Assembly (NCBI RefSeq): GCF_900187615.1
Contig: NZ_FYDO01000003.1
Span: 1-64,000 of the forward strand
Source of the DNA: Pseudomonas sp. Irchel s3f7
GTDB lineage: Bacteria > Pseudomonadota > Gammaproteobacteria > Pseudomonadales > Pseudomonadaceae
Direction: 5' to 3'
DNA: 64,000 nt
Shown: positions 1 through 64,000 of the stretch, piece after piece
Layout of the letters: each line of letters starts with the position of its first letter
How positions within the stretch are numbered: the stretch's first letter is position 1
The notes under the pieces: generated by a model
The model's database searches: none
Seen by the model: only the letters and a program-made list of their open reading frames with translations
Told to the model about the DNA's origin: nothing
Translations under genes and position numbers: made by a program

Positions 1-120
1 ACGGGTCAGCTGGAAGGGATAAACAATCGAATAAAGGTCATCAAGCGGATGGCGTACGGTTACCGGGATAGCGAATTCTTTTTCATGAAGATCAAGAGCG
101 TCTTTCCCGGTAATCCGTGA
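1..120 (+). CDS. Transposase C-terminal fragment, ISL3 family (5' truncated by window edge)
   Basis: Forty codons in frame 1 end at TGA (118-120). The peptide includes LEGINNRIKVIKRMAYGYRD followed by an aromatic-rich FFFMKIKSVF segment. This matches the C-terminal signature of DDE transposases of the IS204/IS1001/IS1096/IS1165 (ISL3) group, where the final catalytic Glu sits in the 'EGxNNxIK' motif. Only the end of the gene is visible, so whether the full transposase is intact cannot be judged. The family assignment rests on this motif and on the terminal repeat that follows. Confidence 0.75.
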   Translation, partial: TGQLEGINNRIKVIKRMAYGYRDSEFFFMKIKSVFPGNP

Positions 121-126
121 AGAACC
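1..126 (+). mobile_element. ISL3-family insertion sequence, right end only (cut by window edge)
   Basis: The transposase C-terminus is followed at once by CCGTGAAGAACC (115-126). Its reverse complement, GGTTCTTCACGG, looks like an ISL3-type terminal inverted repeat, which usually begins GGnTCTTC. The stop codon of the transposase lies inside this repeat. The element therefore appears to end near 126, at the foot of the terminator hairpin behind flgZ. ISL3 elements usually duplicate 8 bp of target, which would be TAAAAAAC (127-134) here. The left copy is outside the window. Confidence 0.6.
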
Positions 127-127
127 T

Positions 128-166
128 AAAAAACGGGCAGTCACCGCAAGGGACTGCCCGTTTTTT
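128..166. terminator. Bidirectional rho-independent terminator between IS end and flgZ
   Basis: AAAAAACGGGCAGTC (128-142) pairs perfectly with GACTGCCCGTTTTTT (152-166) around a 9-nt loop. The A-run and T-run make it usable from either strand. It can end the minus-strand flgM-flgN-flgZ transcript. Confidence 0.8.
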
Positions 167-187
167 GTCTTCGTCCTACCCGTTTTT

Positions 188-215
188 TGTAGGAGCTGGC
201 AAGCCGGCTCCTACA
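188..215. repeat. REP-type palindrome
   Basis: TGTAGGAGC and GCTCCTACA flank a short imperfect core in the gap after flgZ. This is the GTAGGAGC class of Pseudomonas REP elements, present at many other sites in this window. Confidence 0.8.
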
Positions 216-231
216 GGAAAGCAACGTCAGA

Positions 232-978
232 TCAGAGATCGTCTTTGTCGAAACGACGCGCTTCACGTTGCAGCTGGTAGACGAAGCGCTCGACCTGCCG
301 CTGCACCAGCCCGCTCATGTTGTGGAAGCGAACGCCGGCGAAGGTGGTGGAGATTCTTTCTTCGAAGTGCAGATAACGCAGTTCGACCGGTGCCGTCATC
401 TTGCCGAAAGGCAGGTCGGCGTTGAAACGGTCGTAAACCTGACCCAGTTGCAGGCTCTCGGTGATGTCACCTTCAAAGCGCAATTTGCAACCCGTGGCGG
501 AAATGTCCAGCAGCTTGCCGCTGATGGGCGCCTTGAGTTTTTCACCGTCCAGATTGACGTTGACCAGTTGCGCCAGTTTCAAGGCCGCGCGGAAGGCATT
601 GCGGCGCTGGTGATAGACCACTTCATCGGGCAGGCTGCCGCGGTAGCAACGCGCACCACCGGACTCATCGATGGTCAACGGGCCGTTGCTTTCCCACGCA
701 ATGCGTACACCGTCGTGGAAGCCTTCGACCTTGTAAGATTCGCCGGCCAGCAAATACCGCTCGCCATCACGGGGGATCATTTCGTCCAGGGCAATCATGT
801 CGCGGTCGCGGTCGAGGTCCACCAGATAGCTCTGGAAACGCTGGCTCCGTTCGTGGAACGTGATAATCAGCGGGTCATGGCTTTCTTGCAGCTGGCGCAG
901 GTTGCTGGAGATTTCCAAGGGTGTGCTGAGCACCTTGGGTGGCTGCGGAGCATCTTCCGCGTTTAAGGCATTGGACAC
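232..978 (-). CDS. flgZ: Flagellar brake protein FlgZ (YcgR/PilZ family, c-di-GMP receptor)
   Basis: This 248-aa cytosolic protein has a YcgR-type N-terminal domain (about residues 20-115) and a C-terminal PilZ domain. Both c-di-GMP binding signatures are visible: R126xxxR130, and DISATG at 158-163 (the D/NxSxxG motif). In Pseudomonas, FlgZ binds c-di-GMP and slows or blocks flagellar motility. It is the last gene of a minus-strand flgM-flgN-flgZ set, 91 bp after flgN, with a strong terminator downstream. Membership of the PilZ family is close to certain. The flgZ name rests on the flagellar location. Confidence 0.92.
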
Positions 979-1069
979 GGTTAATCAATCTCCAGACAAA
1001 ATTTGACTACGGCTGGCTATCATTTTGCCAGTATGTTGCGCGTCTTGATAGAGCGAGGACGCCACCGGC

Positions 1070-1537
1070 TCATGCCTGGCTGAGCGGGCGCGGTTTGGCA
1101 AGCTTGGAGAAGGTACCGCTGGCGTCGTAAAGCGCCGGGGTGTCGCCGCCGTTGAGGATTTTCAGCTGAGTGGCTGTGGCGGCTTGTTGCGTCAGGATCG
1201 ACTGCCCGTTGTTGATGTTGATGGCCTGGCATTGGGCCAGAAGATCGGTCAGTACGTCACTTTGCATCAGAAGTTGATCGCCAATGCTCGATTGGCCGGC
1301 CAGTTGCTCAAGACCGCTTCTGTTGGTCGGCAGGTTGAGGCTGGCGAGAATTTCACTGCGTTTGCGGCCATGCTGTTCGAGCAAGACGATCAATGCCTGT
1401 TTCTGCGCCAGAATGTCCTCGAGCAGTGGCATGTCGCGGCCGTGCAAGGCAAGGGATTCGGTCTGCAGCAACTCCAGCAATTGTTGCGCGGGAGCAAAGT
1501 CGTCGGTGATCAGTTGCAGTAAATTAGAGTCGTGCAT
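1070..1537 (-). CDS. flgN: Flagella synthesis chaperone FlgN
   Basis: This 155-aa, largely helical, Leu/Gln-rich protein has the length and composition of FlgN. FlgN is the cytosolic export chaperone for the hook-filament junction proteins FlgK and FlgL. It lies 48 bp downstream of flgM on the minus strand and before flgZ, the usual flgMN order. FlgN sequences diverge strongly, so the call leans on context as well as on the N-terminal 'LLQLITDD...LLELLQTE' helix typical of the family. Confidence 0.88.
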   Translation of the reverse strand: MHDSNLLQLITDDFAPAQQLLELLQTESLALHGRDMPLLEDILAQKQALIVLLEQHGRKRSEILASLNLPTNRSGLEQLAGQSSIGDQLLMQSDVLTDLLAQCQAININNGQSILTQQAATATQLKILNGGDTPALYDASGTFSKLAKPRPLSQA

Positions 1538-1585
1538 GGCTGGCCTTGGGGTTTAAGCGTCCAAAAGCCTGGCGCCGGCCGTGGC

Positions 1586-1912
1586 CTAGCGCTGGGCTTC
1601 GAAGTTGAGCAGTTTGCTGGCTACGCGGTTGCTGTCGACTTTGTAGCTGCCATCGGCAATCGCTGCTTTCAACTCGGCCACCCGGGCCTTGTCGACGGCA
1701 GGCTGATCGCGCAGCTTGTCAGTGACCTTCTGCAACTGCTGAGCCTCATTGCTGAGATGTACCGATTCCCCGCTTTGGGTTGTACCGACCTGTTCTGCCG
1801 CGGATTCCAGTGGCGCGGACTTGCCGGCCTCGACGCTGTCCTTGCTGGCGCTGGTACGTGTACTGCCCGTAAGGGGCGAGGAGCTGTTCAAACGGCTGAA
1901 ATCGATGACCAT
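1586..1912 (-). CDS. flgM: Anti-sigma-28 factor FlgM
   Basis: FlgM binds and inhibits FliA (sigma-28) until the hook is complete, then is exported through it. The protein begins MVIDFSRLN, the typical N-terminus, has a disordered Ser/Thr-rich middle, and ends in the helical FliA-binding region (about residues 60-105: '[22 protein letters not shown]'-like signature). I chose the ATG at 1912, giving 108 aa, over an upstream in-frame ATG at 1981. The 1912 start gives family length, has AGAGG upstream and leaves the sigma-28 promoter (1948-1974) outside the gene. Confidence 0.92.
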
Positions 1913-1947
1913 GATGAAAACCTCTGGGAATTTGGACGCTTGCCATG

Positions 1948-1974
1948 GTTTCGGCCATTCCCTGGAAAACTTTA
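1948..1974 (-). promoter_or_regulatory. Sigma-28 (FliA) promoter for flgM-flgN-flgZ
   Basis: On the minus strand TAAA (1971-1974) is followed by exactly 15 nt and GCCGAAAC (1948-1955), against the consensus TAAA-N15-GCCGATAA. It lies 35 bp upstream of the flgM ATG. FliA control of its own anti-sigma factor is the known late-class arrangement in Pseudomonas. Confidence 0.7.
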
Positions 1975-2081
1975 GGCCCATTTATCAACGAGCCTTGCGC
2001 GCGTCAGCGCTTGCTCTGCATAGAGCACAGTCTAGGGAACAGCCGGGGCGAGCGCCACATTCTCGTGAGCAGATAACGTCT

Positions 2082-2840
2082 CTACATAGACACTTCCACC
2101 TGTCCGGGCGCGGTGACCAGCGCCTTGATGACGCGTTGGGAGTTGAGGTTTTTCACCCGGATCTGCTCGCTCAAACCGCCGTTTGACAGGGCCTCGCCCG
2201 GCATGCGCACGCTGAGCGTGCCGCTGCGGGCGGTGATCACCACTTGATCGCCCTTGCGAATGACTTCGGCCTGTTCGATGTTCACCAGGGTAATGACCTG
2301 GTCGGTGACCATTGGTCGGGTCAATCGCTGTCCGATCGCCTGGTCGAGGGAGGTCAGGTAACCCTGGCTGATCAGGCTGATGTCGCGCTCACGCAGAAGC
2401 ACATCTTCAGGTTCGATAATGGCTGTACGGCGCAGAGGCCGGGCAGACGTCACGACGTCACGAAACAGGCGGACTTGAGCGGGTACGAAGACTGTCCAGG
2501 GGGCTGCGCCTTCGCAACGGACCTTCACCGTGACGCGTCCGATCGGCTTGGGACTTTCAAGCGTGGCTGTCAATTCCTTGTCGCACATGGGCATGTGCAT
2601 GCGTGGATCGAGCTTGTTGACTTCGATCTCGTAGCGACCTTCGGTTTGACTGGTGGCCAAATAGTCTTCTACGGTGAATTCAAGAAACCCCTGAGTGACG
2701 CCGATAAGCATGTCAGGCAAGGTAACCGCGTCAGCAAGGGCAGGGCTGCCAGCGTTGAACAGGCAAATAGCCGACAGCACGCCGAGTAATCGGCGCCAGG
2801 GAGCGGTCAGGTGTCGGAAAAATGTCGGTTGTGTGTTCAT
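2082..2840 (-). CDS. flgA: Flagellar basal body P-ring formation chaperone FlgA
   Basis: This 252-aa periplasmic chaperone helps FlgI assemble the P ring. It has an N-terminal signal peptide (hydrophobic stretch about residues 18-38, cleavage near ALA-DA), an N-terminal domain with two Cys residues, and the C-terminal SAF/ChapFlgA domain that holds 'GQRLTRPMVTDQVI' and 'IRVKNLNSQRVIKALV'. The start MNTQPTFF at 2840 is preferred; the frame is open upstream to 3302, but that stretch overlaps cheV on the other strand. It is divergent from cheV with an 82-bp gap. Confidence 0.92.
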   Translation of the reverse strand: MNTQPTFFRHLTAPWRRLLGVLSAICLFNAGSPALADAVTLPDMLIGVTQGFLEFTVEDYLATSQTEGRYEIEVNKLDPRMHMPMCDKELTATLESPKPIGRVTVKVRCEGAAPWTVFVPAQVRLFRDVVTSARPLRRTAIIEPEDVLLRERDISLISQGYLTSLDQAIGQRLTRPMVTDQVITLVNIEQAEVIRKGDQVVITARSGTLSVRMPGEALSNGGLSEQIRVKNLNSQRVIKALVTAPGQVEVSM

Positions 2841-2922
2841 AACGGATAAAAAGCAAGCGCCGTGCCGTTTAGTGATTATGGCGCGTCGCAACAACACTTG
2901 GCGTTGGTGTAGGAGTCTGGGC

Positions 2923-3855
2923 ATGGCGGGTGTAATGGATTCGGTGAACCAGCGCACGCAACTGGTGGGGCAGAATCGCCTTGAGCTGTTGTTGTTCCGT
3001 CTCGACGGCCAGCAGCTGTACGGGATCAACGTGTTCAAGGTTCGGGAGGTGCTGCAATGCCCCAAACTGACGCTGATGCCCAAGTCCAGTCCTGTCGTGT
3101 GCGGCGTGGCGAGTATCCGGGGGGCGACCATTCCGATCCTTGATCTGGCGATGGCCACGGGCTCCGGTGCTTTGAAGGACAAGAACAACCCCTTCGTGAT
3201 CATCACGGAGTACAACACCAAGACCCAGGGTTTCCTGGTGCGCTCGGTGGAACGCATCGTCAACATGAACTGGGAAGAGATCCATCCGCCACCCAAGGGC
3301 ACCGGTCGCGATCACTACCTGACGGCGGTGACGCGGGTCGATAATCAGCTGGTCGAAATCATCGACGTGGAGAAGGTGCTGGCGGAAGTGGCGCCGACGC
3401 CGGAAGCGATTTCCGCCGGTGTGGTGGATGTCGAAACCCAGCACAAGGCGCTGTCGTTGCGGGTGCTGACCGTCGATGACTCGTCGGTGGCGCGCAAGCA
3501 GGTCACGCGTTGCCTGCAAACGGTCGGTGTCGAGGTGGTGGCGCTGAACGACGGCAAACAAGCGCTGGATTACCTGCGCAAACTGGCCGATGAGGGCAAG
3601 AAACCGGAAGAAGAGTTCCTGATGATGATCTCCGACATCGAGATGCCGGAGATGGACGGGTACACCCTGACGGCGGAAATCCGCAACGACCCGCGCATGC
3701 AAAAGCTTCATATCATCCTGCATACTTCCTTGTCCGGGGTATTCAATCAGGCGATGGTCAAGAAAGTCGGTGCCGATGACTTCCTGGCCAAATTCCGTCC
3801 TGATGACCTGGCGTCCCGTGTAGTCGATCGGATCAAGGCAGCAGATATCAGCTAG
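2923..3855 (+). CDS. cheV: Chemotaxis coupling/response-regulator protein CheV
   Basis: This 310-aa protein joins an N-terminal CheW-like coupling domain (about residues 15-160) to a C-terminal receiver domain (about 180-305) with phospho-acceptor D238 in MISDIEMP. CheV links chemoreceptors to CheA, and its phosphorylation aids adaptation. The ATG at 2923 (MAGVMDSVNQ) is chosen because AGGAG lies 7 nt upstream and the frame then matches CheV length. It stands next to cheR and divergent from flgA, the usual Pseudomonas arrangement. Confidence 0.95.
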   Translation: MAGVMDSVNQRTQLVGQNRLELLLFRLDGQQLYGINVFKVREVLQCPKLTLMPKSSPVVCGVASIRGATIPILDLAMATGSGALKDKNNPFVIITEYNTKTQGFLVRSVERIVNMNWEEIHPPPKGTGRDHYLTAVTRVDNQLVEIIDVEKVLAEVAPTPEAISAGVVDVETQHKALSLRVLTVDDSSVARKQVTRCLQTVGVEVVALNDGKQALDYLRKLADEGKKPEEEFLMMISDIEMPEMDGYTLTAEIRNDPRMQKLHIILHTSLSGVFNQAMVKKVGADDFLAKFRPDDLASRVVDRIKAADIS

Positions 3856-3900
3856 GGGCCTGCGCCCCCGGTAATCAATACGATTTAAGAGGCGGCATCA

Positions 3901-4728
3901 TTGTCTACGGGTAATTTGGATTTCGAACAGTTCCGGGTGTTCCTGGAAAAAGCCTGTGGCATTTTGCTGGGTGAAAACAAGCAATACCTGGTCTCCAGCC
4001 GTCTCAACAAACTGATGGAACAGCAAGGCATCAAGAGCCTGGGTGAGCTGGTCCAGCGCATGCAGACCCAGCCGCGCAGCGGTTTGCGCGAGCAGGTGGT
4101 GGATGCCATGACGACCAACGAAACCCTGTGGTTTCGTGACACCTATCCGTTTGAGGTGCTGAAGAACAAGGCACTGCCCGAGGCGATCAAGGCCAGTCCC
4201 GGCCAGCGTCTGCGCATCTGGTCGGCGGCGTGTTCGTCGGGTCAGGAACCGTACTCGCTGTCGATGTCCATCGACGAGTTCGAGCGGGTCAACATGGGCC
4301 AGTTGCGGATGGGAGTGCAGATTGTTGCCACCGACCTGTCCAGCACCATGCTGAACAACTGCAAGACCGGCGAGTACGACAGCCTGGCCATCGGCCGCGG
4401 CCTGTCGCCCGAGCGCTTGCAACGTTACTTCGATCCGAAAGGGCCGGGGCGCTGGGCGATCAAGGCGCCGATCAAGAGTCGCGTGGAGTTTCGCTCGTTC
4501 AACCTGCTGGACAGCTACGCGAGCCTCGGCAAGTTCGACATCGTGTTCTGCCGCAACGTGTTGATCTACTTCTCCGCCGAGGTGAAGAAGGACATCCTGC
4601 TGCGTATCCACAGCACGTTGAAGCCGGGCGGCTACCTGTTCCTCGGTGCTTCCGAGGCGCTGAACGGTTTGCCGGATCACTACCAGATGGTCCAGTGCAG
4701 TCCGGGGATCATTTACCAGGCGAAGTGA
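3901..4728 (+). CDS. cheR: Chemotaxis protein methyltransferase CheR
   Basis: CheR methylates glutamates of chemoreceptors using AdoMet. The 275-aa protein has the N-terminal all-helical CheR domain (about 1-75) followed by the methyltransferase domain, with the SAM-binding segment RIWSAACSSGQEPYS near residue 105, the acidic 'ATDLSS' loop, and 'DIVFCRNVLIYF' near residue 215. The start is TTG at 3901, supported by AAGAGG 8 nt upstream; no ATG fits the family N-terminus. It follows cheV by 45 bp, so the two are probably co-transcribed, and a terminator follows at 4747. Confidence 0.95.
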   Translation: MSTGNLDFEQFRVFLEKACGILLGENKQYLVSSRLNKLMEQQGIKSLGELVQRMQTQPRSGLREQVVDAMTTNETLWFRDTYPFEVLKNKALPEAIKASPGQRLRIWSAACSSGQEPYSLSMSIDEFERVNMGQLRMGVQIVATDLSSTMLNNCKTGEYDSLAIGRGLSPERLQRYFDPKGPGRWAIKAPIKSRVEFRSFNLLDSYASLGKFDIVFCRNVLIYFSAEVKKDILLRIHSTLKPGGYLFLGASEALNGLPDHYQMVQCSPGIIYQAK

Positions 4729-4746
4729 TTTCGTTGGGGTTGTCAG

Positions 4747-4779
4747 AAAACGGGAGTCCTCAGGGGTTCCCGTTTTTTT
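4747..4779 (+). terminator. Rho-independent terminator after cheR
   Basis: AAAACGGGA (4747-4755) and TCCCGTTTT (4768-4776) form a stem around a 12-nt loop, followed by more T. It sits 19 bp after the cheR stop codon. Confidence 0.75.
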
Positions 4780-4812
4780 ATGCCTGCTGATTTCTCACAG
4801 CTATCTCAATCC

Positions 4813-4904
4813 CTGTAGGAGCTGGCTTGCCAGCGATAGCGGTGTGTCCGCAATTTAAAAGTCGGCTGACTCGACGCCATCGCTGGCAAGCCAGCTCCTA
4901 CAGG
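4813..4904. repeat. BIME: inverted pair of GTAGGAGC-type REPs
   Basis: CCTGTAGGAGCTGGCTTGCC at the left and its inverse at the right flank about 45 bp of non-repeated sequence in the cheR-flgB gap. The 366-bp gap (4729-5094) otherwise holds a second inverted repeat (CAGAAAAGCGGCA at 4938 and its partner ending at 4980), a terminator and the flgB promoter. Confidence 0.85.
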
Positions 4905-5005
4905 GGGAGGTGGTGTTCTCAAGTGCGGTGCCAAGCGGCAGAAAAGCGGCATCCGGCGGAAAACCGTTGCCGCTTTTCTGTCGTTGCCGCATTGCCATGG
5001 CCGGC

Positions 5006-5030
5006 AAAGCCCCGGTTTACGGGCTTTTTT
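5006..5030 (+). terminator. Terminator-like hairpin just upstream of the flgB promoter
   Basis: AAAGCCC (5006-5012) and GGGCTTT (5021-5027) pair, with the T-run continuing to 5030. It ends 4 bp before the sigma-54 -24 element and may shield the flgBCDE operon from upstream transcription. Confidence 0.6.
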
Positions 5031-5034
5031 GAAT

Positions 5035-5050
5035 TGGCATGACGCTTGCT
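5035..5050 (+). promoter_or_regulatory. Sigma-54 (RpoN) -24/-12 promoter of flgBCDE
   Basis: TGGCAT-N5-TTGCT matches the consensus TGGCAC-N5-TTGCW with a single change, and sits 44 bp before the flgB ATG. In Pseudomonas the flgBCDE genes are RpoN-dependent and activated through the FleQ/FleR cascade, which fits. No enhancer site was recognised by eye. Confidence 0.75.
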
Positions 5051-5094
5051 ATGTCCATCGTACGAAAAATCAGGTCACCCAAAGGTTTCCCGAC

Positions 5095-5502
5095 ATGAGC
5101 ATCAGCTTCGATAAAGCGCTCGGCATCCACGAAAAAGCCCTGGGCTTCCGCGCCCAGCGTGCCGAAGTCCTGGCCAACAACATCACCAACGCCGATACCC
5201 CGAACTACAAGGCTCGGGATCTGGATTTCTCCAAAGTGCTCGCCGAGCAGAACGAGAAAACCAAAAGCGGCGGCTTCGCCTTGAACATGACCAACAGTCG
5301 TCATATCGAAGCGCAGGGCCTGGGCAATGGCGACGAGTCGCTGATGTATCGCACGCCGATGCAACCGTCGATTGACCAGAACACCGTGGACGCCCAACTG
5401 GAACAGTCGAACTACGCGGAAAACGCGGTCGGCTTCCAGGCCAGCTTCACCCTGCTCAACAGCAAATTCAAAGGGCTGGTGTCAGCCCTGCGCGGAGAGT
5501 AA
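5095..5502 (+). CDS. flgB: Flagellar proximal rod protein FlgB
   Basis: FlgB forms the proximal rod of the flagellar basal body and is secreted by the flagellar export apparatus. The 135-aa protein has the family N-terminal heptad region with the conserved 'RAEVLANNITNADTPNYKARDL' signature (about residues 22-43) and the helical C-terminal segment that packs into the rod. The ATG at 5095 (MSISFDKALG) follows AAAGG. The frame is open to 4984, but that extension would contain the promoter. It is first in flgB-flgC-flgD-flgE, 3 bp before flgC. Confidence 0.96.
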   Translation: MSISFDKALGIHEKALGFRAQRAEVLANNITNADTPNYKARDLDFSKVLAEQNEKTKSGGFALNMTNSRHIEAQGLGNGDESLMYRTPMQPSIDQNTVDAQLEQSNYAENAVGFQASFTLLNSKFKGLVSALRGE

Positions 5503-5505
5503 GCC

Positions 5506-5949
5506 ATGTCTCTATCCAGTGTTTTCAACATTGCCGGTAGCGGCATGAGTGCGCAGACCACTCGTTTGAACACCGTTGCTTCGAACATCGCCAACGCCGA
5601 GACGGTCTCGTCGAGCATCGACCAGACCTACCGCGCGCGCCACCCGGTGTTCGCCACCATGTTCCAGGGCGGCCAGAGCGGCGGCAGCGACTCGCTGTTC
5701 CAGAACCAGGACGCGGCCGGTCAGGGCGTGCAAGTGCTGGGCGTGGTCGAGGACCAGAGCAATCTTGAGGCGCGCTACGAGCCGAACCATCCGGCCGCCG
5801 ATGCCAAGGGTTACGTCTACTACCCGAACGTCAACGTGGTGGAAGAAATGGCCGACATGATTTCCGCGAGCCGTTCGTTCCAGACCAACGCCGAAATGAT
5901 GAACACCGCCAAAACCATGATGCAGAAAGTCCTGACCCTTGGTCAGTGA
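5506..5949 (+). CDS. flgC: Flagellar proximal rod protein FlgC
   Basis: FlgC is a rod subunit of the basal body. The 147-aa protein has the N-terminal rod signature 'RLNTVASNIANAET' (about residues 22-35) and a C-terminal 'NVVEEMADMISASRSFQTNAEMMNTAK'-type motif, both standard for flagellar axial proteins. It begins 3 bp after flgB and ends 15 bp before flgD, so all are on one transcript. Length and motifs match the family. Confidence 0.96.
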   Translation: MSLSSVFNIAGSGMSAQTTRLNTVASNIANAETVSSSIDQTYRARHPVFATMFQGGQSGGSDSLFQNQDAAGQGVQVLGVVEDQSNLEARYEPNHPAADAKGYVYYPNVNVVEEMADMISASRSFQTNAEMMNTAKTMMQKVLTLGQ

Positions 5950-5964
5950 TAAGGGGCGACTCAG

Positions 5965-6687
5965 ATGAGTGTTACCGATTCCACTGGCGGTTTGAGCCTC
6001 AACGACATCCTGGCGAACTCCTCGGTCAAGACCAACAAAACAAGTGACGGCCTTGCGTCGGCAGCCGGCAATGCCTCGGGCAACAAGGCCCTGGGCAAGG
6101 ATGCGTTCCTGCAATTGCTGGTCACGCAACTGAAAAACCAGAACCCGCTGGAGCCTCAGGACAACGGCGAGTTCGTCGCCCAGTTGGCCCAGTTCAGCAG
6201 TTTGGAAGGCATCACCACGCTCAACGACACCGTTACCGGCCTGGCCAGCAATTACAACTCGTCCCAGGCCTTGCAGGCTTCATCGCTGGTGGGACGTTCG
6301 GTCATCGCACCGGGCGACAAGGCGGTGGTCGACACCACCAAGAGCCTCAGCGGCACGGTGGTCATACCGACTTCGGTGGCTTCCGCCAGCCTGAAGATCA
6401 CCGATGCAGACGGCAAGACTGTGCGCACCATCGACCTGGGTTCACAGAAAGCCGGCAACGCCAGTTTCATCTGGGATGGCAAGAACGATGCGGGCGTGAC
6501 AGTGCCTGCCGGCACTTACACCTTCGGCGCTTCGACCTCCATCGATGGCCAGTCCGTCGCACTGATCACCAACCTGCCGGCGACGGTCAACAGCGTGACC
6601 ATCAGCCAGACTGGCGGTGAGCTGATGCTCAATCTGGCCGGGCTGGGCAGTATTGCCCTGTCCAAAGTTCAAACCATTGGTATGTAG
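5965..6687 (+). CDS. flgD: Flagellar hook assembly scaffold FlgD
   Basis: FlgD caps the growing hook and guides polymerisation of FlgE, then is replaced by FlgK. The 240-aa protein has the conserved N-terminal export/capping motif (about residues 42-75: LGKDAFLQLLVTQLKNQNPL and the following QFSS segment) and C-terminal FlgD Tudor-like and Ig-like (FLG/FlgD_ig) domains, including the 'TFIWDGKNDAGVTVPAGTYTF'-like repeat. It sits 28 bp before flgE. Confidence 0.96.
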   Translation: MSVTDSTGGLSLNDILANSSVKTNKTSDGLASAAGNASGNKALGKDAFLQLLVTQLKNQNPLEPQDNGEFVAQLAQFSSLEGITTLNDTVTGLASNYNSSQALQASSLVGRSVIAPGDKAVVDTTKSLSGTVVIPTSVASASLKITDADGKTVRTIDLGSQKAGNASFIWDGKNDAGVTVPAGTYTFGASTSIDGQSVALITNLPATVNSVTISQTGGELMLNLAGLGSIALSKVQTIGM

Positions 6688-6718
6688 AGCCGACTAACCC
6701 GGCATAAAGGAGTGGATG

Positions 6719-8026
6719 ATGTCTTTCAATATCGGCCTTAGCGGTCTCTTTGCAGCCAACAAACAACTGGACGTGACCGGCAACAACATCGCCAACGTTG
6801 CCACCACCGGTTTCAAATCGTCCCGTGCAGAGTTCGAGGACGTGTACTCGGCGACCCGCCTGGGTACCGGCAGCAAGACCGTCGGCAACGGCGTGCGCCT
6901 GGCCAACGTTTCCCAGCAGTTCACCCAGGGTGACATCAGCAACACGGGTAACGTGCTGGACATGGGTATCAACGGCTCCGGCTTCTTCGTGCTGAACAAC
7001 AGCGGCTCGCTGTCCTACACGCGTGCCGGTACGTTCAAGGTCGACAAGGAAGGTTACGTCACCAACACCGACGGTACTTCGCGTCTGCAAGGTTACGGTG
7101 TGGATGACAATGGCAAGATCCAGAACGGCGTATTGACCGACCTGCGCATCGACACCTCCAACCTGGCACCGAAAGCCACTACCAGCGTATCGTCGACGAT
7201 CAACCTGAACTCCACCGCTGACGTGATCGACGTTGTGGCCAATCCGTTTGACCCGAGCAAGTCGGCCTCTTTCACCAAGCAGTTCAGCACCCCGATTTTC
7301 GACACGCAGGGCAACCAGCACACCATGGATCAATACATGGTGAAGACTGGCGCCAACACGTGGTCGACCTACACCCTGATCGATGGTCGCAACCCGAATG
7401 GCAGCGACCCGAAGGTTACCCCGGCGGTTGCTTCGGTCATGGCGTTCGACACAAGCGGAAAACTGGTATCGGTCACCACGCCGGGCACGCCTCCGGTCGT
7501 CAGCCCTGATTTGAAGATCACTAACTGGGTCCCGGGCACCGTGACCAACGGTGTATGGGCGGCCAATGGCGCGTCCGCCGATCCGGCGGGCATGTCGATT
7601 GCCATGAGCAATACCACCCAGTTCAACGCGGATACTGCGCGTTCGATTCCTGCTCAAAACGGCTACGCCACTGGCCAGATCACCAACCTGACCATCGATG
7701 GCAGCGGTGTATTGCTGGCCAACTTCAGCAACAACCAGACCAAGCCGATCGGTCAGATCTCGCTGGCCAGCTTCACCAACGAACAGGGTCTGCAGCCAGT
7801 GGGCGGTACCAGCTGGAAAGAAACCTACTCGTCGGGTATCCCGGGCTACGATGCACCGGAAACCGGCAGCCTGGGTTCGGTCCAGTCCAACTCGCTGGAA
7901 GAGTCCAACGTCAACGTGACCAACGAACTGGTCGACCTGATCAAGGCGCAGAGCAACTACCAGGCGAACGCCAAGACCATCTCCACCCAGAGCACCATCA
8001 TGCAGACCATCATTCAGATGACCTGA
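6719..8026 (+). CDS. flgE: Flagellar hook protein FlgE
   Basis: FlgE is the subunit of the flagellar hook. The 435-aa protein begins MSFNIGLSGL and has the 'NKQLDVTGNNIANVATTGFKSS' axial-protein motif near residue 16, central D1/D2 hook domains and the C-terminal 'SNVNVTNELVDLIKAQSNYQANAKTI'-type helix. Two ATGs abut (6716 and 6719). The second is favoured because it leaves 6 nt after AAGGAG (6707-6712). A strong terminator follows, so flgE ends this operon here; later flg genes (flgF onward) are not in the window. Confidence 0.96.
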   Translation: MSFNIGLSGLFAANKQLDVTGNNIANVATTGFKSSRAEFEDVYSATRLGTGSKTVGNGVRLANVSQQFTQGDISNTGNVLDMGINGSGFFVLNNSGSLSYTRAGTFKVDKEGYVTNTDGTSRLQGYGVDDNGKIQNGVLTDLRIDTSNLAPKATTSVSSTINLNSTADVIDVVANPFDPSKSASFTKQFSTPIFDTQGNQHTMDQYMVKTGANTWSTYTLIDGRNPNGSDPKVTPAVASVMAFDTSGKLVSVTTPGTPPVVSPDLKITNWVPGTVTNGVWAANGASADPAGMSIAMSNTTQFNADTARSIPAQNGYATGQITNLTIDGSGVLLANFSNNQTKPIGQISLASFTNEQGLQPVGGTSWKETYSSGIPGYDAPETGSLGSVQSNSLEESNVNVTNELVDLIKAQSNYQANAKTISTQSTIMQTIIQMT

Positions 8027-8044
8027 TGCTGGATTACGCTGCAT

Positions 8045-8073
8045 AAAAAGCCCCTCATCAGAGGGGCTTTTTT
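8045..8073 (+). terminator. Rho-independent terminator after flgE
   Basis: AAAAAGCCCCTC and GAGGGGCTTTTTT form a 12-bp stem with a short ATCA loop, 19 bp after the flgE stop. Confidence 0.85.
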
Positions 8074-8104
8074 GTGGATGACAAAATCACATTCTCCCGG
8101 ACCT

Positions 8105-8192
8105 TGTAGGAGCCGGCTTGCTGGCGATCCAGGCAACACGGTCATCAAGGTATATCGCGTCATCGTTCATCGCCAGCAAGCCGGCTCCTACA
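8105..8192. repeat. BIME: inverted pair of GTAGGAGC-type REPs
   Basis: TGTAGGAGCCGGCTTGCTGG and its inverse flank about 45 bp, lying between the convergent terminators of flgE and nrdA. Confidence 0.85.
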
Positions 8193-8202
8193 ATTGGAAG
8201 GC

Positions 8203-8240
8203 AAAAAAAACCCGACAAGCCAGAGGCCTGTCGGGGTTTT
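8203..8240 (-). terminator. Rho-independent terminator of nrdA
   Basis: Read on the minus strand, AAAACCCCGACAGG and CCTGTC-type arms form a stem followed by a run of eight T. It lies 17 bp past the nrdA stop, so nrdA ends as a single-gene transcript. Confidence 0.8.
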
Positions 8241-8256
8241 GTGCTACCGGCTCAGC

Positions 8257-11151
8257 TTATTGGCAAGCTTCGCAATCCGGCTCGTCGATGGCGCAAGCCT
8301 TCGGCACTGGAGCAGGGCCGGCAGGAGCAGCCAGGACCGAATCGTCACCGTGGTTGCCGCCGCTGGATACAGCGTTCAGCTTACCGGTGTTGATGGTCGA
8401 CTTCTCGGTGCTGGTCGCGGCCAGGGCACGGAGGTAGTAAGTGGTTTTCAGACCACGGTACCAAGCCATACGGTAGGTCACGTCCAGCTTCTTGCCCGAA
8501 GCGCCGGCGATGTACAGGTTCAGCGACTGAGCCTGGTCGATCCACTTCTGACGACGGCTGGCCGCGTCGACGATCCACTTGGTGTCCACTTCGAAGGCCG
8601 TCGCGTAGAGCTCTTTGAGTTCCTGCGGGATGCGCTCGATCTGCTGCACCGAACCGTCGTAGTACTTCAGGTCGTTGATCATGACCGAGTCCCACAGACC
8701 GCGAGCCTTCAGGTCGCGAACCAGGTACGGGTTGATCACGGTGAATTCGCCCGACAGGTTCGATTTCACATACAGGTTCTGGTAGGTCGGTTCGATCGAC
8801 TGCGAGACGCCAGTGATGTTGGCGATGGTCGCGGTCGGTGCGATGGCCATGATGTTCGAGTTACGGATGCCTTTCTGTACACGGGCGCGAACCGGTGCCC
8901 AGTCCAGGGATTCGTTCAGGTCGACATCGATGTACTTCTGGCCACGGGCTTCGATCAGGATCTGTTGCGAATCCAGCGGCAGGATGCCTTTGGACCACAG
9001 CGAACCCTGGAACGTCTCGTAGGCACCGCGCTCGTCAGCCAGGTCGCAGGAAGCCTGGATCGCGTAGTAGCTGACCGCTTCCATCGACTTGTCGGCGAAC
9101 TCGACGGCAGCGTCGGAACCGTAAGGGATGTGCTGCAGGTACAAAGCGTCCTGGAAGCCCATGATGCCCAGACCGACCGGACGGTGCTTGAAGTTGGAGT
9201 TCTTCGCTTGCGGCACCGAGTAGTAGTTGATGTCGATCACGTTATCGAGCATGCGAACGGCCGTGTTGACGGTGCGCTCCAGCTTGGCGGTGTCCAGCTT
9301 GCCGTTGACGATGTGGTTCGGCAGGTTGATCGAACCCAGGTTGCAAACGGCGATCTCGTCCTTGTTGGTGTTCAAGGTGATCTCGGTGCACAGGTTCGAG
9401 CTGTGGACCACGCCGACGTGCTGCTGCGGGCTGCGCAGGTTGCACGGGTCTTTGAAGGTCAGCCATGGGTGGCCGGTTTCAAACAGCATGGACAGCATTT
9501 TACGCCACAGGTCTTTGGCCTGGATGGTCTTGAACAGCTTGATCTTGCCCGGGTACTGGGACAGGGCTTCGTAGTACTCGTAACGCTCTTCGAAGGCCTT
9601 GCCGGTCAGGTCGTGCAGGTCCGGAACTTCGGACGGTGAGAACAGGGTCCACGGGCCGTCATCGAAGACGCGCTTCATGAACAGGTCAGGGATCCAGTTG
9701 GCGGTGTTCATGTCGTGGGTACGACGACGGTCATCACCGGTGTTCTTGCGGAGTTCGATGAACTCCTCGATGTCCATGTGCCAGGTTTCCAGGTAGGCAC
9801 ACACAGCGCCTTTGCGCTTGCCACCCTGGTTAACGGCAACGGCGGTGTCGTTCACGACTTTCAGGAACGGAACCACGCCTTGCGACTTGCCGTTGGTGCC
9901 CTTGATGTACGAGCCCAGCGCACGAACCGGCGTCCAGTCGTTGCCCAGGCCGCCTGCGAATTTGGACAACATGGCGTTGTCGTGGATCGCGTGGTAGATG
10001 CCCGACAGGTCATCCGGCACGGTGGTCAGGTAGCAGCTCGACAGCTGTGGACGCAGGGTGCCGGCGTTGAACAGGGTCGGGGTCGACGACATGTAGTCGA
10101 AGGACGACAGCAGGTTGTAGAACTCGATTGCACGGTCTTCTTTGTGCTTCTCTTCGATCGCCAGGCCCATGGCCACGCGCATGAAGAAGATCTGCGGCAG
10201 TTCGAAGCGCACGCCATCCTTGTGGATGAAGTAACGGTCGTACAGGGTTTGCAGGCCCAGGTAAGTGAACTGCTGGTCGCGCTCGTGATTGATCGCCTTG
10301 CCCAGTTTTTCCAGGTCGAAGGTGGCCAGCACAGGGTTCAGCAGTTCGAACTCGATACCCTTGGCGATGTAGGCAGGCAGGGCCTTGGCGTACAGGTCGA
10401 CCATTTCGTGGTGGGTAGCGCTTTCGGCCACGCCGAGGAAGCCCAGGCCTTCGGCACGCAGGGTGTCCATCAGCAGGCGGGCAGTCACGAACGAGTAGTT
10501 CGGCTCACGCTCGACCAGGGTACGGGCGGTCATCACCAGGGCGGTGTTGACGTCGGTCAGGGCCACGCCGTCGTACAGGTTCTTCAGGGTTTCGCGCTGG
10601 ATCAGGTCGCCGTCGACTTCTTCCAGGCCTTCGCACGCTTCGGTGACGATGGTGTTCAGGCGACCCATGTCCAGAGGTGCAAAGGTGCCATCGGCGCGGG
10701 TGATGCGGATCGACGGGTGAGCGTTGACCGCTTCTTCGGCCGGGGCGTGGGCAGCGCGTTCTTTCGAACGACCGTCACGGTAGATCACGTAGTCGCGCGC
10801 GACTTTCTGCTCGCCGGCACGCATCAGGGCCAGTTCGACCTGGTCCTGGATTTCTTCGATGTGGATGGTGCCGCCCGATGGCATGCGACGCTTGAAGGTC
10901 GCAGTGACCTGTTCGGTCAGGCGGGCCACGGTGTCATGGATTCGCGACGAGGCAGCAGCGGTGCCGCCTTCAACTGCGAGAAACGCTTTGGTGATGGCGA
11001 CGGTGATTTTGTCATCGGTGTAAGGAACGACAGTGCCGTTACGCTTGATCACACGCAGCTGCCCTGGCGCAGTGGCGGACAGATCCGAATTCGAATCGGC
11101 GGCCTGCGGCAAGGTGCCCTGCGGGTTCTCGCGAGTTGTGTCGGTTTGCAT
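8257..11151 (-). CDS. nrdA: Ribonucleoside-diphosphate reductase class Ia, alpha subunit NrdA
   Basis: This 964-aa enzyme reduces ribonucleoside diphosphates to deoxynucleotides with the NrdB radical subunit. It has an N-terminal ATP-cone (about residues 30-120, LRVIKRNGTVVPYTDDK) and a second ATP-cone-like stretch (about 145-225, IRITRADGTFAPLDM). The catalytic residues are visible: Cys in QLSSCYL, the NLCTE Cys/Glu pair and Cys in AVCNLGSINL. The C-terminal redox pair is CEAC just before the last residue. The ATG at 11151 is chosen (GGAGA 9 nt upstream, MQTDTTREN N-terminus); an in-frame ATG at 11169 is less likely. No nrdB is adjacent, although recalled P. aeruginosa order has one next door. 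Confidence 0.97.
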   Translation of the reverse strand: MQTDTTRENPQGTLPQAADSNSDLSATAPGQLRVIKRNGTVVPYTDDKITVAITKAFLAVEGGTAAASSRIHDTVARLTEQVTATFKRRMPSGGTIHIEEIQDQVELALMRAGEQKVARDYVIYRDGRSKERAAHAPAEEAVNAHPSIRITRADGTFAPLDMGRLNTIVTEACEGLEEVDGDLIQRETLKNLYDGVALTDVNTALVMTARTLVEREPNYSFVTARLLMDTLRAEGLGFLGVAESATHHEMVDLYAKALPAYIAKGIEFELLNPVLATFDLEKLGKAINHERDQQFTYLGLQTLYDRYFIHKDGVRFELPQIFFMRVAMGLAIEEKHKEDRAIEFYNLLSSFDYMSSTPTLFNAGTLRPQLSSCYLTTVPDDLSGIYHAIHDNAMLSKFAGGLGNDWTPVRALGSYIKGTNGKSQGVVPFLKVVNDTAVAVNQGGKRKGAVCAYLETWHMDIEEFIELRKNTGDDRRRTHDMNTANWIPDLFMKRVFDDGPWTLFSPSEVPDLHDLTGKAFEERYEYYEALSQYPGKIKLFKTIQAKDLWRKMLSMLFETGHPWLTFKDPCNLRSPQQHVGVVHSSNLCTEITLNTNKDEIAVCNLGSINLPNHIVNGKLDTAKLERTVNTAVRMLDNVIDINYYSVPQAKNSNFKHRPVGLGIMGFQDALYLQHIPYGSDAAVEFADKSMEAVSYYAIQASCDLADERGAYETFQGSLWSKGILPLDSQQILIEARGQKYIDVDLNESLDWAPVRARVQKGIRNSNIMAIAPTATIANITGVSQSIEPTYQNLYVKSNLSGEFTVINPYLVRDLKARGLWDSVMINDLKYYDGSVQQIERIPQELKELYATAFEVDTKWIVDAASRRQKWIDQAQSLNLYIAGASGKKLDVTYRMAWYRGLKTTYYLRALAATSTEKSTINTGKLNAVSSGGNHGDDSVLAAPAGPAPVPKACAIDEPDCEACQ

Positions 11152-11183
11152 GGGGGAGTGTCTCCACATTCTCTATGTTTGTT

Positions 11184-11204
11184 TGGGCACCATCACGGTG
11201 CCCA
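11184..11204. other. Hairpin in the nrdA 5' leader
   Basis: TGGGCACC and GGTGCCCA form a perfect 8-bp stem around ATCAC, 32 bp upstream of the nrdA start. It may be a leader structure, but no known riboswitch class is recognised. Confidence 0.4.
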
Positions 11205-11507
11205 CCGTTCTGTCCTGAAGCACTACAACCGACGGATGTCGGGCATAACAACTTCGGGACAGTAGGAAAAAGGCTAATGAGGCCGTCCTTGCCGAAGTTT
11301 TGGTACGAGCCTGGGCTCGCAACCGGATTCCTTTCGGGGGTGTCAGTCATGACTGCAACACCCGTACCGTTTTCGCCGCTCTGGCCTGAAAAAAACGGTG
11401 CCATCCGCCAGTGCGGTTTGGGCTTGTAAGTTGACGCTTGGTTCAACCATAAACAGGCAATAAAGCGCTTGAGTTTCTGGTCTGAAATGTGGTTGGGCTT
11501 TTTAGTC

Positions 11508-11529
11508 AAAACCCTACATGTAGGGTTTT
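11508..11529. promoter_or_regulatory. Perfect 22-bp palindrome upstream of nrdA, possible NrdR box
   Basis: The half-site AAAACCCTACA is followed immediately by its exact complement. The 16-bp core ACCCTACATGTAGGGT agrees at 12 of 16 positions with the recalled NrdR-box consensus ACACWATATATWGTGT. It lies about 360 bp upstream of the nrdA start, further than usual, and no second box of the usual pair was found nearby. Confidence 0.4.
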
Positions 11530-11584
11530 TTTGGCGCCGTGGTACAAGATAATGCGTTTCGGGGGACGATTGCAACGCACTACC

Positions 11585-11618
11585 TGTGGATAAACCTGTG
11601 CGTAAATTGTGTGTGAAA
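11585..11618 (-). promoter_or_regulatory. Cluster of three DnaA-box-like 9-mers upstream of nrdA
   Basis: On the minus strand the window has a perfect TTATCCACA (11585-11593), then TTACGCACA (11597-11605) and TTTCACACA (11610-11618), each of the latter one mismatch from TTWTNCACA. They are in the same orientation and 12-13 bp apart, pointing toward nrdA. DnaA is known to regulate nrdAB in E. coli through upstream boxes. The 11152-11883 gap holds no gene that I can support. Confidence 0.6.
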
Positions 11619-11883
11619 GAGGGAATCGGCGTGTAGGCCGCGACCTAGCTGGATCGAAGCTTTTTTCAGCGATTTTCAACGGGTGAAAACGCCAGACCAG
11701 ATTTTTAAGGGCGCGAACCCTACCACAAAAAACCGGGTTGTCCGAACGCATTTACCGGCTTGTGTTCTCGGCGGGCGGCGTTTATACAATCGGCCAGCAT
11801 GTATACCTATTTATCCCCCCGAATCATTACAAAAAGACGGGCGGATCCTTCCTTATTAGCGTTTTGGCAAGCAGAGGTCACCC

Positions 11884-12606
11884 GTGGAGCAAGAAGCCTG
11901 GCAGGTATTGATTGTGGAGGACGACCAGCGACTGGCCGAACTGACCCGCGATTACCTGGAAGCCAATGGCCTGCGCGTATCGATTGAAGGTGATGGGGCG
12001 TTGGCGGCAGCGCGCATCATCAAGGAGCAACCGGACCTGGTGATTCTCGACCTGATGCTCCCCGGTGAAGATGGCCTGAGCATCTGCCGCAAGGTCCGCG
12101 CCCGTTACGAGGGGGCGATCCTGATGCTCACCGCCCGCACCGACGACACCGACCAGATCCTCGGCCTCGACCTGGGCGCCGACGATTATGTGTGCAAACC
12201 GGTGCGTCCACGCCTGTTGCTGGCGCGTATCCAGGCCTTGTTGCGGCGTAGTGAAGCGCCCGAGGTCGCCCCGGAAAAACAACGGCGCCTGCAGTTTGGT
12301 CCGCTGGTGGTGGACAACGCCTTGCGCGAAGCGTGGTTGCAGGGCAATGGCATCGAACTGACCAGCGCCGAATTCGACCTGCTGTGGCTGCTGGTGGCCA
12401 ACGCCGGGCGCATTCTGTCCCGGGAGGAAATCTTCACCGCGTTGCGCGGCATCGGCTACGACGGCCAGGACCGTTCCATCGATGTGCGGATCTCGCGTAT
12501 CCGGCCGAAGATCGGTGATGACCCTGAGCACCCGCGCCTGATCAAGACGGTGCGCAGCAAAGGGTATCTGTTTGTTCCCGAAGCCTGTGTAGACCCGACA
12601 TTGTGA
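11884..12606 (+). CDS. OmpR-family response regulator, RstA-like
   Basis: This 240-aa regulator has an N-terminal receiver domain with acidic pocket residues in VEDD and phospho-acceptor D56 (VILDLMLPG). A C-terminal winged-helix DNA-binding domain (about 135-232) ends in the usual SRIRPKIGDD...RSKGYLF pattern. It starts at GTG 11884, with AGAGG a few bases upstream. Its stop overlaps the start of the following sensor kinase by 4 nt, so the pair is translationally coupled. Position beside nrdA matches recalled PA1157-PA1158. The signal sensed is unknown. Confidence 0.92.
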   Translation: MEQEAWQVLIVEDDQRLAELTRDYLEANGLRVSIEGDGALAAARIIKEQPDLVILDLMLPGEDGLSICRKVRARYEGAILMLTARTDDTDQILGLDLGADDYVCKPVRPRLLLARIQALLRRSEAPEVAPEKQRRLQFGPLVVDNALREAWLQGNGIELTSAEFDLLWLLVANAGRILSREEIFTALRGIGYDGQDRSIDVRISRIRPKIGDDPEHPRLIKTVRSKGYLFVPEACVDPTL

Positions 12607-14213
12607 ACTCGATCTTCCTGCGCATTTATGGCGGCATGTGCGCTGCGCTGATTCTGGTGGCGGTGCTGGGCGTGCTGGCCATCCACTTGCTCAACCAGGT
12701 GCGTAGCGAGCAGTACCGCGAGCGCCTGGCCCACGGTACGTTTGCGCTGATGGCCGACAACCTGCAACCGATGAACCAGACTGAGCGCCATCGGGCCTTG
12801 CTGGTCTGGGAGCGGTTGCTCGGCATCCCGCTGGCGCTGAAAACCTTCAACGAAACCGATCTGGACCTGACCCAGCGCACCCGCGTTCTGCGCGGCCAGG
12901 CCTTGGTGGAACAGACCGGGCCGCACGCGGCAAAGGTGTATCGGTTGGTCAGCGACCAGGAACAGTTGGTCCTGACGGGCGAGGTGCAGCAAATCAGCGA
13001 GCAACTGGCCCGGGCGACGATCTACCTGTTGGCCGACGAACTGGTGCGCTCGCCTGTGGCGGATCAGCCCAGGCACCTGGCGAAATTAAAAGAGGAAAAG
13101 GGCTTCGGTTTCGACCTGCGGCTGGTCACGGTCGACGAGGCGGACATGGACGAAGACCAGCGCCGTCGTGTGTCCGAGGGTGACACCGTGATGGCGCTGG
13201 GCAAGGGCGGCGATTCGATCCGCGTGTTTGCCGGCATGGTTGGCACGCCATGGGTGCTGGAAATCGGCCCGCTGTATCAAATGAATCCTTATCCGCCGGA
13301 GTGGCTGGTGCTGATTGCCGTCCTCGGGCTGACGCTGATCGGCTTGATCGTTTACCTGCTGGTGCGGCAACTGGAGCGGCGCTTGCGGGGACTGGAATCC
13401 GCCGCCACGCGCATCGCCCAGGGCAGCCTGGAAACCCGTGTGCCGGCACGCGGTGCCGACTCGGTGGGGCGCCTGGCTTCGGCGTTCAACGCCATGGCCG
13501 AGCACTTGCAGCAGTTGCTGGCAATCCAGCGTGAGCTGGTACGCGCGGTGTCCCACGAGTTGCGTACACCGGTGGCGCGCCTGCGGTTCGGCCTGGAAAT
13601 GATTGGCACGGCCACTACGCCACAAGCTTTGGAAAAATATTGCGAGGGCATGGATCACGACATCGAGGACCTCGATCGACTGGTGGACGAGATGCTGACC
13701 TACGCGCGGCTGGAGCAGGGGTCGCCGGCGTTGAACTTCCAGCGCATCGACCTGGATGCCTTGGTCAATCAAGTCATCGAAGAGCTGGCGCCCTTGCGAG
13801 TCGATGTCACGGTGCAACGGGGTTTATGCCTGTCGGCCGCCGACTGTGATGACGCCTGGGTCGAAGCCGAACCGCGCTACTTGCACCGGGCGATCCAGAA
13901 CCTGGTCACCAATGCCATGCGCCACGCGCACTCCCGGGTGACCATCAGTTATCAGGTGGGCCAGCAGCGTTGTCGCGTGGACATCGAGGATGACGGGCCG
14001 GGTGTACCGGAGTTGGCGTGGGAGAAAATCTTCACCCCGTTTCTGCGCCTTGATGACAGCCGCACTCGCGCGTCGGGCGGGCATGGGCTGGGACTGTCGA
14101 TCGTGCGAAGGATCATCCATTGGCACGACGGACGTGCGCTGATCGGCAAGAGCAAAAGCCTGGGGGGGGCGTGTTTCAGTTTGAGCTGGCCGAGGAATCA
14201 AGAGAAACGCTGA
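12603..14213 (+). CDS. Two-component sensor histidine kinase, RstB-like
   Basis: This 536-aa inner-membrane kinase has one membrane helix near residues 5-25 and a second near 237-257, bracketing a periplasmic sensor region of about 210 residues. A HAMP linker follows (about 255-310), then the DHp domain with H318 in RAVSHELRTPVARLR, and an HATPase domain with NLVTNAMRHA and DDGPGV motifs. It starts at GTG 12603, overlapping the response regulator's stop. It is the cognate partner of the RstA-like regulator; the ligand cannot be inferred. Confidence 0.92.
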   Translation: MNSIFLRIYGGMCAALILVAVLGVLAIHLLNQVRSEQYRERLAHGTFALMADNLQPMNQTERHRALLVWERLLGIPLALKTFNETDLDLTQRTRVLRGQALVEQTGPHAAKVYRLVSDQEQLVLTGEVQQISEQLARATIYLLADELVRSPVADQPRHLAKLKEEKGFGFDLRLVTVDEADMDEDQRRRVSEGDTVMALGKGGDSIRVFAGMVGTPWVLEIGPLYQMNPYPPEWLVLIAVLGLTLIGLIVYLLVRQLERRLRGLESAATRIAQGSLETRVPARGADSVGRLASAFNAMAEHLQQLLAIQRELVRAVSHELRTPVARLRFGLEMIGTATTPQALEKYCEGMDHDIEDLDRLVDEMLTYARLEQGSPALNFQRIDLDALVNQVIEELAPLRVDVTVQRGLCLSAADCDDAWVEAEPRYLHRAIQNLVTNAMRHAHSRVTISYQVGQQRCRVDIEDDGPGVPELAWEKIFTPFLRLDDSRTRASGGHGLGLSIVRRIIHWHDGRALIGKSKSLGGACFSLSWPRNQEKR

Positions 14214-14273
14214 GTCTCGCGGTGAATGTGCTGCCGCCATCGCGAGCACAGGGGATTTTGCCCGCCTATCCCT

Positions 14274-14300
14274 TGTAGGAGCGAGCTTGCTCGCGATGAG
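14274..14300. repeat. Single REP element (GTAGGAGCGAGCTTGCTCGCGA type)
   Basis: TGTAGGAGCGAGCTTGCTCG is the core of the common P. fluorescens REP, between two convergent genes. Confidence 0.85.
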
Positions 14301-14322
14301 GTCCCAACAAACAGCGAAAACC

Positions 14323-15057
14323 TCAGGCCTGGATACTGACCAGACTCAACAACTGCCCATCCTCGACCGCAAACTGCGCATCCAGCTCGGTGCCGTTGCG
14401 CCATTCGCTGGACAAGTCTGCAAGCAATCGCAGCCTGATGTGGCCATCCTCAGCCCACTCAAGCACTTCGGCATGCTCGAAATAAAAGCGCTGCTGAACG
14501 ATCGGGTAGAGCGCCTTGAACAGGCTTTCCTTGACCGAGAAGGTCAGCGTCACCCACAACGCCATTTGATCCCGGGGACCGGCCGCCATCCGCTGTAGCT
14601 CCGCCGGGATGAGGATTTCCCCGGCCAGGCGTTCGGCCCGTTCGGCGTTGAGCAGGTTTTCCAGGTCCATACCCAAACCGCGCCAATGACGTTTGTTCGC
14701 GACGATGGCGGCGGCACGACCGGCGCTGTGGGTGATCGAACCGGCGATATGGCCGGGCCAGATCGGGGCCCGGTCTTCGCCAATGGCTGGAATGAAACTC
14801 AGGCCTTCCAGGCGCTGCAGCGCGGCCCGGGCGCACACCCGTCCGGCGAGAAACTCCGCCTGCCGTTTGGCCACCGAGCGTTGGATCGACGCCGGGACTT
14901 CGATGGCGCTGCGGTGGAAATCATCCAGAGCCAGTTGTGAACTGTCGAATTGGGTACTCAACAGGACTGTGTCGGGCAGCACGAACGGCAGCGGCCAATG
15001 GTCATCGAGCGGGGTGCAGCAGGCGGGCAGGGCGGGGGCAAAGTTCATGTCGGGCAT
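14323..15057 (-). CDS. pcpS: 4'-phosphopantetheinyl transferase (PcpS/EntD family)
   Basis: The enzyme transfers 4'-phosphopantetheine from CoA to carrier domains of fatty acid, siderophore or other NRPS/PKS systems. The 244-aa protein shows the family motifs: 'KRQAEFLAGRVCARAAL' near residue 65, 'GEDRAPIWPGHIAGSITHS' (the P1/P2 region with Gly-Asp and SITH), the Mg-binding 'GLGMDLE', and 'FSVKESLFKALYP' (W/FxxKEA/S motif). It resembles P. aeruginosa PcpS from beginning to end (recalled). The start is either ATG 15057 or ATG 15048; the former matches the MRAM-like N-terminus of PcpS. It stands alone, convergent with the RstB-like kinase. Confidence 0.9.
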   Translation of the reverse strand: MPDMNFAPALPACCTPLDDHWPLPFVLPDTVLLSTQFDSSQLALDDFHRSAIEVPASIQRSVAKRQAEFLAGRVCARAALQRLEGLSFIPAIGEDRAPIWPGHIAGSITHSAGRAAAIVANKRHWRGLGMDLENLLNAERAERLAGEILIPAELQRMAAGPRDQMALWVTLTFSVKESLFKALYPIVQQRFYFEHAEVLEWAEDGHIRLRLLADLSSEWRNGTELDAQFAVEDGQLLSLVSIQA

Positions 15058-15171
15058 TTTGCCGGGTTGCCTTGGGGCTGGGTAGTGCAAAGGTTGAGAT
15101 CGGCGGTGTCGCTTTCGCGAGCAGGCTCGCCCCCTCGGGACTTTCGGGGGGGCCTTATCCAATGTGAGGCG

Positions 15172-15210
15172 GTTCAGCCGAGGTTCAGAGTGCGTTCAGG
15201 GGGAGTTCAG
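15172..15210 (+). promoter_or_regulatory. Four GTTCAG repeats at exact 11-bp spacing: PhoP-box array for oprH-phoPQ
   Basis: GTTCAG begins at 15172, 15183, 15194 and 15205, giving hexamer-N5-hexamer units as in PhoP boxes. A fifth, degenerate GTTACG lies in register at 15216, inside the palindrome GGTTACGTAACC (15215-15226). TAACCT at 15222 could serve as a -10. The array ends 60 bp before the oprH start. OprH-PhoPQ autoregulation by PhoP is established in P. aeruginosa. Confidence 0.7.
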
Positions 15211-15270
15211 GGCCGGTTACGTAACCTTGCCTCGTACCCAAAACCCATACGGCACATAAGGAACTTCACC

Positions 15271-15873
15271 ATGACCGGATTCAAAAAACTGCTGTTGGCA
15301 TTCACTGTTCTCGGCGCAAGCACGACGGCTTTCGCCTCCAACGACAACTTCGCCAGCCTGACGCTTGGGCAGACCAGCGACAAGGTCAAAAAATCTCACG
15401 CCCTGAACGATAACCTCGACCACCCGAACACCGACGGTGTCATCAATAAGGACGCCACCTGGGGTGTGCGTCTGGGTCAGCAAAACAGTCAGGGCCGTTA
15501 CTACGCCACGTACGACAATGTGTCGGGCTCGCACAACGGCATTAAACTGCGCCAGGAAAATCTGTTGGGCAGCTACGATCTGTTCTATCCGGTGGGCGGC
15601 AGCACCAAGCTGTTCGGTGGTGCCACGGCCGGCCTGACCAAATTGACCCAGGAGTCGTCCGGTTTCAGCCGCGACAGCGACATCGGCTACGCCATCGGCG
15701 GGCAGGTAGGGGTCTTGCAACAGGTTTCGCAAAACACCTCGGTTGAACTGGGTTACCGTTACCTGCGCAGCAATGCGAGTACCGAAATGAGCGAGCGCGG
15801 CGGCAGCAAACAGGGATCGCTGGACTTGACCAGCAGTGCCCAGACCTATCTGTCTGCCAACTACGCTTTCTGA
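15271..15873 (+). CDS. oprH: Outer membrane protein OprH (PhoP-regulated porin-like barrel)
   Basis: OprH is a small eight-stranded outer-membrane barrel that binds LPS and stabilises the membrane when Mg2+ is low. The 200-aa protein has a signal peptide (about residues 1-23, cleavage at AFA-SN). The mature sequence tracks P. aeruginosa OprH, including 'GRYYATY', 'KLRQENLLGSYD', 'TKLFGGAT', 'GYRYLRSNASTEM' and a terminal aromatic residue after YLSANYA. The ATG at 15271 follows AAGGA. It is first in oprH-phoP-phoQ, behind a repeat array that looks PhoP-bound. Confidence 0.93.
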   Translation: MTGFKKLLLAFTVLGASTTAFASNDNFASLTLGQTSDKVKKSHALNDNLDHPNTDGVINKDATWGVRLGQQNSQGRYYATYDNVSGSHNGIKLRQENLLGSYDLFYPVGGSTKLFGGATAGLTKLTQESSGFSRDSDIGYAIGGQVGVLQQVSQNTSVELGYRYLRSNASTEMSERGGSKQGSLDLTSSAQTYLSANYAF

Positions 15874-15892
15874 AGCGGTTCGCCTGAGTACC

Positions 15893-15922
15893 CTGTGGGG
15901 CTAGCGCTGCTAGCGCCCACAG
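15893..15922 (+). other. Stem-loop between oprH and phoP
   Basis: CTGTGGGGCTAGC and GCTAGCGCCCACAG form a long stem with one bulge around a GCT loop. No T-run follows. It could set the ratio of oprH to phoPQ transcript by partial attenuation or 3'-end protection. Confidence 0.5.
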
Positions 15923-15961
15923 AGGGTTGTCTGGAGATGTTGATTTGCCGGGGAGAGCGTT

Positions 15962-16639
15962 ATGAAACTGCTGGTCGTCGAAGATGAAGCGCTGTTGCGC
16001 CATCACCTGCAAACCCGCCTGACGGAGAGCGGCCACGTGGTCGAGTCCGTGGCCAATGCCGAGGAGGCGCTGTATCAAACCGCGCAGTTCAATTTTGATC
16101 TGGCGGTGATCGACCTCGGTCTGCCGGGGATGAGCGGGCTCGACCTGATCCGTCAGTTGCGGTCGACCGGCAAGAGCTTTCCGATCCTGATCCTCACCGC
16201 CCGCGGCAACTGGCAGGACAAAGTTGAAGGCCTGGCCGCCGGGGCCGACGATTACGTAGTCAAACCGTTCCAGTTCGAAGAACTCGACGCCAGGCTCAAT
16301 GCCTTGCTGCGTCGTTCCAGCGGGTTCACCCAGTCGACCATCGTCGCTGGTCCATTGTTGCTCGACCTCAATCGCAAGCAGGCCTCTCTCGATGAGCAAC
16401 CGCTGGCACTAACGGCGTATGAGTACCGCATCCTCGAATACCTGATGCGCCATCACCAGCAAGTGGTACCCAAGGACCGCTTGATGGAGCAACTGTACCC
16501 GGACGACGGCGAGCGTGATCCGAACGTGATCGAAGTGCTGGTCGGTCGTCTGCGTCGAAAACTGGAAGGTCCCGGAGGCTTCAAACCGATCGAGACCGTG
16601 CGCGGCCTCGGCTACCTGTTCAATGAGCGCTGCACTTGA
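15962..16639 (+). CDS. phoP: Response regulator PhoP
   Basis: PhoP is the OmpR-type regulator of the low-Mg2+/cationic peptide response. The 225-aa protein has a receiver domain with VEDE acidic pocket and D51 (VIDLGLPG), the K in 'YVVKPF' and a C-terminal winged helix (about 125-222). It lies 88 bp after oprH and overlaps phoQ by 4 nt (TTGA). Gene order oprH-phoP-phoQ identifies it securely. Expression is probably autoregulated through the GTTCAG array. Confidence 0.95.
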   Translation: MKLLVVEDEALLRHHLQTRLTESGHVVESVANAEEALYQTAQFNFDLAVIDLGLPGMSGLDLIRQLRSTGKSFPILILTARGNWQDKVEGLAAGADDYVVKPFQFEELDARLNALLRRSSGFTQSTIVAGPLLLDLNRKQASLDEQPLALTAYEYRILEYLMRHHQQVVPKDRLMEQLYPDDGERDPNVIEVLVGRLRRKLEGPGGFKPIETVRGLGYLFNERCT

Positions 16640-17982
16640 TCCGCTCGCTTCGCATTCGCTTGATGCTCGCCGCCACGATCCTGGCGGTGTTGTTCATGCT
16701 GGCGTTGTTGCCGGCGATGCAGGGCGCGTTCAGCCTGGCCTTGCAGGATTCCATCGAGCAGCGCCTGGCGTCGGACGTCACCACGTTAATTTCCGCCGCC
16801 CGGGTGGAGAACAACAGCCTGATGATGCCGGCGCAATTGCCCGACGAGCGTTACAACCTCACCGACAGCCGCCTGCTCGGCTACATCTATGACCGCGATG
16901 GGCATCTGGTCTGGCGTTCCAGGGCCACGCAGGAAGAGCACATCAACTACAAGCCGCGTTATGACGGGCGTGGTAACGAGTTCGCGCGGATCAGCGAAGC
17001 CAATGGCCAGGAGTTCTTCGTCTATGACGTCGAGATCAAACTGATTGGCGGAAAAAGTGCGGCATTCAGCATCGTGGCGCTGCAACCGGTGCGTGAATAC
17101 GAAACCACCCTTGAAGGTCTGCGCGAAAATCTCTACCTGGGCTTCGGCGCAGCGTTGCTGGTGTTACTGGCCTTGCTGTGGGGCGGTCTGACCTGGGGCT
17201 TGAAGGCGTTGAGCCGCTTGAGTCAGGAGCTGGACCAGATCGAGGGCGGCACCCGCGAGAGCCTCAGCGAGGAGCATCCCCGGGAACTGCTGCGCCTGAC
17301 CGGCTCCCTGAACCGCTTGCTGCACAGCGAGCGCGAGCAGCGCAGTCGCTACCGTGATTCACTTGATGACCTGGCCCACAGTCTGAAAACCCCGTTAGCA
17401 GTGCTGCAAGGTGTCAGCGAGGACATGGTGCAACGCCCTGAAAATCGTGAGCAGGCCTGGGTGCTGCAAACCCAGATCGAACGCATGAGCCAGCAGATCA
17501 GCTATCAACTGCAACGCGCGAGTCTGCGTAAAAGCGGTCTGGTGCGGCATCAGGTACGTCTGCGGCCGGTGTTGCAAAGCTTGTGCGACACACTGGACAA
17601 GGTTTACCGCGACAAGCGTGTGCGGGTTGCTTTCGATCTGCCGGACGATTGTCATGTGCCGATCGAGCAGGGCGCGTTGCTGGAGATGATGGGTAATCTG
17701 CTGGAAAACGCGTATCGGCTATGCCTCGGCGAGATCCGGATCAGCGTGCGCGAAATTCCCCGTGACATCGAGTTGTGCGTCGAAGACGATGGTCCTGGCG
17801 TGCCCGCGGACCAGCGTGCACGAATCCTCCAGCGCGGCGAGCGTCTGGATCGTCAACATCCGGGGCAGGGCATCGGCCTGGCGGTGGTCAAGGACATCAT
17901 CGAGAGCTACAACGCCAAACTGACGCTGGGGGACTCACCCATGGGCGGGGCGGCGTTCAGGATTCATTTTTCGGTGGTTTAG
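16636..17982 (+). CDS. phoQ: Sensor histidine kinase PhoQ
   Basis: PhoQ senses divalent cations and antimicrobial peptides and phosphorylates PhoP. The 448-aa protein has a first membrane helix (about 10-32), a periplasmic sensor of about 130 residues with acidic patches, a second helix (about 167-187), a DHp domain with H248 in DLAHSLKTPLAVL, and a HATPase with 'MMGNLLENAYR' and 'EDDGPGVP'. The start is TTG 16636, overlapping the phoP stop; no better ATG exists before the membrane helix. REPs follow. Confidence 0.95.
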   Translation: MIRSLRIRLMLAATILAVLFMLALLPAMQGAFSLALQDSIEQRLASDVTTLISAARVENNSLMMPAQLPDERYNLTDSRLLGYIYDRDGHLVWRSRATQEEHINYKPRYDGRGNEFARISEANGQEFFVYDVEIKLIGGKSAAFSIVALQPVREYETTLEGLRENLYLGFGAALLVLLALLWGGLTWGLKALSRLSQELDQIEGGTRESLSEEHPRELLRLTGSLNRLLHSEREQRSRYRDSLDDLAHSLKTPLAVLQGVSEDMVQRPENREQAWVLQTQIERMSQQISYQLQRASLRKSGLVRHQVRLRPVLQSLCDTLDKVYRDKRVRVAFDLPDDCHVPIEQGALLEMMGNLLENAYRLCLGEIRISVREIPRDIELCVEDDGPGVPADQRARILQRGERLDRQHPGQGIGLAVVKDIIESYNAKLTLGDSPMGGAAFRIHFSVV

Positions 17983-18001
17983 GTGTTGGCTTTGCTGGCC
18001 C

Positions 18002-18076
18002 CATCGCGAGCAAGCTCGCACCTACAGTGAAGGGCTGACCCGGCCCAATGTAGGAGCGAGCTTGCTCGCGATGAGG
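18002..18076. repeat. BIME: inverted pair of GCTCGCGA-type REPs
   Basis: CATCGCGAGCAAGCTCGCAC and TGTAGGAGCGAGCTTGCTCG are inverted around about 28 bp, between the convergent phoQ and AraC-type genes. Confidence 0.85.
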
Positions 18077-18091
18077 CCAGTGAATTCACCG

Positions 18092-19105
18092 TCAATTCTC
18101 CTGGTCGCGATACGCACCGGGTGTCAGCCCGGTCCATTTCTTGAACGCCCGGTGAAACGCCGAAGGCTCGGAAAACCCCAATTGCTCGGCGATCTGTTGC
18201 AACGACAGGTCGGCGCGGCTCAGGTGATAAATCGCGATGTCCCGGCGCAACTGATCCTTCAATTCCTGAAAACTCGAACCCTCCTCACGCAAATGCCGGC
18301 GCAAGGTCTGCGGGCTGATGTGCAGTTGCGCGGCCACGGCCTCCAGGTCTGGCCAGCGCGAGTTGTCGCGGCTGAGCAAGCGGCGCAAACGGCTGCTCAG
18401 GCTGTCGCCGTCGTCCGGGCGCGATAACAGATTGGCGGGTGAGCGTTCGAGGAAATGCTTGAGCGTGCGCTCGTCCTGCAACAGCGGCATGTTCAGGTAG
18501 CGACTGTGGAACAACAGGCTGCTCTGGGCGGTGGTGCTCTTTTCTGCGCAAAAGGTCAGCGGGCAGGAGAACAGCAAATCGTACTCGGCGCCGTGCTCCG
18601 GCCTCGGATAGCTGAACGTGGCCTGCTCCAGGCGGATGCGCTGGCCGATCAGCCAGCTGCCGAAGCGATGCCAGATCACCAGCAGGCTCTCGGTCAGGAA
18701 ATGATCCGGATCCCACAATGCCCCGTCGTCCAGGCTCAGTCGGACCCATTCGTCCTCGTGGGTCAGGCTCAGGCGCGGTGCCCCGGGGAATAGGCTATAA
18801 AATAATAAGCCTCGATTGAGCGCCTTCTCCAGATTGCGACAGTGGATCACGGCATGGCACATCATCGCGAAACTGCCCGGTTTGCTCGGCGCTTGCCCGA
18901 AACCCAGGTATTCATCGTCCAGCGCCAGCCAAAGTGCCTGGATCAATTGGGTGAATTGCTCCGGCGCGATGCGTGCGCGGGGCTCGTCGAGCAGCTCGCT
19001 GCTGATCCCCAATTGCTGCAGCAGACTCGAATAGTCGTAGCCACGTCGGCGCGCACCACCAAGTAAGGCGCGGGCGAAATGACTGGCGATGGTGCGTTCA
19101 CGCAT
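18092..19105 (-). CDS. AraC-family transcriptional regulator (Arabinose_bd/HTH_18 type)
   Basis: This 337-aa regulator has an N-terminal 'arabinose-binding-like' domain of the OruR/ArgR-like type (about 15-195) and a C-terminal AraC HTH pair (about 235-335) with 'VAAQLHISPQTLRRHLREEGSSF' and 'IAEQLGFSEPSAFHRAFKKWTG'. The ATG at 19105 is chosen over the in-frame ATG at 19204 because it begins at the family N-terminus (MRERTIASHFARAL). The longer form would also overlap the first dctA enhancer site. It is divergent from dctA; recalled PA1182-PA1183 have the same pairing. The target is unknown. Confidence 0.9.
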   Translation of the reverse strand: MRERTIASHFARALLGGARRRGYDYSSLLQQLGISSELLDEPRARIAPEQFTQLIQALWLALDDEYLGFGQAPSKPGSFAMMCHAVIHCRNLEKALNRGLLFYSLFPGAPRLSLTHEDEWVRLSLDDGALWDPDHFLTESLLVIWHRFGSWLIGQRIRLEQATFSYPRPEHGAEYDLLFSCPLTFCAEKSTTAQSSLLFHSRYLNMPLLQDERTLKHFLERSPANLLSRPDDGDSLSSRLRRLLSRDNSRWPDLEAVAAQLHISPQTLRRHLREEGSSFQELKDQLRRDIAIYHLSRADLSLQQIAEQLGFSEPSAFHRAFKKWTGLTPGAYRDQEN

Positions 19106-19164
19106 AGCGAGCAGATCCGTCTGTTGAACGACCGATGGTAGCTGCGGGGTGTTGCGAAGAACAA

Positions 19165-19219
19165 GGCGGATTTCCGCCAACTCGCAGGACAGTTTTTGAT
19201 GCAAGGGCGGAATTCCGCC
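19165..19219 (+). promoter_or_regulatory. Pair of DctD-like enhancer sites upstream of dctA
   Basis: Two near-identical 14-bp palindromes, GGCGGATTTCCGCC (19165-19178) and GGCGGAATTCCGCC (19206-19219), start 41 bp apart, about four helical turns. They lie 80-134 bp upstream of the sigma-54 -24 element. The GCGGAAATCCGC-like core matches the recalled rhizobial DctD binding site. Confidence 0.7.
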
Positions 19220-19298
19220 ATGCGCCAGCGACTGGCGCGCAACGCCAGAAATCCTGTAGCCCTTGATGGCAGCAGGCTTGCAGCCGATTTATGCAAGG

Positions 19299-19314
19299 TG
19301 GCACGGGCCTTGCG
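19299..19314 (+). promoter_or_regulatory. Sigma-54 (RpoN) promoter of dctA
   Basis: TGGCAC-N5-TTGCG matches the -24/-12 consensus (TGGCAC-N5-TTGCW) at every position except the last. It lies 128 bp before the dctA ATG. C4-dicarboxylate transport genes are classically RpoN- and DctB/DctD-dependent. Confidence 0.85.
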
Positions 19315-19442
19315 ATACAACGAGCAGATGTCTGCCGCCGTGCAGCTCGAAAAACAAATCCCTCCAGTGCAGGAGGGTTCGCAATTCAGATGTCGCGGAC
19401 AGCAGATGGATGTTGTCACTGACACTCTTGAGGAACTTTGCA

Positions 19443-20777
19443 ATGACGACTCGTCAGCCACTGTACAAATCCCTGTATTTCCAGGTGATCGTTGCAATTG
19501 TCATCGGTATCGCGCTCGGTCACTTCTACCCACAGCTCGGTGTGGCCGTTAAGCCGCTGGGTGACGGGTTCATCAAGCTGATCAAAATGATCATCGCCCC
19601 GATCATCTTCTGTACCGTCGTCAGCGGTATCGCCGGTATGCAGGACATGAAAGCGGTTGGCAAGACCGGTGGCTACGCGTTGCTCTATTTCGAGATCGTT
19701 TCGACCATCGCCCTGCTGGTTGGCCTGATCGTCGTCAACATCGTGCAACCAGGTAATGGCATGCACATCGACGTCACCACACTCGATGCCTCCAAAGTTG
19801 CCGCTTATGTGGCGGCCGGCGCTGACCAAAGCGTCGTCGGCTTCCTGCTGAACGTGATCCCGACCACCATCGTCGGCGCCTTCGCCACCGGTGACATCCT
19901 GCAAGTGCTGATGTTCTCGGTGATCTTCGGTTTCGCCCTGCATCGCCTGGGTGCCTACGGCCGGCCGCTGCTGGACTTCATCGATCGCTTCGCGCATGTG
20001 ATGTTCAACATCATCAACATGATCATGAAGCTCGCGCCTATCGGTGCGTTCGGTGCCATGGCCTTCACCATCGGTGCCTACGGTGTCGGTTCGCTGGTGC
20101 AACTGGGTCAGTTGATGGCCTGCTTCTACATCACTTGCGTGCTGTTCATCCTGATCGTGCTGGGTTCCATCGCCCGCCTGCACGGCTTCAGCGTGCTGAA
20201 GATGATTCGCTACATCCGTGAAGAGCTGCTGATCGTGCTGGGTACTTCCTCTTCGGAGTCGGTGCTGCCGCGCATGCTGATCAAGATGGAGCGTCTGGGT
20301 GCGCAGAAATCCGTCGTGGGTCTGGTGATCCCGACCGGTTACTCGTTCAACCTCGACGGCACGGCGATCTACCTGACCATGGCCGCGGTGTTCATTGCCC
20401 AGGCCACCGATACCCACATGGACATCACGCACCAGATCACCTTGCTGGTGGTGTTGCTGCTGTCGTCCAAAGGCGCTGCGGGCGTGACCGGTAGCGGTTT
20501 CATCGTGCTGGCTGCCACGCTGTCCGCCGTGGGCCACCTGCCGGTTGCCGGCCTGGCGCTGATCCTCGGCATCGACCGCTTCATGTCTGAAGCCCGTGCC
20601 CTGACCAACCTGGTCGGTAACGCCGTTGCAACGATCGTTGTGGCCAAGTGGGTCAAGGAACTGGACACCGACGTGCTGCAAGCCGAGCTGGCTTCTGGCG
20701 GTCGCGGCATTGCCGACGAGCCTAAAGACGATGTTCTGGGCCATGTCGAAACGGCAACCCCGACAAGCGCCAAGTAA
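19443..20777 (+). CDS. dctA: C4-dicarboxylate:cation symporter DctA
   Basis: DctA imports succinate, fumarate and malate with protons or sodium across the inner membrane. The 444-aa protein belongs to the DAACS/glutamate-symporter fold, with about eight membrane helices and two re-entrant loops. Signature segments include the serine-rich hairpin [14 protein letters not shown], '[19 protein letters not shown]' and the '[22 protein letters not shown]' substrate/cation site. The ATG at 19443 follows GAGGAA and gives family length; the frame is open further upstream only through the promoter. A terminator follows. DctB/DctD are not in this window. Confidence 0.97.
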
Positions 20778-20791
20778 GCCTTGTCCTGATG

Positions 20792-20816
20792 AAAAACCCG
20801 CCTCGGCGGGTTTTTT
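20792..20816 (+). terminator. Rho-independent terminator after dctA
   Basis: AAAAACCCGCC and GGCGGGTTTTTT form an 11-bp stem with a 2-nt TC spacer, 15 bp after the stop. Confidence 0.85.
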
Positions 20817-20921
20817 CATGCCCGGCGTTTGAGCGCAACGGTCAGCACAACTGACGCATACGGTGATTGCTGCAATGCCATCGGCTGCCTAGTCTGAGCG
20901 CATTGTTAAGGGAGAACGCAC

Positions 20922-22103
20922 ATGCTCGGTCCGTTGGCATCACTCAAGATTCTGGATTTCTCGACATTGCTGCCGGGGCCGTTCGCCTCATTGTTGCTGG
21001 CAGACATGGGTGCTGAAGTGCTGCGCATCGAGTCCCCGACCCGCATGGATTTGCTGCGCGTGTTGCCGCCACACGATCAGGGCGTGTCGGCCAGCCATGC
21101 CTACCTCAACCGCAACAAGCGCAGCCTCGCGCTGGACCTCAAGCAACCTGAAGCGCTGGAGCTGATCAAGCACCTGTTGCAGGACTACGACATTGTGCTG
21201 GAGCAATTCCGTCCGGGTGTCATGGAACGTCTGGGGCTGGGGTATGAAGCGTTGAAGGCGATCAACCCGAAACTGATCTATGTGTCGATCACCGGTTACG
21301 GCCAGACCGGTCCCTACAAGGACCGCGCCGGGCATGACATCAACTACCTGGCGTTGGCCGGTCTGGCGAGCTACACCGGTCGCGCCGACAGTGGCCCGCT
21401 GCCCTTGGGCATGCAGGTAGCAGATATCGCCGGTGGCTCGCTGCACGGGGTGATAGGCCTGCTGGCGGCGGTGATCGCCCGGCAACAAACCGGGCAAGGC
21501 CAGCAGCTGGATGTGAGCATGACCGATTGCGCATTCAGCCTGAATGCCATGGCCGGTGCCGGGTACCTGGCCTGCGGTGTAGAGCCGGGGCCGGAAGACC
21601 AGGTGCTCAATGGCGGCAGTTTCTATGACTATTACCGCTCGCGGGACGGGCGCTGGTTGTCGGTGGGCAGTCTGGAGCCGCCGTTCATGAAACAGTTGTG
21701 TACGGCGCTGGGGCTGGAGGCGTTGGCTCATCTCGGATTGTCACCTCAACCGTCGCAGCGGAAGACGCTCAAGGACGCGCTGAAACTCGAATTCGAGAAA
21801 CACGATTTTGCCGAACTGTGTGCGCTGTTTGCCGAGCTGGATGCGTGTGTCGAGCCCGTATTGAAGTTGGGCGAAGCGCTGCGTCATCCGCAACTTGAGG
21901 CTCGGCAGTTGGTGACACAAGTGCCCCGGGGGGATGGTTCGAGCCAGGCGCAGATGGCGTGTCCGTTGAAGTTTTCAGCGGGGTTGCCTGAGCCGAAGCA
22001 TGTTGGCGCGGCGCTCGGTCAGCATACCGATCAGGTGTTGGGGGAGTTGGGACTCAGTGCTGAGCGGATAGAGGCATTGCGGCGGGCCAAAGTGATTCTT
22101 TAG
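20922..22103 (+). CDS. CaiB/BaiF CoA-transferase family protein, alpha-methylacyl-CoA racemase-like
   Basis: This 393-aa protein is a class III CoA-transferase. The N-terminus has 'ILDFSTLLPGPFASLLLADMGAEVLRIE', followed by 'LNRNKRSLALDLK' and 'VLEQFRPGVMERLGLGY', all family motifs. The segment RAGHDINYLALAGL is typical of the alpha-methylacyl-CoA racemase subgroup, whose catalytic His lies here, rather than of true formyl- or carnitine-CoA transferases. A role in branched acyl-CoA metabolism is inferred; the substrate is unknown. It is monocistronic, starting at ATG 20922 after GGGAG. Confidence 0.85.
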   Translation: MLGPLASLKILDFSTLLPGPFASLLLADMGAEVLRIESPTRMDLLRVLPPHDQGVSASHAYLNRNKRSLALDLKQPEALELIKHLLQDYDIVLEQFRPGVMERLGLGYEALKAINPKLIYVSITGYGQTGPYKDRAGHDINYLALAGLASYTGRADSGPLPLGMQVADIAGGSLHGVIGLLAAVIARQQTGQGQQLDVSMTDCAFSLNAMAGAGYLACGVEPGPEDQVLNGGSFYDYYRSRDGRWLSVGSLEPPFMKQLCTALGLEALAHLGLSPQPSQRKTLKDALKLEFEKHDFAELCALFAELDACVEPVLKLGEALRHPQLEARQLVTQVPRGDGSSQAQMACPLKFSAGLPEPKHVGAALGQHTDQVLGELGLSAERIEALRRAKVIL

Positions 22104-22112
22104 TGTCTGATA

Positions 22113-22400
22113 AACCGCCATCGCCAGCAGGCTGGCTCCCACAATGGTTCTATGGTGGACCGATAATCCCCTGTGGGAGCCAGCCTGCTGGCGATGGGGC
22201 GCAGTCACAAAAAACCAACTACTCACCCCTCCCACAATGGTTCTATGGTGGACCGATGATCCCCTGTGGGAGCCAGCCTGCTGGCGATGGGGCCGGTGCA
22301 GTCACAAAAAACCAACTACTCACCCCTCTCACAATGGTTCTATGGTGGACCGATGATCCCCTGTGGGAGCCAGCCTGCTGGCGATGAGGCCAGTATAGTC
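22113..22400. repeat. Tandem array of three 93-97-bp units each carrying a REP
   Basis: ACAATGGTTCTATGGTGGAC recurs at 22141, 22234 and 22331, each time followed by GATNATCCCCTGTGGGAGCC and a GCCTGCTGGCGATG REP arm. The linker with AAAAAACCAACTACTCACCC is shared by the first two copies. The spacings are 93 and 97 bp; the difference comes from a 4-bp insertion (CGGT) in copy 2. A lone inverted REP arm precedes copy 1. The whole 309-bp gap between the CoA-transferase and sprT is this array. Confidence 0.9.
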
Positions 22401-22412
22401 ACCGAAATCTGA

Positions 22413-22907
22413 CTACTCGATCCGCCTTTCCCCACTGAACACCAGGGTTTGCTGACACCGCCGGCACAAATACCGCCGACCCTGGCGTACCAGACCATGA
22501 CGCTGCGCTGAAAACGGAAAATCACTGTCAGGACACGGGCATTTATAGATGTAGCGGGTCACGCTGCGGCGCTTCACATCGTAGGTGTGGCAGCGGTTGG
22601 GTGGCAGTTCGTAAACGCCGCGCATGATCAGTTGCCACTCCTCGCCGTGGGGCTGGATGCGGTCACCGAACAGTTGATGGGCGATCAGGTGCGCCACTTC
22701 ATGGGCCACGGTCTGCTTGAGGAAGTCTTCGGCGTTTTCCCGGTACAGCTGTGGATTGAAGCGCAGCAGGTTCTCGTGCAAGTGCGCGACACCGGCTTTT
22801 TGCCCGCGCAGCTTAAGACTCACCACAGGGCGTTTGAAAGGTCGTTTGAAAAAGGATTCGGCTTGTTGGAAACAGTCTTCGACGCGGGTATTGAGTTGCT
22901 CGGGCAT
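22413..22907 (-). CDS. sprT: SprT-family zinc metalloprotease-like protein
   Basis: This 164-aa protein has the zincin motif HEVAH at residues 69-73 and a third ligand at H87 in 'IQPHGEEW', as in SprT and SPRTN-type proteases. A C-terminal zinc ribbon uses 'CPC' near residue 123 and 'CRRC' near 148. SprT-like proteins are thought to act on DNA-bound or DNA-linked proteins; the bacterial role is not well defined. It is monocistronic, starting at ATG 22907. Confidence 0.92.
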   Translation of the reverse strand: MPEQLNTRVEDCFQQAESFFKRPFKRPVVSLKLRGQKAGVAHLHENLLRFNPQLYRENAEDFLKQTVAHEVAHLIAHQLFGDRIQPHGEEWQLIMRGVYELPPNRCHTYDVKRRSVTRYIYKCPCPDSDFPFSAQRHGLVRQGRRYLCRRCQQTLVFSGERRIE

Positions 22908-23007
22908 GCTTGATGGATCTCCAGAGCCGTCGAGTATGCCGCAACGCTTTGGCCTTGCGAATCGCCAAGGCGCCGAATGGTCGCCAACGCTGTTTTTTGC
23001 GGCCCCA

Positions 23008-23032
23008 TTAAAAGGCCGCCTTGCGGCGGCCT
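23008..23032 (-). terminator. Terminator of the Yip1-family gene
   Basis: AGGCCGCC and GGCGGCCT around TTGC form a GC-rich hairpin, followed on the minus strand by TTTTAAT. Confidence 0.6.
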
Positions 23033-23065
23033 GAGTGTTGGCATATCTGATTTTTAGGTGACACG

Positions 23066-23668
23066 TTAACTAGTGTAGACCGGCCCCACGCCGAGTCCCC
23101 AGACAATAACGGTAAATGCCATGATGGCCACCAGCACCACCAGGCCTACGGCAAGCACTGAACTGGAAAACAGAAAACCCTCGTCAGATGGAATGTTCAT
23201 GAAGGTCGGTAGCCCCACATACAGCAGGTATACCGTGTAACAGATGGCCGCGGTGCCGATGATCATCCCCAGCCACAAGTGCGGGTAGAGGGCGGCGAGG
23301 CCACCGATGAACAACGGTGTCGCGGTATAAGTCGCAAAAGCAACGCAGCGTGCAAGGCTCGGGTTGGCGTCATAGGTGCGGGCCATCCAGTGGATGAACG
23401 CGCCCATCACTGCCACACCGCCCAGCATCGCCAGGTACGACATGACCGTCATCCAGATCGCGCTCTCTACGGTCAGCATCACCGGAGGCCGATTGCCGAT
23501 GACCCAGCCGACCTGCGTGGTGCCGATAAACGCCGACACGGCGGGAATCGCCGCCAGAATCAGGGTATGAGTCAGGTACATGTGGCTGATGCTTTCCTCT
23601 TGGTCGCCACGGATTTCTTTCCATTCTTGGTCAGGGTGGGTGAAGAGCCCCACTACGTGATGGATCAT
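23066..23668 (-). CDS. Yip1-family integral membrane protein
   Basis: This 200-aa inner-membrane protein has about five hydrophobic helices and the YIP1 family pattern: an N-terminal 'VVGLFTHPDQEWKEIR' segment followed by alternating helices containing 'GWVIG', 'FATYTATPLFIGGLAALYPHLW' and 'YTVYLLYVGLPTFM'. The family is common in proteobacteria, but its role there is unknown. The ATG at 23668 is preferred over 23695 because GAGGAG lies 8 nt upstream of it. It is monocistronic with its own terminator, and divergent from ttcA across a 404-bp gap. Confidence 0.85.
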   Translation of the reverse strand: MIHHVVGLFTHPDQEWKEIRGDQEESISHMYLTHTLILAAIPAVSAFIGTTQVGWVIGNRPPVMLTVESAIWMTVMSYLAMLGGVAVMGAFIHWMARTYDANPSLARCVAFATYTATPLFIGGLAALYPHLWLGMIIGTAAICYTVYLLYVGLPTFMNIPSDEGFLFSSSVLAVGLVVLVAIMAFTVIVWGLGVGPVYTS

Positions 23669-23873
23669 GCCAGTCACTCCTCTTGTTTTTAACATCGCCC
23701 CCCAGCGGAGCGCCTACAGGCCAAATAGGCCAAGTAAGGTGTAGGTCTGGAAATGTATGTGACCTTATGTCGCAGTATAGGAAGGAGTTTCCCCCTGGGA
23801 AGCAGGGCTTTAGAGCAAATTGCGCTGTAAACCCGGTTGTTAATCGCCGCGGGGTCTGTGCTGTATGACACCG

Positions 23874-23991
23874 GTGGCGAGGGAGCTTGCTCCCGCTCGG
23901 CTGTGCAGCAGCCGCAAAAAACGCCGCGCAGTGTCTGGATCAATGCGTTGGATGATTTCGGGGTCGCTTCGGGAGCAAGCTCCCTCGCCAC
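23874..23991. repeat. BIME of the GTGGCGAGGGAGCTTGCTCCC type
   Basis: GTGGCGAGGGAGCTTGCTCC and its exact inverse flank about 76 bp. This is a different REP family from the GTAGGAGC type. The rest of the 404-bp Yip1-ttcA gap shows nothing else I can name. Confidence 0.85.
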
Positions 23992-24072
23992 GGAGTGCCG
24001 GGAACGCTTCGCCCCAGTGGTGTTTTTTGCGTAAAATGCCGGCCTTTCGTCACACCTCACGGATTTCGCGTC

Positions 24073-24897
24073 ATGGGCACTCTTACGGTCAACCAGAACA
24101 AACTGCAAAAGCGTCTTCGCCGTCAGGCCGGTGAGGCGGTTGCCGATTTCAACATGATTGAAGACGGCGACAAGGTCATGGTCTGCCTGTCCGGTGGCAA
24201 AGACAGCTACACCATGCTTGATGTGCTGATGCACTTGCAGAAGGTCGCGCCGATCAAGTTCGAGATCGTGGCCGTGAACATGGACCAGAAACAGCCGGGT
24301 TTCCCGGAACACGTGCTGCCGGCCTACCTGAAGGCGCTGGGCATCGAGTACCACATCGTCGAGAAAGACACGTACTCGGTGGTCAAGGAGCTGATTCCGG
24401 AAGGCAAGACCACGTGCTCGCTGTGTTCGCGCCTGCGTCGTGGCACGCTCTACACCTTTGCCGACGAAATCGGCGCGACCAAAATGGCCCTCGGTCATCA
24501 CCGCGACGACATTGTCGAGACGTTCTTCCTGAACATGTTCTTCAACGGTTCGCTCAAGGCCATGCCGCCAAAACTGCGCGCCGATGACGGGCGCAACGTG
24601 GTGATCCGTCCGCTGGCCTACTGCAACGAGAAAGACATCCAGGCCTACTCGGACCTCAAGCAATTCCCGATCATCCCGTGCAACCTTTGTGGTTCCCAGG
24701 AAAACCTGCAACGCCAGGTGGTCAAGGACATGCTGCTGGACTGGGAGCGCAAGACCCCGGGCCGCACCGAGAGTATTTTCCGCAGCCTGCAGAACGTGAT
24801 CCCGTCGCAACTGGCGGACCGCAACCTGTTTGATTTCACCAGCCTCAAGATCGACGAAAGCGCGGCTTCGCGGTTCGTCAACGTGGTCAACCTTTAA
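24073..24897 (+). CDS. ttcA: tRNA 2-thiocytidine(32) synthetase TtcA
   Basis: TtcA installs the 2-thio group on C32 of certain tRNAs, using ATP and an iron-sulfur cluster. The 274-aa protein has the PP-loop SGGKDS at residues 40-45, the catalytic/cluster cysteines C115 and C118 (CSLC), and C203/C206 (CNLC). '[19 protein letters not shown]' is a family signature. The ATG at 24073 ([10 protein letters not shown]) is chosen; the frame is open to 23995, but that stretch overlaps the BIME. The next gene starts 46 bp on. Confidence 0.95.
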
Positions 24898-24943
24898 CTG
24901 CGATCACTGTGGGCAGTTCATTTTTCAATCCTCAGGAGAGGGC

Positions 24944-25618
24944 ATGCGCGATTACAAGTGGCTCAATGAGTACTGCCTGAACCGCTTCGGTTCGGCGGCT
25001 GAACTGGAAGCCCATCTGCCCGTTCCCAAGACTCCGGCGCAACTGCGCAAGATCAGCGATGATCGCTACCTCTCGACCATGGCATTGCGCGTGTTCCGCG
25101 CCGGCCTCAAGCACAGCCTGGTGGATGCAAAATGGCCGGCCTTCGAAGAAGTGTTCTTCAAGTTCGACCCGGAAAAAGTCGTGCTGATGAGCGCCGAGCA
25201 TCTTGAGCGGCTGATGCAGGACGCGCGGATCATCCGCCATTTGGGCAAGCTCAAAAGCGTACCGCGCAATGCGCAGTTCGTGCTGGACGTGGCCCATGAG
25301 AAGGGCAGCTTCGGCGCGATGATTGCCGATTGGCCCGTGACCGATATCGTCGGGCTCTGGACCTTTCTGAAAAAACGCGGTCATCAGTTGGGCGGTTTGT
25401 CGGCGCCACGCTTCTTGCGCATGGTTGGCAAGGACACCTTTGTGCCGAGCTACGACGTGGTGGCGGCATTGAATGCGCAGAAGATCGTCGACAAGGTGCC
25501 GACCAGCTTGCGCGACCTCGCGTTGATGCAGGACGTGTTCAATCAGTGGCATGAAGAGAGTGGTGGGCGGCCGATGAGCCAGATTTCGATGATGCTGGCT
25601 TACACAGTGAACCATTGA
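24944..25618 (+). CDS. DNA-3-methyladenine glycosylase I (Tag)-like protein, divergent
   Basis: This 224-aa protein resembles Tag in its central fold: 'FEEVFFKFDPEKV' and 'LMQDARIIRHLGKL...NA' match the 'FDPVKV' and 'VQDAGIIRHRGKI' segments of E. coli Tag (recalled). The E. coli residues E38 and W46 of the base pocket align here with other residues (about R51 and H59), and the N- and C-terminal Cys/His zinc ligands are missing. It is therefore a Tag-like fold whose specificity may differ. It starts at ATG 24944 with CAGGAGAG upstream and may be co-transcribed with ttcA. Confidence 0.75.
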   Translation: MRDYKWLNEYCLNRFGSAAELEAHLPVPKTPAQLRKISDDRYLSTMALRVFRAGLKHSLVDAKWPAFEEVFFKFDPEKVVLMSAEHLERLMQDARIIRHLGKLKSVPRNAQFVLDVAHEKGSFGAMIADWPVTDIVGLWTFLKKRGHQLGGLSAPRFLRMVGKDTFVPSYDVVAALNAQKIVDKVPTSLRDLALMQDVFNQWHEESGGRPMSQISMMLAYTVNH

Positions 25619-25631
25619 GACCGAGTCGCCC

Positions 25632-25690
25632 CCATCGCTGGCAAGCCAGCTCCTACAGGTTCACCGCAAGAGCTGGCTTGCCAGCGATGG
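25632..25690. repeat. BIME: inverted REP pair
   Basis: CCATCGCTGGCAAGCCAGCT and AGCTGGCTTGCCAGCGATGG are inverted about 15 bp apart, between convergent genes. Confidence 0.85.
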
Positions 25691-25697
25691 CATCAGA

Positions 25698-26123
25698 TCA
25701 GGCGACGGAGGGGGTGCCCTCGCCAGCCAGCTTGCGGTTCAACTGATACCGCCAGCGCACGTACAGTAGCGCCGAACAGAACACCGCCAGGCTCGCGCCC
25801 ATCTCCAGCAAACCGAATATCTGTCGATTCGGGTCATAGGCGGCCAATGCGCCCTTGATGAAATACAGGTTCACCACAAAACACATCCACGAATGCCCGC
25901 GAGGACTGCCGACGATCATCCCCGGCGCCAACAGCAGCAACGGCACCAGTTCGATCAGCAGAATTACCCAGGGACGTGCGCCGTGCAGATCGGCGACTGC
26001 CAGGTAGTAAACACACAGCAGTCCCACCAGGCCGAAAAAGCACAGCAGGCTGATAACGCGCATGGCCCGAACCCGGGGTTCAAGCCATTCGATGGCGGGC
26101 AAAATCTTCGGTTTCCTGGCCAC
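25698..26123 (-). CDS. DUF2069 membrane protein
   Basis: This 141-aa protein has four predicted membrane helices (about 22-40, 50-68, 75-92 and 105-120) and matches the DUF2069 pattern. Function is unknown. The start is GTG 26123 (VARKPKILPAIEWLEPR), with GGAGGG 6 nt upstream; the longer ORF from 26180 overlaps wrbA. It lies directly behind wrbA, so it is the third gene of arsC-wrbA-DUF2069, an order also recalled for P. aeruginosa PA0947-PA0950. Confidence 0.8.
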   Translation of the reverse strand: MARKPKILPAIEWLEPRVRAMRVISLLCFFGLVGLLCVYYLAVADLHGARPWVILLIELVPLLLLAPGMIVGSPRGHSWMCFVVNLYFIKGALAAYDPNRQIFGLLEMGASLAVFCSALLYVRWRYQLNRKLAGEGTPSVA

Positions 26124-26125
26124 CT

Positions 26126-27072
<947 letters not shown>

Positions 27073-27186
27073 GAGCGGGTCGCATCTTGCGTAAGGTGGC
27101 GGCTATTCTAACTGTGCAGCGCGCAATCCAGAACCGTGAGAGGCGATGGGTCGCAGGCGCATTCAATTTTTGACAAGGAACACGAC

Positions 27187-27654
27187 ATGACAAGGCGACT
27201 GGCAGCGGCATTGGCGATCATCGGGACGTTGATGCTGGGGGGCTGCGGTAACGACTATGGCATCGACCAGAACGGTCAGAAAATCGCCAGCGAGCGCCTG
27301 GACAACCAATGGCTGGTGCTTAACTTCTGGGCCGAATGGTGCGGGCCTTGCAGAACAGAGATACCGGAGCTGAATGCCTTGGCCGAGCAGCTCAAGGACA
27401 AGAAGATCGGTGTGTTCGGGGTCAACTTCGACAACGTGCAGGGTGAAGAACTCAAAAGCGCCAGCGAGAAGCTGGGGATCAAGTTCACCGTGCTGGCGCA
27501 GGACCCTTCGGAGTTGTTCGAGCTACCACGCAGTGAGGCATTGCCGGTGACGTACATCATCGATAACAAAGGCAAGGTGCGCGAGCAATTGATGGGTGAG
27601 CAGACGGCGGCAGGGGTGGCGGCGAAGCTTGAGGCGTTGCAGGCGAAGAATTGA
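27187..27654 (+). CDS. TlpA-like thioredoxin-fold lipoprotein
   Basis: This 155-aa lipoprotein has a signal peptide with lipobox LGGC (lipidated Cys20), so it is anchored at the periplasmic side. The thioredoxin fold has the active site WCGPC (C52/C55) and a TlpA/ResA-like insertion followed by cis-Pro in 'EALPVTYIID'. It probably reduces or oxidises periplasmic thiols; the partner is unknown. It starts at ATG 27187, with AAGGA upstream. It is divergent from arsC, as in recalled PA0953. Confidence 0.88.
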   Translation: MTRRLAAALAIIGTLMLGGCGNDYGIDQNGQKIASERLDNQWLVLNFWAEWCGPCRTEIPELNALAEQLKDKKIGVFGVNFDNVQGEELKSASEKLGIKFTVLAQDPSELFELPRSEALPVTYIIDNKGKVREQLMGEQTAAGVAAKLEALQAKN

Positions 27655-27665
27655 TCAGAGAGACC

Positions 27666-27758
27666 TTGCAGGAGCCGGCTTGCTGGCGATAGCGCCAGAT
27701 CGGTCAACATTGATGTCGCCTGAAACAATGCTATCGCCGGCAAGCCGGCTCCTACAGG
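27666..27758. repeat. BIME: inverted REP pair
   Basis: TGCAGGAGCCGGCTTGCTGG and its inverse ending CCGGCTCCTACAGG flank about 45 bp between convergent genes. Confidence 0.8.
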
Positions 27759-27778
27759 TTTAGATGGTTGCGAAGGGA

Positions 27779-28183
27779 TCAACCCTCTTCGAGCCACCAA
27801 CGCAACGGCTTGCCTTCGGCCGGCCAGAAGCGCATCTGGTCGATCGGCGAAACGTCCCAGCGCTGTACATTTTCCAACGCTTGCAGGAAGCGTTTTTCCT
27901 GCTCCATCAGCGCTGGCGCACAGAGTTTGCGGGTGCTGCCGATTTTGCCGAAGCTCAGCTTGTGACCTTCGAGGGTGTAGGGCGCGAACCAGTGGTTGCA
28001 GCCGCCGTTGCCGTAAGCCCGGCCGTCTTCACCGAGGGTGATGGTCAGGTGGCTGTAATCCATCAACGGCCGCTCGCCGATCCATTCCAGAATGTAGCTG
28101 CGGTTTTGCTGCAATGGCACCGGATCGGCGGCGCAGCCCATCAGGCTGGCACCGACCATCCCGGTCAGAGCAAGGCGATTCAT
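27779..28183 (-). CDS. META-domain (HslJ-like) lipoprotein
   Basis: This 134-aa protein has a lipobox signal (LMGC, Cys about 17) and a single META/HslJ domain with 'LTITLGEDGRAYGNGGCNHWFAPYTL' and a conserved Gly-Cys-Asn. HslJ-type proteins are linked to outer-membrane stress and novobiocin resistance in E. coli, but the molecular role is not known. The ATG at 28183 overlaps the stop of the upstream gene as ATGA and has AGGAG close by; the longer frame from 28210 is rejected. Confidence 0.82.
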   Translation of the reverse strand: MNRLALTGMVGASLMGCAADPVPLQQNRSYILEWIGERPLMDYSHLTITLGEDGRAYGNGGCNHWFAPYTLEGHKLSFGKIGSTRKLCAPALMEQEKRFLQALENVQRWDVSPIDQMRFWPAEGKPLRWWLEEG

Positions 28184-28617
28184 CACGCAGGCTCCTGGCA
28201 TTTCGGGCACAGGTGTTTCTCGCCGACAGTGGTCCAGCCCAACTCGGCAATCCGCGCGGTGGCGGCAGGCTTTTCGGCCTTGTTGCCCAGTTTGGCGTCG
28301 ACCGCGAACTCGAAGCTCAGCTCTTTGGCGCAGCTGTCACAGTTGACCTGCCAGGTGTGGATCGCCAGTTCGCCGAACACCGGGCCACTGGCAACCGCGA
28401 CCCATTGGCCCGGCGGATTGATCAGGTGGCGAACCGTTTCGACGGTCAGGCGCATGGACAAGTCCTTGGCACCTTTGAGCGTCACGACCAGCACGTCATT
28501 GTTGCGAATCGAACCACCGTTGCCGGTGACTTGATAACGCCCCGGCACCAGGGCGCGGCATTCAGTGAGGGTGTGTTGCGGGTTCATCAGCGTGTAGCGG
28601 AAATCGTGTTCGACCAT
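28183..28617 (-). CDS. Conserved hypothetical protein with zinc-ribbon cysteines
   Basis: This 144-aa cytosolic protein is not one I can assign to a function. It has two Cys pairs, CDSC near residue 92 and CPKC near 138, likely one zinc site that brackets an otherwise beta-rich sequence. The ATG at 28617 (MVEHDFRYTLMNP) follows GGAGG by 3 nt. It is coupled by ATGA overlap to the META lipoprotein, so the two are co-expressed. Confidence 0.7.
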   Translation of the reverse strand: MVEHDFRYTLMNPQHTLTECRALVPGRYQVTGNGGSIRNNDVLVVTLKGAKDLSMRLTVETVRHLINPPGQWVAVASGPVFGELAIHTWQVNCDSCAKELSFEFAVDAKLGNKAEKPAATARIAELGWTTVGEKHLCPKCQEPA

Positions 28618-28694
28618 GGGTCCTCCAAATATGCGCGATATGCTAGCACGGGCTTGCACGCGACATATTGCAGGCGGGTGACCTTCGATCCGTT

Positions 28695-29687
28695 TCAGTC
28701 ACCCTCGACCTGGTTTTGCGCCGACCCCGCCGCCCAGGCTGCGATGTTCTGCAAGGTGGTGGCCGCAATCGCGTCCAGGGCTTCGCGGGTCAGGAAGGCC
28801 TGATGCGCGGTGACGATCACGTTAGGAAAGGTCAGCAGGCGCGCCAGCACGTCGTCCTGCAAGGGCAGGTCGGAACGGTCTTCGAAGAAAATTTGCGCTT
28901 CCTCTTCGTACACATCCAGCCCCAGATACCCCAGGCGACCATCCTTCAGCGCATCGATCAACGCCGGTGTATCGACCAGACCGCCGCGTCCGGTGTTGAT
29001 CAGCATTGCGCCGGGCTGCATGTGCGCCAGCGACTCGTGATTGATCAAGTGCTTGCTCTGCTCGTTGAGCGGGCAGTGCAGGCTGATGATCTGCGATTCA
29101 GCCAACAGTTGCGGCAGGCTCAGGTAGCGGGCGCCGAGGGCTTCGACCTGCGGGTTGGGGTAAGGGTCATAAGCCAGCAGTTGGCAGCCGAAACCGTTCA
29201 TGATTTTTGCGAAGGTCGCGCCGATCTGCCCGGTGCCGACCACGCCGACAGTCTTGCCGACCAGATCGAAACCGGTCAGCCCCTGAAGCCTGAAGTCCCC
29301 CTCGCGGGTGCGGTTGTAGGCGCGGTGCAGGCATCGGTTGAGGGCGAGGATCAGCGCCACCGCATGTTCAGCGACGGCATGGGGCGAATAGGCTGGAACG
29401 CGCACGATGTCCAACCCCAGGCGTTTTGCCGTGGGCAAGTCGACATGGTTGTAACCCGCCGAACGCAGAGCGATCAGGCGAGTGCCGCCTGCCGCCAGGC
29501 ATTCGAGCACCGGTGCGCTCAGGTCATCATTGATGAATGCGCAGACCACCTCGTAACCCTGGGCCAGTGCCGCGGTATCGAGGCTCAGCCGTGCCGGCTG
29601 GAAATACAGTTCGATGCCGCTCGCAGGTTCGGCACCCAGAAAACTGTCGCGATCGTAGGTCTGGCTGCTGAATAGAATCGTACGCAT
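28695..29687 (-). CDS. ldhA: D-lactate dehydrogenase LdhA (fermentative, NAD-dependent)
   Basis: LdhA reduces pyruvate to D-lactate. The 330-aa protein is a D-2-hydroxyacid dehydrogenase with the N-terminal catalytic domain 'RSAGYNHVDL', the Rossmann loop in 'VGVVGTGQIGATFAKIM' (about residues 145-160) and the catalytic Arg, Glu and His in 'LINTGRGGLVDT', 'YEEE' and 'VTAHQAFLTREAL'. The ATG at 29687 (MRTILFSSQ) has AAAGGGGAAA upstream. Its position behind gacS matches recalled PA0927-PA0928. Confidence 0.94.
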   Translation of the reverse strand: MRTILFSSQTYDRDSFLGAEPASGIELYFQPARLSLDTAALAQGYEVVCAFINDDLSAPVLECLAAGGTRLIALRSAGYNHVDLPTAKRLGLDIVRVPAYSPHAVAEHAVALILALNRCLHRAYNRTREGDFRLQGLTGFDLVGKTVGVVGTGQIGATFAKIMNGFGCQLLAYDPYPNPQVEALGARYLSLPQLLAESQIISLHCPLNEQSKHLINHESLAHMQPGAMLINTGRGGLVDTPALIDALKDGRLGYLGLDVYEEEAQIFFEDRSDLPLQDDVLARLLTFPNVIVTAHQAFLTREALDAIAATTLQNIAAWAAGSAQNQVEGD

Positions 29688-29709
29688 GATTTCCCCTTTG
29701 TCCCATTCC

Positions 29710-29793
29710 AGCAGGAGCCGGTTTGCCGGCGAAGGGGACCTCAAGTGTTTCGTGGTTCTTGAGACCGATTCGTTGGCAAGCCAGCTCCTGCAG
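29710..29793. repeat. BIME: inverted REP pair
   Basis: GCAGGAGCCGGTTTGCCGGC and GGCAAGCCAGCTCCTGCAG are imperfect inverses about 45 bp apart in the ldhA-gacS gap. Confidence 0.8.
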
Positions 29794-29842
29794 AGTTAGC
29801 GGTGAGCTTATGCCGATGTTGAAACAACGTCCTTGCGTTGCA

Positions 29843-32596
29843 TCAAGCATTCATGCGCGCCTGGGTGGCCAGACGATTGATCGCCCGGTCGAGTTCATCG
29901 AGCGCCATGTTGGCCTTCGGGTCTTGCTGCTTGAGCAGGGTTTCGCTGCGTTGGCAGGCGGCACGCAATTGCGGAACGCCACAGTAGCGGGTCGCGCCGT
30001 GCAGGCGATGGACCCGCTCGATCAGGGCGTTGTGATCATTGCTTTGCTGGGCCAGACGAATGGCTTCGCGGTCGGCTTCCAGGGAGGCCAGCAGCATCGC
30101 CAGCATATCCGCCGCCAGATCAGCCTTGCCGGCCGCCAGGCGCAAGCCTTCTTCATGGTCGAGCACCAGCAGGTCATGACCGCCGGCGTGTCCATCGTTG
30201 GAGCGCTCAGGGCTGTGGTTGCGCAGCGCCAGACCGCTCCATTTCAGGACAACCTGCGCCAGTTGCCGCTCGCTGATCGGTTTGGTCAGGTAGTCGTCCA
30301 TGCCGCTTTGCAGCAGTGCGCGTTTTTCGTTGGCCATGGCGTGCGCGGTGAGGGCGACGATGGGCAACGGCGTGCAATGCCGTTCGCTTTCCCACTGACG
30401 GATCGCCTCGGTGCTCTGGCGTCCATCCATGCCGGGCATCTGCACGTCCATCAGCACCAGATCGAACGTCTCGTTCTGCACCGCTTTGATGGCGGCGTAA
30501 CCACTATCGACGGCCAGCACCTTGGCGCCCATGTCTTCGAGCAAGGTTTGCACCAGCAGCAGATTGGCCGGGTTGTCGTCGACACACAGCACTTTCGGTG
30601 CGCGACTGGACAGCGGTTCGCTCGGCTCGCTGCGCAAGGTGCGCGGGTTGACCAGATCGGACAACGAACGGCGCAGTTTGCGGGTGCACGCCGGTTTGGC
30701 CTGGAGTTGACTGTGGGGGTTGGGCACCGAGAGATGGAACAGCGTTTGTTCCGTGGTCGGGCACAGCACCAACACTTTGCAGCCCAGGTGTTCGAGATCC
30801 CAGATGTGCTGGTTGAGGCGTTCCGGCGGCATGTCGTTGCTGGTGATCCCCAGCACCGCCAGGTCGATGGATTGTTCGGTCTGGTGAGCGCTGGTGACGC
30901 CGTTGGTCAGGCTTTCCAGCGTACTGAACGGGGTGACGGAAAGACCGCAATCTTCCAGTTGATGTTGCAACGCCTGACGCGCCAGTTCGTGGTTTTCCAG
31001 CACCGCCACCCGACGTCCGAACAGCGGCGCGCCCGGCAAGTCTTCAACGTCGTCACGGGTTTTTGGCAGGCTCAGGCTGATCCAGAACTCCGAGCCTTCG
31101 CCCGGCGTGCTGTCGACGCCGATCTCGCCGCCCATCTGTTCGATCAGACGCTTGGAAATCACCAGCCCCAGACCGGTACCGCCCGGTTGTCGCGACAGCG
31201 AGTTGTCGGCCTGACTGAACGCCTGGAACAGGGTGCGCACGTCCTGGTTCGACAGGCCGATGCCGGTGTCCTGAATACTGATGCGCAGTTGCACGCTGTC
31301 TTCGTGTTCTTCTTCGAGCATGGCGCGGGCGACGATGGTGCCTTCGCGGGTGAACTTGATTGCGTTGCTCACCAGGTTCGTGAGGATCTGCTTGAGGCGC
31401 AGCGGGTCGCCCACCAGGGACAGCGGCGTGTCGCGATAGACCAGGCTCACCAGCTCCAGCTGTTTGGCGTGGGCGGCCGGGGCCAGGATCGTCAGGGTGT
31501 CTTGCAGCAGGTCGCGCAGGTTGAACGGAATATGGTCGAGCACCAGTTTGCCGGCCTCGATTTTCGAGAAGTCGAGAATCTCGTTGATGATCCCCAGCAG
31601 GCTGTCGGCGGACTTTTCGATGGTGCCCAGGTAGTCGAGTTGGCGGGGCGTCAGCTCGCTTTTTTGCAACAGGTGAGTGAAACCGAGGATGCCGTTGAGC
31701 GGCGTGCGGATTTCGTGGCTCATGTTGGCCAGGAATTCGGACTTGATCCGGCTCGCCTCCAGGGCTTCCTTGCGCGCCAGGTCCAGTTCGATGTTCTGGA
31801 TTTCAATGGTTTCCAGGTTCTGGCGCACGTCTTCGGTGGCCTGATCGATGCTGTGCTGCAATTCTTCCTGGGCGTTTTGCAGGGTGCCGGCCATGCGGTT
31901 GATGCCGGACGCCAATTCATCCAGTTCCTGGCTGCCGAGGGGCGGCAGACGGGTTTCCAGATGGCCCTCCTTGAGCTGGGTCACGGCTTGCGTGATCTGG
32001 CTCAGTGGTCGATTGATGCTTCGGCCCATGCGCAGCGCCAGCAACGCCGCACCGATGAGCCCGGCACCGATCATCAGCAGGCTGGCGAACAGACTGCGAT
32101 AACCGCGCAACAGCATGCCGCTGTGGGACAGTTCCAGTTCGACCCAACCCAGCAGGCGCTCGGTTTCTTCGGGGATGACCGCTCCGGCCAGGTTGCGATG
32201 TTTGCCGAATACCGGCATCAGGTAGCGAGTCGCATCACTGCCGCTGCGATGCAGCATTTGCGTGCCGTTACCCAATGGCGATTGATTGAGCATGCTCGGG
32301 CCGGCGTGGGCGAGTGGAGTGCGGTCGGGAGCGAGGAGGGTGACGGCGCGTACGTCGGACTGTTCCAGGGCTTGTGTGGCGATGCGTTCCAGCAACTCGT
32401 TGTCCTGATGGCTCAGGGCCGGTGCTGCCAGAGGGGCCAGTTGCTCGGTGATCATCTCACCGCGTTGCATCAATTGGGTCTGCAGGTCGGACTGTTGCAT
32501 CCAGATGAAGTAACCGCCCAGCACCAACGCCATCAGGCTGGTCGGCAACAGGGTCAGCAACAGCACGCGGCCTTTAATCCCCAGTTTCTTGAGCAC
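29843..32596 (-). CDS. gacS: Unorthodox sensor histidine kinase GacS
   Basis: GacS is the global sensor that activates GacA and so the rsm small RNAs and secondary metabolism. The 917-aa protein has membrane helices at about 13-33 and 168-187, a periplasmic region between them, a HAMP linker and then DHp H294, HATPase, receiver D717 and Hpt H863. These counted positions equal the canonical GacS phosphorelay residues. The start is GTG 32596, with AGGAG upstream, which gives exactly 917 aa. It is divergent from the PirRS-like pair. Confidence 0.97.
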
Positions 32597-32789
32597 GCCT
32601 CTCTCCTGCATCCAGCCATTTATAAACCTGCACTTGCGTGCGGCAAACACCACGTGCGCAGTGTAGCGACTTGCTTGCAGGCAATCTTCGTAAAATTGAT
32701 GTCGTCGTTCGTCGGCCAGTGCGGTGGATTGGCGTTATGGGCCAACCGTGGGTTGCCCCGGCTGCAGCAATCTTGAATAATCGCTCAAC

Positions 32790-32804
32790 TGAGAATTATT
32801 TGCA
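32790..32804 (+). promoter_or_regulatory. Fur-box-like site before the pirR-like gene
   Basis: TGAGAATTATTTGCA matches the 7-1-7 Fur motif TGATAATNATTATCA at 11 of 14 fixed positions. It lies only 7 bp before the ATG at 32812, so it would also overlap the ribosome binding site. PirRS in P. aeruginosa is iron-regulated. Confidence 0.5.
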
Positions 32805-32811
32805 GATAGTC

Positions 32812-33531
32812 ATGACTCCCATTGCTGCCAGCCATCCCCGAATCCTGTCCATCGAAGACGACCTCGTTCTCGGTGCCTATGTTCACGAGCATCTGGACCG
32901 CAGCGGTTTTCAGGTGACCTGGTGCAAGAACGGTCAGGAAGGCCTGACCATGGCCCGCGAGCAACCGTTCGATGTGGTGCTGATGGATATTCTGCTGCCG
33001 GGCATGGACGGTCTGGCCGTGTTGACTCAACTGCGTCAGAGCCATTCCACTCCGGTGTTGCTGATGTCGGCCCTGGGCGCGGAGGCGGATCGCATCAGCG
33101 GCTTTCGACTCGGTGCCGACGACTACCTGCCCAAGCCATTCAGCATGGTGGAGTTGCGGGTGCGCATCGAAGCGATTCTGCGGCGGGTGGCCCTCGACCG
33201 TCGGCCTGCTCCGGTCGCCGTTGTGTCGTCGATGGACAGCCTGCGTTTCGACGAAGAGCATTTCGATGCCTTTTATGGCGAGCGCCCGGCCGGCCTGACC
33301 CGCAGCGAGTACCGATTGCTCGATACGCTGTACCGCAGCGTTGATGAAGTCTTGAGCAAAGCCTTCCTTTATCAACACGTGTTGCAACGTGGTTATGCCG
33401 CCCATGATCGCAGCCTGGACATGCACATCAGTCAGATCCGTCGCAAGCTCAAGGCCATCGATTACACCGAGCGCGAAGTGCGCACGGTCTGGGGCAAGGG
33501 TTACATCTTGAGCGCAGCCGATGAAATGTAA
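32812..33531 (+). CDS. Response regulator, PirR-like (OmpR family)
   Basis: This 239-aa OmpR-family regulator has receiver phospho-acceptor D59 (VLMDILLPG) and a C-terminal winged helix (about 140-236). Its place after gacS matches PA0929 (pirR), the ferric-enterobactin regulator in P. aeruginosa. However, the target receptor gene pirA is not present, since cysM follows the kinase directly, so PirR function is an inference. It starts at ATG 32812, with a Fur-box-like site before it, and overlaps the kinase by 11 nt. Confidence 0.88.
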   Translation: MTPIAASHPRILSIEDDLVLGAYVHEHLDRSGFQVTWCKNGQEGLTMAREQPFDVVLMDILLPGMDGLAVLTQLRQSHSTPVLLMSALGAEADRISGFRLGADDYLPKPFSMVELRVRIEAILRRVALDRRPAPVAVVSSMDSLRFDEEHFDAFYGERPAGLTRSEYRLLDTLYRSVDEVLSKAFLYQHVLQRGYAAHDRSLDMHISQIRRKLKAIDYTEREVRTVWGKGYILSAADEM

Positions 33532-34936
33532 TTTGCCGGGCCGGCATTCGCTGTTCTGGAAACTGGCCTGTTTGCTGGTGGCATTCTGTCTGCTGATGAT
33601 CTGGCTGAGCTGGTCCTGGGGCCGCTACATGGAGCAGCGAAACCAGTTCCTCTCCGATGAGGCTCGGGGCACGTTGACGCGCTATGCCGCGCAGGCTGAG
33701 CAGGCATGGGAGAGGGGCCAGAACGCGGGTGTCGATGCCTGGTTGCAGGACATGCAGCAGCGCGAAGCGAGCTGGATCGGGGTCGTAGGCGGGGATTTGC
33801 AGTCGTTGAGCGAGCATCCGCTGACCGACAAGGAGATTGAGCGCCTGACCTTCCTGCGCGGCCTCGACTGGCCGATCCACAAGAAAGGCCGGCCATGGAT
33901 GCGGGTACCGTTTCCCGGCGATCCGTCGGTCGGCAGTCTGGTGATCGAACTGCCCCAGCGCTTCGTGCCCGGTCGTTATCGGGTGTTGTGGCGCGTGATC
34001 ACCAACGGCGTGATTCCGGGCCTGTTCACCTTGCTGCTGTGTGTCGGCCTGTACCGTTTGCTGGTAGTACCACTCAACAGTCTGCGTGCCCAGGCCAACG
34101 CCTGGCGTGCCGATCAGCTCAATGTGCGGTTATCGAGTCGAACCACCAATCGTTCAGATGAACTCGGTGAGCTGGGCAGGGCGTTCGATCACATGTCCGA
34201 ACGCTTGCAAACCACGGTTGCGTTACAGCAGCAGTTGCTGCGCGATCTGTCCCATGAGTTGCGCACGCCGTTGAGCCGACTGCGGGTGGCCAGTGAAAGC
34301 GAGCAAGGCCTGGAGCAATTGCGCGAACGCATCGGTCGCGAAGTCGATGGCATGCAGCGTCTGGTGGAAGACACACTGCAACTGGCCTGGCTCGACACCG
34401 AGCGAGCCCGATTACCCGACGAATCGATTCAGATCCAGGCGTTATGGGAAATGCTCACGGAAAACGCCTGCTATGAAAGTGGCTGGCCGGCGGCGCAGCT
34501 GCAATGCTCGGTGGATTCATCCTGCTGGGTTCGCGGTCATCTCAACACGCTGGCCCAGGCGCTGGAAAACATCCTGCGAAACGCGATTCGCCATTCGCCC
34601 GAAGGGGGCGTCGTCCGGCTTGGTGGGCAGCGTGATGGGGAATTCTGGCACCTGTGGCTGGAAGACCAGGGGGGCGGGGTGGCAGAAACCGATCTGGAGC
34701 GGATCTTCCTGCCGTTCACCCGACTCGATGGCTCACGTCCCGGCGACGGTGGCTTTGGCCTGGGCTTGAGCATCGCCAGAAACGCAGTGCAACGTCAGGG
34801 CGGGCAACTGTGGGCGCAGAACACCGGGACCGGGTTGTGCCTGAATATGCGTCTGCTTGCGGATGTTGATCGTGCCAGCGCCGACGTCATCGCGGGCGAG
34901 CCCGCAGTGACCGTGTTTCAACCGCAAAGTGTGTGA
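33521..34936 (+). CDS. Sensor histidine kinase, PirS-like
   Basis: This 471-aa kinase has membrane helices near residues 13-32 and 160-185 with a periplasmic sensor between, a HAMP linker, DHp H245 (RDLSHELRTPLSRLR), and HATPase with 'ALENILRNAIRHS' and 'FGLGLSIA'. The 11-nt overlap (start 33521, regulator stop 33531) couples it to the PirR-like regulator. Its homologue PA0930 (PirS) senses iron-siderophore conditions. Confidence 0.88.
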   Translation: MKCNLPGRHSLFWKLACLLVAFCLLMIWLSWSWGRYMEQRNQFLSDEARGTLTRYAAQAEQAWERGQNAGVDAWLQDMQQREASWIGVVGGDLQSLSEHPLTDKEIERLTFLRGLDWPIHKKGRPWMRVPFPGDPSVGSLVIELPQRFVPGRYRVLWRVITNGVIPGLFTLLLCVGLYRLLVVPLNSLRAQANAWRADQLNVRLSSRTTNRSDELGELGRAFDHMSERLQTTVALQQQLLRDLSHELRTPLSRLRVASESEQGLEQLRERIGREVDGMQRLVEDTLQLAWLDTERARLPDESIQIQALWEMLTENACYESGWPAAQLQCSVDSSCWVRGHLNTLAQALENILRNAIRHSPEGGVVRLGGQRDGEFWHLWLEDQGGGVAETDLERIFLPFTRLDGSRPGDGGFGLGLSIARNAVQRQGGQLWAQNTGTGLCLNMRLLADVDRASADVIAGEPAVTVFQPQSV

Positions 34937-34949
34937 TCACTGCGCAACC

Positions 34950-34977
34950 TTTAGGAGCGAGCACGCTCGCGATGAGG
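34950..34977. repeat. Single REP element
   Basis: TTAGGAGCGAGCACGCTCGC is a slightly diverged copy of the GTAGGAGCGAGC...GCTCGCGA REP. Confidence 0.75.
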
Positions 34978-35103
34978 CCCTCAAAATCAATACACATTCC
35001 CGCCTTATTCCCATAAACCATAAGCACCGTACTTTGCGTGATATGGCCTTGCGAGGTTTGCCGGTATGATAGTCGCCCCCGCAGTCTGGATTGCGAATAC
35101 GCC

Positions 35104-36006
35104 ATGACCTTGCAGTACCCAACCATCGCCGATTGCGTCGGCAACACTCCGCTGGTCCGTTTGCAGCGCCTGCCTGGCGCCACCAGCAATACCCTTTTGC
35201 TCAAGCTCGAAGGGAACAACCCGGCGGGTTCGGTCAAGGACCGTCCGGCGCTGTCGATGATTACCCGCGCCGAGTTGCGTGGGCAGATCCACGCCGGCGA
35301 TACGCTGATCGAAGCGACCTCGGGTAATACCGGGATTGCGTTGGCCATGGCCGCCGCGATCAAGGGTTACAAGATGATCCTGATCATGCCGGACAACTCC
35401 AGTGCCGAACGCAAGGCCGCCATGACCGCGTATGGCGCCGAACTGATTCTGGTCAGCCAGGAAGAAGGTATGGAAGGCGCTCGCGACCTCGCCCAGCGAA
35501 TGGAAGCCGAAGGTCACGGCAAGGTGTTGGACCAGTTCGCCAACGGTGACAACCCTGAAGCGCACTACACCACCACCGGCCCGGAAATCTGGCGTCAGAC
35601 CGAGGGCACCATTACCCATTTCGTCAGTTCCATGGGCACCACCGGCACCATCATGGGTGTTTCGCGCTACTTGAAAGAGCAGAACGACAACGTGCAGATC
35701 GTCGGCCTGCAACCCATGGAAGGCTCGGCGATTCCGGGCATCCGTCGCTGGCCCCACGAATACCTGCCGAAGATCTACCAGGCCGATCGCGTGGACCGGA
35801 TCGTCGACATGGCGCAAAGCGAGGCCGAAGACGTCACCCGTCGACTGGCCCGCGAAGAAGGCATTTTCTGTGGCGTATCCTCGGGCGGTGCCGTGGCAGC
35901 GATGTTGCGTCTGTCCAAAGAAGTTGAAAATGCGGTGATCGTCGCGATCATCTGCGACCGTGGCGACCGTTACCTGTCGACCGGCATTTTCGACGCGCCC
36001 AACTGA
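35104..36006 (+). CDS. cysM: Cysteine synthase B (O-acetylserine sulfhydrylase) CysM
   Basis: CysM is a PLP enzyme that joins O-acetylserine with sulfide or thiosulfate to form cysteine. The 300-aa protein has the PLP lysine K45 in [10 protein letters not shown], the substrate loop '[13 protein letters not shown]' near 70 and the glycine-rich phosphate loop 'MGTTGTIMG' near 180. Position 210 has an '[13 protein letters not shown]' loop typical of CysM rather than CysK. The ATG at 35104 ([10 protein letters not shown]) overlaps rlmD by one base. Confidence 0.94.
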
Positions 36007-37358
36007 TGGCCAAGCATGAGAGAGGCCTGCGCTTCCAGCCCACCGGCGGCAGCAAGGCCCCGCAAGTCCCGACCGGCAAAAAGCAGCGCCTGACCATTGA
36101 GCGCCTGGCCAACGACGGTCGCGGTATCGCGTTTTTCGAAGGCCGCACCTGGTTCGTTCTCGGCGCATTGGCCGGTGAAGAAATCGAGGCTCGCGTGCTC
36201 GGTGCCCACGGCAAAGTGGTCGAGGCACGCACCGAACGGGTGTTCAAGGCCAGCGAACTGCGACGCCCTGCACCGTGCCCCCATGCCGGCCGTTGTGGCG
36301 GTTGCAGCGTGCAGCATCTGCCTCATCAAGAACAACTTGCCCTGAAACAGCGCATGCTCGCCGAGCAATTGTCGAAAGTCGCCGGGGTCGAGCCCGAAGA
36401 GTGGGCAGCGGCTTTGAGCGGCCCTGAATTCGCCTACCGTCGTCGTGCCCGCGTCGCCGTACGCTGGGACATGAAGGCGAAGAAGCTCGAAGTCGGTTTC
36501 CGCGCCGCCGGCAGTCAGGACATCGTCGGTATCGATGAATGCCCGGTGCTGGTACAGCCCTTGCAACCGATCATGGCCCGCCTGCCGGAGATGTTGCGGC
36601 GCTTGAGCAAGCCTCAGGCACTCGGGCACGTGGAATTGTTCTGCGGTTCTTCGCTGGCGGTGTTGCTGCGGCACATGGCGCCGTTGTCCGAGGCAGACCT
36701 GGCGATCCTCAAGGATTTCTGTGCGTTCCATGAAGCCCAATTGTGGCTGCATGGCGACGGCGAGCCGCAACCGGTCGAGGCTGGTCAGTCGCTGGGTTAT
36801 CGTCTGGAACAATGGGATCTGGAACTGGCTTACCGTCCGGGGGATTTCATCCAGGTCAACGCCGGGGTCAACGAAGCCATGGTGGCTCAGGCACTGGACT
36901 GGTTGAAGCCGAAGGCGCAAGAACGGGTTCTCGATCTGTTTTGTGGTCTGGGCAACTTTGCCTTGCCGCTGGCCAAGACCGCTCGTGAAGTCGTGGCGGT
37001 CGAAGGCGTACAGGTGATGGTCGATCGGGCAGCGGCGAATGCGGCTAGCAATAATCTGCATAACGCGAAGTTTTTTCAGGCCGATTTATCCCAGCCTTTG
37101 ACGGACGCCGAATGGGCCGCCGAAGGCTTTTGTGCGGTACTCTTGGATCCACCGCGTGACGGTGCTTTCGAGGTCGTGCGCAAGCTCAAGTCGCTGGGTG
37201 CCGAACGGTTGGTGTATGTGTCGTGCAACCCGGCAACGCTGGCGCGCGACACGGTCGAATTGATCAAGCAGGGCTACCGGTTAAAACGTGCCGGGATTCT
37301 CGATATGTTTCCTCAGACGGCACATGTCGAGGCCATGGCGTTATTTGAAGCGAGCTAG
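36006..37358 (+). CDS. rlmD: 23S rRNA (uracil(1939)-C(5))-methyltransferase RlmD
   Basis: RlmD (RumA) methylates U1939 of 23S rRNA using AdoMet. The 450-aa protein has an N-terminal TRAM domain (about 25-80), the iron-sulfur ligands C91, C97 and C100 plus the Cys in 'DECPVL', and a methyltransferase domain with '[16 protein letters not shown]' and the catalytic '[12 protein letters not shown]' Cys. The start ATG 36006 overlaps the cysM stop (TGATG). relA follows after 121 bp with a hairpin in between. Confidence 0.94.
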
Positions 37359-37383
37359 GATGCTCGTCTGGTCCGACTGGCCC

Positions 37384-37424
37384 GCCCGTGCTGCTGCGCA
37401 CTAGCCCGACGTGGGCGCACGGGC
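37384..37424. other. Inverted repeat between rlmD and relA
   Basis: GCCCGTGC (37384-37391) and GCACGGGC (37417-37424) form an 8-bp stem with a 25-nt loop. No T-run follows, so it is not a clear terminator. Confidence 0.4.
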
Positions 37425-37479
37425 AACGAAGGTCAGCGATTTGACGCATTGAATCTGCGTCGTAGGGAAGGTAAGCAAG

Positions 37480-39723
37480 ATGGTACAGGTGAGAGCACAC
37501 CAGCCGATCAACACCGACGGCAGTATCAATCTCGAGGCTTGGCTCGATCATGCGGTCAGTGTCGATCAGGCACTGGATCGCGAAGCCTTGAAGGAGGCCT
37601 GCGAGTACGCTCGCGAGGCCGAACAGCAAGCCAATGCGGCACAAAATCTGTGGTCGGAAGGCAACTCGACTTTCCGCACCGGGCTTGAGATCGCCGAGAT
37701 TCTCGCCGACCTCAAGCTTGATCAGGATTCGCTGGTCGCCGCGATCCTGTATCGCGGCGTGCGCGAAAACCAGATCCCGCTGCCGGCCGTCAGCCAGCGC
37801 TTCGGTCCCGTGGTCGCCAAACTCATCGACGGCGTGCAACGCATGGCGGCGATCAGTGACAGCCTGAGCCCGCGCAAGTCCATGGTGATGGGCACCCAGG
37901 GCCAGGTGGAAAACCTGCGCAAGATGCTGGTGGCGATGGTCGACGACGTGCGCGTCGCTTTGATCAAACTGGCCGAACGCACGTGCGCGATCCGTGCGGT
38001 GAAAACCGCCGACGATGAAAAGCGCAACCGCGTGGCCCGTGAAGTCTTCGACATCTACGCGCCGCTGGCCCATCGCCTGGGTATCGGTCACATCAAGTGG
38101 GAACTGGAGGACTTGTCCTTCCGTTACCTCGAGCCCGACCAGTACAAGCAGATCGCCAAGTTGCTCCACGAGCGGCGACTGGATCGCGAGCGCTTTATCA
38201 GCGACGTGATGAGCCAGCTGAAAAACGAATTGCAGGCCACCGGCGTCGATGCCGACATCAGCGGCCGGGCCAAACACATCTATTCGATCTGGCGCAAAAT
38301 GCAGCGCAAGGGTCTGGAGTTCAGCCAGATCTACGACGTGCGCGCCGTTCGCGTGCTGGTGCCGGAAATGCGCGATTGCTACACCGCGCTGGGCATCGTC
38401 CACACCCTGTGGCGGCACATCCCGAAAGAGTTCGACGACTACATCGCCAACCCCAAGGAAAACGGCTACCGCTCGCTGCACACCGCGGTGATCGGGCCTG
38501 AGGGCAAGGTGCTGGAAGTGCAGATCCGCACCCATGCCATGCACGAAGAGGCCGAGCTGGGGGTTTGCGCACACTGGAAATACAAAGGCACCGACGTCAA
38601 GTCCGGGTCCAATCACTACGAAGAGAAAATCTCCTGGCTGCGTCAGGTGCTCGAGTGGCATGAAGAGCTGGGCGACATCGGTGGCCTGGCGGAGCAGTTG
38701 CGGGTCGACATCGAACCCGACCGTGTCTACATCTTCACTCCGGACGGTCACGCTATCGACTTGCCGAAGGGCGCGACGCCGCTGGACTTCGCCTACCGCG
38801 TGCACACCGAAATCGGTCACAACTGCCGCGGCGCCAAGATCAACGGGCGCATCGTGCCGCTCAACTACAGCCTGCAAACCGGTGAGCAGGTCGAGATCAT
38901 CACCAGCAAGCACGGCACCCCGAGCCGCGACTGGCTGAACCCGAACCTGGGCTACGTCACAACGTCGCGGGCGCGGGCGAAGATCGTTCACTGGTTCAAG
39001 TTGCAGGCGCGCGATCAGAACGTCGCTGCGGGTAAAACCCTGCTTGAGCGTGAACTCAATCGCCTCGGCCTGCCGGCGGTGGATTTCGACAAGCTGGCCG
39101 ACAAGGCCAACATGAAAACCGCCGAAGACCTGTTCGCCGCACTCGGTGCCGGCGATTTGCGCCTGGCGCAACTGGTCAACCTGGCGCAACAACTGGTCGA
39201 ACCGGAACGCGGCAATGAACAGCTGGAGCTGATTCCGCGCAAAGCCACCGGTTACAAACCGGGCAAGCGCGGCGACATTCAGATCCAGGGCGTCGGCAAC
39301 CTGATGACGCAGATGGCCGGCTGCTGCCAGCCGCTGCCGGGCGATGCAATCGTCGGTTACATCACCCAGGGCCGTGGCGTGAGCATTCACCGCCAGGACT
39401 GCGCCTCTGTGCTGCAACTGGGTGGGCGTGAGCCGGAACGGATCATTCAGGTCAGCTGGGGCCCGGTGCCGGTGCTCACCTATCCGGTGGACATCGTCAT
39501 TCGCGCCTACGACCGTTCGGGTTTGCTGCGAGACGTTTCGCAGGTGTTGCTCAACGAGCGGATCAACGTGCTGGCGGTCAACACCCGCTCGAACAAGGAG
39601 GACAACACCGCGCTGATGTCCCTGACCATCGAAATTCCGGGGCTGGACGCGTTGGGAAGGTTGCTGGGGCGGATTTCCCAGCTGCCGAACATCATCGAAA
39701 CCCGGCGTAACCGTACGCCTTGA
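37480..39723 (+). CDS. relA: GTP pyrophosphokinase RelA ((p)ppGpp synthetase I)
   Basis: RelA makes (p)ppGpp on ribosomes that hold uncharged tRNA. The 747-aa protein has an N-terminal pseudo-hydrolase domain (about 20-190) in which the HDxxED motif is absent, a synthetase domain ('YSIWRKMQRKGL', 'YDVRAVRVLV', 'GYRSLHTAV' around 265-350), a TGS domain near 420 (YIFTPDGHAIDLPKGATPLD) and C-terminal zinc-finger/ACT domains. The absent hydrolase residues separate it from SpoT. It is followed by mazG, the well-known relA-mazG pairing. Confidence 0.96.
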   Translation: MVQVRAHQPINTDGSINLEAWLDHAVSVDQALDREALKEACEYAREAEQQANAAQNLWSEGNSTFRTGLEIAEILADLKLDQDSLVAAILYRGVRENQIPLPAVSQRFGPVVAKLIDGVQRMAAISDSLSPRKSMVMGTQGQVENLRKMLVAMVDDVRVALIKLAERTCAIRAVKTADDEKRNRVAREVFDIYAPLAHRLGIGHIKWELEDLSFRYLEPDQYKQIAKLLHERRLDRERFISDVMSQLKNELQATGVDADISGRAKHIYSIWRKMQRKGLEFSQIYDVRAVRVLVPEMRDCYTALGIVHTLWRHIPKEFDDYIANPKENGYRSLHTAVIGPEGKVLEVQIRTHAMHEEAELGVCAHWKYKGTDVKSGSNHYEEKISWLRQVLEWHEELGDIGGLAEQLRVDIEPDRVYIFTPDGHAIDLPKGATPLDFAYRVHTEIGHNCRGAKINGRIVPLNYSLQTGEQVEIITSKHGTPSRDWLNPNLGYVTTSRARAKIVHWFKLQARDQNVAAGKTLLERELNRLGLPAVDFDKLADKANMKTAEDLFAALGAGDLRLAQLVNLAQQLVEPERGNEQLELIPRKATGYKPGKRGDIQIQGVGNLMTQMAGCCQPLPGDAIVGYITQGRGVSIHRQDCASVLQLGGREPERIIQVSWGPVPVLTYPVDIVIRAYDRSGLLRDVSQVLLNERINVLAVNTRSNKEDNTALMSLTIEIPGLDALGRLLGRISQLPNIIETRRNRTP

Positions 39724-39740
39724 AGATGACTTCGATCCAT

Positions 39741-39830
39741 TGTGGGAGCTGGCTTGCCAGCGATGCAGACAACTCGGTCTCACTGGAGCATCGAGGTGAT
39801 GCCATCGCTGGCAAGCCAGCTCCTACAGGG
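39741..39830. repeat. BIME: inverted REP pair between relA and mazG
   Basis: TGTGGGAGCTGGCTTGCCAG and CTGGCAAGCCAGCTCCTACA flank about 45 bp. The pair fills most of the relA-mazG gap. Confidence 0.85.
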
Positions 39831-39848
39831 TTTTGTTGTGAGCCATAA

Positions 39849-40685
39849 ATGACCTATAGCCTTGAAGACCTGCTTCACCTCATGAACCGCCTGCGCGACC
39901 CGCAGTTCGGTTGCCCGTGGGACATCAAGCAAACTTACGCCAGCATCGTCCCGCACACCCTGGAAGAAGCCTACGAAGTCGCCGACGCCATTGAGCGCGG
40001 TGACTTCGATCACTTGCAGGGTGAACTGGGCGATTTGTTGTTTCAGGTGGTTTATTACAGCCAGTTGGCCCGGGAAGAAGGGCGCTTCGAATTCGATGGC
40101 GTGGTCGACAGCATCACCCGCAAGCTGATTCGTCGCCATCCTCACGTGTTCCCCACCGGCGATCTGTATGCGCCGCTGGATGTCCCGCGCCTGAGTGAAG
40201 AACAGGTCAAGCAGCGTTGGGAAGAGATCAAGGCCGAGGAGCGCGCAGAGAAATCATCGGCGCCCGAACAGCTGTCGTTGCTCGATGACGTGCCCGGCGC
40301 GTTGCCAGCGCTGTCACGCGCGGCGAAATTGCAGAAGCGCGCTGGGCAGGTCGGTTTCGACTGGCCAGACGCTTTGCCGGTGCTGGACAAGGTGCGCGAA
40401 GAACTCGACGAAGTGCTCGAAGCCATGTCCGAGAATGACCCGCAAGCGGTCGCCGACGAGATCGGCGACCTGCTGTTTTCCGTGGTCAATCTGGCGCGTC
40501 ACCTCAAGGTCGATCCGGAAACCGCATTGCGTGGCGCCAACAGCAAATTCGAGCGACGCTTCCGTTTTATCGAACAGGCATTGCGCGACACCCACCGTCC
40601 CATGGAAGATTGCACCCTCGAAGAGTTGGACGCCCTGTGGGGCGAAGCCAAACGTCAGGAAAAGAATGTGCCCAGCTGCGGTTGA
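39849..40685 (+). CDS. mazG: Nucleoside triphosphate pyrophosphohydrolase MazG
   Basis: MazG hydrolyses NTPs to NMP and pyrophosphate and can lower (p)ppGpp. The 278-aa protein has two MazG helical domains: the first with 'TLEEAYEVADAIERGDF' and 'ELGDLLFQVVYYSQ' (about 35-75), the second with 'EELDEVLEAMSENDP' and 'EIGDLLFSVVNLARH' (about 180-225). The acidic Mg-binding residues are present in both. It lies 125 bp after relA with only a BIME between, and a DUF2058 gene follows in 28 bp. Confidence 0.95.
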   Translation: MTYSLEDLLHLMNRLRDPQFGCPWDIKQTYASIVPHTLEEAYEVADAIERGDFDHLQGELGDLLFQVVYYSQLAREEGRFEFDGVVDSITRKLIRRHPHVFPTGDLYAPLDVPRLSEEQVKQRWEEIKAEERAEKSSAPEQLSLLDDVPGALPALSRAAKLQKRAGQVGFDWPDALPVLDKVREELDEVLEAMSENDPQAVADEIGDLLFSVVNLARHLKVDPETALRGANSKFERRFRFIEQALRDTHRPMEDCTLEELDALWGEAKRQEKNVPSCG

Positions 40686-40713
40686 GCAGTTGCCTAAGTG
40701 AGTAATAAGCACC

Positions 40714-41256
40714 ATGAGCATTTCCCTTCGCGACCAGTTGCTCAAAGCAGGGCTGGTCAACCAGAAGCAGGCCAAGCAGGTCAGCAAAGACAAACAGAAG
40801 CAGCAGCGTCTGGCCCATAAAGGCCAGATTGAGCTGGATGATTCGCAGCAGCGTGCCGCCCAGGAAGCCATGGCCGAAAAGGTCAAGCGCGACCAGGAGC
40901 TCAATCGCCAGCAGCAGGAGAAGGCCGAGGCCAAGGCCCGCGCCGCGCAGGTCAAGCAATTGATCGAAGTCTCGCGTCTGCCCAAACTGACGACCGAGGA
41001 TTACTACAACTTCGTCGACGACAAGAAGGTCAAGCGCCTCTGCGTCAACACCCTGATGCGTAACAAGCTCAGCAGCGGCTCGCTGGCCATCGTGCATCAC
41101 GCCGGGGGTTATGAAGTGATTCCGCGTGAAGCGGCGCTGAAGATCCAGGAGCGCGACCCACAGCGCATTGTGCAATTGAATGTGCAGACCGAAGAGGTCG
41201 CTGCCGAGGACGATCCGTACGCGGCGTATCAGATCCCTGATGATCTGATGTGGTAA
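40714..41256 (+). CDS. DUF2058 protein (YaiL-like nucleoprotein)
   Basis: This 180-aa protein has a long charged coiled-coil N-terminal half (Lys/Gln/Glu-rich, about 1-85) and a compact C-terminal domain with 'DYYNFVDDKKVKRLCVN' and 'GSLAIVHHAGGYEVIPREAA'. It matches DUF2058 (YaiL), a family with no settled function, sometimes called a nucleoprotein/polynucleotide-associated enzyme. It is probably last in the relA-mazG transcript; a terminator follows. Confidence 0.85.
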   Translation: MSISLRDQLLKAGLVNQKQAKQVSKDKQKQQRLAHKGQIELDDSQQRAAQEAMAEKVKRDQELNRQQQEKAEAKARAAQVKQLIEVSRLPKLTTEDYYNFVDDKKVKRLCVNTLMRNKLSSGSLAIVHHAGGYEVIPREAALKIQERDPQRIVQLNVQTEEVAAEDDPYAAYQIPDDLMW

Positions 41257-41274
41257 GCCGTTAAAGGTGGCAGT

Positions 41275-41312
41275 AACGACAAACCCCGCTCATGGCGGGG
41301 TTTGTCGTTTTC
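41275..41312. terminator. Bidirectional terminator between convergent genes
   Basis: AACGACAAACCCCGC and GCGGGGTTTGTCGTT form a perfect 15-bp stem around TCATG or similar, serving the DUF2058 gene on the plus strand and the 62-aa gene on the minus strand. Confidence 0.8.
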
Positions 41313-41322
41313 AATGCTGTGA

Positions 41323-41511
41323 TTACGCGGAGCGCAGCTCGCGCCGTTGCTCAAGTATTTCCAGTTCGGCCTTGTAGTTCTGCGCATCGGTTTCGGAGTG
41401 GAACATTCCCACCAACAGGTCTTGTTGATGGACATCCCAGATCCGGATGCCAGCGGCTACGCCCTCGTGGGATTTATGTGAATCGTCGCGTTCAGTTACT
41501 TTTACAGTCAT
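41323..41511 (-). CDS. Small conserved-looking hypothetical protein, 62 aa
   Basis: This is a hydrophilic 62-residue protein with no signal peptide or membrane helix. I believe similar sequences occur throughout Pseudomonas (recalled), but no function is known. GGAG lies 8 nt upstream of its ATG at 41511, and TTTACT-N18-TATAAC sits further upstream, which is unusually clear for a small gene. It is convergent with the DUF2058 gene and shares its terminator. Confidence 0.65.
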   Translation of the reverse strand: MTVKVTERDDSHKSHEGVAAGIRIWDVHQQDLLVGMFHSETDAQNYKAELEILEQRRELRSA

Positions 41512-41560
41512 CTGCTAGCTCCAATCTCTGTTATCTGCAGCAAGGCATGTGCAGGACTCT

Positions 41561-41590
41561 GTTATAGAGTTTGGTAGCTTGCTAAGTAAA
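41561..41590 (-). promoter_or_regulatory. Sigma-70-like promoter of the 62-aa gene
   Basis: On the minus strand TTTACT (41585-41590) and TATAAC (41561-41566) are 18 bp apart. The 380-bp gap 41512-41891 otherwise holds a direct repeat GAGTTTGGTA (41567 and 41596), a REP pair and the fabB terminator. Confidence 0.5.
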
Positions 41591-41733
41591 CGACTGAGTT
41601 TGGTAACGGTTTTTTGCAAAAACGGCAACAGTGCTGCAGCCCACGCAATCCGCGACATTCGGTCGCAGGGCGTTTGGTTTCATGACAAATGCTTCATCTC
41701 CGGGTTAATGAATTCCCGACTTGAAATGCATAC

Positions 41734-41801
41734 CTGTAGGAGCCCGGCTTGCCGGCGATGGCGTTTTCAAGGATGTCATCGCCGGCAAGCCGGGCTCCTA
41801 C
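41734..41801. repeat. BIME: inverted REP pair
   Basis: CTGTAGGAGCCCGGCTTGCC and GGCAAGCCGGGCTCCTACG are inverted about 25 bp apart. Confidence 0.85.
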
Positions 41802-41834
41802 GAAAAGCGATTTGCGATGCCACATTATTCAGGC

Positions 41835-41870
41835 AAAAAAAACGCCCCGAACCAGTCGGGGCGTTTTTTT
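41835..41870 (-). terminator. Terminator of fabAB
   Basis: AAAACGCCCCGA and TCGGGGCGTTTT form a strong stem with A-run and T-run on either side, 21 bp past the fabB stop. Confidence 0.85.
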
Positions 41871-41891
41871 GTGCGGCTCAGCAGCAGGGAA

Positions 41892-43112
41892 TTACTTGCC
41901 TGCCCAACGCTTCAGTACCAGCGTGGCGTTGGTGCCACCGAAACCGAAGCTGTTGCTCATCACGGTGTTGATGGTGGCGTTTTCGCGGGTCTTGGTCAGC
42001 ACCGGCAGGTCGGCCACTTCAGGGTCCAGCTCGTCGATGTTGGCGGAACCGGCAATGAAGTTGCCTTCCATCATCAGCATGCAGTAGATCGCTTCGTGAA
42101 CGCCGGCGGCGCCCAGGGAGTGACCCGACAGGCTCTTGGTGGAGCTGATCGCCGGAGCCTTGTCACCGAACACTTCACGCACACCTTTCATTTCCGCGAC
42201 GTCGCCGACCGGGGTCGAAGTGCCGTGGGTGTTCAGGTAGTCGATCGGGGTGTCGACAGTGGAGAGCGCCTGCTGCATGCAGCGGATCGCGCCTTCGCCG
42301 CTTGGGGCAACCATGTCGTAACCGTCGGAGGTCGCGCCGTAGCCAACGATTTCCGCGTAGATTTTTGCGCCACGGGCCAGAGCGTGTTCCAGCTCTTCAA
42401 CCACGACCATGCCGCCACCGCCAGCGATGACGAAACCATCACGGTCGGCGTCGTAGGCACGGGAAGCTTGTTCCGGCGTGTCGTTACGCTTGCTGGACAG
42501 GGCGCCCATCGCGTCGAACAGGAACGACTGGCTCCAGTGCTCCTCTTCACCGCCACCGGCGAAGACGATGTCCTGCTTGCCCATCTGGATCTGTTCCATG
42601 GCGGTACCGATGCAGTGAGCACTGGTGGCGCAGGCAGAAGCGATGGAGTAGTTCAGGCCCTTGATCTTGAACGGCGTGGCCAGGCAAGCGGAAACGGTGC
42701 TGCTCATGGTCCGCGTTACGCGGTATGGGCCGACGCGCTTGACGCCTTTCTCGCGCAGGATATCCAGCGCTTCCATCTGGTTCAGGGTCGATGCGCCACC
42801 GGAACCGGCGATCAGGCCAGTACGCGGGTTGGACACTTGCTCTTCGGTCAGGCCGGAGTCAGTGATGGCGTCTTTCATGGCCAGGTAGGCGTATGCCGCC
42901 GCGTGGCCGACGAAGCGATAGATCTTGCGATCGATCAGTTCTTCAAGGTTGAGGTCAATGGAGCCGGAAACCTGGCTACGCAGACCCATTTCGGCATATT
43001 CCGGGTTGAACCGGATGCCAGGGCGGCTTGCACGCAGGTTAGCGGAGACGGTCTCTTTGTCATTGCCCAGGCACGAAACAATGCCCAGACCAGTGATAAC
43101 GACGCGGCGCAT
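41892..43112 (-). CDS. fabB: 3-oxoacyl-ACP synthase I FabB
   Basis: FabB elongates fatty acids and is required for the unsaturated branch. The 406-aa protein has the thiolase fold with catalytic Cys in ACATSAH (about residue 163), His in '[11 protein letters not shown]' (about 298) and His in '[11 protein letters not shown]' (about 333). It lies 11 bp behind fabA on the minus strand, forming the standard fabAB operon. Confidence 0.97.
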
Positions 43113-43123
43113 GCGAATAACCC

Positions 43124-43639
43124 TTAGAAGTTGTCAGTGGAGGTGAAGACGCCGACCCGGAGGCCTTCGGCGGTGTAGATTTCGCGACCGTCGACAGTGA
43201 CCGAACCGTCGGCGATGGCCAGGTTCAGCTTGCCCTTGAGGACGCGCTTGATATGAATGTTATAGGTGACTTTCTTGGCGGTCGGCAGGACCTGACCAAA
43301 GAATTTCACTTCGCCCGAACCCAGCGCACGGCCACGGCCCGGCAAACCTTGCCAGCCCAGGAAGAAACCGACCAGTTGCCACATGGCGTCGAGGCCCAGG
43401 CAGCCCGGCATCACCGGATCGCCTTCGAAGTGGCAGGCGAAGAACCACAGGTCCGGATTGATATCCAGCTCGGCGACCAATTCACCTTTGCCGTACTTGC
43501 CACCTTCTTCGCTGATCAGGGTGATGCGATCAACCATCAGCATGTTCGGGGCGGGCAGTTGCGCGTTACCAGGGCCGAACAGCTCACCGCGACTGCAGCG
43601 CAGCAGGTCTTCCCGGGTAAAGGCGTTTTGTTTGGTCAT
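43124..43639 (-). CDS. fabA: 3-hydroxydecanoyl-ACP dehydratase/isomerase FabA
   Basis: FabA dehydrates 3-hydroxydecanoyl-ACP and isomerises the product to the cis-3 form, opening the unsaturated pathway. The 171-aa protein has the hotdog fold with catalytic H70 and D84 in [23 protein letters not shown] 43639 with GAGGAG upstream begins the fabAB operon. An upstream palindrome resembles a FabR/DesT-class operator. Confidence 0.97.
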
Positions 43640-43773
43640 GCGAGCTCCTCAATAGTCCCATGCGGCAGGTGGGGCAAATCTTCCCGACCGATCGAAGCCT
43701 TCATGCCTCGAATCGGTAGCCTACTCATAGACTATTGCGTTGTGGTGAAAGTCACAGCACCAAGGACATGAAT

Positions 43774-43787
43774 GTACACTTGTGCAC
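43774..43787 (-). promoter_or_regulatory. FabR/DesT-like operator upstream of fabA
   Basis: GTACACTTGTGCAC is a near-palindrome. GTACACTTGT differs by one base from the recalled FabR core GTACACGTGT. DesT regulates fabAB as a secondary target in P. aeruginosa. It lies 135 bp before the fabA ATG. Confidence 0.5.
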
Positions 43788-43886
43788 TGAAATTTTTATT
43801 CAAGCCCCATTTCGGGCCAGTCGAGGTGCCTAAGACTGCCGCACTTTCGCCTTTCACGCCAGTCACAGATGGTCGAAAGGCCTGTA

Positions 43887-45788
43887 CTACTGCACCCAGC
43901 GCTGCAAAATCTGTTGAAGATCGTTCCGTTTGAAGGGCTTGGCCAGATAATCGTTCATACCCGCCGATAAACAGGCTTCACGGTCACCCTGCAAGGCATT
44001 GGCGGTCAGGGCGATGATCGGCAGGTCAGTGCAACCGGGCAGCTTGCGGATTTGTCGGGTGGCTTCATAGCCATCGATGACCGGCAACCGGCAATCCATC
44101 AGGATCGCTTCGAAAATCAGACTCTCGGCACTGCGAACCGCCTGCGCGCCATCGACGGCAACGCTGACCTTGAAACCCAGGCTGCGCAACATGGCTTCGA
44201 TGACCGTCTGGTTGACCAGGTTGTCTTCGACCAGCAGCACGTTGCGGCCTTCGCCATGGCTGTCGCGGGCCGGCGCGCGCGGGACCAGCGAGGCCGGTGT
44301 CTGTTGATGCAGGGCCAAGGGGATTTCCAGGGTGAATACCGAACCGAGGCCTTCCTGGCTCTGAGCGCGCAAGGTACCGCCCATGCGCTCGGCAAGCGTG
44401 CGGGCAATCGGCAGGCCCAGGCCTGTACCACCGTAGCGCCGCGATATAGAACTGTCGGCCTGCTGAAACGCATTGAACATCAATTCCAGGCTTTCGGACG
44501 GGATGCCGATGCCGCTGTCGCGCACGGTGCAGGTAAACCACAACAGTTCGTGATCCAGCGACTGCCATTGGGCTTCGATGGTGACGCGGCCTCGTTCGGT
44601 GAACTTCAGCGCGTTGCCGAGCAGATTGACCAGAATCTGGCGGATGCGCGTCGGATCGCCCTTGGCCTGCAATGCACGCATGTCGTCGGGGATTTTCAGT
44701 TGCAGATCGAGGCCGCGTTGCGCCGCGCTGTGCTGGAACGACTGGGCACAGCTGCCGATCAGGTCGGCGAGGTTGAACGGAATGTGTTCCAGCTCCAGTT
44801 CCGAGCGTTCGATGCGCGAGAAATCGAGAATATCGTTGATGACCTTCAACAGATGTTCGGTGGACTCGGAGGCCAACGCTGCATACTCGACCTGCTCCTC
44901 GGTCATTTCCGTGGTTTCCAGCAACTGCAGCATGCCCAGCACGCCATTCATCGGCGTGCGCAGTTCATGGCTCATCATGGCCAGAAAGTCAGACTTGGCG
45001 TTGTTGGCCGTTTCCGCTTCTTCGCGGGTCTGGATCAACTGCGCCATCGCTTGATGCTGTTCACGGCTGGCCTGTTCGAGACCGCTGGCGAGGTTGTTGA
45101 TGTGTTGTGACAGCGCCCCCAGTTCCGTGTCATCAACGATGGGCAACGGGGTCTTGTAGTCACCCTCCTGGATGGCCTTTACCGCGTTGCCGATATCGCG
45201 GATCGGTTGCGACAGACTGCTGGCGAGGCGCCGGGCCAACACAAAAGTAAACAACAGGGCGAACAGCGCCAGAATCGCAGCCTTGAGCAGGATTTCCTGC
45301 TGGCGCTGGCTGAATGCCTCGTTGGACAGACCGACGATCACGCGGCCCAGGTAGTCCTCTTTCGGCACGTTGGCGGCGGTTTTGCTGCCCTGGAAAAAAT
45401 CGTTGTGCAAAGCGATCCGCTGCAGCCGCACCGGGGCCTGGAACACTTCAACTTGTTTTGGGCGATTGTGGTGTTCAGAGGGTTGCTCGACATACACCAG
45501 CACCCGGTTGGCGCTGTCCTGAACTTCCAGAAAGCGCACATTGGGTGTAGCCAGTGTCGCCTTGAGCAAGCTTTCGAGCACTTCGCTGTTGCCTGAAATC
45601 ACGCCGTATTCGGTGGCGGGCGCCAGTTGGTTGGCGATCAATTGACCGGTGTGATTGATTTCCTGGCGCAAATCCTGGATGCGCACGAAGGTGAAGAAGC
45701 TGATCAACAACAACGTCAGCAGCAGGGCAGGGCCAAGGCTGATGAGCTGGGTACGGGTGTTGATGTCCCAACGACGACGGAAGGTCAT
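43887..45788 (-). CDS. Hybrid sensor histidine kinase, PA1611-like
   Basis: This 633-aa inner-membrane kinase has membrane helices at about 14-36 and 169-186, a periplasmic sensor of about 130 residues, a HAMP-like linker, DHp H274 ([15 protein letters not shown]), HATPase ('[13 protein letters not shown]', 'GGTGLGLPI') and a C-terminal receiver with D565 (ILMDCRLPV). It has no Hpt domain. Adjacent fabAB matches recalled PA1611, which acts on the RetS/GacS system. The ATG at 45788 overlaps the solute-binding gene by 4 nt. Confidence 0.9.
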
Positions 45789-46717
45789 GGGCGGCGTTCT
45801 CCTTCTGCCAGCAATGTGGCGACGAGCGCCTCGTCGATCTCTTCGATGCCCAGCGAACGAGCCACCTGCGGATTGCTCGCGACCTTGAAACGATTCGGGT
45901 AATGCGTACGTGGCCAGGTGGAGGTTGGCTGGTCGAGCAGTTCGTCGAGGATGGTCAGCCAATCGTGCTGATCACTGTAAGTGCTGGCCAGGCTCCCGGC
46001 CTTGACGAACCCTGCGTTGGGGCCGATCAACGCGATCTGTCGTGCATAACTGCTCAGCAGGAGGTTTTTCACCGTTTGTGGGTTGTACAGGTCGGGGTCG
46101 TCCAGCCCCAGAAGCACGTCGCTGTTTTTCAGCAATGCCTGCAGCGGGCGACTGTCGTGGGTGTTTTCCCAGCGTTGAGTGACGACTTCAAGGCCCAGTG
46201 GACCCGCCGCCCGACGCAAGTCATTGAGCAGGAACTCACTGTAATTGTCGTAGAGCACACCCACGCGTTTGACTTGAGGCAGCAGGACTTTGATCAGGCG
46301 CAACTGCCGCTCCAGTGACGGATCACTCCACAACAGGCAGAGGCGCGGCGGGTGAGTGTCGTTCAGGCGTTGTCGGGCCTGCAGGCGACTGATCCGCAGC
46401 ACCAGTGTCGCCGGACCGGCGGAGTCCTGCAGGCGCCAGTCGAGGCTGGCCAGGTCGAGCAGAATCAGGCGGGTGTTGTCGGGCAGATTGCCCGGCGCCG
46501 GTAACTTCGCCAGCGCCTGGAAGCGCACGGTGTCGTTTGGCCGTCGTTCGCTCAGCGCCTGGGTGAAGGCCTGCATGCCAGGGCTGTCCTCGGCACCGGC
46601 CAACAGAATATCCGCCGCATGGCCGGTCAGGCTGCTCAGCAGGCCAGCCGACAGCAGGCATAGCATGGCCAGCAAACGGCCAAGCACTGGCGATTTCCAG
46701 ACCGGGTAACACCGCAT
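45785..46717 (-). CDS. Periplasmic ABC-type substrate-binding protein, orphan
   Basis: This 310-aa protein has a signal peptide (about 1-34, cleavage at GHA-AD) and looks like the two-lobed ABC_sub_bind (TrpX/PF04392-like) family: '[16 protein letters not shown]' at the N-terminus and '[23 protein letters not shown]' near residue 155. No permease or ATPase gene is near, so it may feed the neighbouring kinase rather than a transporter. It starts at ATG 46717, 1 bp after the TonB receptor's stop, and overlaps the kinase start. Confidence 0.8.
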
Positions 46718-46718
46718 C

Positions 46719-48875
46719 CTAGAGCTCCAGCTCCGCGCTGAAATACATCACATGACGCTCATCGTAGCGATTTTCAGCGAAGGTGGTTGGCTGATGGTCG
46801 AGGCGCTGCTGGAGCACCCCGGCCAGTTCCAGGCTGGCCTTGCCCAGGCTGATGCGTTTGGCGATGCGTGCATCCATCCGTTCAAAGCGGTATCCGTTGA
46901 GCGCGTCGTCTCCATAGTAGAAGAGGGCGCTGTTCCAGCCCCGGCCCCAGTCCCGCAGCCAACCGGCGGAGCCGCTGTTGCGGGCGGTCTGTCTGGCGTC
47001 CAGCGGGTTACTCGCGTCGACGTCGATATAGGCATAGGTCAGGCGCAGTCGATCGAGGCTGCCGACCCGCCAGTCGAGCTGGGTCTCGGCCCCCGAAAAA
47101 CGTGACTTGTTCGAGTTGCTGGCGATGAACTGATTGTTGCGCAGCGGCTCGCTGATCATGCCGGAGATTTCGTCGTAGAACAGCTTCACATCCAGCGCGA
47201 TCCCTTGCTCGGCAAAGTAGCCGTTGTAGCCCAGCTCCCGGGAACGCATGTGCTCCTGATCGAGATCGCCGGGGCCACGGGTCTTGACGAAGTAGCGGGC
47301 ACTGGACTGGCCGAAGGCGCCCGGCTTGAGGTTGGCGACCCGATAACTCCAGTTGATGTTGTTCTCGAACATGTCCGGCGAACGGACGGCCTCGGAGTAC
47401 ACCGCGCGCAAGCCGTGTCGCGGGTTGATCAGGTAATTGACTGCCACCCGCGGCGACACTGAGCGGCCGATCAGCCGGGAATCTTCGAACATGGCCCCGC
47501 CTTGCATCAGCCAGTGTTCGGTAGCGCGCCACTCGAACTGGCTGAACGCCCGCCAGGTCGTGTCATCGAGGGTGCCATTGAAGTAGGTCTCGGACTCTGC
47601 CCGGTCGTAACGATAGTTCAGGCCGCTGACCAGTCGCAGGCTATCGGACAGGCTCAGGGTGTCTTGCACTTCGAGGTCGTAGCGCGATTCGCGGGTGCTT
47701 TGGTCTATGTCGCCGCAGACAGTCTGGCTGGCGCCATTGCGCCATTGATCGAGAACCTGATTGGCCAGTGCCTGTTCGGCCGGCGAACCGGGCGGCGCAC
47801 CACGGCCGGTGAAACGCGTGATATTGCGGGCCAGGCGTTCGGTGTAATTGGGGTTGAGTTGCCACAATTCGGTCAACTGCGGGCTGAATGAAATCTCCGC
47901 GTCACAGGCGCGCCAGGTTTGCTGGCGATCCCAATGTTGTGCAGTGCCCTGGATGTAAAGGCTGTGGTCAGGATTGATGTCCAGGTTCCAGCGCAAGGAG
48001 CCGGCGTAGTCCTTGGCCGTGACGTCGGAATCGTCGCCAGCGCGGATAATTCCCGGGAATACCGGTCGATAGGTATAAGGGCGCTGGTTGGTGCCGTCCT
48101 TGGCATTCAGTTGCCAATCGATACTCTGCCGTTCATTGAGCGTCTGGCTCACGGCGAGGTTGAAACGGTTGAGGCTGCGACTGTCGTGGTAGTCGGCGCC
48201 GGTACGGTCGATGTCGAATCCATCGTCCTGTTGGCCGGACAGCGACAGGCGCAGATCACCGTCCTTCCAGCCGATGCCCTGACTGGCATAAAAATCGTTG
48301 ATGCCGCGCTGGCCTTGGGTGACTTTCAGGCGGGTCCCGTGGCTGTCGGCCGGCCGATGGGTGATGACGTTGACGACCGCCATCAGGGCATTGGCGCCGT
48401 AACTGACGGTGTTCGGGCCGCGAAAGACTTCGATGCGCTCGATGTCTTCCATGGCCACCGGAATATCGCTCCAGTCCACCGTGGCCAAACCGGCGCGATA
48501 CACCGAGCGCCCATCGATCAGCACTTGCATGCGCCGTGCTTCGGTGGCATTGGTGCCGTGGTAGTTCACGGCCGCCTGATTGCCGCTGATGTTGCCGACC
48601 ATCATGCCCGGCACCAGGCGCAGCAGTTCGCTGATGTCCCGGGCGCCGCTGGCGGTGATCAGCGCGCTGTCGATCACGGTCATGCTCCCCGGCACGGCGG
48701 CCGGCGATTGCTTCAGGCGCGTGGCCGTCAGCACTTGCGGCAACGGCTCGCTGTCGAGGAACAAATCGTCGCCCAGCACCGGCGAGCTGAAAATCAGCGC
48801 GAGGACCAGTGGCGAGTGTGGCGAAGGGGAACCCGGAGACACAGCACATCCCTGTTGGCGTTTGATGGCGCGCAT
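46719..48875 (-). CDS. TonB-dependent outer-membrane receptor
   Basis: This receptor of about 718 aa has a short signal sequence, then a plug domain (about 35-165) with 'LRLVPGMMV', '[13 protein letters not shown]' and '[27 protein letters not shown]', and a 22-strand barrel with '[11 protein letters not shown]' and a terminal aromatic-rich strand. It has no N-terminal STN signalling extension, so it cannot itself signal through a FecR-type route. The ligand is not evident. The ATG at 48875 (MRAIKRQQG) is chosen; the open frame to 49958 runs through gpsA. It is first in receptor-binding protein-kinase. Confidence 0.85.
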
Positions 48876-48994
48876 GTTAACCGAGGCGCGCAAATTTTCC
48901 ATTCGCGATGCCGGCATTTTCCTCGGATTTATGGGTCTTCTTGCTACCGGTGTCGCTATTTGACACGGGGACTGGCCGCGACCGGGCCGCTCCG

Positions 48995-49000
48995 TATAAT
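48995..49000 (+). promoter_or_regulatory. Likely -10 element of gpsA
   Basis: TATAAT lies 38 bp before the gpsA ATG. A nearby TTGACA is 30 bp away, too far to be its -35, so only the -10 is called. Confidence 0.4.
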
Positions 49001-49037
49001 GCCGACATTGCCACTGGTATGGATTAACGGATTGCAT

Positions 49038-50063
49038 ATGACTGATCAGCGCCCGATTGCGGTCCTGGGAGGCGGAAGTTTTGGTACCGCCGTGGCTAAT
49101 TTGCTGGCCGAAAACGGACATCAGGTCCTTCAGTGGATGCGTGATCCCGAACAGGCCGAGGCCATTCGGGTCAATCGCGAGAACCCGCGTTACCTCAAGG
49201 GCATCAAAATTCTTCCCTCCGTGACGCCTGTCACCGATATACAGGCGACACTGGACGCCTGCGATCTGTGTTTCGTCGCGTTGCCTTCCAGCGCGCTGCG
49301 TTCGGTGCTGGTGCCGCACGCCGAGCGCTTGAGCGGCAAGATGCTCGTCAGCCTGACCAAAGGCATTGAAGCCCACACCTTCAAATTGATGAGCGAGATC
49401 CTTGAAGAAATCGCACCGCAAGCACGGATCGGTGTGCTGTCCGGGCCCAACCTGGCCCGTGAAATCGCCGAGCATGCGCTGACGGCCACTGTCGTTGCCA
49501 GTGAAGACGAAGCGCTGTGCCAGCAGGTTCAGGCCGCGCTGCACGGTCGCACCTTCCGCGTTTACGCCAGCGCCGACCGTTTTGGCGTGGAGTTGGGCGG
49601 GGCGCTGAAGAATGTGTACGCGATCATCGCCGGCATGGCAGTGGCGTTGGGCATGGGCGAAAACACCAAGAGCATGCTGATCACCCGGGCGCTGGCCGAG
49701 ATGACCCGCTTCGCGGTGAACCAGGGCGCCAACCCGATGACATTCCTGGGCCTGGCGGGTGTAGGCGATTTGATCGTGACCTGTTCGTCGCCCAAGAGCC
49801 GTAATTATCAGGTCGGCTTCGCGCTCGGTCAGGGTTTGAGCCTGGAAGAAGCAGTCACCCGCCTGGGCGAAGTCGCCGAAGGGGTGAACACCCTCAAGGT
49901 GCTCAAGGCCAAGGCCCAGGACGTAGGCGTGTACATGCCGCTGGTCGCCGGGCTGCACGCGATTTTGTTCGAAGGGCGCACGCTTGAGCAGGTGATTGGC
50001 CTGTTGATGCGCGGCGAACCGAAAACCGACGTCGATTTCATTTCCACCAGCGGTTTCAACTGA
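49038..50063 (+). CDS. gpsA: Glycerol-3-phosphate dehydrogenase [NAD(P)+] GpsA
   Basis: GpsA makes sn-glycerol-3-phosphate from DHAP for phospholipid synthesis. The 341-aa protein has the dinucleotide loop in '[17 protein letters not shown]' at the N-terminus, 'SGPNLAREI' near 140 and the catalytic Lys in '[14 protein letters not shown]' near 190, then '[20 protein letters not shown]'. The ATG at 49038 ([10 protein letters not shown]) gives family length. It is divergent from the TonB receptor, and the DUF4389 gene follows in 30 bp. Confidence 0.96.
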
Positions 50064-50093
50064 GCCCTCTACTTAACAGGAACGGAGCGAGAC

Positions 50094-50441
50094 ATGAACG
50101 ATCAAAAAGTAGAAGCCAAGTACGAATCCATCCTGCTGCGGGTACTGTGGATGATCGTCTTTGTGCTGGTCTGGCAGGTGGCGCAGTTCATCCTCGGCGT
50201 CGTCGTGCTGGTGCAGTTGATCTATCGTTTATTTTATGGCGCCCCGAGCGCCAGCCTGATGAACTTCGGCGACAGCCTGAGCCAGTTCCTGGCGCAGATC
50301 GGTCGTTTCGGCAGCTTCCACAGCGACCAGAAACCCTGGCCGTTCGCCGACTGGCCGACGCCGCGTACACCGGAAGGTGAAGCGCCGCACGTCGTGGCGC
50401 CTGCACCGCATCCGGCCCGAGATGAGGAACCCAAGCTATGA
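50094..50441 (+). CDS. DUF4389 membrane protein
   Basis: This 115-aa protein has one strong double-length hydrophobic segment (about 13-48), likely two helices, and a Pro-rich C-terminal tail. It matches the DUF4389 pattern 'YESILLRVLWMIVFVLVWQVAQ'. Its function is unknown. It lies between gpsA and sixA and overlaps sixA by 4 nt, so it is probably expressed with both. Confidence 0.75.
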   Translation: MNDQKVEAKYESILLRVLWMIVFVLVWQVAQFILGVVVLVQLIYRLFYGAPSASLMNFGDSLSQFLAQIGRFGSFHSDQKPWPFADWPTPRTPEGEAPHVVAPAPHPARDEEPKL

Positions 50442-50893
50442 AACTCTGGGTATTACGTCATGGTGAAGCTGTACCGCACGGGTCCCGCCCCCACGATTCG
50501 GAGCGGGAGTTGACGGACCACGGTCGTGAGGAAGTGCTGCGCAGCGCCGAGCAGTTGATGGGGAAGCCGCTGACGGCGATCTATGCCAGCCCGTACCTGC
50601 GAGCGCAGGAGACCGCGCATCTGGTGCGCGAGGTTTTGGGGTTCGAGCCGGAGATCCGCACCGTCGAGTGGCTGACGCCGGACACCGAGCCGGACAAGGT
50701 CGCCGAGCAAATGGTGGCGGTGAGCGATGTACTGCTGGTCAGCCACAATCCGCTGGTGGGGAATCTGTTGAGCTACCTGCAGCATGGCGCGGGGCATCCG
50801 CCGGAGCGGGTCAGCACGGCCGCTCTGGCTGAGCTCGAAAGCAATGAGCTGCTTGTCGGGTCGATGCGCCTCAACAGTCTCAAGCGCCCCTAA
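50438..50893 (+). CDS. sixA: Phosphohistidine phosphatase SixA
   Basis: SixA removes phosphate from phospho-His of Hpt domains and the nitrogen PTS. The 151-aa histidine-phosphatase-fold protein has RHGEA at 7-11 (nucleophile H8), 'SPYLRAQETA' near 52 and 'LLVSHNPLVG' near 102, the second catalytic His. The start overlaps the DUF4389 stop. A REP pair follows. Confidence 0.92.
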   Translation: MKLWVLRHGEAVPHGSRPHDSERELTDHGREEVLRSAEQLMGKPLTAIYASPYLRAQETAHLVREVLGFEPEIRTVEWLTPDTEPDKVAEQMVAVSDVLLVSHNPLVGNLLSYLQHGAGHPPERVSTAALAELESNELLVGSMRLNSLKRP

Positions 50894-50897
50894 AAGC

Positions 50898-50974
50898 AAA
50901 GATCGCAGCCTGCGGCAGCGCCTACAGGATGTACGCCATTCTTGTGCAGGAGCTGCCGCAGGCTGCGATCTTTT
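50898..50974. repeat. Inverted repeat of a third REP-like family
   Basis: AAAGATCGCAGCCTGCGGCA and its inverse TGCCGCAGGCTGCGATCTTT flank about 30 bp. It differs from the other two families in core sequence. Confidence 0.8.
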
Positions 50975-50986
50975 GATGCAAAAAAA

Positions 50987-51010
50987 TCAACCAAGCACTT
51001 GCTTGGTTGA
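50987..51010. promoter_or_regulatory. Palindromic operator upstream of the acyl-CoA ligase gene
   Basis: TCAACCAAGCA and TGCTTGGTTGA are exact inverses separated by CT, in all 24 bp. It lies 37 bp before the ATG at 51048, in promoter position. The size and symmetry suit a TetR-family fatty-acid regulator; the regulator is not in the window. Confidence 0.6.
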
Positions 51011-51047
51011 CTACGCTTGCTCCAGACCAAAAAAACAGGAGCGAGTC

Positions 51048-52703
51048 ATGTCTGCTGCTTTTCGTTTGCCACTGGACCTTTTCTACGAGCGTGAGGCGCG
51101 TCATCCGCGCCAGCGCTTTTTGGTCCAGCCTGTCGGAGGCGGCCAGGTCGAAACCCTGACTTGGGCGGATGTCGGTCATCAAGCCCGTTGTGCTGCGCAT
51201 TGGTTGCGAGCGCGAGAGCTTCCGCAAGGCAGCCACATCGCCCTGATTTCAAAAAACTGCGCGCACTGGATCATTGCCGACCTGGCGATCTGGATGGCCG
51301 GGCATGTCTCGGTGCCGTTGTACCCCAACCTCACCGCCGAGACCGTTGCCCAGGTCCTCGAACACTCGGAAGCGGCGCTCGCCTTCATCGGCAAACTCGA
51401 CGATTGGCCCGGCATGTCCCGCGGGGTCAATCCTGACCTGCCGACCATCAGCCTGCCGCTGCATCCGCCTGGCACATTCGATTTCAGCTGGGCCGACCTG
51501 CAAGGTAGCTCGCCGATCCAGGACGATCCAAAACCTGCCGCCGATCAACTCGCCACCATTATTTACACCTCCGGCACCACCGGCATGCCCAAAGGCGTGA
51601 TGCACAGCTTCGGCAATCTGGGATTCGCCACCACCCGCGGCACCTCGTTGTTCGGCCTCAATGAGTCGGACCGGTTGCTGTCCTATCTGCCGCTGTGCCA
51701 TGTGGCCGAGCGGATGTTTGTCGAACTGGCGTCGATCTATACCGGCCAGACCGTGTTCTTTGCCGAGAGTCTCGACACCTTTCTCACTGACCTGCAAAGG
51801 GCGCGGCCAACCGCGCTGTTTGGCGTGCCGCGCATCTGGACCAAGTTCCAGATGGGCGTGTACAGCAAGATCCCGGCAAAGCGCCTGGATTTCCTCCTTG
51901 GTCTGCCATTTATCGGTAAACGGGTGGGGCATAAAGTCCTCGCCGGGCTCGGGCTGGATGCCTTGCGCGTTGCGCTCTCGGGTGCTGCACCCGTGCCGCA
52001 GACCTTGCTGTTGTGGTATCGCAAGCTGGGCCTGGATGTGCTGGAGGTTTACGGCATGACCGAAAGCTGCGGTTATTCCCATATCGGTCTGCCGGGCCAG
52101 AACAAACCGGGCTGGATCGGCAAGCCGTGCCCGGAAGTCGAGGTGCGGATCGCCGAGACCGGGGAGGTCATGGTGCGCAGTGGCGCAACCATGCTCGGGT
52201 ATTTCAAAGAACCGGAAAAAACCGCCGACACCATCACCGAGGACGGTTTTCTGCGCACCGGTGACAAGGGCGAAGAAGACGCCGAAGGCAACCTGCGCCT
52301 GACCGGGCGCCTGAAGGAAATCTTCAAGACCAGCAAGGGCAAATACGTGGCCCCGGCGCCGATTGAAAACCGGCTGGCGGTGCACTCGCGCATCGAGCAG
52401 GTCTGTGTGGTCGGGGATGGATTGAGTGCGCCGCTGGGCTTGTGCGTGCTATCGGCCGTCGGCCAGCAAGAAGCGCGGGCGGGCTTGCATTCCAGCCTGG
52501 AAAAACTCCTGGAAGAGGTCAATGGGGCGCTCGATAAACACGAACGCCTGCGGCGGCTTGTGGTGGTCAAGGACAGTTGGGCGGTAGAGAACGGCTTTCT
52601 CACGCCGACCCTGAAGATCAAGCGCAACGTGATCGAAGCTGCGTATGGCGAACGCTTTGCAGAATGGAGCGAGCACAGCGAAGCGGTGCTGTGGCAGGAT
52701 TGA
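51048..52703 (+). CDS. AMP-binding long-chain acyl-CoA ligase-like protein
   Basis: This 551-aa ANL-superfamily enzyme has the P-loop 'TIIYTSGTTGMPKGV' near residue 170, 'VYGMTESCGYSH' near 335, 'RTGDKGEEDAEGNLRLTGRLKEIFKTSKGKYVAP' (A7-A8) near 405 and the terminal Lys in 'LTPTLKIKRN' near 525. The A8 form with 'KTSKGKYVAP' is that of long-chain acyl-CoA synthetases. It probably activates a fatty acid as its CoA ester; substrate length is not known. The ATG at 51048 has CAGGAGCG upstream. The thioesterase gene follows in 32 bp. Confidence 0.88.
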   Translation: MSAAFRLPLDLFYEREARHPRQRFLVQPVGGGQVETLTWADVGHQARCAAHWLRARELPQGSHIALISKNCAHWIIADLAIWMAGHVSVPLYPNLTAETVAQVLEHSEAALAFIGKLDDWPGMSRGVNPDLPTISLPLHPPGTFDFSWADLQGSSPIQDDPKPAADQLATIIYTSGTTGMPKGVMHSFGNLGFATTRGTSLFGLNESDRLLSYLPLCHVAERMFVELASIYTGQTVFFAESLDTFLTDLQRARPTALFGVPRIWTKFQMGVYSKIPAKRLDFLLGLPFIGKRVGHKVLAGLGLDALRVALSGAAPVPQTLLLWYRKLGLDVLEVYGMTESCGYSHIGLPGQNKPGWIGKPCPEVEVRIAETGEVMVRSGATMLGYFKEPEKTADTITEDGFLRTGDKGEEDAEGNLRLTGRLKEIFKTSKGKYVAPAPIENRLAVHSRIEQVCVVGDGLSAPLGLCVLSAVGQQEARAGLHSSLEKLLEEVNGALDKHERLRRLVVVKDSWAVENGFLTPTLKIKRNVIEAAYGERFAEWSEHSEAVLWQD

Positions 52704-52735
52704 TCCACGAACAAAACCAACAAGGAAAATCTGCG

Positions 52736-53179
52736 ATGAGTCTGTGGCGTACCACTCCCAACATCGAGCAGTTGAACGCAATCCAGAAAAACACCATCGG
52801 CGAAGTGCTGGACATCCGTTTCGAAGCCTTCGACGAAGAGTCGCTGACGGCGAGCATGGTCATCGACCACCGCACTCACCAGCCTTACGGCTTGCTGCAT
52901 GGCGGTGCCTCGGTGGTGCTGGCCGAATCGGTCGGTTCCATGGCGAGCTATCTGTGCATCGACGCCAGCAAGTTCTACTGCGTGGGCCTGGAAATCAATG
53001 CCAACCACTTGCGCGGCTTGCGCAGCGGGCGGGTGACGGCGGTAGCCAAACCGATCCACATTGGTCGCACGACACACGTTTGGGATATCCGTCTGACCAG
53101 TGACGAGGGCAAGGCCAGTTGTGTGTCGCGGTTGACAATGGCGGTGGTGCCGCTGGGTGAAAATCCACCAGCCCGTTGA
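52736..53179 (+). CDS. Hotdog-fold acyl-CoA thioesterase (PaaI/EntH-like)
   Basis: This 147-aa thioesterase has the hotdog helix 'QPYGLLHGGASVVLAESVGSMA' near residue 52, with the HGG motif and catalytic Glu. It resembles EntH/PaaI-type hydrolases that clear CoA or carrier esters. It follows the acyl-CoA ligase, so the pair can charge and release an acyl-CoA. It starts at ATG 52736, with AAGGAAA upstream. Confidence 0.88.
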   Translation: MSLWRTTPNIEQLNAIQKNTIGEVLDIRFEAFDEESLTASMVIDHRTHQPYGLLHGGASVVLAESVGSMASYLCIDASKFYCVGLEINANHLRGLRSGRVTAVAKPIHIGRTTHVWDIRLTSDEGKASCVSRLTMAVVPLGENPPAR

Positions 53180-53192
53180 AACCTGCGTTCCT

Positions 53193-53294
53193 CTGTAGGA
53201 GCGAGCTCGCTCGCGATGGTCGCTAACGATAACGCGGGTTACCGGGAAAACGCGGTGCGCTTGAGTTCATCGCGAGCCAGCTCGCTCTTACAGG
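53193..53294. repeat. BIME: inverted REP pair
   Basis: TGTAGGAGCGAGCTCGCTCG and CGCGAGCCAGCTCGCTCTTA flank about 50 bp in the 226-bp gap. Confidence 0.85.
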
Positions 53295-53405
53295 GATCGG
53301 TATTCGCATGGCCGGACTGTCATCATTCCTGTCAGTTACGGTCATTGCTGCAGGACGCCGTCTTGCGGACAATCAACGCCTGTTCTCGCTCATGGATTTG
53401 CAGGT

Positions 53406-54212
53406 ATGTCGCAACAGATATTTTTCGCCCACGCCAATGGTTTTCCATCGGGAACCTACGGCAAGTTGTTTGCGGCGCTGGCACCCGAGTTTCAGGTGAC
53501 GCATCTGGAGCAGCACGCCCATGACCCGCGTTTCCCGGCGGACGACAACTGGTACAACCTGGTGGATGAGCTGATTCATCACCTGCAACAACAATCGGAT
53601 CCGGTGTGGGGCGTTGGCCACTCCTTTGGCGGTGTCCTGCATTTGCATGCGGCATTGCGTTGTCCCGAGTTGTATCGCGGCGTGGTGATGCTCGATTCGC
53701 CGGTACTGACCCGCACCGATCAATGGGTCATTCGCGCGGCCAAGCGCTTTGGTTTCATCGATCGGCTGACACCGGCCGGGCGTACGCTGGGTCGTCGCGA
53801 GGAGTTTTCCGACCTGGAAAGCGCCCGTCACTATTTCGCCGGCAAAAACCTGTTTCGCAGCTTCGACCCGGAATGCTTCGACGCGTACCTGCAACACGGC
53901 TTGCATAAGGTCGGCGACAAGCTGCGCCTGCGTTTCGATCCGGCGACGGAAATCAGCATCTACCGCGGCGTGCCGCATACCAGTCCTGGCAGCACCCGCC
54001 AGTTGAAAGTGCCGTTGGCAGTGGTTCGCGGGCACACAAGCAAGGTGGTGATGCGCCACCACGCCAGTTCGGTCGGGCGGATGCCATTGGGTGAGTCCCT
54101 GTCCATGCCTGGCGGCCATATGTTCCCCCTCGAACGACCGCAGGACACCGCCGTGCTGCTCAAAGACCTGTTCGACCGCTGGGGCGGGCGCCAGCAGCAG
54201 GATTGCGCATGA
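53406..54212 (+). CDS. Alpha/beta hydrolase
   Basis: This 268-aa alpha/beta-hydrolase has the nucleophile elbow GHSFGG near residue 72 and a C-terminal 'GGHMFPLERP' with the catalytic His. It lacks a signal peptide. The second hydrolase overlaps it by 4 nt. The pair corresponds to recalled PA1621-PA1622. The substrate is unknown. Confidence 0.85.
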   Translation: MSQQIFFAHANGFPSGTYGKLFAALAPEFQVTHLEQHAHDPRFPADDNWYNLVDELIHHLQQQSDPVWGVGHSFGGVLHLHAALRCPELYRGVVMLDSPVLTRTDQWVIRAAKRFGFIDRLTPAGRTLGRREEFSDLESARHYFAGKNLFRSFDPECFDAYLQHGLHKVGDKLRLRFDPATEISIYRGVPHTSPGSTRQLKVPLAVVRGHTSKVVMRHHASSVGRMPLGESLSMPGGHMFPLERPQDTAVLLKDLFDRWGGRQQQDCA

Positions 54213-55063
54213 GCCATGTCGTCGAAGAAGTCCGTCTGAGCCTGCCGCACATCGAGCTGGCGGCGCACTTGTTCGGCCCTGAAAACGGTTTACCGGTCAT
54301 TGCCTTGCACGGCTGGCTGGACAACGCCAACAGCTTTGCCCGCCTGGCGCCCAAGCTCAAAGGCTTGCGCATCATTGCCCTGGACATGGCCGGTCACGGT
54401 CATTCCGGGCATCGACCCGCTGGGGCAGGCTATGCCATGTGGGACTACGCCCACGATGTACTGCAAGTCGCCGAACAACTTGGACTGAAGCGGTTTGCGT
54501 TGCTGGGGCACTCGATGGGTGCTATCGCGTCGTTGATCATCGCCGGTTCCTTGCCGGATCGCGTCACCCATCTGGCCTTGATCGACGGTCTTATTCCTCC
54601 TACTGACAATGCCGCCAATGCCGCCGAGCGCATGGGCATGGCCCTGCAAGCGCAACTGGACTTGCGGGAAAAACGCAAACCGGTGTACGACACGCTCGAC
54701 CGTGCCATCGAAGCACGCATGAAAGGGCTGGTGGCGGTCAGTCGCGAAGCCGCCGAGCTGCTGGCGCAACGTGGACTGATGCCGGTGCCGGGCGGTTACA
54801 CCTGGCGCACCGACAATCGTCTCACGCTGCCATCACCGCTGCGTCTTACAACAGAACAGGCGATGGCCTTCGTCCAGCGGATCAATTGCCCTGCAAAACT
54901 GGTGGTTGCTGCCGACGGCATGCTCGCCAAACACCCTGAGTTGCTGGAGCGTCTACCCTTTAGCCGGGAACAGCTGCCAGGCGGCCACCATTTGCACCTG
55001 AATGACGAGTCCGGTGCCGATCTTGTCGCAGACTGTTTCAATCGGTTCTTCGCCATTCCTTGA
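54209..55063 (+). CDS. Alpha/beta hydrolase
   Basis: This 284-aa alpha/beta-hydrolase has the oxyanion '[15 protein letters not shown]' near residue 34, the nucleophile elbow 'LLGHSMGA' near 100 and the C-terminal 'LPGGHHLHL' with the catalytic His. The ATG at 54209 overlaps the previous stop as ATGA. It resembles esterases of the EstX type. The substrate is unknown. Confidence 0.85.
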
Positions 55064-55113
55064 CTTGCGCCGGGCAACTGTCGAGGCTTGGCGGGTTGAA
55101 AAGGGAGACAACC

Positions 55114-55773
55114 ATGATAGATCTCTACACCGCTGCGACCCCGAATGGCCACAAGGTCTCTATCGTGCTCGAGGAACTCGGCGTGCCCTACTCGGTGCAT
55201 GCCTTGAGTTTCGACAAAAAGGAACAGAAGTCACCGGACTTCCTCAAGATCAACCCCAATGGCCGGATTCCGGCGATTGTCGACCGCGCCAATGGCGATT
55301 TCGCCGTGTTCGAGTCCGGCGCAATCCTGATTTACCTCGCTGAAATGACCGGCAAACTGCTGCCCGCCGACCCCAAGGGGCGCTCGCTGGTGTTGCAGTG
55401 GCTGATGTTCCAGATGGGCGGAATCGGACCCATGCAAGGGCAGGCCAATGTGTTCTTCCGCTATTTCCCGGAAAAACTCCAGGGCGCCATCGACCGCTAT
55501 CAACACGAAACCCGGCGCCTCTACGAAGTGCTCGATACACGCCTGCAATCCGTTGAGTTCCTGGCCGGTGAATACAGCATCGCCGACATCGCAACGTTTC
55601 CATGGGTGCGCGGCTACGAGTGGTCGGGCGTCTCGGTGGATGGGCTGACGGCGTTGCAACGCTGGATGGCGACCCTGGAGGCGCGTCCGGCGGTACAACG
55701 TGGCTTGCAGGTGCCACAGCGCGCCGATGAAGCGAGCGTCATCAAGGGTGCCCAGGCCATGCTGATCCGATGA
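55114..55773 (+). CDS. Glutathione S-transferase family protein (YfcG/YghU-like)
   Basis: This 219-aa protein has an N-terminal thioredoxin-like domain with '[16 protein letters not shown]' and '[12 protein letters not shown]', and '[13 protein letters not shown]' (ESxAI motif), then a helical C-terminal domain with '[16 protein letters not shown]'. The TPNGxK N-terminal motif is typical of YfcG/YghU-type disulfide-bond reductases. It overlaps the DUF4892 gene by 4 nt. The ATG at 55114 has AAGGGAG upstream. Confidence 0.9.
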
Positions 55774-56588
55774 GTCTATTCATGCGTTCAATCAATCTGC
55801 TGGCGCTGTGCTGTTTCAGTCCTTTGTTGTTTGCCGCCGATGTACCGGGCAGTCAGGACCTGCCGATCGTGCCGCGTATGGCCGACGCCCAGATCGTCGA
55901 CTATCGCCCCTCGGTTGAGCTGGAGCGGATCTACCCCTTGGGCTCGATTCGTAAAATCAGCGGTCAGTTGCGTTTCGACGGTCAGGTCAGTGCCCGTGGG
56001 CGGGCCACTTCGGTGACCTATGAATTGCCGCCGGAACATTCTTCCATCGACGCCTTCACCGCCGCCCGCGAAGCCTTGCAGAAGCAGGACGCGCAATTGC
56101 TGTTCTGGTGTCAGGCCCGTGATTGCGGTGAAAGCAGCCTGTGGGCCAATGAAGTCTTCGGCAACGCCAAGTTATATGGCGCCGATGATCAGCAAGCCTA
56201 TTTGCTGTTGCGCCTTGCAGCACCCCAGGACAACACGCTGGTGGCGCTTTACAGCATCACCCGTGGCAATCGCAAAGCCTACCTGCATGTCGAACAGTTC
56301 GACGCCTCCGCGCCGCTGGGCGATTTGCTGCCGACGTCTGCGACCTTGCTGCGTGAGCTCAAGAGCACTGGCGAACTCGATTTCCCGAAACTGATCGACG
56401 CGCCTGACGAAACCTGGCTGCGCCTGATTTCCCGGGGCCTGAACCTCGACACCACGCTGCGGGTCAGTATTTCCGGGGCCAATGCCGAGGCCTGGCGCCA
56501 GGCGTTGATCACTCAAGGTGTGAGGACCGCCAGGATGGAAACCGGCAGCGTTGAAGGCTCTGGCCTGCACATCGAACTATTGCGGTAG
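55770..56588 (+). CDS. DUF4892 periplasmic protein
   Basis: This 272-aa protein has a signal peptide (about 1-23, cleavage at LFA-AD) and a region of about 180 residues that matches the DUF4892 pattern ('[21 protein letters not shown]' and '[22 protein letters not shown]'). Two cysteines lie close together. Function is unknown. The start overlaps the GST stop (ATGA). Confidence 0.75.
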
Positions 56589-56656
56589 GCTTCACCGGGT
56601 GAACGTGGGCGCCACGTTCGCCTACTCTTTTGCTGACAGTTTTTTCGGGATTCAAA

Positions 56657-57712
56657 ATGCTCAATAACGATCGCCTGTTGGTGCAGATCCTGCTCGTTGC
56701 GCTGTTTGGCGCGAGTTTATGGGTGATGGCGCCGTTTTGGTCGGCGTTGTTCTGGGGCGCGGTGCTGGCGTTTGCCAGTTGGCCGCTGATGCGATTGCTG
56801 ACTCGCTGGCTCAACGGCCGTGAGTCGCTGGCGGCGGCACTGTTGACCGTGGGCTGGATGGTGCTGGTGGCGGCGCCGCTGGTTTGGCTGGGGTTCAACC
56901 TGGCGGACCATGTGCGTGATGCCACGGTGTTCATCAAAGACGCGCAACTCGAAGGTTTGCCCGAAGCGCCGGCCTGGCTGGGCGCAATTCCGTTGGTGGG
57001 CGAGCGACTGGTCGGGATCTGGAACAGCATCGACCAGCAGGGCGCGGCAATGATGGTGAGCCTCAAACCGTACCTGGGGCAGGTCGGCAATTGGTTCCTG
57101 GCGCGCAGTGCGCAGATCGGCGGCGGGATTCTCGAGCTGACCCTGAGCATCGTTTTCGTCTTCTTTTTCTATCGCGACGGGCCGCGACTGGCGGTATTTG
57201 TGCACAGCCTGCTGGAGCGGCTGATCGGCCAGCGTGCCACTTACTACATTGAATTGGTGGCGGGCACGGTACAGCGAGTGGTCAACGGCGTGATCGGCAC
57301 GGCAGCGGCCCAGGCCATCCTGGCATTGATCGGGTTCCTGATTGCTGGAGTGCCGGGGGCGCTGGTGCTCGGTATCGCGACTTTCCTGCTCAGCCTGATC
57401 CCGATGGGGCCACCGCTGGTGTGGATTCCCGCCACGGCCTGGCTGGCCTGGAAAGGTGAATATGGAATGGCCATGTTTCTCGGGGCCTGGGGCATGTTCA
57501 TCATCAGTGGCGTCGACAACGTGCTCAAACCGTACCTGATCAGCCGTGGCGGTAATCTGCCGCTGGTCATTGTGCTGCTGGGGGTGTTTGGCGGTTTGAT
57601 TGCCTTTGGCTTCATCGGCCTGTTCATCGGGCCTACGTTGCTGGCGGTGGCTTACAGCCTGTTGACCGACTGGAGCAAGACTCAGGCGCGGGTTGAAGAT
57701 CGTCGGCCCTGA
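56657..57712 (+). CDS. AI-2E family transporter (YdiK/PerM type)
   Basis: This 351-aa inner-membrane protein has about eight helices and the AI-2E family pattern, with 'FFFYRDGPRLAVFVHSLLERL' and 'LLSLIPMGPPLVWIPA'. TqsA-type members export AI-2, but most, such as YdiK and PerM, have unknown cargo, so the name is a family name only. The ATG at 56657 (MLNNDRLLVQ) is preferred over 56630. pyrF follows in 124 bp. Confidence 0.85.
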   Translation: MLNNDRLLVQILLVALFGASLWVMAPFWSALFWGAVLAFASWPLMRLLTRWLNGRESLAAALLTVGWMVLVAAPLVWLGFNLADHVRDATVFIKDAQLEGLPEAPAWLGAIPLVGERLVGIWNSIDQQGAAMMVSLKPYLGQVGNWFLARSAQIGGGILELTLSIVFVFFFYRDGPRLAVFVHSLLERLIGQRATYYIELVAGTVQRVVNGVIGTAAAQAILALIGFLIAGVPGALVLGIATFLLSLIPMGPPLVWIPATAWLAWKGEYGMAMFLGAWGMFIISGVDNVLKPYLISRGGNLPLVIVLLGVFGGLIAFGFIGLFIGPTLLAVAYSLLTDWSKTQARVEDRRP

Positions 57713-57836
57713 GGTTTTTTGCGCCGGGAGCTAGTCTTTCCTGTAATGCTGCGACGATTTACCGATCATCGGGTCCCGCAGCGACGCTGGTTCCGCTACA
57801 ATGCGCGCCGATTTCGACTTGCCTGAGAGCCCACTC

Positions 57837-58535
57837 ATGTCCGCCTGCCAGACTCCTATCATCGTCGCCCTGGATTTCCCTACCCGTGACGCCGCACTGA
57901 AGCTGGCCGATCAGTTGGACCCGAAGCTGTGCCGGGTCAAAGTCGGTAAAGAACTGTTCACCAGCTGCGCCTCGGAAATCGTCGGCACCCTGCGCGACAA
58001 GGGTTTCGAAGTGTTCCTGGACCTCAAGTTCCACGACATCCCGAACACCACCGCCATGGCCGTCAAGGCTGCTGCGGAAATGGGCGTATGGATGGTCAAC
58101 GTGCATTGCTCCGGTGGCCTGCGCATGATGGCCGCGTGCCGTGAAGTGCTGGACAAGCGCAGCGGCCCGCAGCCACTGCTGATCGGCGTGACCGTGCTGA
58201 CCAGCATGGAGCGTGAGGATCTGGCGGGTATCGGTCTGGATATCGAGCCGCAGGAGCAGGTGCTGCGTCTGGCTGCGCTGGCGGAAAAAGCCGGGATGGA
58301 CGGTCTGGTGTGCTCGGCCCTGGAAGCCCAGGCCCTGAAAACGGCGCACCCGTCGCTGCAACTGGTGACCCCGGGGATTCGTCCTGCGGGCAGCGCCCAG
58401 GACGATCAACGCCGCATCCTGACGCCGCGTCAGGCACTGGATGCCGGCTCGGACTATCTGGTGATCGGCCGTCCGATCAGCCAGGCGGCGGATCCGGCCA
58501 AGGCGCTGGCATCGGTCGTGGCCGAACTGGCGTAA
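57837..58535 (+). CDS. pyrF: Orotidine 5'-phosphate decarboxylase PyrF
   Basis: PyrF converts OMP to UMP. The 232-aa TIM-barrel protein has the catalytic DxKxxD set at D62, K64 and D67 in '[11 protein letters not shown]', and the phosphate loop 'TPGIRP' and 'YLVIGRPI' near the C-terminus. The ATG at 57837 ([10 protein letters not shown]) is chosen over 57801. Confidence 0.96.
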
Positions 58536-58544
58536 ACATCCAGC

Positions 58545-58633
58545 CTGTAGGAGCCGGCTTGCCGGCGATCGCATCACCACGGTTTACCTGTGTAATCGCG
58601 GTGATGCGATCGCTGGCAAGCCAGCTCCTACAA
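58545..58633. repeat. BIME: inverted REP pair
   Basis: CTGTAGGAGCCGGCTTGCCG and GCTGGCAAGCCAGCTCCTAC flank about 45 bp that itself contains the inverted halves GATCGCATCACC and GGTGATGCGATC. Confidence 0.85.
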
Positions 58634-58641
58634 GGGCAACG

Positions 58642-59646
58642 TTAAACCTTCAACACCAACTTCCCGAAATTCTCCCCGCTGAATAACTTCATCAGCGTCT
58701 CCGGGAACGTCTCCAGTCCTTCGACAATGTCTTCCTTGCTCTTGAGCTGCCCCTTGGCCATCCAGCCGGCCATTTCCTGCCCTGCGGCAGCGAACTGGGC
58801 GGCGTAGTCCATGACCACAAAACCTTCCATGCGCGCGCGGTTGACCAGCAGCGACAGGTAGTTGGCCGGGCCTTTGACCGCTTCCTTGTTGTTGTACTGG
58901 CTGATGGCGCCGCAAATCACCACCCGCGCTTTCATGTTCAGACGGCTCAACACGGCGTCGAGAATGTCGCCACCGACGTTGTCGAAATACACGTCCACAC
59001 CTTTCGGGCACTCGCGCTTAAGGCCGGCGATCACATCTTCATTCTTGTAATCGATAACCCCGTCGAACCCCAATTCATCGATGAGGAACTTGCACTTGTC
59101 CGCGCCACCGGCGATGCCGACAACCCGGCATCCTTTGATCTTGGCGATTTGCCCGGCAATGCTGCCCACTGCACCCGCTGCGCCCGACAACACCACCGTG
59201 TCACCGGCCTTCGGAGCGCCCACGTCGAGCAGGGCGAAGTACGCCGTCATCCCGGTCATGCCCAGCGCGGACAAGTAACGCGGCAGCGGCGCCAGGTTGG
59301 GATCGACCTTGTAGAAGCCTCGCGGCTCACCGAGGAAGTAGTCCTGCACGCCAAGGGCGCCATTGACGTAGTCCCCGACCGCGAAGCCTGGATTATTCGA
59401 GGCAACGACTTTGCCTACACCCAATGCGCGCATGACTTCGCCAAGACCGACCGGCGGAATGTAGGACTTGCCTTCGTTCATCCAGCCGCGCATCGCCGGA
59501 TCAAGCGACAGGTATTCGTTTTTGACCAGGATCTGACCCGCCGCCGGTTCGCCGACCGGTACTTCCTGATAAGTGAATGTCTCGCGGGTCGCCGCGCCTA
59601 CCGGACGTTTGGCGAGCAGGAATTGACGGTTGGTCTGGGAAGTCAT
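58642..59646 (-). CDS. NADP-dependent MDR-family oxidoreductase (CurA/YncB-like)
   Basis: This 334-aa zinc-free medium-chain reductase has 'YLSLDPAMRGWM' near residue 46, the dinucleotide loop in 'SGAAGAVGSIAGQIAK' near 155 and 'YFDNVGGDILD' near 225. This pattern is that of leukotriene B4 dehydrogenase/CurA-type enzymes, which reduce alpha,beta-unsaturated ketones. The ATG at 59646 (MTSQTNRQF) is chosen over 59655. It is divergent from the SDR, as in recalled PA1648-PA1649. Confidence 0.9.
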   Translation of the reverse strand: MTSQTNRQFLLAKRPVGAATRETFTYQEVPVGEPAAGQILVKNEYLSLDPAMRGWMNEGKSYIPPVGLGEVMRALGVGKVVASNNPGFAVGDYVNGALGVQDYFLGEPRGFYKVDPNLAPLPRYLSALGMTGMTAYFALLDVGAPKAGDTVVLSGAAGAVGSIAGQIAKIKGCRVVGIAGGADKCKFLIDELGFDGVIDYKNEDVIAGLKRECPKGVDVYFDNVGGDILDAVLSRLNMKARVVICGAISQYNNKEAVKGPANYLSLLVNRARMEGFVVMDYAAQFAAAGQEMAGWMAKGQLKSKEDIVEGLETFPETLMKLFSGENFGKLVLKV

Positions 59647-59883
59647 GACAGGCACTCAAGATGAATGAAGCCTTGTTGATAGCTGCTTAGCGTCGCGGCT
59701 GCAAGTCTGGCTGATGTGGCGAATACACGCCGATCCAGTGTGGTGATGGAGCTGCCGGCAGGTCCATCACTGCAACTCATGGGCGTCCAACCGGCCTTTT
59801 GATAGTGCTGCCGCGCCCAAGGTCCCTGTGCCTAGACTGGGGGCACGTAACTTCCCGCATTCTTCTCTTCCGAGGGCATAACA

Positions 59884-60645
59884 ATGAGCATGACGTTTTC
59901 CGGTCAGGTGGCAGTGGTGACAGGTGCAGCGGCCGGCATTGGTCGCGCAACCGCCCAGGCATTTGCCGCCGAAGGCCTGAAGGTGGTGGTGGCCGATATG
60001 GACACGGCGGGCGGTGAGGGCACAGTAGCGCTGATTCGTACGGCGGGCGGCGAAGCGACCTTCGTGCGCTGCAATGTGACGCTGGAAAACGACGTGAAAA
60101 ACCTGATGGAGGAGGTGATCAACACTTACGGGCGCCTCGACTATGCCTTCAACAATGCCGGCATCGAGATCGAAAAAGGCAAACTGGCCGAAGGCACCGT
60201 CGACGAGTTCGACGCGATCATGGGCGTCAATGTCAAAGGCGTCTGGCTGTGCATGAAGTACCAGTTGCCATTGCTGCTGGTCCAGGGCGGCGGTGCGATC
60301 GTCAACACTGCCTCGGTCGCCGGCCTGGGGGCGGCGCCAAAAATGAGCATCTACGCGGCGTCCAAGCATGCGGTGATCGGCCTGACCAAATCGGCCGCCA
60401 TCGAATACGCCAAGAAAAAGATCCGGGTCAACGCGGTGTGCCCGGCAGTCATCGATACCGACATGTTCCGTCGCGCCTATGAAGCCGACCCGAAAAAGGG
60501 CGAGTTCGCCAATGCCATGCATCCGGTGGGTCGCATCGGCAAGGTCGAGGAAATTGCCAGCGCGGTGCTGTACCTGTGCAGCGATGGCGCGGCCTTCACC
60601 ACCGGGCATTCGTTGGCGGTAGACGGTGGCGTGACAGCGTTCTGA
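59884..60645 (+). CDS. Short-chain dehydrogenase/reductase
   Basis: This 253-aa classical SDR has the cofactor loop TGAAAGIG near residue 14, NNAG near 90, the catalytic Ser in 'NTASVAG' (about 142) and YAASK near 155. It probably acts on a hydroxy or keto substrate that cannot be named from sequence. The ATG at 59884 (MSMTFSG) is used. It is divergent from the MDR oxidoreductase across a 237-bp gap in which I see no other gene. Confidence 0.9.
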   Translation: MSMTFSGQVAVVTGAAAGIGRATAQAFAAEGLKVVVADMDTAGGEGTVALIRTAGGEATFVRCNVTLENDVKNLMEEVINTYGRLDYAFNNAGIEIEKGKLAEGTVDEFDAIMGVNVKGVWLCMKYQLPLLLVQGGGAIVNTASVAGLGAAPKMSIYAASKHAVIGLTKSAAIEYAKKKIRVNAVCPAVIDTDMFRRAYEADPKKGEFANAMHPVGRIGKVEEIASAVLYLCSDGAAFTTGHSLAVDGGVTAF

Positions 60646-60668
60646 CCCACGCCTGTATGACATGACCT

Positions 60669-60772
60669 GTGGCGAGGGAGCTTGCTCCCGCTGGACTGCG
60701 TAGCAGTCCCATCTCGTTTGGCAAAGAGGTGGGGCCGCTTCGCGACCCAGCGGGAGCAAGCTCCCTCGCCAC
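60669..60772. repeat. BIME of the GTGGCGAGGGAGCTTGCTCCC type
   Basis: GTGGCGAGGGAGCTTGCTCC and its inverse flank about 60 bp. It occupies a third of the 300-bp SDR-MocR gap; the rest holds only the MocR upstream region. Confidence 0.85.
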
Positions 60773-60945
60773 GTTTTTTTTGCTCGATCCAACATTTTTT
60801 TGAGTTGTAGCATCACGCCAACAGGCGACCGGAGAATGTGTTTCAAACGGTAAGAATTGCAAGTTTTGACGGTGTTCTCGCACATCCCGTCGAGCGTTCC
60901 TGTGATTAACTGTTTTTCGCAAAACGGACAGGAGTTTGCTAGCTC

Positions 60946-62310
60946 ATGGAGTTGAGAATCGATCGACAGGCATTGGTGCCGGTCGTACAGCAAATCGTCG
61001 ATGCGCTGGCCTGCTGGCTTCGCTCCAGCGCAGTAGCCCCCGGCGTACGCTTGCCTTCGGTACGGCACATCGCGCGGATCAATCTGCTCAGTCAATCGAC
61101 GGTTTCCGAGGCCTGCGACCGTTTGGTCGCGCAGGGTCTGCTGCTGTCACGTCATCGGGGCGGCTATTGGGTTGCTGATCCGGCAGCATCCGCGAAGGAG
61201 GGTGAAATCCTCCTTCAGGGTTCAAGCCGGAGTGAGGAGTTGAGGCTGGGTTGCGGCGGCTTGCCCGAGAGTTGGCGCGAGACGGATGACCTGAGTTACG
61301 CGATCCGCCGGGTCAGCCGCACCGACATGGCGGCTCTGTTCAGCTACGGCACGCCGCTGGGCCTGCCAGCGTTGCGTCAACAGATCCTCAAACGTCTCAA
61401 AAGCCTGGGTATTACGACGCAAGAGAATCAAATCGTGACCACGACGGGAGCCAGTCAAGGGCTTGACCTGATTGTACGAACGCTGTTCCAGTCCGGTGAT
61501 TGTGTCGTGGTTGAAAGCCCTGGTGATCCCTTGCTCTTCGACCTGCTCAAACTGCACGGTATCGGCATGATTGAAGTGCCACGAACCCCGCGAGGGCCGG
61601 ACATCGAAGTCCTTGAAGCGTTGTTGCTCAAGCACCGGCCGCGCGGGTTGTTCATCAACAGCTTCCATCACAACCCGACCGGCAGCAGCCTTGCGCCCAT
61701 GATGGCGCGGCAGGTTGTGCAACTGGCCAGCACCCATGGCGTTCTGCTGATCGAAGACGACGTCTATGCAGATTTGCACACCGGGCCAGGCACGCGGTTG
61801 GCGGCACTGGATGACAACGTGATCTACGTCGGCAGCTATTCCAAGACCCTCAGCAGTTCCTTGCGGGTCGGTTTCGTGGTGGCCAGTGGCGAAGTGATTT
61901 CGCGTCTGGCCGAGGTCAAGATGATCAGCAGCATGGGCGCCTCGCTATTTTGTGAATCGGTGTTGGCGTCTCTGTTGGCCAGTGGTGCCTATCGAGGCCT
62001 GGTGCAGCGCCAGGCACAACGGTTGAGCAGCAACAGGCTGGCGGCATTACAGCTGCTTGAAGATGCCGACTGGGAGGTTTTCGCAAAACCGGCGGGGGGG
62101 TTGTACATTTGGGCGCGCTCACGAATGTCAGACCTTGATCAGGTCCAGGCGCAGGCACGGCGCTTTGGCGTGCAGCTATCTTCAAACACTGCGTTCAGCC
62201 CTGCCGGCAAACCCTGTGGCTGGCAGCGCATCAACGTGGCGTATGCCTGCGATCCTCGGGCCCGGGCGTTCTTCCAGGCCACGGCTGCGGATCGACCTCA
62301 AGCGTTCTGA
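60946..62310 (+). CDS. MocR-type (GntR/aminotransferase) transcriptional regulator
   Basis: This 454-aa protein joins an N-terminal GntR winged helix ('LPSVRHIARINLLSQSTVSEACDRLVAQGLL', about 36-68) to a type-I aminotransferase-like domain (about 115-445) with the PLP lysine in 'SYSKTLSSSLRVGF' near residue 303 and 'DDVYADLHTGPG' near 270. MocR-type proteins sense PLP or an amino acid. Targets are often divergent genes, but none is divergent here. ATG 60946 follows AGGAG. A chemoreceptor gene follows in 108 bp. Confidence 0.88.
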   Translation: MELRIDRQALVPVVQQIVDALACWLRSSAVAPGVRLPSVRHIARINLLSQSTVSEACDRLVAQGLLLSRHRGGYWVADPAASAKEGEILLQGSSRSEELRLGCGGLPESWRETDDLSYAIRRVSRTDMAALFSYGTPLGLPALRQQILKRLKSLGITTQENQIVTTTGASQGLDLIVRTLFQSGDCVVVESPGDPLLFDLLKLHGIGMIEVPRTPRGPDIEVLEALLLKHRPRGLFINSFHHNPTGSSLAPMMARQVVQLASTHGVLLIEDDVYADLHTGPGTRLAALDDNVIYVGSYSKTLSSSLRVGFVVASGEVISRLAEVKMISSMGASLFCESVLASLLASGAYRGLVQRQAQRLSSNRLAALQLLEDADWEVFAKPAGGLYIWARSRMSDLDQVQAQARRFGVQLSSNTAFSPAGKPCGWQRINVAYACDPRARAFFQATAADRPQAF

Positions 62311-62418
62311 AAACGACGTTGGCGTAGCTTTTTGCCATTATTCAGGCGCCAGCGTCTTGTGTTGCTACAAGCCCGTTGAGAGTCTTCGTCCACAGACTAT
62401 GGCAGGGGATCAAGTGCA

Positions 62419-64000
62419 ATGAATTCGGCCGTGCAGGGACGTTTTGCCAACCTCGGTATGGCGAAGAAACTGGGTACAGGTTTTCTGCTTGTGCTGTTGT
62501 TGACCGCCTTGGTGGCAGGCATTGGGGTCTGGTCTCTGCAAACCATCAGCCAGCGCTTCGACGGGTTGAAACAGATGTCGTCGCTCAACAGTGGTTTGCT
62601 CAAGGTGCGGCTGCTGGAGCAGGAATATGCCTTGCACGCAAACCCGAAAACCGTCGATGCCTTGCACGAGGGCGTTGACGGTCTGATCGCCCTGGCCAAT
62701 CAGCTCAAGTCTGAGTCTGCGGCCAACGTGCCGGTGATGAATGACGTCGAACAGTCCCTGGGTGCATACCGCAAGGCGTTTGACGAATTTGTCTCACTCA
62801 GTCAAGCCAAGGACCTTGCGCTGGAAATGGCCAGTTGGTCGGTCTCCAGTGTGGCCAACAATCTTGACGTGTTGCAGGCCGGGCTCGCCGATGATGGTGC
62901 CTATGCCTTGAAGGATTCCGAAGGCAAGGACGGTGCGCAATTCATCGAGCAAGCCAGTCAGGTCAGTCAGGTGTCGCGGTTGATGCTGCAGGCCATGAAC
63001 GAAGCGCGCGTACGCCTGGACCAGAGCCGCAAGGGTGATGACAGCGCCGGGCAGGGCAAAATCGAACAGGCCAGTCAGGCGCTGATCCAGGCTGAGCAGC
63101 TCAAAACCATGGTCAAGGACGAAGGCTATCAGACCGTCCTTAACGAGGTGACGGGCCATATCGCCAGCTTCAGCGACAAACTTGCCGAGTACACCGGCCT
63201 GCTGGAGCAGGAAAAAACCGTCTACCAGCAACTGCACCAGCGCGCAGGTCAAGTGGTTGAACGGGTGGATCAGGCTTACGTGGCCGAAGACCGGTCGATG
63301 CAGGCCGAACTGGAAAAGAACTCGCTTCTGATCATCGGCTCTTCTGCGTTGGCATTGTTGGTCGGATTCATTGCCGCGTGGCTGATTACCCGCTTGATCG
63401 TGGCGCCGTTGCGCAGTGTGATCCACGTCGCACAGCAGATTGCTGCGGGGGATTTGAGTACGACGGTTGAGGTGACACGCCGTGACGAAATAGGCCAGTT
63501 GATGAAGGCGATGCAGCAAATGGGCGCAGGGCTCAGCCAGATCGTCAGCGGTTTGCAGTCAGGCATCGAGCAGTTGTCGACTTCCGCTCAATCACTGTCG
63601 GCGGTGACGGAGCAAACCAACCTCGAAGTCAGCAGCCAAAAGGAAGAAACCGAACAGGTTGCCACGGCGATGAATCAAATGACCGCCACCGTGCACGACG
63701 TCGCACGCAATGCGGAAGAGGCCGCCCGAGCCGCGCAGACAGCGGATGGCAAAGTTGAAAGCGGTCAGCAGGTGGTGCGTCAGAGCATGGCGCGGATCGA
63801 ACAGTTGGCGGACTCTGCAACGTCGGCCAGTTCAAGTATCGAAAGCCTGAGTGCACAAATCCAGAACATCGGCGCGGTGTTGGGTGTAATCAAAAGCGTC
63901 GCCGAACAAACCAACCTGTTGGCGTTGAACGCGGCGATCGAGGCCGCCCGTGCCGGTGAGCAGGGCAGAGGGTTTGCGGTGGTGGCCGACGAAGTGCGTG
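62419..64000 (+). CDS. Methyl-accepting chemotaxis protein (3' end beyond window)
   Basis: The open frame runs from ATG 62419 to the window edge, at least 527 codons. It has a first membrane helix (about 20-42), a helical periplasmic ligand region of about 260 residues, a second helix (about 302-325), HAMP ('[22 protein letters not shown]', about 325-380), and the cytoplasmic signalling tip '[31 protein letters not shown]' at the very end. The all-helical, roughly 260-residue sensor resembles HBM-type domains, but this is a guess. Recalled synteny points to PA1646. The ligand is unknown. Confidence 0.9.

Follow-up and report, generated by a model that had tools for sequence, protein, structure and literature searches.

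Four in-register predicted PhoP half-sites precede oprH-phoP-phoQ across Pseudomonas, and the outer two tend to be absent from species without oprH

Why does the oprH-phoP-phoQ operon of this strain stand behind four copies of a hexamer, when the PhoP box of P. aeruginosa is published as a pair? In the window, by which we mean the whole 64-kb stretch of DNA analysed, the initial annotation had reported four perfect GTTCAG units every 11 bp before oprH, and this is exactly what is observed (Table 1). In the 300 bp ahead of oprH the array reaches the full score of 24/24, while none of 5000 dinucleotide shuffles scored above 18, which places it well outside what chance would give. Throughout the 6.06-Mb genome the four-unit pattern (at most three mismatches) was found only at the oprH array, the second match being the same array shifted by one unit. 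Perfect GTTCAG pairs occur at three further places in this genome; none of these has an adjacent third unit matching at 5/6 or better, and one of them (L032) has TTTCAG two units upstream.

Table 1. Features of the oprH promoter and operon, in positions of the 64-kb window
Feature	Position	Strand	Basis
PhoP half-site unit 1 (outer pair)	15172..15177	+	GTTCAG exact; in 101 loci GTTCAG 75, ATTCAG 26
PhoP half-site unit 2 (outer pair)	15183..15188	+	GTTCAG exact; GTTCAG in 91/101 loci
PhoP half-site unit 3 (inner pair)	15194..15199	+	GTTCAG exact; GTTCAG in 89/101 loci
PhoP half-site unit 4 (inner pair, closest to -10)	15205..15210	+	GTTCAG exact; in 101 loci GTTCAG 74, GTACAG 20, ATTCAG 7
12-bp palindrome GGTTACGTAACC	15215..15226	.	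perfect dyad
Degenerate in-register unit 5, GTTACG	15216..15221	+	4/6 match
Predicted -10 element TAACCT	15222..15227	+	[CT]ANNNT at the same offset in relatives
Likely ribosome-binding site of oprH, AAGGA	15258..15262	+	read from sequence
oprH, outer-membrane protein, 200 aa	15271..15873	+	E 6.4e-68 to PDB 2lhf, Outer membrane protein H1
phoP, response regulator	15962..16639	+	best NCBIfam model PhoP, 250.9 bits, under cut-off 336
phoQ, sensor kinase	16636..17982	+	best NCBIfam model PhoQ, 276.1 bits, under cut-off 497

The annotation took the hexamers for PhoP half-sites, a reading that agrees with published data. The accessible text of PMC3156716 gives the P. aeruginosa PhoP consensus as GTTCAGNNNNNRTTCAG, along with gel shifts and mutated repeats for the retS promoter, and that of PMC7916210 gives the PhoP ChIP-seq motif as G/ATTCAG. 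The window array holds three overlapping exact matches to the PhoP box written as the direct repeat GTTCAG-N5-RTTCAG. The hexamer, its spacing, the operon and the regulator are all shared with the oprH-phoPQ promoter of P. aeruginosa as described in the accessible parts of these papers; in the same parts, however, the PhoP box appears as a pair, with no four-unit array and no link to the presence of oprH (PMC3156716, PMC7916210). A four-unit description of the oprH promoter was likewise not found in the literature listings and running text searched. Repeats of 11-bp period are already known for PhoB, BqsR and PhoP; what is added here is a candidate, testable rule of repeat number at the oprH promoter.

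In order to see how widely the array is kept, we turned to a sample of 199 genomes of the genus. An OprH match was present in 146, giving 101 strong loci (among them L131, in which oprH is frame-shifted) and 45 weak ones, of which 40 were fetched and 5 read through pattern loci. Every one of the 101 strong loci carries four in-register units at 5/6 or better, with all four perfect in 52, three in 25, two in 22 and one in 2. The annotation had regarded four repeats as exceptional, and this part of it does not survive; the conservation in relatives on which its proposal depended, on the other hand, is there in all 101 loci. Four units are the standard Pseudomonas arrangement, and this strain is ordinary. 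In a set of 80 loci from named relatives, some records of which may be the same strains as unnamed ones, every locus has a run, four units long in 53 and five units long in 27. By OprH, the closest named relatives are Pseudomonas sp. GM49, P. laurylsulfatiphila, P. laurylsulfativorans, P. jessenii and similar, and the strain very probably belongs to this group of Pseudomonas.

Conservation follows the hexamers, which have a mean information of 1.87 bits, compared with 0.73 for the spacers and 0.44 for the 11 bases ahead of the array; TTCAG is near-invariant across loci, while the first hexamer base varies more. An unstable tandem repeat could be ruled out as the origin of the array, since the spacers differ while the hexamers hold. 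The distance to the promoter is fixed as well: in 100 of the 101 loci exactly 11 nt separate the end of unit 4 from a [CT]ANNNT hexamer (TANNNT in 85), the next commonest offset being 16 nt (18 loci). Five loci also have a -10-like hexamer directly after unit 4 (offset 0), and their register could be one unit off. Examined by eye, the window promoter has no -35-like hexamer at the usual distance, and transcription would start near 15234. As for the fifth, degenerate unit claimed by the annotation, GTTACG does stand in register, but it matches at only 4/6, such a unit reaches 5/6 in only 20 of the 101 loci, and it abuts the -10, so that it is probably no site in this strain. Unit 5 at 5/6 was found in 15 of the 20 loci whose unit 4 is GTACAG versus 5 of the 74 with GTTCAG there, which may be compensation or shared descent.

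The four units are not kept alike once oprH is missing. Altogether, phoP or OprH was present at 182 loci, namely the 101 strong and 40 weak ones, 18 more that have an array, and 23 that have PhoP but lack a four-unit array; among the matches listed, 44 genomes are without the four-unit array, 17 of them also without PhoP at E 1e-80. We sorted 180 of these loci, leaving out L307 and L308 (phoP, no array), into class A (oprH by alignment), class B (another frame of at least 80 aa before phoP), class C (phoP first) and class D (neither); by script, L219 fell into class A through alignment cover (its frame is 101 aa) and L131 into class B. The inner pair (units 3 and 4) was observed in 101/101 loci of class A, 52/52 of B, 25/25 of C and 1/2 of D, that is, in 178/178 genus loci of classes A to C. 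The corresponding numbers for the outer pair (units 1 and 2) are 100/101, 47/52, 5/25 and 2/2. The single miss in class A, L124, has four units in the survey, but was anchored here on another -10-like hexamer.

Leaving aside the two class D loci (L214 and L263), the outer pair is therefore present in 147/153 loci with a reading frame before phoP versus 5/25 with phoP first (Fisher p = 7e-17 for A+B against C, relatedness ignored). When relatedness is considered, on a phoP tree of 215 rows that joins genus and family loci and omits L214, L264, L307, L308, L315, L316 and L317, there are 9 changes of gene state and 13 of the outer pair. The tree offers 6 supported independent pairs, of which 3.3 show the outer pair going with the gene, 0.1 show it going against the gene and 2.7 show no difference (median p 0.25); on this tree the contrast has the right direction and is not significant, there being too few independent losses. 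Exceptions occur on both sides, as the outer pair is missing from five class B loci despite their frame and present in five loci of class C. In three of the latter (L258, L261, L271) a remnant of a short oprH-like gene remains, as if gene loss had preceded the loss of the outer pair. It thus seems that the outer two repeats tend to be absent from species without oprH.

Could the outer pair serve the divergent gene instead? This was ruled out, as all 101 loci keep the pair whatever the neighbour is: a hydrolase-like gene (76), a PPTase gene (10) or another one (15). Since it is kept whatever lies upstream, the outer pair belongs to the oprH side.

Beyond the genus sample, a family search covered 298 genomes, of which 191 had a match, and 40 loci were fetched, hand-picked to cover other genera (36 from other genera, 4 from the same genus). 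A run of four units is found in 27 of the 40, of six in one and of two in 12. In nine of the 12 two-run loci, all from another genus, units 1, 2 and 4 are perfect and unit 3 has decayed to 3-4/6; in the remaining three (L315-L317) a pair is present, but the 4.5-kb stretch contains no phoP. In L214, too, units 1, 2 and 4 are present and unit 3 is decayed. Because of these nine family loci and L214, the inner pair is not strictly inviolable.

How, then, would such a promoter work? We favour, at a probability of roughly 70%, a PhoP-activated, autoregulated oprH-phoP-phoQ promoter with two tandem dimers, in which the inner pair activates and the outer pair boosts. Room for at least two PhoP dimers had been proposed by the annotation, and four half-sites do suffice for two. 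The four head-to-tail half-sites would be bound by two phosphorylated PhoP dimers lying along the same side of the helix. The dimer on the inner units 3 and 4 (about -40 to -24) would stand in for the missing -35 element and bring RNA polymerase to the weak -10 TAACCT in the class II manner, and the dimer on the outer units 1 and 2 (about -62 to -46) would lift occupancy and output, probably for the sake of abundant OprH. For this strain, we infer the number of dimers, the class II activation and the booster role; the assignment of the inner pair as the putative activation site and of the outer pair as the putative booster is made by analogy with the BqsR promoter PA14_04180 and with second PhoP boxes in Salmonella.

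According to the accessible text of PMC3335776, the PhoP box lies 12 nt from the -10 in Salmonella architecture I (11 nt in yrbL), and an additional upstream PhoP box raises output. The likeness to architectures I and II as given there is a direct repeat one helix turn before the -10, at 11 nt in the window; the one-base difference, 11 versus 12 nt, arises from our own alignment of GTTCAG with GTTTA. A direct-orientation box 11 nt before the -10 is what a class II arrangement calls for (11-12 nt in architecture I). Architecture I has a single box, whereas the window promoter has two tandem ones, and it is therefore a relative of architectures I/II rather than a plain member of I. The second Salmonella box, moreover, lies at a distance (26 to 30 nt in the examples of that text) and may be reversed, while the window units are contiguous (PMC3335776). 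In the BqsR promoter PA14_04180, which has four pentamers, units 3 and 4 are critical and 1 and 2 additive according to the accessible text of PMC4682146. That text also describes BqsR operators of P. aeruginosa in which up to five pentamers recur every 11 bp and the final one overlaps with the -35 region; these operators differ in having TTAAG rather than TTCAG and Fe(II) as the signal. The PHO boxes of PhoB, in the accessible part of PMC4415409, are likewise 11-nt direct repeats bound head to tail, with several boxes at some promoters, but their sequence is another one and their signal is phosphate.

Other explanations for the four units are less convincing. The annotation expected them to bind PhoP cooperatively and to give a steep response to Mg2+, and contiguous, in-phase half-sites would indeed permit contacts between dimers; the closest measured precedent, the four-repeat BqsR promoter, nevertheless gained from its units 1 and 2 additively (accessible text of PMC4682146), and we regard a cooperative effect as unlikely, though not far-fetched. 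That a second OmpR-family regulator, e.g., BqsR responding to Fe(II), also reads an array of the same period seems quite unlikely to us. P. aeruginosa oprH is said to carry a BqsR-responsive operator (PMC4682146, accessible text), and one GTTAAG unit is present in five of the 101 loci; on the other hand, the BqsR pentamer TTAAG occurs in none of the four window units, which all read TTCAG and so depart from the BqsR consensus TTAAG-N6-TTAAG, and the accessible text of PMC3156716 calls oprH exclusively PhoP-controlled among the genes of that study. It is very unlikely that the inner pair alone works and that units 1 and 2 are redundant, without effect on output: an inner pair by itself does occur in 20 of the 25 class C promoters and in five class B loci, yet the outer units are equally conserved wherever oprH is present (100/101), beside any neighbour.

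The annotation had suggested that the palindrome GGTTACGTAACC might bind a second regulator, for instance PmrA. It does form a perfect dyad of 12 bp next to the promoter, and we consider its role as an operator hardly credible. Of 181 loci only that of this strain has the palindrome, which also shares bases with the -10; the 64-kb window contains 17 perfect 12-bp palindromes where 15.6 are expected, and at the site 5 or 6 of the 6 base pairs match in 2 of 101 loci, window included. With a dyad not conserved in relatives, the operator was rejected, and we read the palindrome as having arisen by chance where unit 5 and the -10 meet.

In a P. aeruginosa-like genome (G317) there are four units at oprH and five ahead of a PagP-like gene, a pair before arnB plus a separate weaker run of three upstream of it, a pair (one mismatch) at a DNA-3-methyladenine glycosylase gene, and a pair at a gene taken from its context as 52340/52350. 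ArnB and the glycosylase were named by family; the PagP-like protein had no family hit and is presumed to be one by resemblance. At the slyB site no forward-strand pair was found, and a near-pair on the reverse strand was noticed only on visual inspection. In PhoP ChIP-seq of PA14, as listed in the accessible text of PMC7916210, oprH is the strongest of the listed peaks (17.23-fold), with PA14_46900 (pagP) at 15.03, arnB at 6.85, the slyB region at 6.24, 21860/21870 at 5.29, 52340/52350 at 4.87, 11970/11980 at 4.17 and pilY1 at 2.85. The two longest G317 arrays match the two strongest PA14 peaks, which for so few sites and a different strain is suggestive only, and one perfect pair of G317 (L360) has no match among the listed peaks. 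Four perfect units are also found in L322, a further locus, where OprH shares 98.9% identity with the P. aeruginosa chain.

We tentatively propose, and would not quite put even odds on it, that the number of half-sites is an evolved gain dial, where two units provide for phoPQ autoregulation, the outer two serve the outer-membrane gene that leads the operon and decay once it is lost, and arrays of four to six units distinguish the strongest PhoP targets (oprH, pagP-like, slyB-pagP). Nature provides orthologous promoters with two, four and six units, in which the effect of repeat number on strength, threshold and steepness of the Mg2+ response is measurable, and such variants let one ask if the outer pair is there for oprH and not for the autoregulation of phoPQ.

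Several other arrays were noted. L348 (G373, same genus) has six perfect GTTCAG units before oprH in the 11-bp register. In L252 (G194) a second four-unit array precedes two genes, the first for a SlyB-like lipoprotein and the next PagP-like, and the second such array of L255 (G027) lies ahead of a PagP-like gene. In the genome of the window, a perfect GTTCAG pair is situated on contig 43 of G000 (L033, 10505-10521) between divergent genes which we take to resemble EptA and an EamA-type transporter, and it is a candidate further PhoP target.

Many species (L212-L251 and L253-L271, e.g., L224) have, where oprH would be, a gene for a secreted OprH-like protein that is short (about 85-146 aa) and whose end falls near residue 104-140 of OprH. 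Neither OprH itself nor these short proteins are covered by a Pfam family, hence Pfam is uninformative on them. The median dN/dS is 0.21 for the 102-aa group (24 loci) and 0.33 for the 142-aa-like group (16 loci), with 0.12 for full OprH (12), and the short protein looks to be under selection and not decaying. Upstream of the array, a secreted hydrolase-like gene adjoins it divergently in 68 of the 80 named relatives. In the window (region 14323-15171) the neighbour is a PPTase-like gene with no hydrolase-like gene, as in 12 of the 80. This PPTase-like gene is flanked by two two-component systems, phoP-phoQ on one side and, on the other (11884-14213), a pair that scores best with the NCBIfam models RstA and RstB, in both cases under the cut-off.
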